Assembly (NCBI GenBank): GCA_021812345.1
Contig: JAKANP010000001.1
Span: 1 to 54,978, forward strand
Reading direction: 5' to 3'
DNA from: a bacterium
GTDB lineage: Bacteria; Patescibacteriota; Minisyncoccia; UBA6257; JAGOQP01
DNA: 54,978 bases
Below are positions 1 to 54,978 of this stretch, piece after piece. Position 1 is the first letter of the stretch. Each line of letters begins with the position of its first letter. The position numbers and the translations under genes were made by a program. The notes under the pieces were generated by a model. It was not told the DNA's origin, did no database searches, and worked only from the letters and a program-made list of their open reading frames with translations.

Positions 1-2
1 TC

Positions 3-644
3 TCTTTTGCTCAAGAAAAATTCGTCGCCTTAACTTTCGATGATGGACCCAATCCGGTTTTTTTGAAAAAAGCCCTGCCTTATTTTAGAGATCAGAAAAT
101 AAAAGTTACTTTCTTTATCATAGGCGCTGAGGCTGTTAATTATCCAAAATTAATTGCCTTAGAAAGTAATAACGGCCATGAAATAGAAAATCACACCTAC
201 GGTCATGTTTGTCTTGTTAAACCGAATTCAAAATGGAATCTTTGTAAAAATATTTCAATTGATAAAGCGGTTTGGCAGATAGAACAGACAAATAAAATCG
301 TTTTTGACATCACCGGACAACGCCCTATGTTTTTAAGACCTCCGTTTTTTGCTATGACGCAGGAAAGAAAAAGCGAACTTCAAAAAATAACCGGAATAAC
401 CATATTGAATCACGGAAGCGATTCTGTCGGATCTTTGGATTGGATATATAATTCTCCAATGCCGATCGTTTCGAATGTGAAAAAAATTATCAAGGAGAGG
501 AATTTTAATTCTTGTATTATTGTTTTTCATGAAAGATTGAACACTCTTTTGGCGTTGCCTGATATTATAAACTTTTTGAGAAACAATAAATATATTTTTG
601 TCCGTTTGGATGAATTTGAAAAAGAAGAAAGGGGGAGAAAGTGA
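3..644 (+). CDS. Polysaccharide deacetylase (NodB-like), 5'-truncated by window edge
   Basis: Frame open from nt 3: SFAQEKFVALTFDDGPNPVFLKKALPYFRDQKIKVTFFIIGAEA...; TFDDGP, H..NHTYGH and R.P/F motifs of NodB deacetylases. Confidence 0.85.
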   Translation, partial: SFAQEKFVALTFDDGPNPVFLKKALPYFRDQKIKVTFFIIGAEAVNYPKLIALESNNGHEIENHTYGHVCLVKPNSKWNLCKNISIDKAVWQIEQTNKIVFDITGQRPMFLRPPFFAMTQERKSELQKITGITILNHGSDSVGSLDWIYNSPMPIVSNVKKIIKERNFNSCIIVFHERLNTLLALPDIINFLRNNKYIFVRLDEFEKEERGRK

Positions 645-1582
645 AAACAAGGGTGATGTTGCCGATTCTGTTCCTGTTTTCTGCAAACGTGGCACTATCA
701 GATCATCTACCAACCCCGAAGACAGTTAAAGGATTATATGTAACGATTGATACCTTTTCGGACGATAAATTGATGAGTGGCATAAAAAACATTTGTAAAG
801 AAACAAGCATCAATACTCTGGTAATTGATGTTCGTTCCAATGGAATTAACGCTTTTACCATAAAAAACAGTAAAGCAAAAAATAAATTAGAAGAACTTCA
901 TTCTTTAAATTTGTATCTTGTTGCAAGAATTATTGTTTTTTGGAAACCAAAAGGATGGTTTGACCCCGATTCATTGGATCGATGGAAGCAGGTGGTTAGA
1001 TCTTCAAAATTGGCGATCGATCTTGGATTTGATGAAATTAATTATGACTATGTAAGATATGGAGGTCCAAGAGAGCCAAAAAGTTCAACCCCGATTGCCC
1101 AAAGGGAGGCAAACATAAAATCGTTTTTCTCTTACTTGGAGAAAGAAGTCGGTCAAAAGCTGTCAGTTCCCATTTCTGTTGATATTTTTGGGACCACATT
1201 TCTTCGTCCTGAAGCAAGCATCGGCCAAAAATCTCAAGATGCGGCGGAATATTTTAATTTTATAATGCCCATGGTTTATCCGTCTCATTGGGCGTCCGGA
1301 ACTTTCGGGATCAAAGATCCCGGACGCGCCTCTTATGAAGTTGTTTATAAATCGTTATCGGAAGGATGGAAAAATATTTCAAAAGATAAGAATAACAAAT
1401 CTCAACTTCGTCCCTGGCTTCAAGCTTTTGGATTGGATTCAATCTTTCCATTTAAAACGATGGCTTATGGATCCGGAGAAATCAAAGATCAAATTCGCGC
1501 CTGTTATGATGCCAGATGTTCCGGATGGGTTTTGTGGAATCCTTCAAGTAATTACAATCGTTTTATAGATGCACTAAAATAA
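641..1582 (+). CDS. Putative glycoside hydrolase (DUF4015-like), secreted
   Basis: GTG start overlapping the previous stop; signal-like N-terminus; LGFDEINYDYVRYGGP...IFGTTF...PMVYPSHW typical of DUF4015; paralogous to 33178-34392. Confidence 0.75.
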   Translation: MKTRVMLPILFLFSANVALSDHLPTPKTVKGLYVTIDTFSDDKLMSGIKNICKETSINTLVIDVRSNGINAFTIKNSKAKNKLEELHSLNLYLVARIIVFWKPKGWFDPDSLDRWKQVVRSSKLAIDLGFDEINYDYVRYGGPREPKSSTPIAQREANIKSFFSYLEKEVGQKLSVPISVDIFGTTFLRPEASIGQKSQDAAEYFNFIMPMVYPSHWASGTFGIKDPGRASYEVVYKSLSEGWKNISKDKNNKSQLRPWLQAFGLDSIFPFKTMAYGSGEIKDQIRACYDARCSGWVLWNPSSNYNRFIDALK

Positions 1583-1583
1583 A

Positions 1584-1608
1584 AAAAGCCCCGAAATAAG
1601 GGCTTTTT
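1584..1608. terminator. Bidirectional intrinsic terminator between convergent genes
   Basis: AAAAAGCCC-N-GGGCTTTTT hairpin. Confidence 0.75.
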
Positions 1609-1612
1609 GTTT

Positions 1613-2062
1613 TTACATTTTATTGATAGGAGAATCTCTTAGAACAGAAATTAAATCGTCTTGGTCGGCTTCTTTTTCCGGAAGAATATCCATTTCAAAC
1701 ATTGCCAACTCTTTTCTGACGAAGTCTTCAGCATAATCTGATTCCAATTCCTTTTCATATTTTTCAAGAACTTTAATTACGCCTAAAACTAAAAATGACA
1801 AAAGAAGACACTCTTCATCGGTAAGCATATTTACATTGTCACTTATGCAACCGTTAGCGATGTTTCTGGAAAAAAACATATTTCCATTCTTAAAAAATAA
1901 TATTTGAATGAAATCTTTATCCAATATCTTCCATTCAAAATCAAAAATGATATTTTTTCCTTCAAGATTTATCAAAGTTCTGCCGATAATTCCTTTGGGG
2001 TGGTAAATGAATTTATCAATAACTGTCCTTGAAATTATCTGTTTTGGTCTTAAGTCGTTCAC
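1613..2062 (-). CDS. Hypothetical protein
   Basis: 149-aa ORF, GTG start, AGGAG upstream on minus strand. Confidence 0.6.
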   Translation of the reverse strand: MNDLRPKQIISRTVIDKFIYHPKGIIGRTLINLEGKNIIFDFEWKILDKDFIQILFFKNGNMFFSRNIANGCISDNVNMLTDEECLLLSFLVLGVIKVLEKYEKELESDYAEDFVRKELAMFEMDILPEKEADQDDLISVLRDSPINKM

Positions 2063-2157
2063 CTCTTGACTCCTTGAGCTAAATTGATTATATATTTAAC
2101 TATGTGAGCGGTCAATTGGCTAGTAGCTTGTTATTAGCGGGTGTTTTCAATAGGTTA

Positions 2158-2186
2158 TTGACTTTATAAAACAAATATGATAAAAT
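2158..2186 (+). promoter_or_regulatory. Sigma70-type promoter (TTGACT-N17-TAAAAT)
   Basis: Direct match, 15 nt upstream of ORF 2201. Confidence 0.55.
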
Positions 2187-2200
2187 ATAAAAAATAAAAA

Positions 2201-5200
2201 ATGAATAAAACTATAAAACTTTTAACAATTTTGGTCGTTGTCTTAAGCGCTGTGACGTCATTGTTTTTGCCGTCTATTGCGTCTGCTTCCGGTCAGGCGT
2301 CATTTTCTTCCGCCGGAATGTTTTTAGTGGGAAACCATGCTTATGCCGGTACTCAGAATTGGACTTCCAGTTTGAGCAATATGCAACCCGGAGATCAAGT
2401 GGCTTTTAAATTCACTTTTTTAAATACATCGTCCGTCACCGCTATTGACGCTAAAAATAGTTTCAGCGCCACCGCTAGTGGAAACTGCATTACGGTTACC
2501 GGAACTATCTGGGCTCAAAATGTTTCACCGATTTCTCAATCCGTAAGCATTTGTGGAGCTACCGGATACACCATTTCTCTTTCTCAAATGAGTGCCAGTT
2601 TCGGAGGAGTGGGGGATGTTGCGCCCGGATATGGCGGAATAGAATATTATGCTACCGGACTTTATAGTATTACCGGTCAAGCGGTTCAACAAAATCCAAC
2701 AGCAAATCTTTGGGCTGAATATCCCGACGGGACAAGAGTGACCCAAGTTCAGTTAGGAGTTGCCCCTTATTTGCATTGGACTTCAACCAATGCTTCCGAA
2801 TGTCACGTTTTGGCCGGAGCCGGATTTTCGACCGGCGGAGCTACTTCAGGAGAAGATCAGGTAAGCGCTTTGGCCGGAACAACAACTTTTTCAATTCAAT
2901 GTACAAACGGTACCGGCGGTTCGGTTCAAGCTAACTACACCGTTAGCACGACAAACCCGCCTCAACAACCGACTGTTAATATTTATGCCAATCCTTCATC
3001 GGTTAACAGTGGAGGTTCATCCGTTTTAAATTGGAGTTCAACTAATGCTACAGAATGTCACTCAACCAGTGGAAATTTCTCAACCGGAAATTCTCCTTCG
3101 GGTTCGGTTTCAACCGGAGCTCTTTACAGCACCAGTGTTTTTTCAATTTCTTGCTCCAATGCTTCCGCATCAGCTCAATCCAGTGTTACTGTTAATGTTA
3201 ATACCATAAACCCGCCTCAACAACCGACTGTCAATATTTATGCCAATCCAATGTCGGTTTCTTCAGGCGGTCAGTCAACAATTCAATGGACTTCTTCTAA
3301 TGCCAGTCAATGTTCTGGTTCCGGATTTTCAACCGGTGGAGCAACATCGGGAAGTGTTTTATCTTCGCCGTTGACATCAGCAACAACTTTTTCAATAACT
3401 TGTTCCAATTCGAGCGGTGGTTCAGCTTCCGCTAGTGTCACTGTAAGCGTAACTTCAAATCCTCAAGGAAACGCTCCGGTGGCGCAAACCAATTCGGCGA
3501 CAAATATTTCTCAAAACTCCGCTCAATTAAACGGTTCTGTCGACCCAAATCAATCTCTAACAAATTATTGGTTTGAATACGGCACTTCTCAATCTCTTGG
3601 AAACACAACCGCTTCTCAAATTGCCGGAGCCGGAGATGCCGCTATAACTGTTAATTCTTTAGTCAGCGGACTTTCTTCCAATACCACTTATTATTTTAGA
3701 ATAGATGCTCAAAATTCTTACGGCACTACTCAAGGTTCAATTTTGAGCTTCACTACTTCCAACGGCGGCACCAATGGAATCGCTCCGACTGTTACTACCG
3801 GAGGATCTTCTTCTATTTCTCAGAATTCGGCTCAGATTTCAGGATATGTTGACCCCAATGGTTATCAATCTTTGTATTGGTTTGAATACGGAACATCTCA
3901 AAGTTTGGGAAATTCTACCGGATTTCAATCTGCCGGAGCAGGAACGGATTCTTTGCCTTATAACACAACTTTAACCGGTTTGATGCCAAGCACTACTTAT
4001 TATTACAGAATAGACGCTCAAAATTCTTACGGCACTACTCAAGGTTCAATTTTAAGTTTTACTACTTCAGGAGGAGGTAGTAATTGCATCGCTCCCTCGG
4101 TTCAAACTTATAGCGCCAGCAATACTTATCAAAACTCCGCTCAATTAAACGGTTCCGTTAATCCGAATAATTGCCAAACAAATTATTGGTTTGAATACGG
4201 GACAAATTATTCTTTGGGTAACACTACAGGATTTCAATCTGCCGGAGCAAGCAGCGGTTCATTTAATGTCTCTTCTTATATTTCCAGCCTTTCTTACAAT
4301 CAAACATATTATTTCAGGATAGACGCTCAAAATTCAGCCGGAACTTCTTACGGAACAATTTTGAGTTTTACCACCTATAATAACAACCAGTGTATTTCCG
4401 GAAATTGCAACAACAATGGAAGTCAGCCGTATGTTCAAACATTGAGCGCCACAAACTATGGTTATGGAAATAGTGGAGCCGTGTTTAATGGATCGGTTAA
4501 TTCAAATAGCAATTATGGAGATTCTGTTTACGGTTGGTTTAATTATGGCACTAATCCGAATTCATTAAATTTGACCACCAATTCAACTTACGTTGGGAGC
4601 GGAAATTATCAGCAAAATTTTTCTCAGAATGTTTACAATTTAATGTCCGGAGCAACTTATTATTACCAAGCTGTTGCCAGAAACAGCTACGGCACCGGTT
4701 ACGGACAAGTCTTGAGTTTTACTACCGGAGGAAATAATAACAACGGTTCAGCCCCTCAGGTTACGACTAATTCCGCAACTTATGTTTACAGAAATTCATC
4801 TTTGCTTAATGGGCAGGTTGATGCTAATGGATCCATAAGTAATGCCTGGTTTGAATATGGAACAACTCAAAATCTCGGATCTCAAACCAACTCTCAGCCC
4901 ATGGGTGCCGGCACTGACTATCAAAATTATTCTTCTGCATTAACAGGGCTTTCTGCCAATACCACTTATTATTTCAGAGCAGTGGCCCAAAATAGTTATG
5001 GAACAAATTACGGCTCAATTTTAAGCTTTACGACCGGAGGCGGATCAACAGTTATCACTGTTCCAACTCAACCCACTGTTATAGTCAGAACTGTAAATAA
5101 TAATACCGGCGGAGGATTGTCATGCGTTGTCTTGGTCCCGTCGCTTAATGTTTCCCAGCTTACTCCGGGACAAAACTTTACTTTGACCGTGACTTATAGA

Positions 5201-5677
5201 AATGGATGCAACTATAATCTTTCCAATGTATTTTTGAAAGTCATTTTGCCATCCGGAACGGATTTCGTTTCAACCAATTACCCGTTCTTTAATAGAGACG
5301 CCAATGGAATTTCTTATAACCTTGGAGCTTTGCCGGTTAATTTCCAATCAGCTATCAGCATCGAAGGCATTGTTGGATCGTCTATTGTTCCAGGCAACTC
5401 CGTTATATTCAGCGCGGTTGTTAATTACAACGATCCGCAAGGAAGATTTCAATCCATCAGTTCTTATTTGACCGCCGTTGTCGGATCCGGTCAGGCTCTC
5501 GGAGCTACCGTTTTGGACGCTTTCGGAAATCTTTTGGGAAATTGGCTCTTTGATCTTCTCTTGATCGCTTTGATTATATTTTTGATTTATTGGATATTTT
5601 TTAAAAAAAGAGACGATAGAGTTTTGATTGCCAGGGAAGAGGATGTTCTTGAAGCTAAACCCTTAAAAACTTCCTGA
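2201..5677 (+). CDS. Large surface protein: signal peptide, 3 Ig-like Cys-containing repeats, 5 fibronectin-III-like repeats, C-terminal TM anchor
   Basis: Repeated NSAQLNGSV.PN....YWFEYGT..SLGN...L.YYFRI.AQNSYGT..GSILSFTT; C-terminal WLFDLLLIALIIFLIYWIFFKKRDD. Confidence 0.8.
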   Translation: MNKTIKLLTILVVVLSAVTSLFLPSIASASGQASFSSAGMFLVGNHAYAGTQNWTSSLSNMQPGDQVAFKFTFLNTSSVTAIDAKNSFSATASGNCITVTGTIWAQNVSPISQSVSICGATGYTISLSQMSASFGGVGDVAPGYGGIEYYATGLYSITGQAVQQNPTANLWAEYPDGTRVTQVQLGVAPYLHWTSTNASECHVLAGAGFSTGGATSGEDQVSALAGTTTFSIQCTNGTGGSVQANYTVSTTNPPQQPTVNIYANPSSVNSGGSSVLNWSSTNATECHSTSGNFSTGNSPSGSVSTGALYSTSVFSISCSNASASAQSSVTVNVNTINPPQQPTVNIYANPMSVSSGGQSTIQWTSSNASQCSGSGFSTGGATSGSVLSSPLTSATTFSITCSNSSGGSASASVTVSVTSNPQGNAPVAQTNSATNISQNSAQLNGSVDPNQSLTNYWFEYGTSQSLGNTTASQIAGAGDAAITVNSLVSGLSSNTTYYFRIDAQNSYGTTQGSILSFTTSNGGTNGIAPTVTTGGSSSISQNSAQISGYVDPNGYQSLYWFEYGTSQSLGNSTGFQSAGAGTDSLPYNTTLTGLMPSTTYYYRIDAQNSYGTTQGSILSFTTSGGGSNCIAPSVQTYSASNTYQNSAQLNGSVNPNNCQTNYWFEYGTNYSLGNTTGFQSAGASSGSFNVSSYISSLSYNQTYYFRIDAQNSAGTSYGTILSFTTYNNNQCISGNCNNNGSQPYVQTLSATNYGYGNSGAVFNGSVNSNSNYGDSVYGWFNYGTNPNSLNLTTNSTYVGSGNYQQNFSQNVYNLMSGATYYYQAVARNSYGTGYGQVLSFTTGGNNNNGSAPQVTTNSATYVYRNSSLLNGQVDANGSISNAWFEYGTTQNLGSQTNSQPMGAGTDYQNYSSALTGLSANTTYYFRAVAQNSYGTNYGSILSFTTGGGSTVITVPTQPTVIVRTVNNNTGGGLSCVVLVPSLNVSQLTPGQNFTLTVTYRNGCNYNLSNVFLKVILPSGTDFVSTNYPFFNRDANGISYNLGALPVNFQSAISIEGIVGSSIVPGNSVIFSAVVNYNDPQGRFQSISSYLTAVVGSGQALGATVLDAFGNLLGNWLFDLLLIALIIFLIYWIFFKKRDDRVLIAREEDVLEAKPLKTS
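2953..3249 (+). repeat. Tandem Ig-like repeat region with 42-nt direct repeat (2953-2994 / 3208-3249, one mismatch)
   Basis: AAACCCGCCTCAACAACCGACTGTYAATATTTATGCCAATCC twice. Confidence 0.8.
3470..5035 (+). repeat. Five FN3-like coding repeats (~290-305 nt each)
   Basis: Approximate units 3470-3762, 3778-4067, 4087-4374, 4420-4725, 4750-5035; long near-identical tracts such as ATAGAYGCTCAAAATTCTTACGGCACTACTCAAGGTTCAATTTT. Confidence 0.75.
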
Positions 5678-5717
5678 TTAAATAATAATATTGAGTGAGT
5701 CTCGTCCGAAAATCATT

Positions 5718-5752
5718 AAAATCCCCGCCGTAAAAAGCGGGGATTTGATTTT
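5718..5752 (+). terminator. Intrinsic terminator
   Basis: AAATCCCCGC...GCGGGGATTTGATTTT. Confidence 0.65.
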
Positions 5753-5803
5753 AAAATTTGTAATATATATCATTAAAAGCAGTTCAATAAAAAGGAGGAA
5801 ATA

Positions 5804-6043
5804 ATGCCCGAATATCTTATCAGGATGTTTTATTCGGAGCCAAGAAATTCAAATCCAAATTCAAGAATAGTCGAAAAAGAAATCAAAGATGTTGATGATG
5901 CATCGATTATGGAAAGAGCGTTTGATATGGTTTATCGAGAAAAGTTTTTGGACAGATCGGTTCTTGGAGCTGAAGTTTACTTAAAATTCAGCGCTGTAGG
6001 CTTTTTTGTGTTTGTCGGTCGCGTAAGCGCCGGAAATGATTAG
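5804..6043 (+). CDS. Hypothetical small protein
   Basis: 79-aa ORF with strong SD (AAAAAGGAGGAAATAATG) and its own downstream hairpin. Confidence 0.6.
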   Translation: MPEYLIRMFYSEPRNSNPNSRIVEKEIKDVDDASIMERAFDMVYREKFLDRSVLGAEVYLKFSAVGFFVFVGRVSAGND

Positions 6044-6048
6044 GTCCT

Positions 6049-6078
6049 AAAATCCGCCGATCTGGCGGATTTATATTG
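6049..6078 (+). terminator. Hairpin terminator
   Basis: AAATCCGCC-GATCT-GGCGGATTT. Confidence 0.5.
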
Positions 6079-6104
6079 ACTTTTTTATCAAAGTAAAATA
6101 AGAT
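6076..6104 (+). promoter_or_regulatory. Sigma70-type promoter TTGACT-N17-TAAGAT for rplJ leader
   Basis: Direct match with 17-nt spacer. Confidence 0.6.
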
Positions 6105-6111
6105 ATTTACA

Positions 6112-6190
6112 AGATCCGCAGACAGCATGCATCCTTTAAAAAAGGAATAAGACATGCCGAGGAAACAAGCTTTATTTATATAGCTGCGGT
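6112..6190 (+). ncRNA. Ribosomal protein L10 leader
   Basis: CCGCAGACAGCATGC...ACATGCCGAGG...CTGCGG: P1 CCGCAG/CTGCGG, GCATG/CATGC helix and internal CCTTT/AAAGG hairpin, matching the remembered L10-leader pattern. Confidence 0.8.
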
Positions 6191-6218
6191 CTTTTCAAAA
6201 GGTCGCATTTTTATTTTT
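6186..6218 (+). terminator. Attenuator terminator overlapping 3' strand of L10 leader P1
   Basis: GCGGTCTTTTCAAAAGGTCGC followed by ATTTTTATTTTTT. Confidence 0.65.
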
Positions 6219-6229
6219 TAGAGTATTTT

Positions 6230-6742
6230 ATGAAAACAAAAGTTCAAAAAACGGAAGATATAAAAAAGGCCTCGGAGCTTTTTGATAAATCAAATTCAAT
6301 TGTTTTTGTTAATTTTTCAAAAACACCGACAAAAGAAATTGATGTTTTAAAAAATTCTTTGGCTTCAGTTGAAAGCGTTTATAAAGTTATTAAAAAAAGA
6401 TTGCTCAATTTGGTTTTTAAAAACAAGAAAGCTCCTATCGATACGGAACTTTTTGATTCTCAATTGGGAACAATATTTTCTTCAAAAGATATTGTTGATT
6501 CTGCGGGAATTGTTTATCGTTTTTTCAAAAACAAGGAAAAAGAGTTGCCGGAATTTAAAATGCTCGGAGGATACGATACTGCTTCACTTAGATATTATTC
6601 CGCCGAAGAAATTAATAAAATAGGAAAATTGCCGTCAAAAGAAATTCTTTTGTCTCAACTTTTAGGAATGCTTTCTGCTCCTACAAGGTCGCTTGCTTAT
6701 GTTCTTGATCAAATAGCTAAAAAACAATCAGTAAATAAATAA
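6230..6742 (+). CDS. rplJ: 50S ribosomal protein L10
   Basis: L10-like sequence, upstream of rplL, L10 leader. Confidence 0.9.
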   Translation: MKTKVQKTEDIKKASELFDKSNSIVFVNFSKTPTKEIDVLKNSLASVESVYKVIKKRLLNLVFKNKKAPIDTELFDSQLGTIFSSKDIVDSAGIVYRFFKNKEKELPEFKMLGGYDTASLRYYSAEEINKIGKLPSKEILLSQLLGMLSAPTRSLAYVLDQIAKKQSVNK

Positions 6743-6751
6743 AACAAAAAT

Positions 6752-7123
6752 ATGGATAAAAAAATAGAAGAAATAATTTCAAAAATTGAAACTTTAACCG
6801 CTTTGGAAATATCGGATTTAGTCAAAGCTCTTGAAGAAAAATTTGGAGTTTCTGCCGCTATGCCGGTTGCCGCCGCCGGCGCTGTCGCCGGAGGAGCTGC
6901 CGCAGAAGAAAAAACATCTTTTTCGGTTGTATTAAAATCTTCGGGAGAACAGAAAATTAATGTTATAAAAATCGTAAAAGAAATCACCGGTCTTGGTCTT
7001 AAAGAAGCCAAAGATATCGTTGATGGAGCTCCTAAGACAATTAAAGAAAACGTTAAAAAAGAAGATGCTGAGGAAATGAAGAAAAAATTAGTCGAAGCGG
7101 GAGCAGTGGTTGAACTTCAATAA
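6752..7123 (+). CDS. rplL: 50S ribosomal protein L7/L12
   Basis: Ala/Gly hinge and [46 protein letters not shown]. Confidence 0.97.
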
Positions 7124-7137
7124 TAGCTCTAAACAAC

Positions 7138-7172
7138 AAAAAACACCGTGTTGAAAACGCGGTGTTTTTCGT
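7138..7172 (+). terminator. Intrinsic terminator after rplL
   Basis: AAAACACCGTGTTGAAAACGCGGTGTTTTT. Confidence 0.8.
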
Positions 7173-7190
7173 TTATAGTTGTAGAGTTCC

Positions 7191-7267
7191 GGGCAACTAG
7201 CTCAGCCGGTTAGAGCGCTTCATTCACATTGAAGAGGTCACAGGTTCGAATCCTGTGTTGCCCACCA
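7191..7267 (+). tRNA. tRNA-Val (anticodon CAC), CCA encoded
   Basis: GGGCAAC/GTTGCCC acceptor, CTTCA-TTCACAT-TGAAG anticodon arm, GGTTCGAATCC T-arm, ACCA end. Confidence 0.95.
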
Positions 7268-7533
7268 GTATTAAACTTTCAGGAATTTTTGCCCGCCCGA
7301 GCGTTCAGTTTGGCGCGTGAAGCGCGCCGTCAGTTTCGTTCAAAAAAGGTTCGGATTTCGTCAAACAATCGCACGGTATTTATAGTAGGCTGTAGGCTTG
7401 CCTCGTAGTTATGCAAAGCATTATACTACTGGGGTCCAATCCTTGCATCGCGCGCCTTATATTTGATATTTATTTTGTTTTTAGATAGTCTAAGTAAAGT
7501 TCTTGAAAATATATTCAAAAAGAGAGGGGGTTT

Positions 7534-8157
7534 ATGAAAGATAATCTCAGAGTTTTTTTCATCGACCCTAATCCCAAAAACTCCAAAGCGATTGCTTTGG
7601 CTTTAAATTCTGTCGGTGTCGAAGTAGATAGTTGTTCTTCTTATAAAAATGCCTCAAGAACAATAGTAAAAAACGCCAGCAGATTTTCCATGATATTTTT
7701 TGGAATGAACTCAGATTTTGACAGCGCTCACAACGAAGAAATAGATGTTGTCAGATTGAGTATTTCTATGCTCATCCCATATTTGACTTTTTTCCAACGT
7801 GATTCCGATTATGTAAAATTTTCTTCATTTTCTAATATTTGGGAAGACAAAAGCGATTTTATTGATAATTCAATCAGTTTTAATCTCAAGGGAAAAACAT
7901 TTGATTCGTCGTTGTGGTATAAAATTTGGGATTATATTTTAATCGGATTTAATGTCGATTATTCAAACGAAAGATGTATTAATAGCCAAAGAAGTTTTTT
8001 GCCTGAAGAGTGGGACAATATGATGGAGAATAAAAGAAAAATAAATTCCTCTCCTTTTAATATAGGGTTCATAGCCCACATGCATAATTTGAGAAAATTA
8101 TACAAAGAATCTTTTGGCAGGGAATTAAACTGCCATAAAGAAAATAAGATTTTTTAA
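7534..8157 (+). CDS. Hypothetical protein with receiver-like N-terminus
   Basis: LRVFFIDPNPKNSKAIALALNSVGVEVDSCSSYKNA... resembles a response-regulator fold; AGAGGGGG SD. Confidence 0.45.
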   Translation: MKDNLRVFFIDPNPKNSKAIALALNSVGVEVDSCSSYKNASRTIVKNASRFSMIFFGMNSDFDSAHNEEIDVVRLSISMLIPYLTFFQRDSDYVKFSSFSNIWEDKSDFIDNSISFNLKGKTFDSSLWYKIWDYILIGFNVDYSNERCINSQRSFLPEEWDNMMENKRKINSSPFNIGFIAHMHNLRKLYKESFGRELNCHKENKIF

Positions 8158-8190
8158 AATAAAATCCCCGAAATCAGGGGATTTTTGTTG
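8157..8190 (+). terminator. Intrinsic terminator
   Basis: AAAATCCCCGAAATCAGGGGATTTTT. Confidence 0.8.
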
Positions 8191-8207
8191 TCTTGATTTA
8201 TAAAAAG

Positions 8208-8310
8208 TTATCCACTTGATTTATTTCAAGATGTGGAGCAAAATTATACTCAAGTGGGGAATTGTGGATAACTGTGTGGATAACAGTAAAAACAATAGCT
8301 TATAAGCTAT
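8208..8310 (+). promoter_or_regulatory. Cluster of DnaA-box-like/MraZ-box-like sites plus 16-bp palindrome upstream of mraZ
   Basis: TTATCCACT 8208-8216; TGTGGATAA 8263-8271 and 8275-8283; GTGG at 8233, 8254, 8264, 8276; ATAGCTTATAAGCTAT 8295-8310. Confidence 0.55.
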
Positions 8311-8330
8311 AAAATAATTATTTAAAAAAT

Positions 8331-8762
8331 ATGTTTTTGGGAGAATTTAAACACAATTTGGATTTAAAAGGCAGATTAGCTGTTCCGTCAAAATTTAGAG
8401 CGGAACTTAATTCTGGAGCGGTTATCACCAGAGGATTGGATAAATGCCTTTTTATATTTTCTCAAAAAGAATGGGAAACTCTTGCGTCAAAATTGATAAC
8501 TCTCCCTATTTCGCAATCCGATTCGAGAGCATTTGTCAGATTGATGCTTTCGGGAGCAAGCAATGCCGAGTTTGATTCTCAAGGAAGAATTTTAATTCCC
8601 GAAGCTTTGCGAATTTACGCCGGACTTTCCAAAAAAACCGTTATTACCGGACTTTATAACAGGATAGAAGTTTGGAATCAAAGCGATTGGGAAAAATATA
8701 AATCAAAGACAGAAAGCGCTTCTGAAGAAATAGCCGAAAAGATGGGCCAGCTGGGAATATAA
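8331..8762 (+). CDS. mraZ: Division/cell wall cluster transcriptional regulator MraZ
   Basis: MFLGEFKHNLDLKGRLAVPSKFRAEL...; AEFDSQGRILIPEALR; upstream of rsmH. Confidence 0.97.
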   Translation: MFLGEFKHNLDLKGRLAVPSKFRAELNSGAVITRGLDKCLFIFSQKEWETLASKLITLPISQSDSRAFVRLMLSGASNAEFDSQGRILIPEALRIYAGLSKKTVITGLYNRIEVWNQSDWEKYKSKTESASEEIAEKMGQLGI

Positions 8763-8847
8763 ATTAAAAATCAAATTTCAAATATTAAAATGACAAGTAA
8801 AATAATTTAATTAAAATATTTCATTTAGGATTTTTGATTTTTGATTT

Positions 8848-9744
8848 ATGCAACACATTCCAGTTCTTTTAAAAGAAACAATCGAATCGCTCAATCTTTC
8901 CAAAGGAAAATTTATTGTTGATGGGACGTTGAATGGGGGAGGGCATGCTAAAAAAATTATAGAACAAATTATGCCCGGAGGTGAGTTCTTGGGAATTGAT
9001 TTGGACGATGAGATTTTGAAAAAAAGCCGATTGGAGCTTATGGATACTTTTTCTGAATTTAAAGAAAATCTTATTTTTGTAAATGAAAATTATAAAAATA
9101 TTGATCAAATTATCTCAGAAAATAAATTACCGAAAGCCGATGGAATAGTTTTGGATTTGGGTTTTTCTTCTTTTCACACGGAAGAATCTCAAAGGGGATT
9201 TTCTTTCAACAAAGAAGAAGTATTGGATATGAGATATAACCAATCATCCGGAATTACCGCCGGTCAAATTATAAATAGTTTTTCAGAAAAAGACCTGGCG
9301 GATATTATTTGGAAATTCGGAGAAGAGAGATTTTCGCGTCAGATTGCCAAAGCGATTGTTGTCGCCAGAAGAAAAAAAAGAATATTAACCTCTATGGAAT
9401 TGGCTGAAATCATTAAATATTCTGTCCCGTCGTTTTATAGAAGATCCAGAATAAACCCGGCAACAAAAACTTTTCAGGCGCTAAGAATAGTGGTTAATGA
9501 TGAACTGGGGAATTTGAATATGTTTTTGAGAAATGTTTCCAAGATTATGAATCATGGCGGTAGGTTGTCTATTATTTCATTTCATTCCATAGAAGATAGA
9601 ATCGTAAAAAAATCTTTTAATGATTTTAAAAAAGAGGGCGTGGCAAAAATAATTTGCAAAAAGCCGATTGTCGCATCGGATCAGGAATTAAATTTAAACG
9701 CTAAAAGTCGCTCGGCAAAATTAAGAGTTTTGGAATTTTTATAA
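8848..9744 (+). CDS. rsmH: 16S rRNA (cytosine1402-N4)-methyltransferase
   Basis: HIPVLLKETIESL..DGTLNGGGHAKKI; GFSFNKEEVLDMRYNQSSG; INPATKTFQALRIVVNDELGNL. Confidence 0.97.
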   Translation: MQHIPVLLKETIESLNLSKGKFIVDGTLNGGGHAKKIIEQIMPGGEFLGIDLDDEILKKSRLELMDTFSEFKENLIFVNENYKNIDQIISENKLPKADGIVLDLGFSSFHTEESQRGFSFNKEEVLDMRYNQSSGITAGQIINSFSEKDLADIIWKFGEERFSRQIAKAIVVARRKKRILTSMELAEIIKYSVPSFYRRSRINPATKTFQALRIVVNDELGNLNMFLRNVSKIMNHGGRLSIISFHSIEDRIVKKSFNDFKKEGVAKIICKKPIVASDQELNLNAKSRSAKLRVLEFL

Positions 9745-9771
9745 TTAAATAAGTTAGTAAAAATATTTTTT

Positions 9772-10089
9772 ATGACTGTTATAGAATTTGGAAGAAAAAA
9801 AAGAAAAGTTGATACTTATGTCGTTTTTTTGATTTCTGCCGTTGTTTTTTCGGTTGTTTTGATAGTTTTTATTTATAATAATTTGATTAGTTTAAGGCAT
9901 GATGTTGCGTCAAATCAGGAACTTTTGAACAATCTTCAGGTTCAGACATCCGAACTTAAAGATTCTCTTTTCCATATAACCGATGTTTCTTTGGGTGATT
10001 CTTTTGCTCAATCTTCTGGTTTTGTTCTGGATAAAAATCCTCAATATTTCGTCTCTTCAAAAGAATTAATTTCTCAAGCGACTCAATAA
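9772..10089 (+). CDS. FtsL-like septum formation initiator protein
   Basis: 105 aa, single TM plus coiled-coil, position between rsmH and PBP. Confidence 0.55.
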   Translation: MTVIEFGRKKRKVDTYVVFLISAVVFSVVLIVFIYNNLISLRHDVASNQELLNNLQVQTSELKDSLFHITDVSLGDSFAQSSGFVLDKNPQYFVSSKELISQATQ

Positions 10090-10090
10090 T

Positions 10091-11752
10091 ATGAGGTGGA
10101 GAATGTGGCTGGTTAAAATATTATTCTCACTGGCTTTTATCGCTTTGACGGTTAATTTATATTTTTTACAAGTTGACAAGAGAGGAAATTTTGTAGATAA
10201 AGCTCAGGCTCAAAATAATTCTCTTGGGTATCTGGATGCCTCGAGAGGAATTATTTTTGCTACCGATAAAAATGGAAGTTATTCGGCATTGGTTGCCAAT
10301 AAAAATATGCCCGTGATTTATGCCGTTCCCATAGAGATCAGCAATCCTCAACAAGCGGCCAATCTTCTTTCTCCGATAGTCGGCAAGGACGTAAATTCTC
10401 TTACGGTCGCCTTTTCAAAACCCAAAAGCCAATATGCTTTGTTAATCCAAAAAGCTACCGATCAGCAGGTTCAAGAAATTAAAAATTTAAATTTAAAAGG
10501 AATTTACATAAAGGACCAAACTTTTCGTTCCTATCCTTTTGGCAGTATGGCGTCTCAATTATTGGGTTATGTTTCTTTGGATGCAAATGGTCAAATGTCT
10601 GGAAAATATGGGCTGGAGCTTGAATTCAATAAACAACTTGAAGGTCAGCCGGGAGATATAAATTCCGGTTCAATTCAAAATCCGGTTGACGGAAAAAATT
10701 TGTATTTGACTATTGATAGGAATATTCAAGATGAAGCGGAACAAATTATTGCTCCGCTTGTGCAAAAATGGAATGCCGCCGGAGCAACGATGATCGTTCA
10801 GGAACCGAGCACCGGAAAAATTTTAGCTATGGCGAATTATCCGGATTTTGATCCTAACAATTATTCAAATTATCCGATTAAAAATTTTTTAAACCCTGCC
10901 GTTCAGCTTCCTTATGAACCGGGTTCGGTTTTTAAAATCATTACTATGGCTTCCGGAATAGATTCCGGGAAAATAACTCCCGACACCACTTATGTTGATA
11001 CGGGTTGTGTCCAATTGGATAAACAATGGAAGATTTGCAATTGGAATTATAAAACTCATGGTCCTTATGGAAAAATTACCATGACTGATGTCATCAAGAA
11101 TTCTTTGAACGTTGGAGCGGTTTTTGCGGAAAAACAAATAGGTAATTCAATTTTTACCGATTATGTCAGAAAATTTGGATTTGGAAAAATTACAGGCATT
11201 CAACTTCCGGGGGAACTTGGCGGAAATTTAAATAATTTAAACAGCGGAATCGGTTCCAATTATTCAACCGCTTCTTATGGTCAGGGGATTACCGCCACTC
11301 CGATTCAATTAGTCACCGCTTTTTCGGCTGTTGCCAACGGAGGTCTTTTGATGAAGCCTTTTATTTTTGATAGCGATAGTCCTCAAATAATTTCCAGAGT
11401 TATCAGCCAGGATACTGCTCAAAAATTGACCAAAATGATGGTTTCTGCTGTTGATTTTAATAAGGTTGCGGCTGTTTCTCAGTATGAAGTTGCAGGAAAA
11501 ACCGGAACCGCTTACACTACCGATTATGATGTAAAAGGATATAATAAGGAAAAATTGGTAAATACTTTTATAGGTTATGCTCCGGCTTCTAATCCTAAAT
11601 TTACAATTTTAATAAAGTTGGATCGGCCACAAAATGCTCCTTTGGCCGGAGATACGGTCGTCCCCGAATTTAGAACTATGACGGAATTTCTTTTAAATTA
11701 TTATAATATTCCGCCCGATAGGCCGGACAGTCAAAGCCAATCCGGACAATAA
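10091..11752 (+). CDS. Class B penicillin-binding protein (FtsI/PBP2-like)
   Basis: Transpeptidase motifs PGSVFKI, SLN, KTGTA. Confidence 0.95.
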   Translation: MRWRMWLVKILFSLAFIALTVNLYFLQVDKRGNFVDKAQAQNNSLGYLDASRGIIFATDKNGSYSALVANKNMPVIYAVPIEISNPQQAANLLSPIVGKDVNSLTVAFSKPKSQYALLIQKATDQQVQEIKNLNLKGIYIKDQTFRSYPFGSMASQLLGYVSLDANGQMSGKYGLELEFNKQLEGQPGDINSGSIQNPVDGKNLYLTIDRNIQDEAEQIIAPLVQKWNAAGATMIVQEPSTGKILAMANYPDFDPNNYSNYPIKNFLNPAVQLPYEPGSVFKIITMASGIDSGKITPDTTYVDTGCVQLDKQWKICNWNYKTHGPYGKITMTDVIKNSLNVGAVFAEKQIGNSIFTDYVRKFGFGKITGIQLPGELGGNLNNLNSGIGSNYSTASYGQGITATPIQLVTAFSAVANGGLLMKPFIFDSDSPQIISRVISQDTAQKLTKMMVSAVDFNKVAAVSQYEVAGKTGTAYTTDYDVKGYNKEKLVNTFIGYAPASNPKFTILIKLDRPQNAPLAGDTVVPEFRTMTEFLLNYYNIPPDRPDSQSQSGQ

Positions 11753-11766
11753 TATCTCGTTAATAT

Positions 11767-13020
11767 ATGAAAAAAAAACTGATATCATCTCTACAATTTA
11801 TTTTAAAGCTTTTATCCAAGGCTACGATTAATAAATTTAAACCGGTTATCATTGCTGTTACCGGTAGTGTTGGCAAAACGTCATCAAAAGAAGCCATCTG
11901 GTCAATTTTAAAAGGACAACAAAATTCAAGAAAAACTTCGGCTAATTTTAATAATGAGCTTGGAATCCCATTAGCCATTTTGGGGGATTATCAAAAAATA
12001 TCAAAACCGGCATGGTTTTTTTGGATTAAAGTTGTATTGTCATCTGTTTTTAACATCCTTTTTAAATCAAAATATTTTTATCCTAAAATTTTAGTCTTAG
12101 AATATGGCGCTGATAAGCCCGGAGATATAAACAAATTAGTCGATATTGCAAAGCCTCATATTGCCGTAATTTCTGCCATCGGTAAAATTCCGGTCCACGT
12201 AGAAAATTATCCTCAGGGAATAGAATCGGTTGCCAAAGAAAAATCCAAATTGATTTCCAATTTATCAACTTCGGATATTGCCGTGTTAAATGCCGACGAC
12301 CCGACAATTTCAAAAATTGAAGAAAAAACCAGAGCTAAGATTTTAACTTTCGGTTTTTCAAAAAATTCTTTTGTAAGAATATCTAATTTTAAACATCTTG
12401 AAGAGGATGGAAAAATTTACGGAATTGCTTTCAAGCTTGAAAATAATGGAGCCTCAGTTCCAATAATTTTAAACGGAGCTTTCTCCGTTGCTCACGCTTA
12501 TGCCGCCGCTTGCGCTTCTTGTGTGGCTTTAACTTTTGACATTAATTTGGTCGGTTCGGCAAATGCTCTCGCATCTTATTATAAACCGATTAAAGGAAGA
12601 TCAATGATTATTGATGGCATAAAAGAATCTCAAATTATCGATGAAAGTTATAATTCTTCCCCAATAGCCCTTGAAACGGCATTGATTTCTATGAAAGAAA
12701 TAAAAAATAAAAGAAAATTGGCTGTTTTAGGAGACATGATGGAACTCGGGAACTACACACTAGAAGCCCATGAATTTATAGGGAAAATAATTCCCGAATG
12801 TTTGGATGTATTAATTACCGTCGGTTCAAGGGCGGAATTCATTGCTCAAAGCGCTATAAAAAACGGAATGAATAAAAATTTTGTCTTTTCTTTTAATAAC
12901 GCGCAAGATGCCGGTTTGAAATTGCAGGAAATAATTAAAAAAGGGGATTTAGTTTTAGTTAAAGGATCAAGAGTCGTCGGTCTGGATAAGATTGTGGATG
13001 AGGTGAAAAGCGCTGCATAG
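11767..13020 (+). CDS. murF: UDP-N-acetylmuramoyl-tripeptide--D-alanyl-D-alanine ligase
   Basis: VTGSVGKTSSKEAI, NNELGIPLAIL, AVLGDMMELG motifs. Confidence 0.9.
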   Translation: MKKKLISSLQFILKLLSKATINKFKPVIIAVTGSVGKTSSKEAIWSILKGQQNSRKTSANFNNELGIPLAILGDYQKISKPAWFFWIKVVLSSVFNILFKSKYFYPKILVLEYGADKPGDINKLVDIAKPHIAVISAIGKIPVHVENYPQGIESVAKEKSKLISNLSTSDIAVLNADDPTISKIEEKTRAKILTFGFSKNSFVRISNFKHLEEDGKIYGIAFKLENNGASVPIILNGAFSVAHAYAAACASCVALTFDINLVGSANALASYYKPIKGRSMIIDGIKESQIIDESYNSSPIALETALISMKEIKNKRKLAVLGDMMELGNYTLEAHEFIGKIIPECLDVLITVGSRAEFIAQSAIKNGMNKNFVFSFNNAQDAGLKLQEIIKKGDLVLVKGSRVVGLDKIVDEVKSAA

Positions 13021-13046
13021 ACAATAAAACGTTACGGCGATAGTCC

Positions 13047-13103
13047 GGTAGCGAACATCTGTTATATAATTTATTTGCATCAGCAAACAGATGTTCTGCT
13101 ATC
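13047..13103. repeat. Long inverted repeat/hairpin downstream of murF
   Basis: GGTAGCGAACATCTGTT (13047-13063) vs AACAGATGTTCTGCTATC (13086-13103), ~17 bp stem with one bulge. Confidence 0.7.
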
Positions 13104-13144
13104 CAGGGATAAAATAATCGAAGAAATAAAAGCAATTTAGATGT

Positions 13145-13182
13145 AATAAAAAAATATTTCACATAAAGTGAAATATTTTTTG
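13145..13182. terminator. Bidirectional intrinsic terminator
   Basis: AAAAAATATTTCACATAAAGTGAAATATTTTTT. Confidence 0.75.
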
Positions 13183-13412
13183 TCGGACCGCCCCGCCTTC
13201 ATTAAAATTACGGCGGGCAAGCGGGAATCTCACGTCGCTCATTATATTCGCTCCCTCACAACCCTGTGCCACCGCTAAAGCTTTAGGCGACACGCAGTCG
13301 GTTTTGAGTAATTTCCTACGCGGGGTATTTACAAATACCCCGACCCCCAAAGATTCGAATTCAGAGGGCAAAAACAAAAAATCCCGCTTGCGCGGGTATG
13401 TTTTTGTTTTTG

Positions 13413-13487
13413 TGACCCCGTCGGGATTCGAACCCGAGTTTTCGCGATGAGAACGCGACGTCCTGGACCGGACTAGACGACAGGGCC
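13413..13487 (-). tRNA. tRNA-Glu (anticodon CTC), CCA not encoded
   Basis: Minus strand GGCCCTGTCGTCTAGTCCGGTCCAGGAC-GTCGCGTTCTCATCGCGA-...GGGTTCGAATCCCGACGGGGTCA. Confidence 0.93.
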
Positions 13488-13544
13488 AAATTGTTAATAA
13501 TTTACATTTTGTAATATTTCGTGTCAAATTTTTAATCCGGGATT

Positions 13545-14414
13545 TTATTGTTTATATCTTGCGAATATTCCGGCAGGTAACCGTCTTTGAGTATTTTTTT
13601 CTTTTATTGAAAGTTCCCCATATTCTATTTTGTTTTCCGAAAACATCTCCGAAAATAAGTTTTTTATAACCTCTGCCGAATATCCGGTGGAATAGCTGTT
13701 GAATATGGCAAATAGAGGTTTTGGATTTAATATCTTTTTTACGGATTCAATCAATTTTGGAACGTCATTTTCAAATTTAAAAACTTTTCCTTTTTGGTCT
13801 CTTCCGAACGCCGGAGGGTCCATTATCACGGCATCGTATTTGTGCCCTCTTTTTATTTCTCTATCGACAAATTTCTTGGCATCGTCGACTATCCATCTTA
13901 TGGGAGAGTTTGTAAGCCCGCTTAATTTTTGGTTTTCTATCGCCCAAGCCACCGATGGTTTTGATGAATCCACGTGGGTTACTTTAGCTCCTTTGGATGC
14001 GGCATAAAGAGTGGCGCCTCCGGTGTATCCGAATAAATTCAAGATATTCGGCTTAGATTCCGATTTTTTTATTATTTCTCCAAACCATTCCCAATTTAAT
14101 ATTTGTTCGGGAAAAACTCCGGTATGTTTGAAAGGTGTTAATTTCAATTGCATCGAAATTTTTTCAAATGAAAAAATCCACGGGTCTTTGATGTCTCTAT
14201 TTTCCCAATGATTGCCTAAGTTTATTTTTGGTGACGGGGATGAATGAAAAATTGCGTTTGCTTTTTGCCATTCTGCCGCTCCTATTTTTTTATTCCAAAT
14301 AGCGTTTGGGTCGGGTCGGGAAATGATGTAATTTCCGAATTTTTCCAATTTTTCTCCGTTGCCGGAATCAATTAATTCATAATCTTCAATTGGCCCCAAG
14401 GTGTATGTTTCCAT
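13545..14414 (-). CDS. Class I SAM-dependent (rRNA) methyltransferase, RlmI-like
   Basis: NILNLFGYTGGATLYAASKGAKVTHVDSSKPSVAWA, DAVIMDPPAFGR. Confidence 0.8.
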   Translation of the reverse strand: METYTLGPIEDYELIDSGNGEKLEKFGNYIISRPDPNAIWNKKIGAAEWQKANAIFHSSPSPKINLGNHWENRDIKDPWIFSFEKISMQLKLTPFKHTGVFPEQILNWEWFGEIIKKSESKPNILNLFGYTGGATLYAASKGAKVTHVDSSKPSVAWAIENQKLSGLTNSPIRWIVDDAKKFVDREIKRGHKYDAVIMDPPAFGRDQKGKVFKFENDVPKLIESVKKILNPKPLFAIFNSYSTGYSAEVIKNLFSEMFSENKIEYGELSIKEKNTQRRLPAGIFARYKQ

Positions 14415-14507
14415 AAAAAGATATTACCATAGGCGTTTGGAATCCTCAATTTTTTGATGGAACTATTTTGTTTTTATATTTTTTTGATATACAATTAATG
14501 ACAAATT

Positions 14508-14870
14508 ATGCATTCAAATTTTATTCAAAAAGTTAAGTTTTTTTTGAAAGATAAAAAAATTTTTTGGACAATAATAATCGGAATTGTCTTTTGGGCAATA
14601 GCTTTTGGCATAGCTTACGTTCAAATTTTCCCGTTGGAAAAAAATTTAATTTTACATTTCAATTTTAACAGACAAGTTGATGCTATCGGGTCGTCTTCCG
14701 ATGTCTTTTGGATAATTTTTGGAATGGCGATAATTTTTGTAATGGATCAATTGTTTTCATTGGCGCTTTATTTTAAAGAAAAAATGATTTCTTATTTGAT
14801 TTCTTATTCCGGAACATTTTTTATGTTTTTGGGATTGTTTGTAATCTATTATCTTTCACTTGCAAATTGA
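14508..14870 (+). CDS. Hypothetical membrane protein
   Basis: 120 aa, ~3 TM segments. Confidence 0.6.
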   Translation: MHSNFIQKVKFFLKDKKIFWTIIIGIVFWAIAFGIAYVQIFPLEKNLILHFNFNRQVDAIGSSSDVFWIIFGMAIIFVMDQLFSLALYFKEKMISYLISYSGTFFMFLGLFVIYYLSLAN

Positions 14871-14894
14871 TATATTTTTTGTTAATCTTTTTTT

Positions 14895-15203
14895 ATGTTT
14901 GCTGTTATTAAAACCGGTGGAAAACAATATTTGGTTTCTTCCGGACAAAAAATAAAAATAGAAAAAATAGAAGGCAAAGAAGGAGATAAAGTCAATTTTA
15001 AAGACGTTCTTCTTTTGGCCGGTGAAGGCAATGCTAAAATTGGAAATCCAAACGTTGCCGGAGCTTCGGTAAGCGGAGAGATTGTCAAACAAGCAAGAAG
15101 CAAAAAAGTTATCGTTTTTAAATACCACTCAAAAGCCAGAGTCAGAAAAACAAAAGGACATCGACAGTATTTCACCGAAGTCAAAATAAATGATGTAAAA
15201 TAA
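14895..15203 (+). CDS. rplU: 50S ribosomal protein L21
   Basis: MFAVIKTGGKQYLVSSGQKIKIEKIEGKEGDKVNFKDVLLLAG. Confidence 0.97.
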   Translation: MFAVIKTGGKQYLVSSGQKIKIEKIEGKEGDKVNFKDVLLLAGEGNAKIGNPNVAGASVSGEIVKQARSKKVIVFKYHSKARVRKTKGHRQYFTEVKINDVK

Positions 15204-15231
15204 AACGTCCTAAAAAAGGGCGTTTTTTTAT
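15202..15231. terminator. Bidirectional terminator between rplU and recR
   Basis: AAAACGTCCTAAAAAAGGGCGTTTTTTT. Confidence 0.7.
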
Positions 15232-15830
15232 TCTCTTCTTGTTAAGGAATGAGACAAAGTTTCCGAATCGGCAAATTCAATTTCTCCTCCGGTAGGGATG
15301 CCTCTTCCCAGTCGGGATATTTTTTGGGAATAATCCTTCAATTCTTTTTCTATAACGGATGAATTGAGGTCGCCATAAGTTGTCGGATTTAGCGCGATAA
15401 TGATTTCTTTGGCTTTTTCATCCTTCATTTCATCGGAAATTATTTTTTTTAAAATGTTTAATCTCAATTTCTGCCAGCTTTCTAATACTCCGCTTTTTGT
15501 CAATTCGCCGATGACCAGATATTTTCCATTATATTTTTTTGTTCTTTCAATACTCATCAAATCCGTTTCTTTTTCAATAATCATAAAAGTGTCGTTGATC
15601 CTGCTTTTATCGGAACATATGGGGCATACGGCTGAAATTTCGGAATGAACAAAAAAACATCTTGGACAAATTTTTACCTTCTTTAACCCCGAAATAGCGC
15701 TTGATAAATCGGACAGTTTTGATTGTCCGGAGGATATTAATTTGAAAGCGAGTCTGGTTGCTTGCCGAGGACCGATTGACGGCAGTTTTTCAAATTCATC
15801 TATAAATTTTTTTATTTCTTCCGGAAGCAC
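15228..15830 (-). CDS. recR: Recombination protein RecR
   Basis: FEKLPSIGPRQATRLAFKLI; zinc finger CPRC..CPIC; SRLGRGIPTGGEIEFADSETLSHSL. Confidence 0.96.
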   Translation of the reverse strand: MLPEEIKKFIDEFEKLPSIGPRQATRLAFKLISSGQSKLSDLSSAISGLKKVKICPRCFFVHSEISAVCPICSDKSRINDTFMIIEKETDLMSIERTKKYNGKYLVIGELTKSGVLESWQKLRLNILKKIISDEMKDEKAKEIIIALNPTTYGDLNSSVIEKELKDYSQKISRLGRGIPTGGEIEFADSETLSHSLTRRE

Positions 15831-15861
15831 AAAATTAATTAATTAAAAATATATATCGATC

Positions 15862-17211
15862 TTACTGTTCAAAAGATGAATGTGTTTTTGAAATCGGCCT
15901 GAAAGTGACCTTGTCGCCGTCAAATTTAAGATCAACAGTCCCAAGTGGCCCGTTTCTGTGTTTGGCGACAATAACATTAGCCGTCCCTTCGTCTTCAAGA
16001 GATGGTTCCAATTTGTCTCTGTCTTTTCTGTAAATTAAGAGCACAACATCGGCGTCTTGTTCCCATGATCCGGTTTCTCTTAAGTCCGACAATCTTGGAA
16101 CTTTTATTTCTCTGGCGTCAACTTGTCTGTTAAGCTGTGATACGGCCAGAACCGGAACATTTAATTCTCTTGCCAGCGCTTTTATTCCATGAGAAATTTC
16201 TGTAAATTGTTGAACGGTGTTTTCGCTTTGAATCATCGGCTGTATCAATTGAACATAATCTATCATTATCAAATCGAGACCGTTTTCGGATTGCAATCTT
16301 CTGGCAATAGATCTTATTTGCATTATTGTGGGGGATGGAGTGTCGTCTATAAAAATTTTCATTCGGGATAATCTGTCCAGCGCCTCCTGAATAAGTCCAA
16401 AATCGGATTCATTGCTTAATTGTCCGGTTCTTAATCTCCAAAATGGGACCTGAGCTTCAGCGGCAATTAAACGGTCAACTAATTGCTCCCTCGACATTTC
16501 CAGAGAAAATATTCCAACCGAAGCTCCTCCTTTTAATGCCGCTCCTCTCGCCATATCCAAAGCTAAAGTTGTTTTTCCCAAAGATGGGCGAGCTCCCAAA
16601 ATAACCATATCCGATCTCTGCAATCCCGAAAGCAATTTATCCAGGTCATCAAATCCGGTAGTAATTCCGCGAAGCCCTTTTTCTCCCTGGTGAAGCTTCT
16701 CTATTCTTTCGTAAGCTTCTTTAAGTTCGTCTTTTAAGGCTGTAATGTTTTTGTCCTGAGATCTTTGAGAAACCTTAAATACTTTTTGTTCAATGGAATC
16801 TATTAAGTTATCAAGTCCGGATTTTTTTTCAAATACGTCTTCATTGATATCTGCCGCCAGAGAAATTAAATCTCTCAGCACTCTTTTTTCTCTTACAATT
16901 TTTGCATAATGAGCGGCATGAGCCGAAGAGGGGACTTTATTTATTAAATCTCCCAAATAAGAATTTCCTCCTATATTATCAAGTTCATTTTTGGATTTAA
17001 GAATGTTTGAAACGCTGAGTATGTCAACCGGTTCATTTTTAGAAAATAATTCCAATATGGCATTATAAATTCTTTGATTGGCCACGACATAAAAATCTGA
17101 AGGGATTATCGAATCAGCCACTTTTGTGATGGCGTTTTTGTCTATCATTAGCGAACCCAATACCGATTGTTCCGCTTCCAAATCTTGGGGCGGAATTTTT
17201 ATGGAATCCAT
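15862..17211 (-). CDS. dnaB: Replicative DNA helicase DnaB
   Basis: PPQDLEAEQSVLGSLM; GARPSLGKTTLALDMA; RDLRETGSWEQDADVVLLIYR. Confidence 0.97.
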   Translation of the reverse strand: MDSIKIPPQDLEAEQSVLGSLMIDKNAITKVADSIIPSDFYVVANQRIYNAILELFSKNEPVDILSVSNILKSKNELDNIGGNSYLGDLINKVPSSAHAAHYAKIVREKRVLRDLISLAADINEDVFEKKSGLDNLIDSIEQKVFKVSQRSQDKNITALKDELKEAYERIEKLHQGEKGLRGITTGFDDLDKLLSGLQRSDMVILGARPSLGKTTLALDMARGAALKGGASVGIFSLEMSREQLVDRLIAAEAQVPFWRLRTGQLSNESDFGLIQEALDRLSRMKIFIDDTPSPTIMQIRSIARRLQSENGLDLIMIDYVQLIQPMIQSENTVQQFTEISHGIKALARELNVPVLAVSQLNRQVDAREIKVPRLSDLRETGSWEQDADVVLLIYRKDRDKLEPSLEDEGTANVIVAKHRNGPLGTVDLKFDGDKVTFRPISKTHSSFEQ

Positions 17212-17212
17212 T

Positions 17213-18586
17213 TTATTTCTTATAAATTAAATATCCTAACGGAGTATCTTCTAACCAGTATCCTAACTCAATAATTTTTTTTCTCAAGGTGTCGGACTTA
17301 ATAAACTGTTTATTATTTCTGGAAATCTCTCTTTTTTCGGCCAAAATCTTTATTTTTATCGGTATTTTCGGCGTTTTTTCCATTTTAATTCCGAATATTT
17401 TTAAACTTTTTACTATAAAATCCGACATTTCTTTTGCTTCTTTTTTATTCAAATCAAAAACATTTTTTAAGTTTCCGATAATTTCAAAAATCGAAGCTAA
17501 AGCTTTCGGGGTATTGAAATCATCTTCCATTGACGAATCAAATTTTTCTTTTGCGGAAAATATATCATTTTTTATTTTATCGGAAATTGGCCCTGATTTC
17601 TTTACCAGAGATAATTTATAAATAAAAATTTGAATCGTTTGAAGCGATGACTTTGCCTGTTCGGCTGTATTCTCGTCGTAATCAATCGGAGAACGATAGT
17701 GATGAGATAAAATAATATATCTTAAAACTTGAGGCGAATATTTTTTTAAAAATTCGTCGATAGTTATAAAATTGCCGGAACTTTTTGACATTTTTTGTCC
17801 GTTAACCAGCAAAAATCCGGTATGCATCCAAAATTTTACCATCGGTTTTTTCCCCGATGCCGATTCTTGTTGCGCTATTTCCGCTTCGTGATGAGGAAAT
17901 TTTAAATCAATAGCTCCGCCATGAATATCATATTGCGGACCAAAATAATATTCGGTTATTGCCGTGTCTTCTATGTGCCATCCGGGACGCCCCTTTCCCA
18001 AGGGAGAATTCCAAAAAGGTTCCTGAGGTTTTGAAAATTTCCAAAGGCAAAAATCGGCTTTATTTTTTTTCTCCAAGTTGTCGTCTATTCTTGAAACGCC
18101 ATCTTCCGATTGTTGAACAGTTCTTCGGGCGAGTTTCCCATAATCTTCAAATTTCGAAACGTCAAAATAATATCCGTCACTTATTTTATAGGCAAATCCT
18201 TTTTTGATAAGATTTTGGACTTGTTTTATAATTTGAGGAATATGTTCCGTGGCTCTGGCATATTTATTGACAGAAATTATTTCAAGCTCTTTTTCGTTTT
18301 GATGATATTTTTTTTCATACAATCTTTCCAACTCTTTCCAATTTAACGATTTTTCTTTGGCTCTTTCTATTATTTTATCGTCTATATCGGTGATGTTTTG
18401 AAGATAATTAATTTTCCATCCTTGGTGGCGCAAATACCTTACTATAATATCAAACGCCAAATAAGTTCTGGCATGACCTATATGCGGATTATCATAAGGC
18501 GTGATTCCGCAGACAAACAAACGAATCTCTTTTTTTGTTCTTGAAAAATTTTTTTTTACTTCCGACAAAGAATCGTAAATTAACAT
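17213..18586 (-). CDS. cysS: Cysteine--tRNA ligase
   Basis: FVCGITPYDNPHIGHARTYLAFDII; GWHIEDTAI; KMSKSSGNF. Confidence 0.96.
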   Translation of the reverse strand: MLIYDSLSEVKKNFSRTKKEIRLFVCGITPYDNPHIGHARTYLAFDIIVRYLRHQGWKINYLQNITDIDDKIIERAKEKSLNWKELERLYEKKYHQNEKELEIISVNKYARATEHIPQIIKQVQNLIKKGFAYKISDGYYFDVSKFEDYGKLARRTVQQSEDGVSRIDDNLEKKNKADFCLWKFSKPQEPFWNSPLGKGRPGWHIEDTAITEYYFGPQYDIHGGAIDLKFPHHEAEIAQQESASGKKPMVKFWMHTGFLLVNGQKMSKSSGNFITIDEFLKKYSPQVLRYIILSHHYRSPIDYDENTAEQAKSSLQTIQIFIYKLSLVKKSGPISDKIKNDIFSAKEKFDSSMEDDFNTPKALASIFEIIGNLKNVFDLNKKEAKEMSDFIVKSLKIFGIKMEKTPKIPIKIKILAEKREISRNNKQFIKSDTLRKKIIELGYWLEDTPLGYLIYKK

Positions 18587-18733
18587 ATTTTCATTTTATA
18601 TTTATGTTGACAATTAATCAAAGCGTATTGAATGAATTTTAGATCATTTAGCCGATCTTGAACAATTGACTGAATGCAAAATTTGATGTATTATTTGAAA
18701 AGAACCTTAACCAAAAGAGGGGGGGGCGACAAA

Positions 18734-19003
18734 ATGTTTCATGACATGGGAATCCTCGAAGCTTTAATTCTTTATTTTGTTTCCGGATTGTTTTTTGGTG
18801 CATTCTTTTTCGGTGGCAAAAGGATTCTGCGTGAATGGGATGGATATGGTTTTTTGAGAGCATTTGTCGGTATGATTTTCTTTTTACTTGCTCTGGCTTC
18901 TGCTGTTTTTTGTCTGGCGTCTTTAGTTGTCCTTTTTGCCAAGGTTTTTTGGCTGACTATCGCATGCATCGCCATTCTTTTGGTTATTGTATTTCGTATG
19001 TAA
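18734..19003 (+). CDS. Hypothetical membrane protein (track ORF starts 18674)
   Basis: Strong G-rich SD (AAAGAGGGGGGGGCGAC) before ATG 18734; multi-TM. Confidence 0.55.
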   Translation: MFHDMGILEALILYFVSGLFFGAFFFGGKRILREWDGYGFLRAFVGMIFFLLALASAVFCLASLVVLFAKVFWLTIACIAILLVIVFRM

Positions 19004-19017
19004 TGTAAATTAGTTTT

Positions 19018-19052
19018 TTAAAACGGCTTTTTGATTAAAGCCGTTTTTTTAT
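19018..19052 (+). terminator. Intrinsic terminator
   Basis: AAACGGCTTTTTGATTAAAGCCGTTTTTTT. Confidence 0.75.
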
Positions 19053-19061
19053 TATTTTTTA

Positions 19062-19973
19062 TTAAAGCCAATTTTTCTTTTTAAATATGGCAGTCATTAT
19101 TAAAAGCAAAACAACTGTAATTCCCGCCAGTATCCAAAAATCATAAGGAGTTTTTCCAACAATCGGTCGAGAGTTTGTATCAATAGTAAAAAGAGCCAGC
19201 AATACCATTAGCGGGAATGTCATAAATGCCAAAACAGAAAATCTTTGCATTATTTTAGTCATTCCAATAGTTAGCATTTGAGTGTTGGTTTGCTCGAAAG
19301 ATTCTATTGTTTCTTTATAATTTTCACATGATTGCATCACCTTAAGGAAATCTCCTTCAAGGTCTGAAAAATAAACCTTGCTACCGTCGCCGAAATAATC
19401 AGGCCCGATTTTGTTCAAGGAGTTAAAAATGCTTGTTTGTGATTTGGTGATCAGATGATAACTTAATAAATCTCTTTTGACGTATGATATTTTTTCCAAA
19501 AGCTCCCGCTCTTTATTTTGAAAAAGATTGTTTCTTATGTCTTCTATTTTTTCATCGATATGTCTTAACTGTCTTAGTGAAAATAAAAGACACGATTCCA
19601 TTAGATAGTAAATCAATCTTGAAGAATCTCCGCTAAGTAATCTGTCCTTATAATTTTCGTTTTCTTCTATCTTATCTTCAATCATTTGTATCGGTTCAAG
19701 TGTGTCATAAGTCACGGTGATAACGGTATTTTTTATTATTAAAAAATCAACCTCGTTTTTTCTAGAAACTTTTTCCATTGAGTCGTAAACAGGCAATTGA
19801 TAGACAATAAACATATAGTCGCCATAAATCTCAACCTTTGATCTTGCCGATGGTTGGGACAGCTCTTCTATAATTATTGGATGAATATTGAACTCTTTTC
19901 TTAAAGCCTCGAGTTCTTTATTGTTCGGCTTTACCAAATTTATCCAATTAACTTTTCCTTTTTTTATTATCAT
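19062..19973 (-). CDS. CorA-family magnesium/divalent cation transporter
   Basis: Two C-terminal TMs, FMTFPLMVLLALFTIDTNSRP near the MN loop, long helical N-domain. Confidence 0.85.
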   Translation of the reverse strand: MIIKKGKVNWINLVKPNNKELEALRKEFNIHPIIIEELSQPSARSKVEIYGDYMFIVYQLPVYDSMEKVSRKNEVDFLIIKNTVITVTYDTLEPIQMIEDKIEENENYKDRLLSGDSSRLIYYLMESCLLFSLRQLRHIDEKIEDIRNNLFQNKERELLEKISYVKRDLLSYHLITKSQTSIFNSLNKIGPDYFGDGSKVYFSDLEGDFLKVMQSCENYKETIESFEQTNTQMLTIGMTKIMQRFSVLAFMTFPLMVLLALFTIDTNSRPIVGKTPYDFWILAGITVVLLLIMTAIFKKKNWL

Positions 19974-20109
19974 ATTTTTGTTATTTATTATTTTTTTAAT
20001 TATATCAGAGTAGGGGATTTTGTTAAAGAATGAGCGATTTTATCAAAGGATGATGAGTTTTGTTGTCAGATTTGCTGTTTAGAACAAGTTTTGATTTCTG
20101 AAGAATATA

Positions 20110-20147
20110 TCCGTCAAGTATCTCACGATCGTGAGATGCTTGACGGA
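20110..20147. promoter_or_regulatory. 38-bp palindrome overlapping -35 of promoter TTGACG(20140)-N17-TACAAT(20163)
   Basis: TCCGTCAAGTATCTCACGATCGTGAGATGCTTGACGGA, one T:G mismatch between arms. Confidence 0.85.
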
Positions 20148-20223
20148 ATCGTTTTTGGAGATTACAATTTGATTAAATATTTTTTGGTGAGTATTTATTA
20201 ATATTTAAAAATTATAATCACAT

Positions 20224-20889
20224 ATGAAAGGCGAAATAATGTTTAAAATCCTATCTTCTTTGGATGAGGGCAAGGATACAGCCATTGACTTGCTGGGTTC
20301 TTATCTTATCTGCGGAATGTCTTATAACCCCAACAAGGCCTTTTCTTGCGCAAAGGATTTTTTGGAAATCAGAAAAGGAAATAGACATAAGAAAATTGAA
20401 GCAAGAGAGCAAGTGAGAAAATTTTATTCTTTTGTCGGTTATCTTGAAAAAGACGGCCTTGTCAGAAAAGAAGAAATAACCGGAGAAATGAAAGTGTCTA
20501 TTACCAGCAAGGGCAAGAAAAAGCTTGAATATTTAAAAACATCAAAAACTCTCTGGTTTCCTTCAAATAAATATCCTCAAGATGTTTCCGAAGATATTAA
20601 AAAATCGGATAATTTGGAAAATGAAAAAATAGTTACCGTGGTGACTTTTGATATACCGGAAAAACAAAGATCAAAAAGAGATTGGTTAAGAACCGCTTTG
20701 GCTAATATGAACTTTAATATGGTCCACAAAAGCGTTTGGATGGGAGGGGATAAAATACCGGAAAAATTTTTTAAAGATATGAAGGATTTAAAAATTAGCG
20801 ACTATGTAGAAATATTCAGTATAGATAAAGCCGGTTCTTTAAGAAGGTTAAATCTCGGTGATCAGAAAAAAATTCAAGCAAGAACATAA
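20224..20889 (+). CDS. PaaX-like transcriptional regulator with Cas2-like C-terminal domain
   Basis: wHTH-like N-terminus; VVTFDIPEKQRSKRDWLRTALANMNFNMVHKSVWMGGDKIP...VEIFSID resembles PaaX C/Cas2 ferredoxin-like domain. Confidence 0.7.
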   Translation: MKGEIMFKILSSLDEGKDTAIDLLGSYLICGMSYNPNKAFSCAKDFLEIRKGNRHKKIEAREQVRKFYSFVGYLEKDGLVRKEEITGEMKVSITSKGKKKLEYLKTSKTLWFPSNKYPQDVSEDIKKSDNLENEKIVTVVTFDIPEKQRSKRDWLRTALANMNFNMVHKSVWMGGDKIPEKFFKDMKDLKISDYVEIFSIDKAGSLRRLNLGDQKKIQART

Positions 20890-20954
20890 TGATAAATCTT
20901 TAGTTTTTTAAGTTGAGCCGGCTACGATTTTATTGATTTTTTGAAATTTTAGAA

Positions 20955-20992
20955 TCTGTCAAGTATCTCACGATCGTGAGATACTTGACAGA
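20955..20992. promoter_or_regulatory. Perfect 38-bp palindrome overlapping -35 of promoter TTGACA(20985)-N16-TAGAAT(21007)
   Basis: TCTGTCAAGTATCTCACGATCGTGAGATACTTGACAGA. Confidence 0.9.
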
Positions 20993-21105
20993 ATGGATTT
21001 TAAGAATAGAATAGAATGGTTTGGAAGTAAAATTGTTTTTGATTGAAGGTCATTTATAAATTATTAAGGCGACATAAAATAATATTTAAATTTTTAAATA
21101 AAAAT

Positions 21106-21633
21106 ATGGATAAAAAAGAAAACGAATCAAAAGAGAAAAATGTTTCAAATAATGATGTAAATAATCAGTCGTCCGATAATTCAAGTTCGAGCGCTTCTGA
21201 AATTGATTTGTTAAAAAAACAATGTGATGAATATCTTGACGGATGGAAAAGAACTAAAGCCGATTTTATAAACTATAAGAAAGACGAATCAAAAAGATTG
21301 GACTCGATTCTAAAATTTTCCAATGAAACGATTATCAAAGACTTATTGAATGTTTTGGATAGTTTTGATCTGGCGATTCAGTCGTTTGGCGAAGATTCAA
21401 AGTTGGAAAAAGGTATTTATTTAATCAGAGCTCAGATGGAAGATGTTTTAAAAAAATATGGGCTTGAGAGAATTATGGTTTCTACCGGTCAAGAATTTGA
21501 TCCGGCATTGCATGAAGCGATTGCTGTCGTTGAATCGAATGAGCCGTCGGGAACAATAGTGGATGAAGTTGAAAAGGGCTACACTCTTTCGGGAAAACTT
21601 ATTAGAGCGGCAAGAGTAAAAGTTTCAAAATAA
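21106..21633 (+). CDS. grpE: Nucleotide exchange factor GrpE (track ORF starts 21043)
   Basis: DGWKRTKADFINYKKDE...LLNVLDSFDLAI...YGLERI..GQEFDPALHEAIAV; upstream of dnaK. Confidence 0.95.
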   Translation: MDKKENESKEKNVSNNDVNNQSSDNSSSSASEIDLLKKQCDEYLDGWKRTKADFINYKKDESKRLDSILKFSNETIIKDLLNVLDSFDLAIQSFGEDSKLEKGIYLIRAQMEDVLKKYGLERIMVSTGQEFDPALHEAIAVVESNEPSGTIVDEVEKGYTLSGKLIRAARVKVSK

Positions 21634-21663
21634 AAAAATAATTAATTAATCATTTTAAAAAAC

Positions 21664-23523
21664 ATGTCAAAAATTTTAGGAATTGATTTGGGAACAACTA
21701 ATTCGGCAATGGCGATTGTTGAGGGCGGAGAGCCGAAAATTTTAGAAAATGTCGAAGGTGCCAGAACCACTCCTTCGGTTGTTGCAATTAGTAAATCAAA
21801 TGAAAGGTTGGTTGGAATGTTGGCAAAACGTCAAGCTGTGGTCAATCCCAAGAACACGATTTTTTCGGTTAAAAGATTAATTGGAAGAAAATTTTCCGAT
21901 TCCGAAGTAAAGCGTGATGTTAAGTGGCTTCCTTATGAATTGAAAGAATCTTCAAGCGGAGGAGTTGAAATAAAAATGGGAGAAAAATATTACACACCTG
22001 AAGAAATTTCGGCAATGATTTTGTCAAAATTAAAAGCTGACGCTGAAGCAAAAATCGGAGAAAAAATAGAAGAAGCGGTTATTACCGTGCCGGCTTATTT
22101 TGATGATTCTCAAAGACAAGCGACGAAGAATGCCGGAGAAATCGCCGGACTCAAAGTCAAAAGAATTATAAATGAGCCGACTGCCGCCGCTTTAGCTTAC
22201 GGATTTAACAAAGGGAAAAACGAAAAAATTTGCGTATATGATTTTGGTGGCGGAACTTTTGATATTTCCGTTCTTGAAATCGGAGACGATGTAGTTGAGG
22301 TTAAAGGAACCGGAGGAGATACTCATTTGGGCGGAGATGATTTTGACAGAGTGATAATGGATTATTTGGTTGGAGAATATAAAAAATCGGAAGGCATCGA
22401 TCTTTCCAAAGATCCGTTGGCATTACAAAGATTAAGAGAGGCCGCTGAAAAAGCAAAGCATGAACTTTCTACGGTTACAGAAACAGAAATTAATTTGCCA
22501 TACATAAGCTCGGATGCTTCCGGTCCGAAACATTTCTTGATGAAAGTGACAAGAGCCAAACTTGAAGATTTAGTCAAAGATATGGTTGATAAATCAATTG
22601 AATTGGTAAAACAAACAATTTCCGAAACCGGACTTAAAATTCAGGATATCAATGAAGTCATTTTGGTTGGTGGTCAAACCAGAATGCCGGCGATACAACA
22701 AGCGGTTAAAAATCTTTTCGGAAAAGAACCTCACAAAGGAATCAATCCCGATGAAGTAGTTGCCGTAGGAGCGGCAGTGCAGGCCGGTATTTTCCAAGGA
22801 GACGTCAAAGATGTTTTATTACTTGACGTGACCCCGCTTTCTTTGGGAATAGAAACTATGGGAAATATTTTTACTCCTATTATAGAAAAAAATACAACCG
22901 TCCCGACTTCAAAATCTCAAATTTTTTCAACCGCTTCAGACAATCAAACATCCGTTGAAATTCATATTTTGCAGGGAGAAAGAACTATGGCGGCAGACAA
23001 CAAAACTTTGGGCAGATTTATTTTGGACGGCATTCCTCCGGCGCCAAGAGGCATTCCTCAAGTTGAAGTTTCTTTTGATATTGACGCTAACGGAATATTG
23101 AATGTCTCAGCCAAAGATAAAGCCAGCGGAAAAGTGCAATCGGTTAAAATTGAAGCTTCCACCCAGCTTTCTAAAGATGAAATAGAAAAATTAAAAAATG
23201 AAGCGGCCGCTCACGCCGAAGAAGATAAGAAAAAAAGAGATGAAGCGGATATTAAAAATCAGGCGGAGCAATTGGTTTATCTGGCTCAAAAAAATGTTGG
23301 GGAATGGAAAGATAAAATAAGCGCCGAAGTTAAAAGTTCAATAGAAAATAAAATTTCTTCTCTCAAGGATGCTATTTCAAAAAATGACATTGAATCTATA
23401 AAAAGCGCATCGGCAGAACTTTCTCAAGAAGTCCAGAAAATAGGCCAGTCGATGTATTCCTCGGATAATAACAACCAGAGTCAGCAACAGGAACCTCCAA
23501 AAGAAGGAGAGCAACAAAACTAA
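21664..23523 (+). CDS. dnaK: Chaperone protein DnaK
   Basis: [44 protein letters not shown]. Confidence 0.99.
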
Positions 23524-23605
23524 TTTGAAGCTTTCTTAAAAAAAGTGTTTGAGTTATAATTAAAGATGTTTTTCAAAGATAATTAAAAATAAACATTAAA
23601 TATTT

Positions 23606-24643
23606 ATGATTGGTTTGGAACATCCTCAACACATTGGTCAAGTTAAAAGCGAAAGTTTTTCTAATTCTGTTTATATCGGAGCGTTCTCTTATTGGAAATT
23701 CGGCATTCTTTGTTTTCTTACAGCCGGCTTTGGATTTGTTTCAAGTTATCTTATAAACAATTCTTTTTTGATTGGCGGTTCCAATAAAATTCAGATGCTT
23801 GCCTGGGGTAGTGCTTCTCTTGTTTTATTTCTTATTTTATCCGCTTTGGATATTATCTTTGTTAACAGAAATTGGGCGGTATCAGTTTTAATGGGAATCG
23901 GCGGGCTTTCTTTAGGGGTGGGAATTTTGAATTTCAGTCAAAATTCTTTGCTGGTTATAGCGGCGGCTATAATTGTTATGATTTCTGCCGGATTGTCGGC
24001 AAAAAATCTTTCAGAAAATTCTTTAAAAATACAATTTTTTAAAACATCCAACACGGTTTTAAAAGGAGTTATTCTTGCGGCGGCGATTATAGCCGGATTT
24101 GTTTTCTTCAATAAATTTTCCTCCGAGCCGTTAGGCGGAAATAATCCGATATTGCCTCAAAGCTTTTTTGAGAGTGCGGTAAATGAAATTTCGAAATTTA
24201 TCAGCCCGTCGTTGGGAGGATTGGATTTTTCTTTGTCTCTTAACCAGATTGCTTCTCAGGCGGTGGATGCTCAAATAGCTTCAAACTCAAATGCCGCTTT
24301 TATTTCTCAAGCGCAAAAGGATTTGATGATTTCTTCCATTGTTGATCAATACAAGCAAAGATTATCTTCAATTTTCGGCTCAACGGTGAATCCGGATGAA
24401 AAACTTTCTTCTTCTCTTTATTCGGCCTTGATAAATAAAATAAATAATTTGCCGGATTCAACACGTAATTGGGTTTTAATAGGTGGCGCGATTTTGATGT
24501 TGTTGACTGTCACTGCGGTTTCGCCGATAATCCGTCCGATAATAATACTTTTTGCTTTTGTTTTTTACGAAATTTTATTGGCAATTAATTTTGGAATGGT
24601 GATCAGTGAAACCAAAAGCAAAGAAACGGTTGTTATGCCCTAG
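23606..24643 (+). CDS. Hypothetical multi-TM membrane protein inside chaperone operon
   Basis: 345 aa, ~6 hydrophobic segments, between dnaK and dnaJ. Confidence 0.65.
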   Translation: MIGLEHPQHIGQVKSESFSNSVYIGAFSYWKFGILCFLTAGFGFVSSYLINNSFLIGGSNKIQMLAWGSASLVLFLILSALDIIFVNRNWAVSVLMGIGGLSLGVGILNFSQNSLLVIAAAIIVMISAGLSAKNLSENSLKIQFFKTSNTVLKGVILAAAIIAGFVFFNKFSSEPLGGNNPILPQSFFESAVNEISKFISPSLGGLDFSLSLNQIASQAVDAQIASNSNAAFISQAQKDLMISSIVDQYKQRLSSIFGSTVNPDEKLSSSLYSALINKINNLPDSTRNWVLIGGAILMLLTVTAVSPIIRPIIILFAFVFYEILLAINFGMVISETKSKETVVMP

Positions 24644-24670
24644 TTTTAATTTACATTTTAGTTTTTCATT

Positions 24671-25813
24671 ATGGATTATTATGAAATTTTAGGCGTCTCC
24701 AAAAACGCTTCTGAAGATGATATTAAAAAAGCTTTTAGAAAATTGGCTCATAAATATCATCCGGATAAAGCCGGCGGAGATGAAAAAAAATTTAAAGAAA
24801 TAAACGAAGCCTATCAAGTGCTTTCCGATTCCAAAAAACGCGCTCAATATGACAGATTCGGAAAAAACTTTCAAAATCAACAGGGATTTGGCGGCCAAGG
24901 ATTTGGCGAAGGAAATCCGTTTGCCGGTTTTGATTTTTCCGGAGGACAATTTAACGGCGATTTTTCAAATTTTAATTTTGGCGGTCAAGGTAACTGGGAG
25001 GATTTGGAAGATATTTTCGGCTCATTTTTTGGAGGAGGCGCAAAGCAGAGTCGCCGTCAAAAAGGAAACGACATTCAAGTCGTTTTGGATATAACTTTGA
25101 AAGAAGCTTTTTTTGGAGTTAAAAAAGATATTTCATTCAGAACTTTTGTTGTTTGCCAAAAATGCGACGGATTAGGGTATGACAAATCAGCGGGAGTCAA
25201 AAAATGTTCAAAATGCGGAGGGACCGGACAAATCAAGGAAAAGCACTCCTCTTTTTTTGGAAATTTTGTTCAAGTTAAAGAATGCGATAAATGTTTTGGT
25301 TCCGGACAAGAGCCTAATAAAATTTGTAGCGAATGTGGAGGTTCGGGAAGAATTATGGGAACAAAATCTATTTCGGTGGATGTTAAAGCCGGAGTTTATA
25401 GCGGGCAAATGATAAAAATTCAAGGTCAAGGAGAAGCATCTTTAAGAGGAAAGCCGTCAGGAGATCTTTATATAAAAATAAACATTTTACCGGATAAAAA
25501 ATTCAAACTTAGCGGAGATGATATTTTTACCGAAAAAGAAATCAAATTATCGGATGTTTTAAAAGAAAAAGAAATAGAAATTGAAAGCGTAAGCGGTGAT
25601 AAAATAAAAATTTTAATTCCGCATGATTTTAATTTGAATGATCGAATTACCATAAAAGGGGAAGGAATGAAAAGAAACTCCGGTATTTTAGGCAAAGTCG
25701 GCAGAGGCGATTTGATTGTTAATTTTAAATTAAAAACTCCCAAAAAATTATCTTCCAAATCAAAACAATTGGCGGAAGAATTATCAAAAGAGCTTGAAAA
25801 AGACGGCGATTGA
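24671..25813 (+). CDS. dnaJ: Chaperone protein DnaJ
   Basis: J domain [11 protein letters not shown] region, four CxxCxGxG-type zinc motifs. Confidence 0.98.
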
Positions 25814-25849
25814 TTGTATTATTTTGTCGTTATTTATTTTTTTTAAAAA

Positions 25850-25922
25850 GCGCCCGTAGCTCAGCTGGTAGAGCAGCTCCCTTTTAAGGAGATGGTCGAA
25901 GGTTCGATTCCTTCCGGGCGCA
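25850..25922 (+). tRNA. tRNA-Lys (anticodon TTT), CCA not encoded
   Basis: GCGCCCG/CGGGCGC acceptor; CTTTTAA anticodon loop; GGTTCGATTCC T-arm. Confidence 0.94.
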
Positions 25923-26308
25923 CAAAATAATGCCGCCTTGTCATGAGGCGGTATTATTTTGCTCGAGAAGGAATCGAATAGAGAGGGGTCGGGAGACGCT
26001 TAGTCTCCCGTGTAGGAAAACAGCAAAGCGTCAGAAACCGAGGGTTTCTGACGAAGCGCGTTTAGCGTCCGAGGTGAGATTCCTTCCGGGCGCACAAATA
26101 ACAAAAATACCCCATCGGGGGTGTTTTTGTTATGGTGTGTCAGAAAAGAAATCGAATGCGAACCCCCGTGTTGGAAAATAGGAGCGAAGCGACGTAAGAA
26201 ACCAGAAGGTTTCTTAAGTGGGGGTCGGGGGTAAGCGGTGAGATAGCGAAGCGTCCTTCCGGGCGCACAAAATAATGCCGCCTTGTCATGAGGCGGTATT
26301 ATTTTTTT
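25909..26308 (+). repeat. 52-bp perfect direct repeat of tRNA-Lys 3' end plus terminator (25909-25960 / 26254-26305), with a third partial copy at 26079-26100
   Basis: TCCTTCCGGGCGCACAAAATAATGCCGCCTTGTCATGAGGCGGTATTATTTT twice; ATTCCTTCCGGGCGCACAAATA between. Confidence 0.9.
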
Positions 26309-26337
26309 ATTTTAATTCAATGTGTTAAAATGCTTTT

Positions 26338-26760
26338 ATGTTGATAAAAAGGATTATAAATTATTTTGATAAATTTGAAGATAGAGTAAGGCACGGATTG
26401 AGCCATCACCCGGTTATCTATGCAATTATAGGAGGTTTTGCCACGGTTATTTTTTGGAGAGGAGTTTGGTTGTTTATGGATTACTTTGATTTTATGACTC
26501 CGGTTTTTTCAATAATTTTGAGTGTTGTTGTTATGTTAGCTACCGGAACTTTTGTTTCGTTTTTCATTGGAGAATCGATACTTATATCTGGATTAAAAGC
26601 CGAGAAAAGAGCCGACCAAAAAACGGAAAAAGAGCTTTTTGACGAAGAGATGAGATTAAAAAGAGTCGTTTCGGAAATTGATGAAATCAAAAAGATAATA
26701 GAAGAAATAGAATCCATAAAAAAAGACGTGTCTGAGATTAAGGAGAAATTAACTAAATGA
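26338..26760 (+). CDS. Hypothetical membrane protein with C-terminal coiled coil
   Basis: 140 aa; two TM segments then KEKELFDEEMRLKRVVSEIDEIKKIIEEIESIKKDVSEI. Confidence 0.6.
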   Translation: MLIKRIINYFDKFEDRVRHGLSHHPVIYAIIGGFATVIFWRGVWLFMDYFDFMTPVFSIILSVVVMLATGTFVSFFIGESILISGLKAEKRADQKTEKELFDEEMRLKRVVSEIDEIKKIIEEIESIKKDVSEIKEKLTK

Positions 26761-26875
26761 TTTTTTGTTTAATTCAACACCTATGATTTATCAGGTTTGT
26801 TTTCAAAGAATATTTTAGTATGATATAATAAAATGGTCGAAAATATAATTAATAATTAATAATTAAAAATAAAAA

Positions 26876-27526
26876 ATGAATAACAAAATAAAATTATTTA
26901 TTTCCGTTTTTTTGGTTTTTGGACTAATCGCTTTCGGAGCTTTTCAATTAAGTAAAGCGTTTGCCGATCAGGAAAATGGAGATAACAGTAGCGCGAGTAG
27001 TAATAACGGCAATAGTAATAGCAACAGCGGATTAAATGGAATAGGTAGCATTGTCAGAAATTTGGCTCAGAGTCAAGGTCAGGAAGGAGAAAGCCAAACC
27101 GAGAGTCAGAGTCAACAAGGTAGTGATAATCAATTTGGTCAAAACGGAAATTCTTTTTCAATCAGCAATTCAGGAATGGTTTCGGTTAACGGCGCCTCAC
27201 TGGTTTCCGTTTCGGGAAATTCTTTTACGGCTAAAGTTTTCGGACTGACTTTGAATTTTATCACCACTTCTTCAACTTCTTTAATGTGGCAAGTTTCATC
27301 CGCTTCTTCTACGGTAGTTTCAATCACCGATATGAAAGTGGGGGATTCAATAAATGTTAAAGGACAGATAGACAGCTCTTCTGGACTTGTAAATGCAACT
27401 CAAGTTATGGACCAGAGCTTGAATCAACAAAATATTTCAAGCATTCAACAACAGATTCAGAATCTTTTGAATCAATTGAATCAATTAAGAAATCAACTTA
27501 ATCTTCAGACTGGAACCGGAAGATAA
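26876..27526 (+). CDS. Secreted Ser/Asn/Gln-rich protein with DUF5666-like beta domain
   Basis: Signal peptide; VSVNGASLVSVSGNSFTAKVFG...TDMKVGDSINVKGQIDSSSGLVNATQV. Confidence 0.6.
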   Translation: MNNKIKLFISVFLVFGLIAFGAFQLSKAFADQENGDNSSASSNNGNSNSNSGLNGIGSIVRNLAQSQGQEGESQTESQSQQGSDNQFGQNGNSFSISNSGMVSVNGASLVSVSGNSFTAKVFGLTLNFITTSSTSLMWQVSSASSTVVSITDMKVGDSINVKGQIDSSSGLVNATQVMDQSLNQQNISSIQQQIQNLLNQLNQLRNQLNLQTGTGR

Positions 27527-27550
27527 GTTTTTGATCTTAAGCTTGGATAT

Positions 27551-27580
27551 AAAACACGCGCGTTGCGCGTGTTTTTGATT
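27551..27580 (+). terminator. Intrinsic terminator
   Basis: AAAACACGCGCGTTGCGCGTGTTTTTG. Confidence 0.8.
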
Positions 27581-27615
27581 GCAAATTAACATATATTTAA
27601 TGTTAATTTGTTAAC

Positions 27616-27644
27616 TTGACAATTATTTAATAATATGATAAGAT
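27616..27644 (+). promoter_or_regulatory. Strong sigma70-type promoter TTGACA-N17-TAAGAT
   Basis: Consensus -35, 17-nt spacer, 5/6 -10. Confidence 0.75.
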
Positions 27645-27650
27645 AACAAC

Positions 27651-28084
27651 CGAACAGTCAAGATCAAACAAGTGATGTAATAAAAATGAAATTCGACGTT
27701 TGATCTTGAGGAAAGGAGAGAGTGTGCTTTGAACCGTTATCTCCCCAAGCTAATAGCTATCAAGTTTTATAGATAGCCAAAACCTGACCATCCCGGGGAG
27801 AATGGTCAAAAAAGTGGAGGACACGTATGTCCATGTCATACTCGCTGGGTGATACTATCCCGTAAGAGAAAAACCAGGCCCTCTTGCGGGGTAGTAAAAA
27901 AAATCCGTCTAGCCAGCGGTTGGAAGAGTCTTGGGGGTGGCTCTTCCCGTAAAAAATACCCTCAAAAAATCCGATTTGTCACCCAAAAATGAAGTCGATG
28001 AGAGGGGTTTACGAGGGCGCCCTTCTCATCAAAAAAAAGCCCTCTTTGTACACTGGGCGCTACATCTTTGTAGCGCCTTTTTTT
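27651..28084 (+). ncRNA. Unassigned large structured RNA (~430 nt), hairpins separated by A-rich linkers
   Basis: Promoter upstream, terminator downstream, no long ORF; stems 27658-69/27698-709, 27785-91/27802-08, 27854-68/27881-95, 27922-30/27939-47, 27997-28007/28020-30. Confidence 0.65.
28056..28084 (+). terminator. Intrinsic terminator of structured RNA
   Basis: GGCGCTACATCTTTGTAGCGCCTTTTTTT. Confidence 0.9.
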
Positions 28085-28089
28085 ATTTA

Positions 28090-28118
28090 TAAAAAAATCT
28101 CCGCTTAAAAGCGGAGAA
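28090..28118 (-). terminator. Intrinsic terminator for 28160-30319 gene
   Basis: Minus strand TCTCCGCTTTTAAGCGGAGATTTTTTT. Confidence 0.75.
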
Positions 28119-28159
28119 AAATAAAGTGTGCTGATTTAAAATTTGTTAATTGCCAATTA

Positions 28160-30319
28160 TTAATTGAGAGGACAACTCAGGTTGTTCCAATCATCCAGCG
28201 TTGATACCAGTGAAAGCATCGTATTTCTATTTCCGCTTGAAAGAGCGGAATTAACGCTACTAATAACACCAGAAGCGGAATCTGGATAACGCATATTCGG
28301 ATAAGAGCTATTCAACAAAGCGGCGACAGCGCTTCTCAAAAGAATTTCTGCCGCTCCTTCGGTAGTTGAACCGCCTTTGAAATAAAGAGCTCCAATCAAA
28401 GATGAATTTCCCAAATTTGAATACAAATTTGAAGCGTAGAAAACGCTTGAAACGGTTTGATTTGGAGAGTATCCGGTGGCTCCCCAAGATCCTGGATGAT
28501 TTTTCCAGTATCCTGGAGAACATCCTCGATTACTTGGAGTTGGAGTCTTGGTCGGAGTTGTGGTCGGTGTTGGCGGAGGAGTCGGAGTTCTTGTCGGTGT
28601 TGGAGTTGCAGTAGGTGTAAACGGAGGAGTCGGAGTTTTTGTTGGTGGTGGAGGACAAGTCGGGGTAGCAGTCGGCGGCGGAGGGGTCGGAGTTTTTGTC
28701 GGGGTAGCAGTCGGCGGTGGAGATGTCGGAGTAGCAGTTGGAGTTGGAGGACAAGTTGGTGTTCTCGTTGGTGTTGGAGTCGGGTTTGAACAATTGTTGA
28801 CGGTTGTGCTTACTGTATTGCTATTTACCCAAACACTGAAGTTTGAATATTCCTTTGAAGTAATCTTAGCGGTGTTATAAATAATATTTGGCTGAACGCA
28901 TGCGGGCTTAATTGTTGAAAATTCCGTATCGCCTTCAATTGTAGAGTTAATACTATTTATTTTTCCTGTCCAAGCCACCCATCCGGATTGTCCCGGAGTC
29001 AAAATTCCCGCATTCCAAGTAAGAGTTCTTGAACTAGGAGAATACAAAGGAATATTTAGATATCCGGAAACAACATTCGAGCTATGACTTTCACTTATGA
29101 AAGTAAGTTTTGGACTTACAACGTCAATTACCTTTACGCCTCCACCGGTGCAATTTGCCGTTCCGACGTTTGAAAAAGTAATTGTGTAATTCAACGAGTC
29201 GGAATCGCAAGCTTGAGTTTTGTCAACCGTTTTTTGAATTTGAAGCAAACATTGGCCGAATACCGGCGGCGTTGCTGTCGGAGTTGCGGTTGGCGTGGAA
29301 GGAGGGGGCGTTGGAGTTGTTGTCGGAACAGGCGTTGGCGTTTCGGTGGGCACAGGAGGAGTCGGAGTGCCTGTCGGTACCGGAGTCGGGATGCACCACG
29401 AAGGCAGCGCTCCGCTTCCGTAAGGGAAATTGTATTCTCCTTCAACGAACAAAAGCGTATCCCCGTTTGATCCCGGGATTCTAAAAGCAATTGATCCCGT
29501 TTCAGCCGGCAGATTCAAATCGGCAATTGAAATCGGTTGGACTCCCCAAACATTAATATTGCGAATGTCTATCAGATTTCCTTGACTGTCGTATGCCTCA
29601 ACCGAAAGCGGTTGAAGATAATTTGAGTCGTTTGGAAAATACGACGGCATCATCGGGACAAAATTCCAGTTCCAAATCAAAGCCGTTGTGTTTGTGTTCA
29701 AACTTTTTTGATTGTTGAATTCGATAATTCTGTATGAACAGAAGTCAAAACACGAATAATCGGATCCGGACATAAGCAGTCTGTCGGCTTCAACCTTCTG
29801 ACCGTCCTTGTTTAGGTAATAATAATTTCCCCAAAAATATTCCAAATCTCCTTGCCACCAATCCAAATCCAATTTGACAAATCCGGTCAGAAATCCGGGG
29901 AGTGTATCCGCCGAGTGATATTTTCCGTCGGCTGGAGAAATTTTTCCTCCAAGTTCCGATTGAATTCTGTCGATTTCGGAAACGCTGAGACTGGTTCCAT
30001 CGGGCGATTTTCCGTTGATAATCCAATCCTTAAGATCGATGGTTTTTGTCCCATTTGCGGGAATAGTCACATATGCTCTGGCAACTTGAATTCTCCAGTT
30101 GGAATAAATCGTAAGCCAAAACGGAGCGTTGTAATTTGATTTATTTCCAATCGTCATCTCTGTTGTTTCAGGCGAATCGATTCCCACTGCAAAATATGGC
30201 AAGAGCAAAGAATTTGAGGGAGTCGGAACGGGATTTCTGTTGCTCCACATTCCGGCCGCAATTGTTGTCAACGCAATCAAAATCAAAAACGTCAAAACAA
30301 GTCCGGTTTTCTTTTTCAT
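28160..30319 (-). CDS. Large secreted protein: signal peptide, N-domain, PT-rich linkers, DUF11-like domain, C-terminal CSPGYWKNHP domain
   Basis: TPTPP(V/P)PT repeats; LQIQKTVDKTQACDSDSLNYTITFSNVGTANCTGGGVKVIDVV; GCSPGYWKNHPGSWGATGYSPNQTV; SD GGGAGG. Confidence 0.75.
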   Translation of the reverse strand: MKKKTGLVLTFLILIALTTIAAGMWSNRNPVPTPSNSLLLPYFAVGIDSPETTEMTIGNKSNYNAPFWLTIYSNWRIQVARAYVTIPANGTKTIDLKDWIINGKSPDGTSLSVSEIDRIQSELGGKISPADGKYHSADTLPGFLTGFVKLDLDWWQGDLEYFWGNYYYLNKDGQKVEADRLLMSGSDYSCFDFCSYRIIEFNNQKSLNTNTTALIWNWNFVPMMPSYFPNDSNYLQPLSVEAYDSQGNLIDIRNINVWGVQPISIADLNLPAETGSIAFRIPGSNGDTLLFVEGEYNFPYGSGALPSWCIPTPVPTGTPTPPVPTETPTPVPTTTPTPPPSTPTATPTATPPVFGQCLLQIQKTVDKTQACDSDSLNYTITFSNVGTANCTGGGVKVIDVVSPKLTFISESHSSNVVSGYLNIPLYSPSSRTLTWNAGILTPGQSGWVAWTGKINSINSTIEGDTEFSTIKPACVQPNIIYNTAKITSKEYSNFSVWVNSNTVSTTVNNCSNPTPTPTRTPTCPPTPTATPTSPPPTATPTKTPTPPPPTATPTCPPPPTKTPTPPFTPTATPTPTRTPTPPPTPTTTPTKTPTPSNRGCSPGYWKNHPGSWGATGYSPNQTVSSVFYASNLYSNLGNSSLIGALYFKGGSTTEGAAEILLRSAVAALLNSSYPNMRYPDSASGVISSVNSALSSGNRNTMLSLVSTLDDWNNLSCPLN
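28548..29400 (-). repeat. Low-complexity Pro/Thr-rich coding repeats in two blocks (~28548-28790 and ~29265-29400)
   Basis: GTCGGAGTT/GGTGTTGG iterations on plus strand. Confidence 0.8.
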
Positions 30320-30552
30320 CCTTTAACCTCCCTTTTTTTCAAGCGCGCTTTTAAAAAAGCGCGTCCTAAAACATATAATCACAAAATATGTCGATGTTGT
30401 CAATTGAATCCTTAAAGTGTAAATTATCTGTTTTTATATAAATTTACATTGATTTTAAAATTGGAAAATCATTTAAAATGTATTAAAATTATCTTAATTG
30501 GCTACGCGATGCTGATGTTTGGTGCCGATTATAAAAATAATTTGAATTATAA

Positions 30553-31113
30553 ATGATAAATAAGAAATTATATTTTTTATTATCGATTGTAATTATTTGT
30601 GTATCGGCGATTATATTTTTATTAAGACAAGGTCAAGAAAATCAATTAAAGCCGGACAATTTAAACAGTATGATTATCCAAAGTTCCGATTTTAAAAATA
30701 ATGATTTTATTCCGATTGTTTATACATGTGAAGGCGAAAATATTTCTCCCCAGCTTGATTTTTCAAAGGTGCCCCAAAATGCCAAATCTTTGGCATTGAT
30801 TATGGATGATCCCGATGCGCCAAGAGGAACCTTTACTCATTGGATTATGTGGAATATTTCTCCTGATACAAAAACTATTTTTCAAAATAGTGTTCCGCCC
30901 CAAGCTGTTCAAGGATTAAACGGCGCTAATAAAACGGGGTATATAGGGCCTTGTCCTCCATCCGGCACTCATCGTTATTTTTTTACTCTCTATGCTTTAA
31001 GCGATTTGATAAGCATATCAAAAGATTCCAATGTGTTAGAATTAAAAAATGCGATGTCGGGAAAAATAATAGAAGAAGCTCAAATATTTGGTTTATATAA
31101 AAAACAAAAATAA
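30553..31113 (+). CDS. YbhB/YbcL-family Raf kinase inhibitor-like (PEBP) protein
   Basis: FIPIVYTCEGENISPQLDFSKVP...LIMDDPDAPRGTFTHWIMWNI...YIGPCPPSGTHRYFFTLYAL. Confidence 0.92.
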   Translation: MINKKLYFLLSIVIICVSAIIFLLRQGQENQLKPDNLNSMIIQSSDFKNNDFIPIVYTCEGENISPQLDFSKVPQNAKSLALIMDDPDAPRGTFTHWIMWNISPDTKTIFQNSVPPQAVQGLNGANKTGYIGPCPPSGTHRYFFTLYALSDLISISKDSNVLELKNAMSGKIIEEAQIFGLYKKQK

Positions 31114-31144
31114 TTTTCTATTTTCAGATTATTTTAAAATATCA

Positions 31145-31963
31145 ATGACAAAGGAAAAACAATCAAAAGCTCATAAACATTTTCTGGTCACTTATCCTAT
31201 ATCAACGGGGCAAAAATTATATTCTATTTTTGTAACACCGATGTTGGCGGTAATTCTTATAGTTTTAGCAATCAAAGTGTTTTCTCTTTTCCCCGGAGCT
31301 CCTCAGCCGATTATCTATGCTTCGGTGGTAAGAGCATTTTTTTACACATTTTTCCGACTTCTTGTGGCTTATATTTTTGCGATAATTATAGCTATTCCGC
31401 TGGCGCTTTTGGCGGATTCAAATCCAAGGGCGGAAAAATTTTTATTACCGACTTTTGATATTATAGAATCGGTTCCGGTGCTGGCATTCTTTCCTTTGAT
31501 TATAGCTATTTTTATAAAATACGGATCTTTTGAAATGGCGGCGATATTTATTTTATTCTTGGCAATGCTTTGGAATATTGTTTTCAGTTTAATCGGCGGA
31601 TTGAAAGTTGTCCCAAGCGACATAAAATCAGCCGCAAAAATTTTTGGCCTAAAAAGATTATCTTATTTTTGGGAGATGACAATGCCTTCCAGCGTTCCTT
31701 ATCTTATTACCGGATCTTTATTGGCTTGGGCTCAAGGATGGAACCTTATTATAGTGGCGGAAGTTCTTCATACCTACATACCCGGAGGAAATTCCAGTTC
31801 CGATTTATTCGGCATAGGCAGTATGTTGGTTAATTCCGCCGCTTCAAACGAGCAATCTCTTTTTATAATTGCCATCGTCACAATGATTGTTGGAATAGGA
31901 ATTATTAATTTTTTTGTTTGGCAAAAATTATTGCATTATGCGGAACGATTCAAATTTGAATAA
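31145..31963 (+). CDS. ABC transporter permease (SsuC/TauC/NrtB-like); track ORF starts 31088
   Basis: BPD-transporter inner-membrane motif; ESVPVLAFFPLIIAIF; GWNLIIVAEV. Confidence 0.85.
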   Translation: MTKEKQSKAHKHFLVTYPISTGQKLYSIFVTPMLAVILIVLAIKVFSLFPGAPQPIIYASVVRAFFYTFFRLLVAYIFAIIIAIPLALLADSNPRAEKFLLPTFDIIESVPVLAFFPLIIAIFIKYGSFEMAAIFILFLAMLWNIVFSLIGGLKVVPSDIKSAAKIFGLKRLSYFWEMTMPSSVPYLITGSLLAWAQGWNLIIVAEVLHTYIPGGNSSSDLFGIGSMLVNSAASNEQSLFIIAIVTMIVGIGIINFFVWQKLLHYAERFKFE

Positions 31964-32666
31964 TATAATTGTTTTTGAAAAAGTCGGGAAAATATACGAA
32001 CCGCAAGGCGACGTCGCTTTAAAAAACGTAAGTTTTTCTGTTTCAAAAGGGGAGTTTGCCTGTATTATTGGTCCTTCAGGATGCGGTAAATCCACCATTT
32101 TAAAAATAATTTCCGGACTGGACAAAGAAAGTTCCGGCGACATCATCATTCCAAAAAATATTTCGATGGTTTTTCAAAACGGAGCTCTTTTCCCGTGGCT
32201 TACCGCTTATGAAAATGTTGCTTTGGGCGCAAGAGTAAAACAACAAGACAAATATGAAATTGATTTTATCTGTCAGAAATACATAAAAATGATGAAACTT
32301 TCCGAATTTGCCGATAAATATCCAAGAGAACTTTCGGGCGGTCAGCGACAAAGGGTGGGAATTGCCCGGGCGCTTGCTGTTGACCCGGATGTTTTACTTT
32401 TGGACGAGCCGTTTTCGGCGTTGGATGCCAAAATCACCGAAGAGCTTCATCAGGATATTTTAAGCATGTGGCAACAAACTCAAAAAACTATTGTTATGGT
32501 TTCTCATTCAATAGAAGAAGCCGCCGCTTTAGCCGATAAAATAATTTTAATGAAAACAGGATTAATTCAAAAAGAATTTAAAATAAACTTATCAAGACCT
32601 CGCCATGAACAGGCCCCAAGTTTTCAGGAGTTGGTCAATCAAATCAGAAGAGAATTTTTTAAATAA
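31938..32666 (+). CDS. ABC transporter ATP-binding protein (SsuB/TauB-like); track ORF starts 31914
   Basis: GPSGCGKST, LSGGQRQRVGIARAL, VLLLDEPFSALD. Confidence 0.95.
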   Translation: MRNDSNLNNIIVFEKVGKIYEPQGDVALKNVSFSVSKGEFACIIGPSGCGKSTILKIISGLDKESSGDIIIPKNISMVFQNGALFPWLTAYENVALGARVKQQDKYEIDFICQKYIKMMKLSEFADKYPRELSGGQRQRVGIARALAVDPDVLLLDEPFSALDAKITEELHQDILSMWQQTQKTIVMVSHSIEEAAALADKIILMKTGLIQKEFKINLSRPRHEQAPSFQELVNQIRREFFK

Positions 32667-32669
32667 TAT

Positions 32670-33164
32670 TTATTTTAAAACAATAAATAGAACTATCGCG
32701 ATAATTGCGACTTGAGAAAATATTCCCCAAAAAACCGATGGTTTTATTTCTATAATTTGATGAACCGCAAAATGTATTTTTTGAATTGATTTTAAAAACT
32801 TTGTTTTAAAAATCCAATACGCAAACTGCAGGGCATCGGGAAACATTCCCGCAAATGCTCCCATCAGCGCTATTTCTTGGTTTTTCAATCCGTCTTTTGA
32901 AAAAATCAAAAACGACAAAACAAATCCTAAAATTAAATCAATCAAAACTTTTAATAAGTCGATTATAAAATCTTTTCCGAATTTTACTCCTCCATTGAGC
33001 GGATCTTCGGGATTTTTTTTGTGTGATTTTATTTTATAATCCCAATGAGGAATCGCATCCAGAACAAAGTGGCTTAAAAAAGCGGCGCAAAATCCCAATA
33101 TCGGATTTGATGGAAAAAGTTCGGCTACTGCGGCACCAACTACGGCATGAGTTGTTAGTATCAT
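32670..33164 (-). CDS. Membrane protein, YdjM/metal-dependent hydrolase-like
   Basis: ILTTHAVVGAAVAELFPSNPILGFCAAFLSHFVLDAIPHWD. Confidence 0.55.
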   Translation of the reverse strand: MILTTHAVVGAAVAELFPSNPILGFCAAFLSHFVLDAIPHWDYKIKSHKKNPEDPLNGGVKFGKDFIIDLLKVLIDLILGFVLSFLIFSKDGLKNQEIALMGAFAGMFPDALQFAYWIFKTKFLKSIQKIHFAVHQIIEIKPSVFWGIFSQVAIIAIVLFIVLK

Positions 33165-33177
33165 GATTTGTTAAATA

Positions 33178-34392
33178 TTAATGCGATATTTTTTCTGTTG
33201 TCGTGGAAGTTGAAGTTTCGGTTTTTAAGATTTTATTTTTTAAAGTTGTTGAGGCGGTTGTGGTTGAAATAATTGGCGGGACTGATGTGGGAGAGGGCGC
33301 GACTCCGGCAAAATCTTTGTAATTGGAAAATCCGTTCCATAGCGCCCATCCGACACCGCCGGCATCATCGCAGGCCTTTATCTGATCTTGAATATCTTGA
33401 GCGGTATAAACTCTTAATTTCCATGGAGAGATCGATTCAATATCGAATGCCTGCACCCAACATCTTAATCCGGCTATTTTCAGGGGATCATTTTTTATTT
33501 TTGACAACCCTTTTTCCAATGATTGATAAACTATCTGATAGGGATGGTTTCCCGGATCTTTTATACCCAATGAGCCGATAGCCCAATGGGAAGGATAAGT
33601 CATCGGCATCACATAATCAAAATTTTCAAAAGCATCTTTTGGGTTTTGACCGATGCCTTTTTCCGGATCGACAAAGGTCGTTCCGAAAATATCGGCTGAA
33701 ATAGGCCGTCCGTATTTTTGTCTCACTTCCGTATTTAAAAATTCAAAAAAAGATTTTATCACCGGCTCTCTTTGTTCTATCGGAGTCTGACTTTGAGCTT
33801 CATCGGGTCCTCCATAACGGACATAGTCGTAATTAATTTCGTCAAACCCAAGGTCAATGGCTTCTTTGGAAACTTCCGCTATTTGATTCCACCTGTCTTT
33901 TGAGCTCGGGTCATACCAGGGGGAGTTGGGTTCGTTTTCGTTCATTTTAAAAGAGACAATTCTGGCAATAAGATAAAATCCTTTGTCGTGCAGTTGAGAT
34001 AAAATTGTTTTTATTTTGTTATCTGAAAAATCAAAAATTCCGCCGTTGCTTGAACGAATATCGACAACTAAAGAATTTATCCCGTTTCTTTGAGCCGCAA
34101 GAATAATTTGATTTAATTTCCCGATTGATTCAAAGGAATAATAAGTCACGTAAAAAGCCTTGAGAGTTTTTGGCGTATCAAGATGAATGACTTTTATGTT
34201 ATTTTGCGTGTTTATGTCCGCTAGCGCCAAAGCTTGAATGTTATTGGTTGAGTGGTTTTCAATGGGCGATGTCGGCGTAAGCGGAAGCGTAGCGGAATTT
34301 TTTTGATAAATAAGATTGTTTTTTGTCTGAAAAATTTCTTTTGCCGCTAACAAAACCAAAGCTAAGAATATTATAGTGTAGGTAGTTTTCAT
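33178..34392 (-). CDS. Putative glycoside hydrolase (DUF4015-like), secreted
   Basis: LGFDEINYDYVRYGGPDEAQSQTPIEQRE...IFGTTF...MPMTYPSHWAIGSLGIKDPG; paralog of 641-1582. Confidence 0.78.
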   Translation of the reverse strand: MKTTYTIIFLALVLLAAKEIFQTKNNLIYQKNSATLPLTPTSPIENHSTNNIQALALADINTQNNIKVIHLDTPKTLKAFYVTYYSFESIGKLNQIILAAQRNGINSLVVDIRSSNGGIFDFSDNKIKTILSQLHDKGFYLIARIVSFKMNENEPNSPWYDPSSKDRWNQIAEVSKEAIDLGFDEINYDYVRYGGPDEAQSQTPIEQREPVIKSFFEFLNTEVRQKYGRPISADIFGTTFVDPEKGIGQNPKDAFENFDYVMPMTYPSHWAIGSLGIKDPGNHPYQIVYQSLEKGLSKIKNDPLKIAGLRCWVQAFDIESISPWKLRVYTAQDIQDQIKACDDAGGVGWALWNGFSNYKDFAGVAPSPTSVPPIISTTTASTTLKNKILKTETSTSTTTEKISH

Positions 34393-34462
34393 AATTTTAA
34401 CGAATATCTAATACTATCACGAGAAGTGGAGTTTACAAATTTTTTTATGGTATAATTGATTT

Positions 34463-34636
34463 ATGCTTGAAAAGAAAATTTGCCAAAAATGCGGAGGTCC
34501 GACAGAGGGGCGCGTTTGTGTCCGTTGCGGTCAGGAAATGGCGGAATGCGATCCGTCCCATCCTTGCGGCATCGAATACTGCAAGGCAAAATGTTTGAAT
34601 TGCGGTAAATCGGAAGACAAGTGCGATTGTCGTTAA
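34463..34636 (+). CDS. 57-aa Cys-rich (11 Cys) zinc-ribbon-like mini-protein, absent from ORF track
   Basis: MLEKKICQKCGGPTEGRVCVRCGQEMAECDPSHPCGIEYCKAKCLNCGKSEDKCDCR; TATAAT at 34451-34456. Confidence 0.65.
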   Translation: MLEKKICQKCGGPTEGRVCVRCGQEMAECDPSHPCGIEYCKAKCLNCGKSEDKCDCR

Positions 34637-34687
34637 TTTTTAATTGCCGGCGACATTTTAATTCGTTCGGCTTTGTTTTATTTTGAT

Positions 34688-35845
34688 ATGTATTTATTGA
34701 ATTGGTTCCGCAAATACAAAAATGTTTTTGATGACCCGTCAAAACGACTTTTAAAAATAGAAATAGATTCGGAAGCTTTATCAAATAATGTTTCCAGATT
34801 CAGAACCCTTTTCCCGCGCCATTATTTGGGCGTAGTTTTAAAAAGCAACGCCTACGGGCACGGCCTTAAGGAAATGGGAAAACTTTTGGATAAAAACAAG
34901 GAAGTCGATTGTTTTGTCGTTGATAGTTTGGTGGAGGCAAAAACATTGCGTGATAACGGAATAAAAAAACCGGTTATTATTTTGGGATACATTCCACAAA
35001 ATGCATTAAGACAATTAAAAAAAATAAAAGATGTCATATTAATAGTCAATTCCAAAGAACAGGCATTTATATTAAAAAATAAAATAAATTTTAAACTCAA
35101 AGTCCATATAAAAGTTGATACCGGAATGAATCGTCACGGCATTCCGGTTTCCGATTTGGTCGCAGTTATTGAAATTTTGCGTTCCAATAAAAAAATAAGC
35201 ATTGAAGGAATGATGTCTCATTTAGCGGATGCCGACGGACTAAGCGGAGTTTCCACTCAGATGCAAATTCAACAGTGGCGCGCGGCTCTGGCTATTTATA
35301 GAAAAATTATCGGTCACAGGAAGGGGATTTTTCATTTTGCGGCAACTGCCGGTTCAAGATATTCGGGAATGGCGGAAAATAATTTAATTAGGGCGGGCAT
35401 AGGAGTTTATGGTTTTGACAATACTCAAGATAACAGATTGAAAGTTCTGCCCGTTCTTTCGTTTTGGTCAAAAATCGCCAACATTAAAAAAATAAAAAAA
35501 GGGGAGAGAGTCGGATATAATTTCACTTATATAGCTCCAAAGGATATGACTATTGCCGTTGTTCCTTGCGGATACTATGAAGGAATCCCAAGGTCTTTAA
35601 GCAACATCGGATATTTTTATTATAAAAATATTCCGTTGCCGATAATTGGAATGATTAGTATGAATTTAACGGTTGTTGATATTTCTGATATTAAGGAGCC
35701 GATTTATCTGGAAGATGAAATTGAAATATATTCCGCCGATTTAAATAAATTAAATTCTGTTGGTAAGGTTGCCAAATTATGCAACACAATTCCTTATGAA
35801 ATTTTAGTGCGTTTAGCGCCGACCATAAAAAGAGTAATAAGATAA
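34688..35845 (+). CDS. alr: Alanine racemase (track ORF starts 34673)
   Basis: VLKSNAYGHGL (PLP lysine), HIKVDTGMNRHGI, RAGIGVYG, GMISMNLTVVDIS. Confidence 0.95.
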   Translation: MYLLNWFRKYKNVFDDPSKRLLKIEIDSEALSNNVSRFRTLFPRHYLGVVLKSNAYGHGLKEMGKLLDKNKEVDCFVVDSLVEAKTLRDNGIKKPVIILGYIPQNALRQLKKIKDVILIVNSKEQAFILKNKINFKLKVHIKVDTGMNRHGIPVSDLVAVIEILRSNKKISIEGMMSHLADADGLSGVSTQMQIQQWRAALAIYRKIIGHRKGIFHFAATAGSRYSGMAENNLIRAGIGVYGFDNTQDNRLKVLPVLSFWSKIANIKKIKKGERVGYNFTYIAPKDMTIAVVPCGYYEGIPRSLSNIGYFYYKNIPLPIIGMISMNLTVVDISDIKEPIYLEDEIEIYSADLNKLNSVGKVAKLCNTIPYEILVRLAPTIKRVIR

Positions 35846-35852
35846 TATATTA

Positions 35853-36000
35853 ACAAATCCTCCGTCCTTCGACTCCGCTCAGGACAAGCTCCCTCCTTCG
35901 CTAAATCTACGGAGGGCGAGCAAAATACTAAATACTAAATACAAAATACAAAATACATTTTTTACAAATCCTCCGTCCTTCGACTTCGCTCAGGACAAGT
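35853..36000. repeat. 37-bp direct repeat pair (35853-35889 / 35964-36000) with AT-rich microrepeat between
   Basis: ACAAATCCTCCGTCCTTCGACTYCGCTCAGGACAAG, plus AAATACT/AAATACAA iterations. Confidence 0.85.
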
Positions 36001-36116
36001 CTCTTCGACAAGCTCAGGACACCTCCTTTAGAAAAGGAGGAATTATAGAAGTTATCCACTACCCCCCCTTAAAAAGTATGTTATTATCTATAATAAGATA
36101 AATAAAATATAAAAAA

Positions 36117-37310
36117 ATGTATCAAATAAGAAAGGAAGAATCTTTTACCCTTATTGAATTACTTGTCGTAATAGGTATTTTAGCTATTCTCACCGCAGCA
36201 GTTATTATCATCCTAAACCCCGCAGAATATCTCAAACAAACCAGAGATGTCACCAGAATGAATGACTTAGGTTCCATCAATCAAGCCTTAAATGTCTTAG
36301 AAACTCAAGGAGTAACCAGTTTTGGACTGGTTAACACCGTCTATGTCTCAATCCCTGATACCACCTCCACTTGCGCCAACTTAGGTCTTCCCACCCTCCC
36401 TTCCAATTATTCTTATCATTGTGTCTCCACCTCCACTCTCCAAAGTGTCAATGGAACAGGTTGGATTCCTGTGGACTTTACCCAATCTCCAACTCTTTCC
36501 TTCTCTTCTTTACCCATAGACCCCATCAACTCCACCTCTACAGGAGATTATTATACCTATACCTCAGGAGGATCTTGGGAACTGGATGCTATATTTGAAT
36601 CCAATAAATACAGAGATAATACCACCCTTACCAAATCCAATCTTCCCGGTGTCTATGCCAAAGGAAACAACTTAACTCTTTCTCCTATCTATAACACCAC
36701 AGGACTTGTGGGATACTGGCCTTTTGATGAAGGTTCGGGGACTATCGCTTATGACAAGAGTGGGAATGGGAATAATGGGACGTGGTATGGCACTCTTGGA
36801 AGTCAATGGATAGCAGGAAAGATCGGGGCATATGCCGGGTATTTTAATGGAAGTGACAATTACATAACAATTCCGTATAACAATTCATTTGATTCAAATG
36901 CAATCACTCTATCTGCTTGGGTATATAAACCACAAAATACGCCTTATCTTGGAATTGTTGGCCGAGGCAATGGTATTTCATATAACTTTTATCTCGGTGC
37001 TACTGGAGATGCTTTAAGATTTGATTTAAATTCTAATGGATTTACTAATTCCACATCAGTTGGAAATGATACTTGGACATATGTAGTAGCTACTTATGAT
37101 GGGGTCTCAAATATGATGATTTGTGTGAATGGAATATGTAACAATTATTCAGCTGGAAGTGTAAATATTTTATCTACCTCGACACTTTCTATGGGTACTG
37201 AGGGTTGTTGTGGGGGGCGTTATTGGGTCGGTTCATTAGACGATGTTCGCATCTATAATCGCGCTCTTTCCGCATCTGAAATTCAAGCTTTGTACAATGC
37301 AACTAAATAA
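36117..37310 (+). CDS. Type IV pilin-like (prepilin N-terminus) protein with C-terminal LamG/concanavalin-like domain
   Basis: EESFTLIELLVVIGILAILTAAVIIILNP; GLVGYWPFDEGSGTIAYDKSGNGNNGTWYG...LDDVRIYNRALSASEIQALY. Confidence 0.88.
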   Translation: MYQIRKEESFTLIELLVVIGILAILTAAVIIILNPAEYLKQTRDVTRMNDLGSINQALNVLETQGVTSFGLVNTVYVSIPDTTSTCANLGLPTLPSNYSYHCVSTSTLQSVNGTGWIPVDFTQSPTLSFSSLPIDPINSTSTGDYYTYTSGGSWELDAIFESNKYRDNTTLTKSNLPGVYAKGNNLTLSPIYNTTGLVGYWPFDEGSGTIAYDKSGNGNNGTWYGTLGSQWIAGKIGAYAGYFNGSDNYITIPYNNSFDSNAITLSAWVYKPQNTPYLGIVGRGNGISYNFYLGATGDALRFDLNSNGFTNSTSVGNDTWTYVVATYDGVSNMMICVNGICNNYSAGSVNILSTSTLSMGTEGCCGGRYWVGSLDDVRIYNRALSASEIQALYNATK

Positions 37311-37360
37311 TAAATAATAAAAAGAGAAGTTCTTCACTTCGTTCAGAATGACTCCTTGAT

Positions 37361-37430
37361 TGTCATTCCGAGCTTGACTTGTCGGGAGAGGAATCCAGAG
37401 ATCCCTCGTCACAGACTTCTCGGGATGACA
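37361..37430. repeat. Intergenic REP-like inverted repeat
   Basis: TGTCATTCCGAG (37361-37372) / CTCGGGATGACA (37419-37430). Confidence 0.7.
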
Positions 37431-37531
37431 AAGACCTTGGATTCCAAATCAAGTTTGGAATGACAGATAAAATGTATTTTGCAGGTTTTTTTATTTTTGT
37501 TGTTTATTAATATAATGATAAAATATAAAAT

Positions 37532-38254
37532 ATGGAAATAGAAAACTCACCACATAATCTAAAAGAAGAAAACAAAGACGATACGGAAAACAAAAAAATG
37601 GAATCAGAAATAACGGAATATATAAAAAATCTCGGGCTTTCTTGGAATGCGCTAAGTGGTAAAAAAATTCTTGAAATAGGTTCCGGTATGGGTGATTTTG
37701 GTTTGGTGGCAAAGAAAAAGAATATTGATGTTGTTTCGGTTGACCGATTTCCGGAATTGTATAAATACAGAGGAGGCATCAATAAGGGCATTAAATTTGT
37801 TAAAGCGGAAGCCGAAAAACTGCCGTTTACCGATAATTCCTTTGATTATGTTGTTTCTAGTGGGGCTCCTCCGACGCTTTCCGAGTCCAAAGAAGAATAT
37901 CTGGCTCAGTCAAAAGAATTGCTAAGAGTTTTAAAGGTGGGAGGAGAATTAAGAATCTTTCCGGCTCTCGTTAGAATTGGTAAATGGGACAGCAATGATG
38001 ATGGAGACGAAAGATATTTAAGTGATGAAAAAATTTCCGAAATGAGCAAAAATATTGTCAAAGAAATTTTGCCCGATGCTCAAGTCCAAAAAAACGGCAA
38101 TCAATTTGAATCTCGGCCTTGGTTTGAGGAATATTTTTTAATAAAAAAACCGCTTATTTTTTCAAAGCGGTTTTTATTTTTTGAAGAAATGCTTGAATTT
38201 ATTTGCAATATCAAAACAAAAACTCCAAAAAATAAAGACGATAGTTCCTATTAG
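37532..38254 (+). CDS. SAM-dependent methyltransferase (class I), C-terminus questionable
   Basis: KKILEIGSGMGDFGLVAKKKNIDVVSVDRFP; AEKLPFTDNSFDYVVSSGAPP. Confidence 0.8.
   Translation: MEIENSPHNLKEENKDDTENKKMESEITEYIKNLGLSWNALSGKKILEIGSGMGDFGLVAKKKNIDVVSVDRFPELYKYRGGINKGIKFVKAEAEKLPFTDNSFDYVVSSGAPPTLSESKEEYLAQSKELLRVLKVGGELRIFPALVRIGKWDSNDDGDERYLSDEKISEMSKNIVKEILPDAQVQKNGNQFESRPWFEEYFLIKKPLIFSKRFLFFEEMLEFICNIKTKTPKNKDDSSY
38141..38177 (+). terminator. Intrinsic terminator inside annotated ORF 37532-38254
   Basis: AAAAAAACCGCTTATTTTTTCAAAGCGGTTTTTATTTTTT. Confidence 0.7.
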
Positions 38255-38407
38255 TGAAATATGTTTTGAGTCGCTGTCACCGGTCATTTTGTCCATCCAA
38301 TTTTCTTAGTAAATTTTATATTTCAAATCCGAAGAAATCAATTTTTTTATTTTTGATTTTTGCTTTAAAAAAAGCTACAATCTTTCTTATAATTTAAATT
38401 ATTTTTA

Positions 38408-40252
38408 ATGTTTTTAGAACTCAGAAAAAAATTTCTTGATTTTTGGAAAAGCAAGGGAAGTGTTGCGGTTAAATCTTCTTCTTTAATTCCCGATGATCCT
38501 TCGGTTCTTTTGACCACCGCCGGAATGCAACAGTTTAAAAAATATTATACCGGAGAGCTTAACGCCGATTCCGATTTTGGTTCCAATAGGACGGCGTCTA
38601 TTCAAAAATGTTTTCGCACTTCCGATATTGAAGAAGTCGGTGATGACACCCACCTCACATTTTTTGAGATGCTTGGAAATTTTTCTTTCGGTCCCGTTAA
38701 AAACGACAGCCCCGATTCAATCAAAGAAAAAGGAGGATATTTTAAAAGAGCGTCCATTGTTTGGGCTTATGAGTTTTTGACTGACATTTTGGAAATTGCG
38801 CCCGAAAGAATAAGCGTGACAATATTCAAAGGCGATAAAGAAATTCCAAAAGATTCCGAATCTTATGCTATCTGGTATTCGGAAATCGGCATTCCGGAAA
38901 ATAAAATAAAAGAAGGTTCGAAAGAAGATAATTTTTGGGGACCGACCGGTGCCGAGGGACCATGCGGTCCGACAACGGAAATTTATGTTGATGGCGTTGA
39001 AGTTTGGAATATAGTTTTTAACGAATTTTACAAGACGCCGACAAACGCCGATGACGCGCAAAATGACGCGGAAGAAAATGGTCGGCGCAAATCAGCGTTA
39101 GGTCCGCGTAATTCGGCATATGTAAAATTGAAAAATCCCGGCATTGATACCGGAATGGGATTTGAAAGATTGCTGTCTGTGATTGAAGGAGAAAAAAACG
39201 TTTTTGAATCGAGCGCGTTTAAACCGATAATTTCAAAGATTAAAGAACTTGCTCCAAATTCAAGCTATAGGGATGTCCGTCTTTTGGCGGATCACATAAG
39301 AGCTTCAATCTTTTTAATTTCCGATGGAATTTTGCCGTCCAATAAAGAAGCCGGATATATTTTAAGGAGATTATTAAGAAGAATAATCGCTACCGAAATA
39401 AAAGACGACATTCATTCCGACATTTTTGTCGGAGTTTATCCGGAAATAAAGAAACTTTTTGAGAATATTTATCCTGAAATTAAAAACGAAAAAGATATCG
39501 TCGGAACTTGGCTTGAAGAAAAAGAAAAATTTCAAGGAACTATCACTAAAGGTTTAAGAGAAATTCAAAAATATGAAAAAATAACCGGAGCCGACGCTTT
39601 TTATATTTATGAGTCGTTCGGTTTGCCGTTTGAATTGATAAAAGAATTGGCTCCCAAAAATTCCGTTAAGGAATTGGATTATAAAGATTTTGAATCAGAA
39701 TTTAAAAAACATCAGGAGATATCCAGAGCCGGAGTTCAAAAAAAGTTTGGAGGTCACGGGTTAGTTTTGGATACGGGTGAATTAAAAGCCGGCAGCAGTG
39801 AAGAAATGCAAAAAGTTGTCAGAATGCATACCGCCACTCATTTATTGCATTGGGCGCTTCGTTCGGTTTTGGGAGAATCCGTTCATCAAATGGGTTCGGA
39901 TATAAATCCTGAAAGATTGAGATTTGATTTTAATTTTGACAGAAAATTGGCTCCCGAAGAATTATCCAAAATAGAATCGATGGTTAATGAAGAAATAAAG
40001 AAAAATCTGCCTGTTTATTTTGAAGAAATGTCAAAAGAAAAAGCGGTTAAAATCGGAGCGCTGGCTTTTTTTAAGGAAAAATATCCGGACAAGGTAAAAG
40101 TTTATTTTATAGGAGATCAAGACCATCCGTTAAGCAAGGAATTTTGCGCCGGACCTCATGTCAATTGGACTCAAGAAATAGGGAAAATAAAAATTTTAAA
40201 AGAAGAATCCGTCGGCAAGGGGATAAGAAGAATAAAAGCAACCGTTATTTAA
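38408..40252 (+). CDS. alaS: Alanine--tRNA ligase, short form ending after the SAD domain
   Basis: FLDFWKSKGSVAVKSSSLIPDDPSVLLTTAGMQQFKKYYTGE; HTATHLLHWALR; FCAGPHVNWTQEIGKIKILKEESVGKGIRRIKATVI end. Confidence 0.95.
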   Translation: MFLELRKKFLDFWKSKGSVAVKSSSLIPDDPSVLLTTAGMQQFKKYYTGELNADSDFGSNRTASIQKCFRTSDIEEVGDDTHLTFFEMLGNFSFGPVKNDSPDSIKEKGGYFKRASIVWAYEFLTDILEIAPERISVTIFKGDKEIPKDSESYAIWYSEIGIPENKIKEGSKEDNFWGPTGAEGPCGPTTEIYVDGVEVWNIVFNEFYKTPTNADDAQNDAEENGRRKSALGPRNSAYVKLKNPGIDTGMGFERLLSVIEGEKNVFESSAFKPIISKIKELAPNSSYRDVRLLADHIRASIFLISDGILPSNKEAGYILRRLLRRIIATEIKDDIHSDIFVGVYPEIKKLFENIYPEIKNEKDIVGTWLEEKEKFQGTITKGLREIQKYEKITGADAFYIYESFGLPFELIKELAPKNSVKELDYKDFESEFKKHQEISRAGVQKKFGGHGLVLDTGELKAGSSEEMQKVVRMHTATHLLHWALRSVLGESVHQMGSDINPERLRFDFNFDRKLAPEELSKIESMVNEEIKKNLPVYFEEMSKEKAVKIGALAFFKEKYPDKVKVYFIGDQDHPLSKEFCAGPHVNWTQEIGKIKILKEESVGKGIRRIKATVI

Positions 40253-40261
40253 TTTTATAAA

Positions 40262-41470
40262 ATGAGTGATTTTGGGGAAAAAGTAAAAAATCAATTTCAA
40301 AAACAAAGATGGGCAATCTTGATTTTTGATTATGATGGACTGGAAATAAGAAGAATAACTTACAATCCGAAACTCCTAAAGACTTCGGAAAAAAATCCGA
40401 TTTTTTTCAAAAATGTCTCGGAGAAGAATTTTCGTTCAAAAAAAAATCTTAAATTTGTTTTGAATTTATTGTTTTTTCCGTTCAAATATAAAATAGGAAT
40501 TATCGCTCCTCAAAATGTCTGTCATTCAAAATACTTCTCCATCAATCTTGAGAGAAGAAATCGTCTTAATCCAATCCAAAAAGAAGAAATCTCTCATTTT
40601 TTCTCGCAAAATTTGTGGAAATTTATAGAAATAAATAAGAAAGAATTTTCTCAGAAAAACGGATATGACGATCTTGGGGTAGTGCTTGCCAATAATTGGG
40701 TTTCGGTATCTATATTGGATAAAAAAACAATGGATAATTGTGACGACATTTTCGGCAAAACAGGAAAAAAAATAACTTTCGGCATATTGCAAACATTTAT
40801 CAGTAGGAATTTTTTGGATTCTCTTTCAAAAATGATACCGGTTAAAAGAGCGACATTAAAGAGTTTTCATGAATACGGTTTTCAGCTTCCATTTTCAATT
40901 TTAATGGCTCATCTAAAAAGCTCAAAGGCAAAAAATAAAAAGTTTATTTTTGCCGATATTAAGGAAAACGAAACAAGAACTACTCTATTTGACGGAGAGA
41001 GTATGTTTTTTTTGGATGTGTTTAATTTTGGGAGCAGATCTCTTTACGAAGCGGTTAATCATTTTTTTGGGATAGATTATAAAACTTATTTGGAATTGCT
41101 GGACCGTTTGGTTAAAGACAATATTTCCAAAACCGCAAAAAATAAATTCCTGTCGATTTTTGAAAAAGAACTGTCTATTTTCAATAAAGGGATTTCTTCT
41201 TTCAAAAAAGAAACGAAAGCCGGCGCTGTCTATATTAATGGTGAATATCTATCGGATTATCTTAATATCAGAAGAAACCCTTCCAATATGATTATTTTTA
41301 AAAATGGATTTGATTCAATATTTTCCGTAAATTTAAAAGATGTCAATTTATCAAATTCTTTTAAAGCGGATTTGGGTTGTATGTTGGGAATTTCCCGCAA
41401 TGAACAGATAAATATGATGATTGCCAGACAAATCCGCTGGCTCATTCCTCAGGGCATTGAAGTGAATTAG
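40262..41470 (+). CDS. Hypothetical protein
   Basis: 402-aa ORF immediately downstream of alaS. Confidence 0.6.
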   Translation: MSDFGEKVKNQFQKQRWAILIFDYDGLEIRRITYNPKLLKTSEKNPIFFKNVSEKNFRSKKNLKFVLNLLFFPFKYKIGIIAPQNVCHSKYFSINLERRNRLNPIQKEEISHFFSQNLWKFIEINKKEFSQKNGYDDLGVVLANNWVSVSILDKKTMDNCDDIFGKTGKKITFGILQTFISRNFLDSLSKMIPVKRATLKSFHEYGFQLPFSILMAHLKSSKAKNKKFIFADIKENETRTTLFDGESMFFLDVFNFGSRSLYEAVNHFFGIDYKTYLELLDRLVKDNISKTAKNKFLSIFEKELSIFNKGISSFKKETKAGAVYINGEYLSDYLNIRRNPSNMIIFKNGFDSIFSVNLKDVNLSNSFKADLGCMLGISRNEQINMMIARQIRWLIPQGIEVN

Positions 41471-41517
41471 TTGCGACTTTTTTTAAATCGTTTATAATTG
41501 ATTAATAAATAAAAAAT

Positions 41518-42888
41518 ATGGCTGAAAGAAAAAACAACAAAAAGAAAATAGTAAAAGTCGTTGATATTATAAGAATCGCGGAAGACAGAAAACCTAAAAA
41601 ATCAGAAGCTAATCCGGAAGATGATTTTTTTGCCGACGATATTAATCCGAAAGCCATCAGCGAACTCGAAGAACTCGTAAGGTCAAAAGATGAACCGGAA
41701 ATTTTTCAAGAACAAGAAGAAAAGCCGAAAAAGAAAAAGAAAAAATCTACAAAGATTTTGACTTGGACGGTCATATTATTTTTGGCGGCGTTTTTCATCT
41801 ACTGGGCTTTTTATATCGCTCCATCGGCGATTATAAATATTTTTACAAAAAAAGTTGATTGGAATACTCAAATAACTCTTACGGTCAATAAAAGCATTAA
41901 CCAGCCCGATGTTTCATCGCTTCAAATCCCGGGAGAAATTTTGAATGTTCCGGTAAATGCCGCTTTGCAATTTACTCCCACCGGGAAAAAATATTTGGAA
42001 AGAAAGGCTTCCGGCACCGCCACCATATTTAATGCTTTCAGTTCGGCGCCACAAGTTTTAGTGGCGACCACAAGACTTCAAACTCCTGATGGTAAAATTT
42101 ACAGATTGGTTAATAAAGTAACGGTTCCGGGGGCTATCGTTTCGGGAGGGAAAATTACTCCTTCTTCTTTGCCGAATGTCCAAATCGTGGCCGATAAAGC
42201 CGGTCCGGATTATAATTCGGGAGCGATAGAAAAATTAACCATACCGGGATTTTCCGGCACCCCAAGATTTCAAGGATTTTACGCAAGTATTCCGAGTGGA
42301 GTTTCGGGAGGATTTATCGGTAATGGATTATATCCGACCGATAGCGACGTCGCCAAAGCTAAAAGTCAAATCCAATCGGCAATCGTTGACGCTTTAAGCG
42401 CAAAACTTCTAACTCAAATTCCCGATGGTTATACTTATGTTTCAAGCACGATTTCCACTTCAACGATAAAAGTGACAGTTAACACCAATGTTGATTCCAG
42501 TAATCAATTTTCTGCCGTAGGCGACGGACAAGAGCAGGTAGTTGTTTTCAAAGAATCCGACATTGTTGGAGTTCTAAGAAGTTTGGCTCAAAAAAATGCT
42601 TCGTTGCCTCAGGATTATGTTGAGCAATCAAAGACGATACAATATCAAAATCCAACCGTTGATTGGAAGCTTGGGAAAATGACTCTGCCCATAAATTATT
42701 CGGCTGTCTACTGGCACCCGATAGATCCGGATCAAATAAAATCGGCCGTTGCGGGAAAATCTTCAAGCGATTTAAAGGATTATATTTTGAATTTGCCGGG
42801 AGTGGACAAAGTTTCCGTTTCATTTAAACCTTTTTGGGTTAATGGAGTGACAAGCGATTTGAATAAAATAAATATCGTTGTCCAATAA
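41518..42888 (+). CDS. Membrane-anchored protein with baseplate J-like domain
   Basis: Lys-rich cytoplasmic N-terminus, one TM; ERKASGTATIFNAFSSAPQVLVATTRLQTPDGKIYRLVNKVTVPGA. Confidence 0.55.
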   Translation: MAERKNNKKKIVKVVDIIRIAEDRKPKKSEANPEDDFFADDINPKAISELEELVRSKDEPEIFQEQEEKPKKKKKKSTKILTWTVILFLAAFFIYWAFYIAPSAIINIFTKKVDWNTQITLTVNKSINQPDVSSLQIPGEILNVPVNAALQFTPTGKKYLERKASGTATIFNAFSSAPQVLVATTRLQTPDGKIYRLVNKVTVPGAIVSGGKITPSSLPNVQIVADKAGPDYNSGAIEKLTIPGFSGTPRFQGFYASIPSGVSGGFIGNGLYPTDSDVAKAKSQIQSAIVDALSAKLLTQIPDGYTYVSSTISTSTIKVTVNTNVDSSNQFSAVGDGQEQVVVFKESDIVGVLRSLAQKNASLPQDYVEQSKTIQYQNPTVDWKLGKMTLPINYSAVYWHPIDPDQIKSAVAGKSSSDLKDYILNLPGVDKVSVSFKPFWVNGVTSDLNKINIVVQ

Positions 42889-42912
42889 ATAGCCAAAAAA
42901 TGTTTCTTAAGC

Positions 42913-42941
42913 TTGACTTTTTAGAGTAAATTTTTTATCAT
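42913..42941 (+). promoter_or_regulatory. Promoter TTGACT-N17-TATCAT just upstream of infA
   Basis: -10 ends 10 nt before ATG; predicted transcript almost leaderless. Confidence 0.6.
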
Positions 42942-42951
42942 ACTTTCACTA

Positions 42952-43164
42952 ATGCCAAAGGATTTTAAAGAAAAGTTTGTAAACGGGATTGTGCAGGAAG
43001 CATTGCCCGGAACTACTTTTCGCGTGGAGATTGATGGCAAAATCATTCTTTGTCATATTTCCGGCAAAATGAGAATTCACTATATTAAGGTGATGCCGGG
43101 AGACAGAGTCACTGTCCGTTTAAGTCCCGATGGAACGCGGGGCATTATTATGAAACGAATGTAA
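42952..43164 (+). CDS. infA: Translation initiation factor IF-1
   Basis: [61 protein letters not shown]. Confidence 0.97.
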
Positions 43165-43167
43165 ATT

Positions 43168-43281
43168 ATGAAAGTAAAAGCTTCAGTAAAAAAAATATGC
43201 AATCATTGCAAAACCGTCAGAAGAAAGGGGAGAGTTTTTGTAATTTGCAAAAATCCAAAACATAAACAAAGACAGGGATAA
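43168..43281 (+). CDS. rpmJ: 50S ribosomal protein L36 (absent from ORF track)
   Basis: [37 protein letters not shown]. Confidence 0.97.
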
Positions 43282-43317
43282 ATAAATCAAAATAAATATT
43301 TATATTTTATTAAAACA

Positions 43318-43701
43318 ATGAGATTACTTGGAATAAACATACCGGATAATAAAAGAGTTGATATCGCTTTGCGATATTTTTACGGAATTGGCCCCGGATT
43401 GTCTTTGGTTATTTTAGAAAATACAAAAATTAATCCGTCCAAAAAAGCAAAAGATTTAACTCCCGAAGAACTGAATAAAATAAAAGATTTTATTGAAAAA
43501 AATTACAAGATCGAAGGAGAGCTAAGGCAAGTTGTGAGATCCAACATATCTTTATTAAAAGACACGGGTTCTTACAGAGGAGCCAGGCATTCCAGAAAGC
43601 TTCCGGTAAGAGGACAAAGAACAAAAACCAATTCTCGAACCGTAAGAGGTAATGCCCGCAAAACGGTTGGAAGCGGAAAGAGAAAAGTTGAATTAAAATA
43701 A
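43318..43701 (+). CDS. rpsM: 30S ribosomal protein S13
   Basis: GSYRGARHSRKLPVRGQRTKTNSRTVRG. Confidence 0.97.
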   Translation: MRLLGINIPDNKRVDIALRYFYGIGPGLSLVILENTKINPSKKAKDLTPEELNKIKDFIEKNYKIEGELRQVVRSNISLLKDTGSYRGARHSRKLPVRGQRTKTNSRTVRGNARKTVGSGKRKVELK

Positions 43702-43724
43702 TTTTTGGAATTTAAATATTAATT

Positions 43725-44162
43725 ATGGGAAAGAAAAAAGTTGTTCAAATTGAAGGTGCCGGAACTGCGACTGATGACAAGGCAAAAAGTCAGTCCGCTT
43801 CGGGTTCTTCTAAAAAAATAGAAAACGGAAAAGTGTTTATTAACGCTTCTTATAATAACACCGCTATTACCGTTACCGATTCTTCCGGAAATGTTTTAGC
43901 CTGGTCATCTTCGGGAACGCTCGGATTTTCCGGTCCTAAAAAAGCAACGCCTTTTGCCTCTTCAAAAATAGTTTCCGTTTTATCCGAAAAAATGAAAAAA
44001 TCAGGTCCATTTAATTTGGATATAATAATAAAAGGTGTCGGCAGTGGAAGAGACTCGGCCGTAAGGACATTTGCCGCTCAGGGATTTAATATTCTTTCCG
44101 TTAAAGACGCTACTCCGATTCCTCATAATGGACCGCGACCGAAAAAAGTCCGCAGAGTTTAA
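43725..44162 (+). CDS. rpsK: 30S ribosomal protein S11
   Basis: FINASYNNTAITVTDSSGNVLAWSSSGTLGFSGPKKATPFA...DATPIPHNGPRPKKVRRV. Confidence 0.98.
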   Translation: MGKKKVVQIEGAGTATDDKAKSQSASGSSKKIENGKVFINASYNNTAITVTDSSGNVLAWSSSGTLGFSGPKKATPFASSKIVSVLSEKMKKSGPFNLDIIIKGVGSGRDSAVRTFAAQGFNILSVKDATPIPHNGPRPKKVRRV

Positions 44163-44189
44163 TATTTATCATTTAAATTATTTTTTAAA

Positions 44190-44813
44190 ATGCACCTGCT
44201 TAAATCAAAAGAAAAAAAAGAAAGAGCTCTTGGAACGAAATTGGGATTAAAAGCCCATCGTTGCAATTCTCCAAAGTGCGCCATGATAAGAAGGCCGACT
44301 AAGCCGGGGGAACATCCCAGGCAAGGAAGAGGTTTTTCTGAATTTAAACAGCAATTGATGGAAAAACAAAAAATAAGATTCAGTTACGGACTTTCCGAAA
44401 AACAAATGAATGCCGTTGTTGATAAAGCGTTATCCAAGAAAAAAGTCGCTTCTGTCACCGACCAGATCGTCGGTCGATTGGAATCGAGAATGGATAATGT
44501 AGTTTATCGTTTGGGATTTGCTCCTTCCCGAATAGTTGCCAGACAGCTTATTTCACACGGTCATTTTTTGGTTAATGGAAGGAAAGTTAATATCCCGTCC
44601 CGCATTTTAAAAGTTGGAGAAGTTGTTGCAGTCAGAGAGCAAAGCAAAAACATTCCTATGTTCAAAGATTTGGGAAATATTTTAAAAGGAGAAAATCCCG
44701 AAAACTGGCTCACTCGCAATGTTCAAAAATTGGAAGGATCAATCAAATCAAAACCGGAAGGAATTGAAATGCCGTTTGATATCAACTTGGTCATTGACTA
44801 CTACTCAAGATAA
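44190..44813 (+). CDS. rpsD: 30S ribosomal protein S4
   Basis: YGLSEKQ; RLESRMDNVVYRLGFAPSRIVARQLISHGHFLVNGRKVNIPS. Confidence 0.97.
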   Translation: MHLLKSKEKKERALGTKLGLKAHRCNSPKCAMIRRPTKPGEHPRQGRGFSEFKQQLMEKQKIRFSYGLSEKQMNAVVDKALSKKKVASVTDQIVGRLESRMDNVVYRLGFAPSRIVARQLISHGHFLVNGRKVNIPSRILKVGEVVAVREQSKNIPMFKDLGNILKGENPENWLTRNVQKLEGSIKSKPEGIEMPFDINLVIDYYSR

Positions 44814-44853
44814 AATAATTAAATAAATTATTTAATTTTAAAAAATAAAAAAT

Positions 44854-45624
44854 ATGGAATACACATTTTTAAGTAAAAACGTTTCCGTCAAAAAGGTTTC
44901 GGAAAAAGATGGCGTTGGCATTTTTGAAATCAACGGTCTTTACACGGGTTATGGAATAACTTTGGGCAATGCCATAAGGAGAGTTTTGCTTTCTTCTTTG
45001 CCCGGAGCGGCCATTACGCAGTTTAAAATAAAAGGAATCAAGCATGAATTTTCTACAATAGACGGAGTTTTGGAAGATGTTGTTGAAATTATTTTAAATC
45101 TTAAAAAAATAAGATTTATATTTAACGCCGATGAACCTCAGGTTTTGACATTAAAAAAGAAAGGAGAGGGCGAAGTCACGGCAGATGACATAAAAGGGAA
45201 TTCTTTAGTTGAGATTGCCAATCCGAAACAATTAATTGCTACAATCACATCAAAGAGCGGAGAATTGGATATGGAATTGACTGTTGAAAAAGGATTGGGA
45301 TATTCTCCGGTGGAAAGCAGAAAATCGGATAAGCTTTCGATCGGGACTATCGCCGTTGATGCTATTTTTACTCCGGTTGTTAATGTCAATTTTGAAGTTG
45401 AAAATATGCGCGTTGGAGACAGAACCGATTTTAATAAATTATTGCTCACTATTGAAACCGATTTGACAATCAGTCCGTCCAGAGCGCTTCATAAAGCGGC
45501 TAATATCTTAAAAGACCATCTTGAGATTATCTCTAATGTTGAAGTAAGCGACAATGAATTAGCCGAACCAGTCTCTAAAAAAGGAAAGGAAACCGCTAAA
45601 AAATCTTCAAAAAAATCAAAATAA
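44854..45624 (+). CDS. rpoA: DNA-directed RNA polymerase subunit alpha
   Basis: GYGITLGNAIRRVLLSSLPGAAIT; no obvious C-terminal alpha-CTD HhH domain. Confidence 0.96.
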   Translation: MEYTFLSKNVSVKKVSEKDGVGIFEINGLYTGYGITLGNAIRRVLLSSLPGAAITQFKIKGIKHEFSTIDGVLEDVVEIILNLKKIRFIFNADEPQVLTLKKKGEGEVTADDIKGNSLVEIANPKQLIATITSKSGELDMELTVEKGLGYSPVESRKSDKLSIGTIAVDAIFTPVVNVNFEVENMRVGDRTDFNKLLLTIETDLTISPSRALHKAANILKDHLEIISNVEVSDNELAEPVSKKGKETAKKSSKKSK

Positions 45625-45653
45625 AATCAATTTAATTTTTTCAGTTTTAAAAT

Positions 45654-46004
45654 ATGAGACACCAACAGAAAAATAGAAAATTCGGAAGAAAAATGGGACA
45701 AAGAAACGCTTTTATAAAGAGTTTAGTTTCCAATTTAATTTTAAAAGGGAAGATTGAAACCACCGAAGCTCGAGCTAAGACGTTAAAATCAAAAACCGAA
45801 AAACTGGTAACTTTGGCAAAGAAACAAAACCTCGCTTCTTTAAGAGAGTTGATTTCAAGAATTTCAAAAGAACCGGCGATAAAACTTTATTATGATATCG
45901 CTCCCAAGTATGCCTCAAGGAACGGCGGATATTTAAGAATAATAAAATCCGGCAAAAGAAGAGTGGGGGATGCTTCCACAAAAAATATTATTGAATTTGT
46001 CTAA
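45654..46004 (+). CDS. rplQ: 50S ribosomal protein L17
   Basis: MRHQQKNRKFGRKMGQRNAFIKSLVSNLILKGKIETTEARAKTLK. Confidence 0.97.
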   Translation: MRHQQKNRKFGRKMGQRNAFIKSLVSNLILKGKIETTEARAKTLKSKTEKLVTLAKKQNLASLRELISRISKEPAIKLYYDIAPKYASRNGGYLRIIKSGKRRVGDASTKNIIEFV

Positions 46005-46022
46005 ATTAATTTTTAAATTCCG

Positions 46023-46235
46023 ATGGCTTTATTTTCAAAAGTAAAAAAAATTTTGGAAAATCAAGATGTTTGTGTCTTGTCTAAAAACGGAAATCCGGAA
46101 TACGTTGTTTTAAAATGGAAGTCTTTTAATAAAATTAAAGACCAACAGGATGAACTTTTAAAAATTAAATCTCAGATAGAAAATGAAGCTGAAGATGAAA
46201 ATTATGATATTGACATTAATAAAATTCCCGTCTAA
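46023..46235 (+). CDS. Small protein, Phd/YefM antitoxin-like
   Basis: ENQDVCVLSKNGNPEYVVLKWKSFNKIKDQQDEL resembles Phd core. Confidence 0.45.
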   Translation: MALFSKVKKILENQDVCVLSKNGNPEYVVLKWKSFNKIKDQQDELLKIKSQIENEAEDENYDIDINKIPV

Positions 46236-46270
46236 TATAAATATTGCTTGATGCGTTTGTTGGATTAAAA

Positions 46271-46320
46271 GATTTGAGTGGATATATGTTGACGGTCAAC
46301 GACATATACCCGTTTAAATC
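46271..46320 (+). promoter_or_regulatory. Imperfect hairpin upstream of tuf
   Basis: GATTTGAGTGGATATATGTTGACGGTCAACGACATATACCCGTTTAAATC. Confidence 0.5.
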
Positions 46321-46371
46321 GCAATCGCGTCTAAAAAAAATTAAAATTAATAATTAATAAAATTAATAAAT

Positions 46372-47571
46372 ATGGCAGAGAAAGCAAAATTTGAACGCAC
46401 GAAGCCTCATGTCAATGTCGGAACCATTGGACACGTTGACCATGGAAAAACTACTTTGACAGCGGCTATAATGCACGTTCTTAAACTTAAGGGTCTTATT
46501 GATAAAGAAGAAGGAGTCGATCAGATTGACAATGCTCCCGAAGAAAAAGCTCGCGGAATAACAATCGCATTGCATCACTCAGAGTATCAAACTGAAAAAA
46601 GGCATTATGCCCACATTGATGCTCCCGGACACGCTGATTATATTAAAAACATGATCACAGGAGCCGCTCAAATGGATGGCGCAATTTTAGTTGTTGCCGC
46701 CACTGACGGTCCTATGCCTCAAACCAGAGAGCACGTTCTTTTGGCTCATCAGGTTGACGTTCCTAAAATGGTTGTATTTTTGAATAAAACCGACCAGGTA
46801 AGCGATCCGGAACTTATAGATTTGGTTGAATCAGAAGTAAGGGAACTTTTGAAAAAATATCAATTCCCCGGAGATGAAACTCCTATTATAAGAGGTTCAG
46901 CTCTTAAAGCTTTGGAAGCGAAATCAATGGATGATCCGGCGGTTAAACCTATTGAAGAATTATTGAAAGCTTTGGATGAATATATCCCCGAGCCCGTAAG
47001 ACAAACCGATAAGCCGTTTCTGATGCCTATAGAAGATATATTTTCTATTGAAGGAAGAGGAACTGTTGTCACCGGAAAAATAGAAAGAGGAATAGTTAAG
47101 GTCAACGAAGAAGTTGAGATTGTCGGACTCAAGCCGACCGCAAAGACTATTGTTACCGGAGTTGAAATGTTCCAAAAAACATTGGACGAAGGAAGAGCGG
47201 GAGATAATGTCGGAATTCTCTTAAGAGGACTTAAGAAAGAAGATGTTGAACGTGGTCAAGTTATCGCTAAACCGGGTTCAATCACTCCTCATACCGAATT
47301 TACTTCCGAAGTTTATATTTTGACCAAAGAAGAAGGAGGAAGACACACCCCGTTCTTTAAAGGATACAAACCTCAATTTTATTTGAGAACCACCGATGTT
47401 ACCGGAGAAGTTGAACTTCCGGCAGGAACAGAAATGGTTATGCCCGGAGATACAATCACTTTCACCGTTAAACTTATCGCGCCGGTTGCCTTGGAAGAAA
47501 AACAAAAATTCGCTATCCGTGAAGGAGGAAAAACAGTTGGCGCCGGAGTTATTACTAAAATTCTTAAATAA
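46372..47571 (+). CDS. tuf: Elongation factor Tu
   Basis: [60 protein letters not shown]. Confidence 0.99.
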
Positions 47572-47597
47572 TTTCAGTTAAAAAATAGCACTTTAAA

Positions 47598-47927
47598 ATG
47601 CCTACAAAAAAAATAGAAGTAAAAAACAAAATACGTCTTAAAATAAGATCATATGATCATCGTCTTATCGATACTTCGACTAAACAAATCATAGATACTA
47701 TTTTAAGAAATGGAGCTGAAATTGTCGGACCGATTCCTTTGCCGACAGAATTTAGGAAATATACCGTCAATCGTTCGACTTTTGTGCATAAAAATGCAAG
47801 AGAGCAATTTGAAATGCGCATGCACAAACGACTGATAGAGATAGTAAATCCGGGACAGAAAATTGTTGAATCGCTTTCAAATCTCAACTTGCCATCAGGA
47901 GTTGATGTAGAAATAAGATTGGAATAA
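47598..47927 (+). CDS. rpsJ: 30S ribosomal protein S10
   Basis: IRLKIRSYDHRLIDTSTKQIIDTILRNGAEIVGPIPLPT. Confidence 0.97.
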   Translation: MPTKKIEVKNKIRLKIRSYDHRLIDTSTKQIIDTILRNGAEIVGPIPLPTEFRKYTVNRSTFVHKNAREQFEMRMHKRLIEIVNPGQKIVESLSNLNLPSGVDVEIRLE

Positions 47928-47936
47928 TAGAATCCA

Positions 47937-47978
47937 AAAAACAAAAACCCTTCTTCTTGTGAGGGGTTTTTGTTTTTT
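47937..47978 (+). terminator. Intrinsic terminator after rpsJ
   Basis: AAAACAAAAACCCTTCTTCTTGTGAGGGGTTTTTGTTTTTTT. Confidence 0.8.
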
Positions 47979-48038
47979 TAGCGAAACGGATGATTACAAA
48001 ATAAAATTTATTTTTTTATCAAAAATAGGTTAAAAATG

Positions 48039-48067
48039 TTGACATTAAAATATATTTTTGATACATT
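48039..48067 (+). promoter_or_regulatory. Promoter TTGACA-N17-TACATT upstream of rplC
   Basis: Direct match. Confidence 0.6.
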
Positions 48068-48105
48068 TATTTTACACAAAAAATTGGTTGCTTTTATAAA
48101 TAAGA

Positions 48106-48139
48106 AGCAGCCGGGACTTTATAGTCCATTGGCTGTTTT
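48106..48139 (+). promoter_or_regulatory. Two-tier leader hairpin upstream of rplC
   Basis: CAGCC-g-GGACT-ttat-AGTCC-att-GGCTG then TTTT. Confidence 0.55.
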
Positions 48140-48156
48140 AAATTGAATAACAGAAT

Positions 48157-48792
48157 ATGCCGTTTATTATTGGTAAAAAAGTTAAAATGGATCAAGTTTG
48201 GGACGAAAAAGGAAACGTTGTCCCGGTAACCGTTATTAATGCCGGCCCTGTTTTTGTTACTCAAATTAAAAATAAAGAAAAAGACGGATATCAATCTTTT
48301 CAGGTAGGATACGACAACAGCGCCAAAAAAATATCAAAACAATTGGAAGGCCATTTATCGGTTAAAGATGAAAATGGAAATAAAAAACTGCTTGGCAAAT
48401 TCAGACACATCAAAGAATTTAAAAAAACCAACGATGACGAAAATTATCAAATTGGAGATTCTATTGATGTTTCGGCATTTGTCAAAGGAGACAGAATAAA
48501 AATAACCGGATGGGAAAAGGGTCGGGGATTTCAGGGCGTCGTAAAAAGACATGGATTTCACGGAGGACCAAAAACCCATGGACAGAAAAACAGATTAAGA
48601 GCTCCCGGATCATTGGGACCAACCGCTCCTCAGCGTGTTGTTAAAGGTAAAAAAATGGCCGGAAGAATGGGTAATGAAAGAGTGACATTAAAAAATGTTT
48701 TAGTGGTTGATGTTGATAAAGAAAAAAATGTTTTATTGATTAAAGGTCCGGTTCCGGGAAATTCTAAAAATATTCTTTTGATACAAAAATAA
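48157..48792 (+). CDS. rplC: 50S ribosomal protein L3
   Basis: GWEKGRGFQGVVKRHGFHGGPKTHGQKNRLRAPGSLGPTAPQRVVKGKKMAGRMGNERVT. Confidence 0.98.
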   Translation: MPFIIGKKVKMDQVWDEKGNVVPVTVINAGPVFVTQIKNKEKDGYQSFQVGYDNSAKKISKQLEGHLSVKDENGNKKLLGKFRHIKEFKKTNDDENYQIGDSIDVSAFVKGDRIKITGWEKGRGFQGVVKRHGFHGGPKTHGQKNRLRAPGSLGPTAPQRVVKGKKMAGRMGNERVTLKNVLVVDVDKEKNVLLIKGPVPGNSKNILLIQK

Positions 48793-48793
48793 A

Positions 48794-49438
48794 ATGATAC
48801 AAATTCCTGTTTACAATTTGAATAAGGAAAAAATCGGGGAAATCGAAGTTCCCAAGAGAATTTTTGGGAAAAAATGGAGCCCTGATTTGGTGCATCAAGC
48901 TTTGATTACTCAGCAAGCGAACGGAAGAAATGTCGTTGCTCATACAAAAAACAGAGGCGAAGTAAGAGGGGGAGGAAAAAAGCCGTGGAAACAAAAAGGA
49001 ACCGGCCGTTCAAGGCACGGATCAATAAGATCCCCGTTGTGGATAGGAGGAGGAGTGACTTTTGGACCAAGAAAAGAAAGAGTATTTGAAAGAAAAATAA
49101 ATAAAAAAATGAATCAATCGGCAATCTTTTCCGTTTTATCAAAAAAGATGGCCGATAATGAAATTTTTGTGATTGATTCTTTTCCTAAAGTAAATAAAAC
49201 AGGAGAATTTTCAAAATTGATAAAAAATATTTTTGAACCAAAAAATACGGCGACATTTATCTTTTCTGAAAAAAACAAAGATAATTCCAAATTTTTGAAA
49301 AACATACCCAGAACTTTTTGTTTATCCCCCAAATCATTAAATGTTTACGGATTACTTAATCCGAAAAATATTTTTATAGAAAAAGATTCGGTCAAAGAAA
49401 TTTCGGACCATTATAAAAAAGTATTAAGCAACAATTAA
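48794..49438 (+). CDS. rplD: 50S ribosomal protein L4
   Basis: EVRGGGKKPWKQKGTGRSRHGSIRSPLWIGGGVTFGP. Confidence 0.97.
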   Translation: MIQIPVYNLNKEKIGEIEVPKRIFGKKWSPDLVHQALITQQANGRNVVAHTKNRGEVRGGGKKPWKQKGTGRSRHGSIRSPLWIGGGVTFGPRKERVFERKINKKMNQSAIFSVLSKKMADNEIFVIDSFPKVNKTGEFSKLIKNIFEPKNTATFIFSEKNKDNSKFLKNIPRTFCLSPKSLNVYGLLNPKNIFIEKDSVKEISDHYKKVLSNN

Positions 49439-49445
49439 AATTATT

Positions 49446-49829
49446 ATGTCACTTTTTTCAAAAAAAACTGAAGATATCGCAAAAACAACGCCTATCAATG
49501 AAGAGGCTAAATCTGTTGTTGCTGTTAAAAATAGTTTTATAAGCAATTTAAAACCCGGTTCTTCCATAATCAGGCCCTTAATTTCGGAAAAAGCGATGAT
49601 TCTTTCCGAAAAAAATACTTATGTTTTTGTTATTAATCCGAAAGCCAATAAATCCGAAGCAAAAAAAGAAATAGAAAAAATATACAACGTTGATGTTATA
49701 AAAATAAATGTAAATAAATACAGACAAAAATCAAAAAGTTTTAAAGGATTAAAATCTTCTAAAAACATATTAAAAAAAGCCATTGTAACGGTCAAAAATG
49801 GACAAAAGATAGAAATATTCAATAAATAA
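49446..49829 (+). CDS. rplW: 50S ribosomal protein L23
   Basis: IIRPLISEKAMILSEKNTYVFVINPKANKSEAKKEIEKIYNVDVIKIN. Confidence 0.95.
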   Translation: MSLFSKKTEDIAKTTPINEEAKSVVAVKNSFISNLKPGSSIIRPLISEKAMILSEKNTYVFVINPKANKSEAKKEIEKIYNVDVIKINVNKYRQKSKSFKGLKSSKNILKKAIVTVKNGQKIEIFNK

Positions 49830-49846
49830 TAAATTTTTAAAATATC

Positions 49847-50668
49847 ATGAAAAGTTATTCACCGACAACTCCATCAAGAAGACATATGACAACCGTTGAC
49901 TACGGCGTTCTTTCTCAAGAAAAACCGATGAAATCATTGATTGCTAAAGCCAATAAAAAATCCGGAAGAAACAATCAGGGAAGGATTACCACCCGTCATC
50001 AAGGAGGAGAAAATAAGAAAAAATATAGAATCATAGATTTTAAACAGCAAGTTTTTGATATTCCCGCAAAAGTTGAAACAATTGAATATGATCCGTTTCG
50101 CACAGCTTTTATTGCCAGAATTGTTTTTGCCAACGGAAGGAGAAATTATATTTTAGCAACCAATACTATGAAAGTTGGGGATTCCATTTTATTCTCGGCC
50201 AAAGCTCCGCTTAAGGATGGAAACAGAATGGAATTGCAAAATATACCCATTGGATATATGGTTCATAATATTGAATTAAGTCCTAAAAAAGGAGGGCAAA
50301 TAATTCGTTCTGCCGGAAGTTATGCCGAAGTTTTAGCTCATGATAACGGATATACATCGATTAAAATGCCGTCTGGAGAAATAAGAAAGTTTTTATGGAA
50401 CAATTATGCTTCAGTCGGTCAAATTTCAAATCCGGATCATTCTCTGGTTAATATCGGAAAAGCCGGAAGATCGAGATGGTTGGGCATAAGACCGACAGTC
50501 AGAGGATCGGCTATGAACCCGGTTGATCATCCTTACGGAGGAGGAGAAGGAAAGGCGCAAAGAGGAACCAGAAGGCCAAAAACCTTGTGGGGTAAAATAA
50601 CAGGAGGAAAGAAAACGAGAAATAAGAAAAAATATTCGACCAATCTTATTATTAAAAGAAGAAAATAA
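49847..50668 (+). CDS. rplB: 50S ribosomal protein L2
   Basis: SGRNNQGRITTRHQGGENKKKYR; RGSAMNPVDHPYGGGEGKAQRGTRRPKTLWG. Confidence 0.98.
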   Translation: MKSYSPTTPSRRHMTTVDYGVLSQEKPMKSLIAKANKKSGRNNQGRITTRHQGGENKKKYRIIDFKQQVFDIPAKVETIEYDPFRTAFIARIVFANGRRNYILATNTMKVGDSILFSAKAPLKDGNRMELQNIPIGYMVHNIELSPKKGGQIIRSAGSYAEVLAHDNGYTSIKMPSGEIRKFLWNNYASVGQISNPDHSLVNIGKAGRSRWLGIRPTVRGSAMNPVDHPYGGGEGKAQRGTRRPKTLWGKITGGKKTRNKKKYSTNLIIKRRK

Positions 50669-50671
50669 AAT

Positions 50672-50983
50672 ATGTCTAGAAGTTCAAAAAAGGGTCCTTA
50701 TTTAGATCCGAAATTAATGAAAAAGATATCCAAACAAAAACCGGAAGATGGTCCGATTAAGACATGGTCAAGAGATTGCGATATTTCCCCGGAAATGGTT
50801 GGTTATGCTTTTGCGGTTCATAACGGGAAGTCCTTTATTGAAGTTAGAATATCGGAAGAAATGGTCGGCCACAAATTAGGCGAGTTTTCTTTAACGAGAA
50901 AATTTGTTAAGCATGGAGGAAAGATGCAAAGAGAACTTGAAAAAGGAACTGCTCCGGCGCCTTCGACTGAAACTAAAAAATAA
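50672..50983 (+). CDS. rpsS: 30S ribosomal protein S19
   Basis: [19 protein letters not shown]...[19 protein letters not shown]. Confidence 0.97.
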
Positions 50984-50991
50984 AAAATAAA

Positions 50992-51609
50992 ATGGCAAAG
51001 AAAATGGATGAAAAATTGAATAAACAAACAGCGTCGGCGATTTTAAGATACTTGAGAATTTCGTCAAGAAAAGTCAGATTGGTCGCCAATGTAATTAAAA
51101 AACTTCCCGCCAAAGAAGCGGAGGCTCAATTAATGTTAAATCCAAGAAGGCCGTCTGATGCGATATTAAAATTATTAAGATCGGCCATTGCCAATGCTAA
51201 AGCTAAAAAAATGGATGAAGCGAAACTTTTTATAAGCGATATCAGAGTTAATCAGGGACCGATTTTAAAAAGATGGATTCCAAGAGCTCAAGGAAGAGCA
51301 ACCCCGATACATAAAAATACCAGTCATCTTGAAATTATTTTGCAGGAAGGAGAGAAAATAGCGCAACCGAGATTTGTTACGGAAATCAAAAAAGTTAAGA
51401 AATCAAATAAACAATCCGAACATGTTCACGACCATAAATCGGAAAAAGAGCACAAGCATGAGCATTCAGGCAGTGAGCATCATGATGAAAATTTGAAGAA
51501 TGAAGAAAAAATAAAACAAGTCAAACCCGAAAAACAAGAAATAAAGAAAGACAAGAACGTTTCCGATAAAGGTTTTGTCCAAAAAATATTTAGAAGAAAA
51601 TCAATATAA
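50992..51609 (+). CDS. rplV: 50S ribosomal protein L22 with His/Lys/Glu-rich C-terminal extension
   Basis: RYLRISSRKVRLVANVIKKLPAKEAEAQL...; extension SEHVHDHKSEKEHKHEHSGSEHHDENLKNEEK. Confidence 0.95.
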   Translation: MAKKMDEKLNKQTASAILRYLRISSRKVRLVANVIKKLPAKEAEAQLMLNPRRPSDAILKLLRSAIANAKAKKMDEAKLFISDIRVNQGPILKRWIPRAQGRATPIHKNTSHLEIILQEGEKIAQPRFVTEIKKVKKSNKQSEHVHDHKSEKEHKHEHSGSEHHDENLKNEEKIKQVKPEKQEIKKDKNVSDKGFVQKIFRRKSI

Positions 51610-51623
51610 AAATATAAATTAAA

Positions 51624-52304
51624 ATGGCTCAAAAAATCAAACCGGTATCAATACGCACTGGAGTTATCAAAGATTGGGAATCGAGATGGCTTCCAAAACA
51701 TTTTAAATTCGGAAGAATGCTTCAGGAAGATTTTGTCATGCGCTCAATTATTAAAGACAAGATTGGACAGGCCGGAATCGACTCCGTTTCAATAGAAAAA
51801 ACGACCAACGCTTACAAAATAAATATCAGAGTGGCAAAGCCGGGTTTTGTTATAGGAAAAGGAGGCAAGGGAATAGAAGAGCTCACTAAAGCCATAGAAA
51901 CAGCTTTAAATAAAATTAGAAAAGAAAGAAAAGTCAAAGAAAAAGTGGTATTGTCATTAAACGTTGAAGAAATAAAAAGATATGATATCTCAGCCGCTGT
52001 TACGGCCCAAAATATAGCTTGGGATTTGGAAAAAAGACTTCCTTTCAGAAAGACCATAAAAAAATATCTTGAAAGAGTTATGCAAAACAGAGAAGTTAAG
52101 GGAATTAAGATAAGAGTTTCAGGAAGATTGGATGGAGCTGAAATTGCCAGAGCCGAGAAACTTTCTTCCGGAACACTTCCTTTACAGACATTAAGATCAA
52201 ATATAGATTATGCCGAAGCTACCGCATTTACCACTTATGGAACTATAGGAATAAAAGTTTGGATAAATAAAGGTGAAACTTTTTCAAAACAATTGATAAA
52301 ATAA
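51624..52304 (+). CDS. rpsC: 30S ribosomal protein S3
   Basis: KPGFVIGKGGKGIEELTKAI; GIKIRVSGRLDGAEIARAEKLSSGTLPLQTLRSNIDYAEA. Confidence 0.98.
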   Translation: MAQKIKPVSIRTGVIKDWESRWLPKHFKFGRMLQEDFVMRSIIKDKIGQAGIDSVSIEKTTNAYKINIRVAKPGFVIGKGGKGIEELTKAIETALNKIRKERKVKEKVVLSLNVEEIKRYDISAAVTAQNIAWDLEKRLPFRKTIKKYLERVMQNREVKGIKIRVSGRLDGAEIARAEKLSSGTLPLQTLRSNIDYAEATAFTTYGTIGIKVWINKGETFSKQLIK

Positions 52305-52308
52305 AATT

Positions 52309-52719
52309 ATGTTGCAACCCAAAAAAATAAAACATAGAAAATGGCAAAAAGGACGCTCTCGCAAGCGTATTACCGAAACAAGAGGAATTGAAATAAATTT
52401 CGGCAGTTTTGGATTGCAAGCTTTATCTCCCGCTTATATAGATTCAAAACAAATAGAAGCCGCAAGAAAAGCGATTTCTCACTTTACCAAAAGAGGAGGA
52501 AAAGTCTGGATAAGAATTTTTCCCGATAAGCCGATAACTCAAAGACCGCCCGAATTGACAATGGGAGGGGGAAAGGGAGCTGTTGACCATTATGTTTTTC
52601 CTGTAAAACCCGGAAGAATATTGTTTGAAGTTGACGGTCTTTCCGATGAAATATCGCAAGAAGCGTTAAAAAAAGCCGGTCATAAATTATCGGTCAAAAC
52701 CAGAGTCGTTAAAAAATAA
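52309..52719 (+). CDS. rplP: 50S ribosomal protein L16
   Basis: MLQPKKIKHRKWQKGRS; RIFPDKPITQRPPELTMGGGKGAVDHYVFPVKPGRILFE. Confidence 0.97.
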   Translation: MLQPKKIKHRKWQKGRSRKRITETRGIEINFGSFGLQALSPAYIDSKQIEAARKAISHFTKRGGKVWIRIFPDKPITQRPPELTMGGGKGAVDHYVFPVKPGRILFEVDGLSDEISQEALKKAGHKLSVKTRVVKK

Positions 52720-52728
52720 TTTTTTAAT

Positions 52729-52938
52729 ATGAAAAAGGATAAATTAAAAGAATTAAAATCAAGAGATTTGGAAGAATTGCAAAATATTGCGGTTTCTACC
52801 AAAGAAAAGCTGGCAAAGCTGAAATTTGATTTAAAATCCGGCAAAACGGCCGCCATTAAAGATATAAGAAATATTAAAAAAGAAATAGCCGTAATATTAA
52901 CTTTGATAAAAGAACATGAATCAAAATCAAACAATTAA
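52729..52938 (+). CDS. rpmC: 50S ribosomal protein L29
   Basis: Position and sequence ELKSRDLEELQNIAVSTKEKLAKLKFDLKSGK. Confidence 0.93.
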   Translation: MKKDKLKELKSRDLEELQNIAVSTKEKLAKLKFDLKSGKTAAIKDIRNIKKEIAVILTLIKEHESKSNN

Positions 52939-53230
52939 AAATAAAAAAAGGCAATTTGAAGGCGTTGTTGTTTCAGACAAAATGTCAAAAACAAGAGTTA
53001 TTGAAATATCGCGTCTTAAAAAGAATTCCAGATATGAAAAATATATAAGCGTTTCAAGCAGATTTAAAGCGCATGATGAAAATAACGAATATCAAAATGG
53101 AGATGTGGTTTTAATAGAAGAAACCAGGCCGATTTCAAAAGACAAGCGATGGAAAATTATCAAACTTTTAAAAAAATTTGATAAAAAGGAAAATAGCGAG
53201 CCAATCGTAGAAGAAGAGATTAAAGATTAA
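52916..53230 (+). CDS. rpsQ: 30S ribosomal protein S17
   Basis: FEGVVVSDKMSKTRVIEISRLKKNSRYEKYISVSSRFKAHDENNEYQNGDVVLIEETRPISKDKRWKI. Confidence 0.95.
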   Translation: MNQNQTIKNKKRQFEGVVVSDKMSKTRVIEISRLKKNSRYEKYISVSSRFKAHDENNEYQNGDVVLIEETRPISKDKRWKIIKLLKKFDKKENSEPIVEEEIKD

Positions 53231-53238
53231 TAAAAATT

Positions 53239-53607
53239 ATGATACAAGAAAGAAGCATATTAAAAGTAGCTGATAACTCCGGAGCAAAAACGGTAAGGGT
53301 TTTTAGGATTTTAGGCGGGACAAAACACCATTATGCCCAGTTGGGAGATATTGTCATCGCTTCTGTTCAAATTGCCGAGCCTAGAAAAGCTATTCAAAAG
53401 AAAGATAAAATAAGAGCCGTCATCGTAAGACAGAAAAATGTTTTTAAGAGAAAAGACGGATCTTATGTGAGATTCGACGATAATGCCGCAGTTTTAATAG
53501 ATGCCAAAAATGAACCCAGATCAACCCGCATATTCGGACCGATTCCAAGAGAAGTAAAAGAAAAAGGTTTCGAAAAAATAGGAACGATGGCGCAAGAAAT
53601 AGTTTAA
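53239..53607 (+). CDS. rplN: 50S ribosomal protein L14
   Basis: MIQERSILKVADNSGAKTVRVFRILGG; IFGPIPREVKEKGFEKIGTMAQEIV. Confidence 0.98.
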   Translation: MIQERSILKVADNSGAKTVRVFRILGGTKHHYAQLGDIVIASVQIAEPRKAIQKKDKIRAVIVRQKNVFKRKDGSYVRFDDNAAVLIDAKNEPRSTRIFGPIPREVKEKGFEKIGTMAQEIV

Positions 53608-53612
53608 AAATT

Positions 53613-53927
53613 ATGAAAAAAATATCAATCAAAAAAAACGACATGGTTAAAATCATTTCCGGCAAAGACAACGGTAAAACCGGAAAAGTAGTAAAAGTTT
53701 TTCCACTCAAAGAAAGAGCGGTAGTTGAAGGTATTAATTTGTATAAAAAACACGTTAAACCGAAAAAAGAAGGGGAAAAAGGACAAGTTATAACCGTCCC
53801 CAGATCCGTTCATATTTCAAATATTCAATTGATTTGCCCGGCCTGTGGAAAACCAACGAGAATCGGATATGTCATTGAAGATAAAAACAAATCAAGGGTC
53901 TGTAAAAAATGCAAATCAAGAATATAA
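53613..53927 (+). CDS. rplX: 50S ribosomal protein L24
   Basis: KKNDMVKIISGKDNGKTGKVVKVFPLKERAVVEGINLYKKHVKP. Confidence 0.97.
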   Translation: MKKISIKKNDMVKIISGKDNGKTGKVVKVFPLKERAVVEGINLYKKHVKPKKEGEKGQVITVPRSVHISNIQLICPACGKPTRIGYVIEDKNKSRVCKKCKSRI

Positions 53928-53941
53928 AATAAAATCAAATT

Positions 53942-54532
53942 ATGAAACAAGGATTAAAAGAAAAATACCAAAAAAATATAATTCCCGAATTGGAAAAAGA
54001 GCTTGGTGTAAAAAACAGGCACGTTTTGCCGAAACTTGACAAAATCTCAATCAATATCGGTCTTGGAAGAGCGAGTCAGTCACCAAATTTTCAGGATAAA
54101 ATTTTTCCCGAGATTATTAAAGAACTTACCCAAATTATCGGTCAAAAACCGGCTTCAACTTCTTCAAAAAAATCAATTGCCGGATTTAAACTTCGTCAAG
54201 GACAGGTTGTTGGTCTCAAGGCGACATTAAGAGGCGAAAGAATGTACGACTTTGCCGATAAGTTGGTAAAAATAGTTTATCCTCGCGTAAGAGATTTTAG
54301 GGGAATAGACTTGAAAAATGTCGATAAAGAAGGTAATTTAAATCTTGGATTTAGGGACCATTTTGTCTTTCCTGAAATAAGCCAAGAATTATCATCGGTT
54401 GATTTCGGAATGCAAATTACTTTATCCGTCAAATCGCAAAATAGAGATGAGGCAATTCTTCTTTTAAAAAAAATAGGATTTCTTTTTAAAAAGAATCAGG
54501 AAGGATTATCAAAGTCAAAAGGCAGAAAATAA
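53942..54532 (+). CDS. rplE: 50S ribosomal protein L5
   Basis: PKLDKISINIGLGRA; ITGQKP-like IIGQKPASTSSKKSIAGFKLRQGQVVGLKATLRGERMYDF. Confidence 0.97.
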   Translation: MKQGLKEKYQKNIIPELEKELGVKNRHVLPKLDKISINIGLGRASQSPNFQDKIFPEIIKELTQIIGQKPASTSSKKSIAGFKLRQGQVVGLKATLRGERMYDFADKLVKIVYPRVRDFRGIDLKNVDKEGNLNLGFRDHFVFPEISQELSSVDFGMQITLSVKSQNRDEAILLLKKIGFLFKKNQEGLSKSKGRK

Positions 54533-54542
54533 ATTATAAAAT

Positions 54543-54728
54543 ATGGCAAAACAATCTGTAATAGCAAGATCAAAAAAGACACCAAAATATTCGACTCGTT
54601 CCGTGAGGCGATGTTTTAGGTGCGGAAGAAAACATGGCTTTATGAGAGATTTTGAATTATGCCGTATTTGTTTCAGAGAAATGGCTTCAAAAGGCCAGAT
54701 TCCCGGAGTTAAAAAGTCATCTTGGTAA
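54543..54728 (+). CDS. rpsN: 30S ribosomal protein S14, zinc-binding type
   Basis: [40 protein letters not shown]. Confidence 0.97.
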
Positions 54729-54732
54729 AAAT

Positions 54733-54978
54733 ATGTATACAAATTTATTAACACACATAAAAAACGCTCAAGGCGTAAAAAAAGAAACGGTTAAAACGCC
54801 GTATTCGGTTATGGACGAAAGAATTCTTGATGCTTTGGTTAAGAGTAAATTTATAGCCGGATTTGAAAAAAAAGGAAGAAATCCGAAAAGATACCTTGAA
54901 ATAAATCTTCTTTATAAAAATGATTCTCCGGCAATTACCGGAATTAAATTCGTGAGCTTGCCGTCGCGTCATATTTAT
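54733..54978 (+). CDS. rpsH: 30S ribosomal protein S8, 3'-truncated by window edge
   Basis: MYTNLLTHIKNAQGVKKETVKTPYSVMDERILDALVKSKFIAGFEKKGRNPKRYLEINLLY. Confidence 0.95.
   Translation, partial: MYTNLLTHIKNAQGVKKETVKTPYSVMDERILDALVKSKFIAGFEKKGRNPKRYLEINLLYKNDSPAITGIKFVSLPSRHIY

Follow-up and report, generated by a model that had tools for sequence, protein, structure and literature searches.

Positions 27616-28084 (+ strand) of the 54,978-nt DNA stretch analysed here (the window) form a predicted transcription unit by itself, composed of a promoter, a strongly folding RNA of about 430 nt and an intrinsic terminator. With roughly even confidence, we read it as a lineage-restricted, fast-evolving, stand-alone gene for a structured non-coding RNA (ncRNA) that is probably constitutively promoted and acts in trans. 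Judged by sequence, the locus qualifies as an independent ncRNA gene, having its own promoter and terminator and, in the two sequences compared, a conserved structure and no conserved reading frame. The RNA looks so far undescribed: it is not in Rfam 15, and a limited literature search found nothing on it. An earlier note on this DNA had proposed a candidate novel or lineage-specific ncRNA, a view now supported by the lack of an Rfam family and by a syntenic homolog with compensatory changes in a second genome of the genus (G002).

The sigma-70-type promoter TTGACA-N17-TAAGAT, already recognised in the earlier note, lies at 27616-27644 and has a TG one base before the -10 element. The predicted structured ncRNA spans 27651-28084, and its last part (28056-28084) is the intrinsic terminator GGCGCUACA/UGUAGCGCC-T7, whose hairpin (28056-28064/28069-28077) and T run to 28084 bear out the strong terminator claimed before; indeed, all sequence pieces quoted in that note were recovered at or near the positions it gave. 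On the 5' side, a gene for a secreted-looking protein without Pfam match (26876-27526) ends in its own terminator (27556-27572). The gene on the 3' side (28160-30319, - strand) is convergent, encodes a DUF11 domain and likewise has its own terminator (28098-28117). Since both neighbours are terminated separately and the downstream gene is convergent, the RNA unit stands alone. In total, region 27400-28250 holds six terminator-like sites versus 0.7 expected. As had been stated, no long open reading frame is present: those overlapping the RNA on the + strand are all of 53 aa or less, and none is common to the G002 homolog. The RNA is single-copy in its source genome (G000).

The one secure homolog occupies the syntenic place in G002 (public contig JAJXZH010000017.1, L025 1433-1668), where the ortholog of the upstream protein (83% identical) is followed, as in the window, by terminator, promoter, RNA, terminator and convergent gene. 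The G002 promoter, TTGACA-N17-TAATAC with TG (extended -10), is identical to that of the window at 30 of 35 aligned bases. The RNA is about 230 nt long in G002 versus about 430 nt in the window, the difference being ~200 nt of extra hairpins in the latter. Both fold far more stably than expected: the folding energy of the window RNA is -149.9, compared to -109.8 +/- 5.4 for dinucleotide shuffles (z = -7.4; none of 100 shuffles as low), and z is -7.2 for the G002 RNA. Local alignment of the two scores 10 sd above shuffles. With a family of two secure sequences alignment shuffles are powerless, so that covariation is used here descriptively; and because motifs are read from two sequences whose flanks are also 78-91% identical, some motif identity reflects shared ancestry rather than constraint.

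Compensatory changes, which the earlier note had named as a test, are found in the 5' helix P1 and in the terminator. P1 (27658-27709, arms 27658-27669/27698-27709) comprises 12 bp, and when CAAG/CUUG is used as a manual alignment anchor, all 12 pairs are kept in G002, six of them changed on both sides. The terminators differ by one compensatory pair (U-A/C-G). Downstream of P1 (27708-27744), a purine-rich GAGGAAAGGAG is followed by CUUUGAAC, with GGAGA/UCUCC bracketing both; G002 has GAGGAGGGAC..CUUUGAAC..GUCCC, such that CUUUGAAC after a purine-rich stretch is common to the two RNAs. Hairpin B, ACUAUCCCGUAAGAG/CUCUUGCGGGGUAGU (27854-27895), has arms of 15 bp (27854-27868/27881-27895; 16 bp in the ensemble fold) and GGCCCUC at the 3' side of its loop; in its 10-bp core, shared as CCCGUAAGAG/CUCUURCGGG (R = G/A), the sole difference in G002 is a U-G to U-A change. 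The AGCCA element, present in both RNAs, is flanked by CCG/CGG in the window (27905-27918) and corresponds to the hairpin GUCCGAU-AAGAGCC-AUCGGAC in G002. Hairpin C, GGAAGAGUC/GGCUCUUCC (27922-27947, arms 27922-27930/27939-27947), has a G-rich 8-nt loop, and its place in G002 is taken by a 9-bp hairpin also with an 8-nt G-rich loop, GGAAGA/UCUUCC being common to both; compensatory changes were not counted here because the alignment is ambiguous by two positions. Finally, the linker A8-GCCCUC-UUUGUACA (28031-28055) precedes the terminator. AAGCCCUC and UUUGUACA are identical in the two RNAs, with 8 nt more between them in G002.

This arrangement largely agrees with the helices proposed earlier, as P1, the 15-bp helix at 27854-27895, that at 27922-27947 and the 11-bp helix at 27997-28030 were all found. 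The complementary TGACCAT/ATGGTCA is present as well (27785-27791/27802-27808) but is not part of the predicted fold, which instead pairs UCUCCCC (27740-27746) with the GGGGAGA (27795-27801) that lies in the TGACCAT/ATGGTCA loop. The A5-A8 runs said to separate the helices are reflected in a strong enrichment of A-runs (nine overlapping AAAAAA words versus 0.4 expected).

Relative to G002, the window RNA carries two insertions, each made of whole hairpins plus A-rich linkers. The first (about 27747-27852) contains extra hairpins and the stretch A6-GUGGAGG-N6-AUG; the second (27948-28030) contains A-rich linkers, an extra CCCUC and hairpin D, GATGAGAGGGG/CCCTTCTCATC (arms 27997-28007/28020-28030). 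Such a composition of the additional ~200 nt is expected if structure, not sequence, is kept. The same length difference (435 versus 235 nt in two species of the same genus) could be taken to mean that the locus is a decaying remnant or a neutral hairpin-rich spacer grown by tandem hairpin expansion and devoid of present function, in line with internal partial repeats of A8-UCCG/GCCCUC in the window RNA and with a third species of the genus in which no copy was detected. We regard this as rather improbable, as promoter, several structural elements and terminator are kept, with compensatory changes.

The A6-GUGGAGG motif raises a further alternative, namely that the transcript is a structured mRNA encoding a short peptide, or else an RNA that engages ribosomes. 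A6-G(U/A)GGAGG followed by AUG occurs in both species and is a strong signal for initiation, of a kind mostly missing from this genome. In the window, A6-GUGGAGG-ACACGU-AUG opens a 12-codon frame (27827-27865; peptide MSMSYSLGDTIP), whereas in G002 the frame after A6-GAGGAGG-GACA-AUG has three codons (MPL), and the two RNAs share neither a reading frame nor a peptide. Moreover, GGAGG is by itself not unusually frequent, and in the predicted folds its sites are for the most part base-paired (0.35 and 0.11 unpaired). A peptide-coding or ribosome-engaging RNA therefore has a small probability in our view, though a strong Shine-Dalgarno (SD) sequence plus AUG in both RNAs leaves room for ribosome engagement, the frame not being conserved.

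C-rich motifs invite yet another interpretation. CCCUC has three copies in the window RNA, where 0.2 are expected, and two in the G002 RNA, where 0.1 are expected; two of the copies lie at matching places, and an antisense sRNA acting in trans might pair these motifs, displayed in A-rich linkers, with G-rich translation starts of mRNAs. C-rich-motif sRNAs (UCCC-type) similarly have recurrent C-rich motifs in A-rich linkers; those of the window RNA, however, are base-paired to a large extent in the predicted folds (0.19-0.40 unpaired for CCCUC), and SD targets are scarce in the genome. By approximate counts with gene starts taken mechanically, a 5-nt SD sequence precedes the first ATG in only one of the window's 54 genes, and any start within the first 60 codons in eight of 54. 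As the window genes hardly have SD sequences, SD pairing is disfavoured, and we consider the antisense interpretation unlikely. CsrB/RsmZ-type sponges resemble the window RNA in their serial hairpins, linkers and terminator, but differ in that GGA is not enriched here (6 versus 7.4 expected in the window RNA, 6 versus 4.9 in G002), and this class was rejected.

Known RNA families fared no better. At the locus, no Rfam 15 family matched at gathering score, and a relaxed threshold gave terminator-like noise only, which agrees with the earlier failure to recognise the cores of tmRNA, RNase P, SRP or 6S RNA. The window has no RF00023 match, and the tmRNA of this genome resides on another contig (G000:C3:6183-6500). 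RNase P RNA had to be considered on account of GAGGAAAG after P1 and of the lack of an RF00010 match in G000; it is excluded, since G002 carries both an RNase P RNA (C30) and the homolog (C5) on separate contigs. RF00010 does not match at the locus either. Bacterial SRP RNA (RF00169), 6S RNA and all other Rfam 15 families were without gathering-score match at the locus. Nor is the RNA a conventional leader or riboswitch, because no co-oriented gene follows the terminator; the next gene is convergent, likewise in G002.

The Rfam searches also yielded some observations on the genome itself. RF00010 detects no RNase P RNA in G000 (725 kb, 27 contigs), while it finds one in each of the 12 remaining members of the family, in some cases very diverged (39-93 bits); in G000 the RNA has either fallen into a gap between contigs or diverged to an extreme degree. 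RF00169, the small bacterial SRP RNA, has no match in any of 13 genomes of family f1, where SRP RNA is either missing, diverged (a strongly diverged copy is possible) or of another type. A ribosomal protein L10 leader (RF00557) is found at 6098-6222 of the window, scoring 44.8 against a gathering score of 44. Gene starts in the window are preceded by A/T-rich sequence.

Beyond the two species, the search for relatives gave no further secure member. Nucleotide searches of 61 relatives found no match at E <= 0.001 outside the source genome, and a looser family-level search returned short chance matches only (15-46 nt). The 3' motif pattern matches only G000 and G002 among the 244 genomes of the order, and the G002 contig is the sole convincing match to AAGCCCTC..TTTGTACA..GGGCG in GTDB species genomes. 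In viral contigs, a looser form of the latter pattern gave chance matches in other contexts only and the hairpin-B pattern none; blastn against phage and plasmid sequences was equally without match. A covariance model built from the window and G002 sequences (R1) was run over the order (244 genomes) and 384 genomes sampled from the class, and a three-sequence model (R2) over 38 genomes with looser filters, neither revealing another secure member. The R1 matches inspected other than G237 (e.g. G241, G157, G381) and the R2 matches in G004, G001 and G044 are coding or unrelated sequence. R1 found no further copies in the dnaJ/tRNA-Lys neighbourhood of 20 genomes, nor did visual inspection next to tRNA-Lys in three f24 genomes. 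That no homolog was detected in the third species of the genus or in the rest of the order is odd for an important RNA.

One candidate comes from another family of the order: in G237, an intergenic stand-alone unit of ~215 nt (L057 ~1168-1390) has TTGACA-N16-TATAAT, a terminator and a fold z of -5.7, carries AGAGCCAUCGG identical to G002, and adjoins tRNA-Lys and dnaJ, genes that are also upstream of the window copy. Its R1 E value is 3.8e-4, and as false positives occur in the per-genome E range 1e-4 to 1e-2, such matches are not trusted and G237 is not acceptable on E alone. In addition, most similarity resides in the terminator, without which the alignment excess drops to 2.4 sd, and the fold differs. 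A broader proposal is that of a new family of large, rapidly remodelled structured RNAs in a bacterial lineage of very small genomes: the scaffold would expand as hairpins are inserted, a few motifs would persist, and the family might reach as far as G237. We put it forward tentatively, as doubtful but possible.

In the tRNA-Lys region of the window (25900-26307), the tRNA-Lys 3' end plus terminator (CCTTCCGGGCGCACAAAATAATGCCGCCTTGTCATGAGGCGGTATTATTTT) is repeated at about 26255-26307, and CCTTCCGGGCGCACAAA is also found at about 26082. These tandem tRNA-tail units of ~170 nt have very strong predicted structure, and a similar stretch is present in G002 (L025 1-105); they may be scars left by integration or a repeat derived from a tRNA.

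Returning to the stand-alone ncRNA, a trans-acting role appears most likely because there is neither a conserved peptide nor a cis gene, and the structure persists despite changes in sequence and length. According to this proposal, the RNA would be transcribed and fold into consecutive hairpins joined by A-rich linkers, with the helices serving as scaffold and stabiliser, and short conserved motifs outside helices or at a helix edge (CUUUGAAC, the AGCCA element, AAGCCCUC and UUUGUACA) would contact an RNA or protein partner in trans. Orphan RNAs from comparative genomics, such as OLE, ROOL, GOLLD and the raiA motif, are likewise independent, multi-helix and non-coding; in contrast to them, the window RNA has no Rfam match, a far narrower distribution and no ornate conserved core shown. 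OLE, ROOL and GOLLD are also far longer. Bacterial genomes of very small size are regarded as stripped of regulation. If our reading is true, an RNA gene of ~230-430 nt would provide a handle on RNA-based control in such genomes, and an example of RNA evolution by hairpin insertion, in which length nearly doubles while promoter, helices and terminator are kept.
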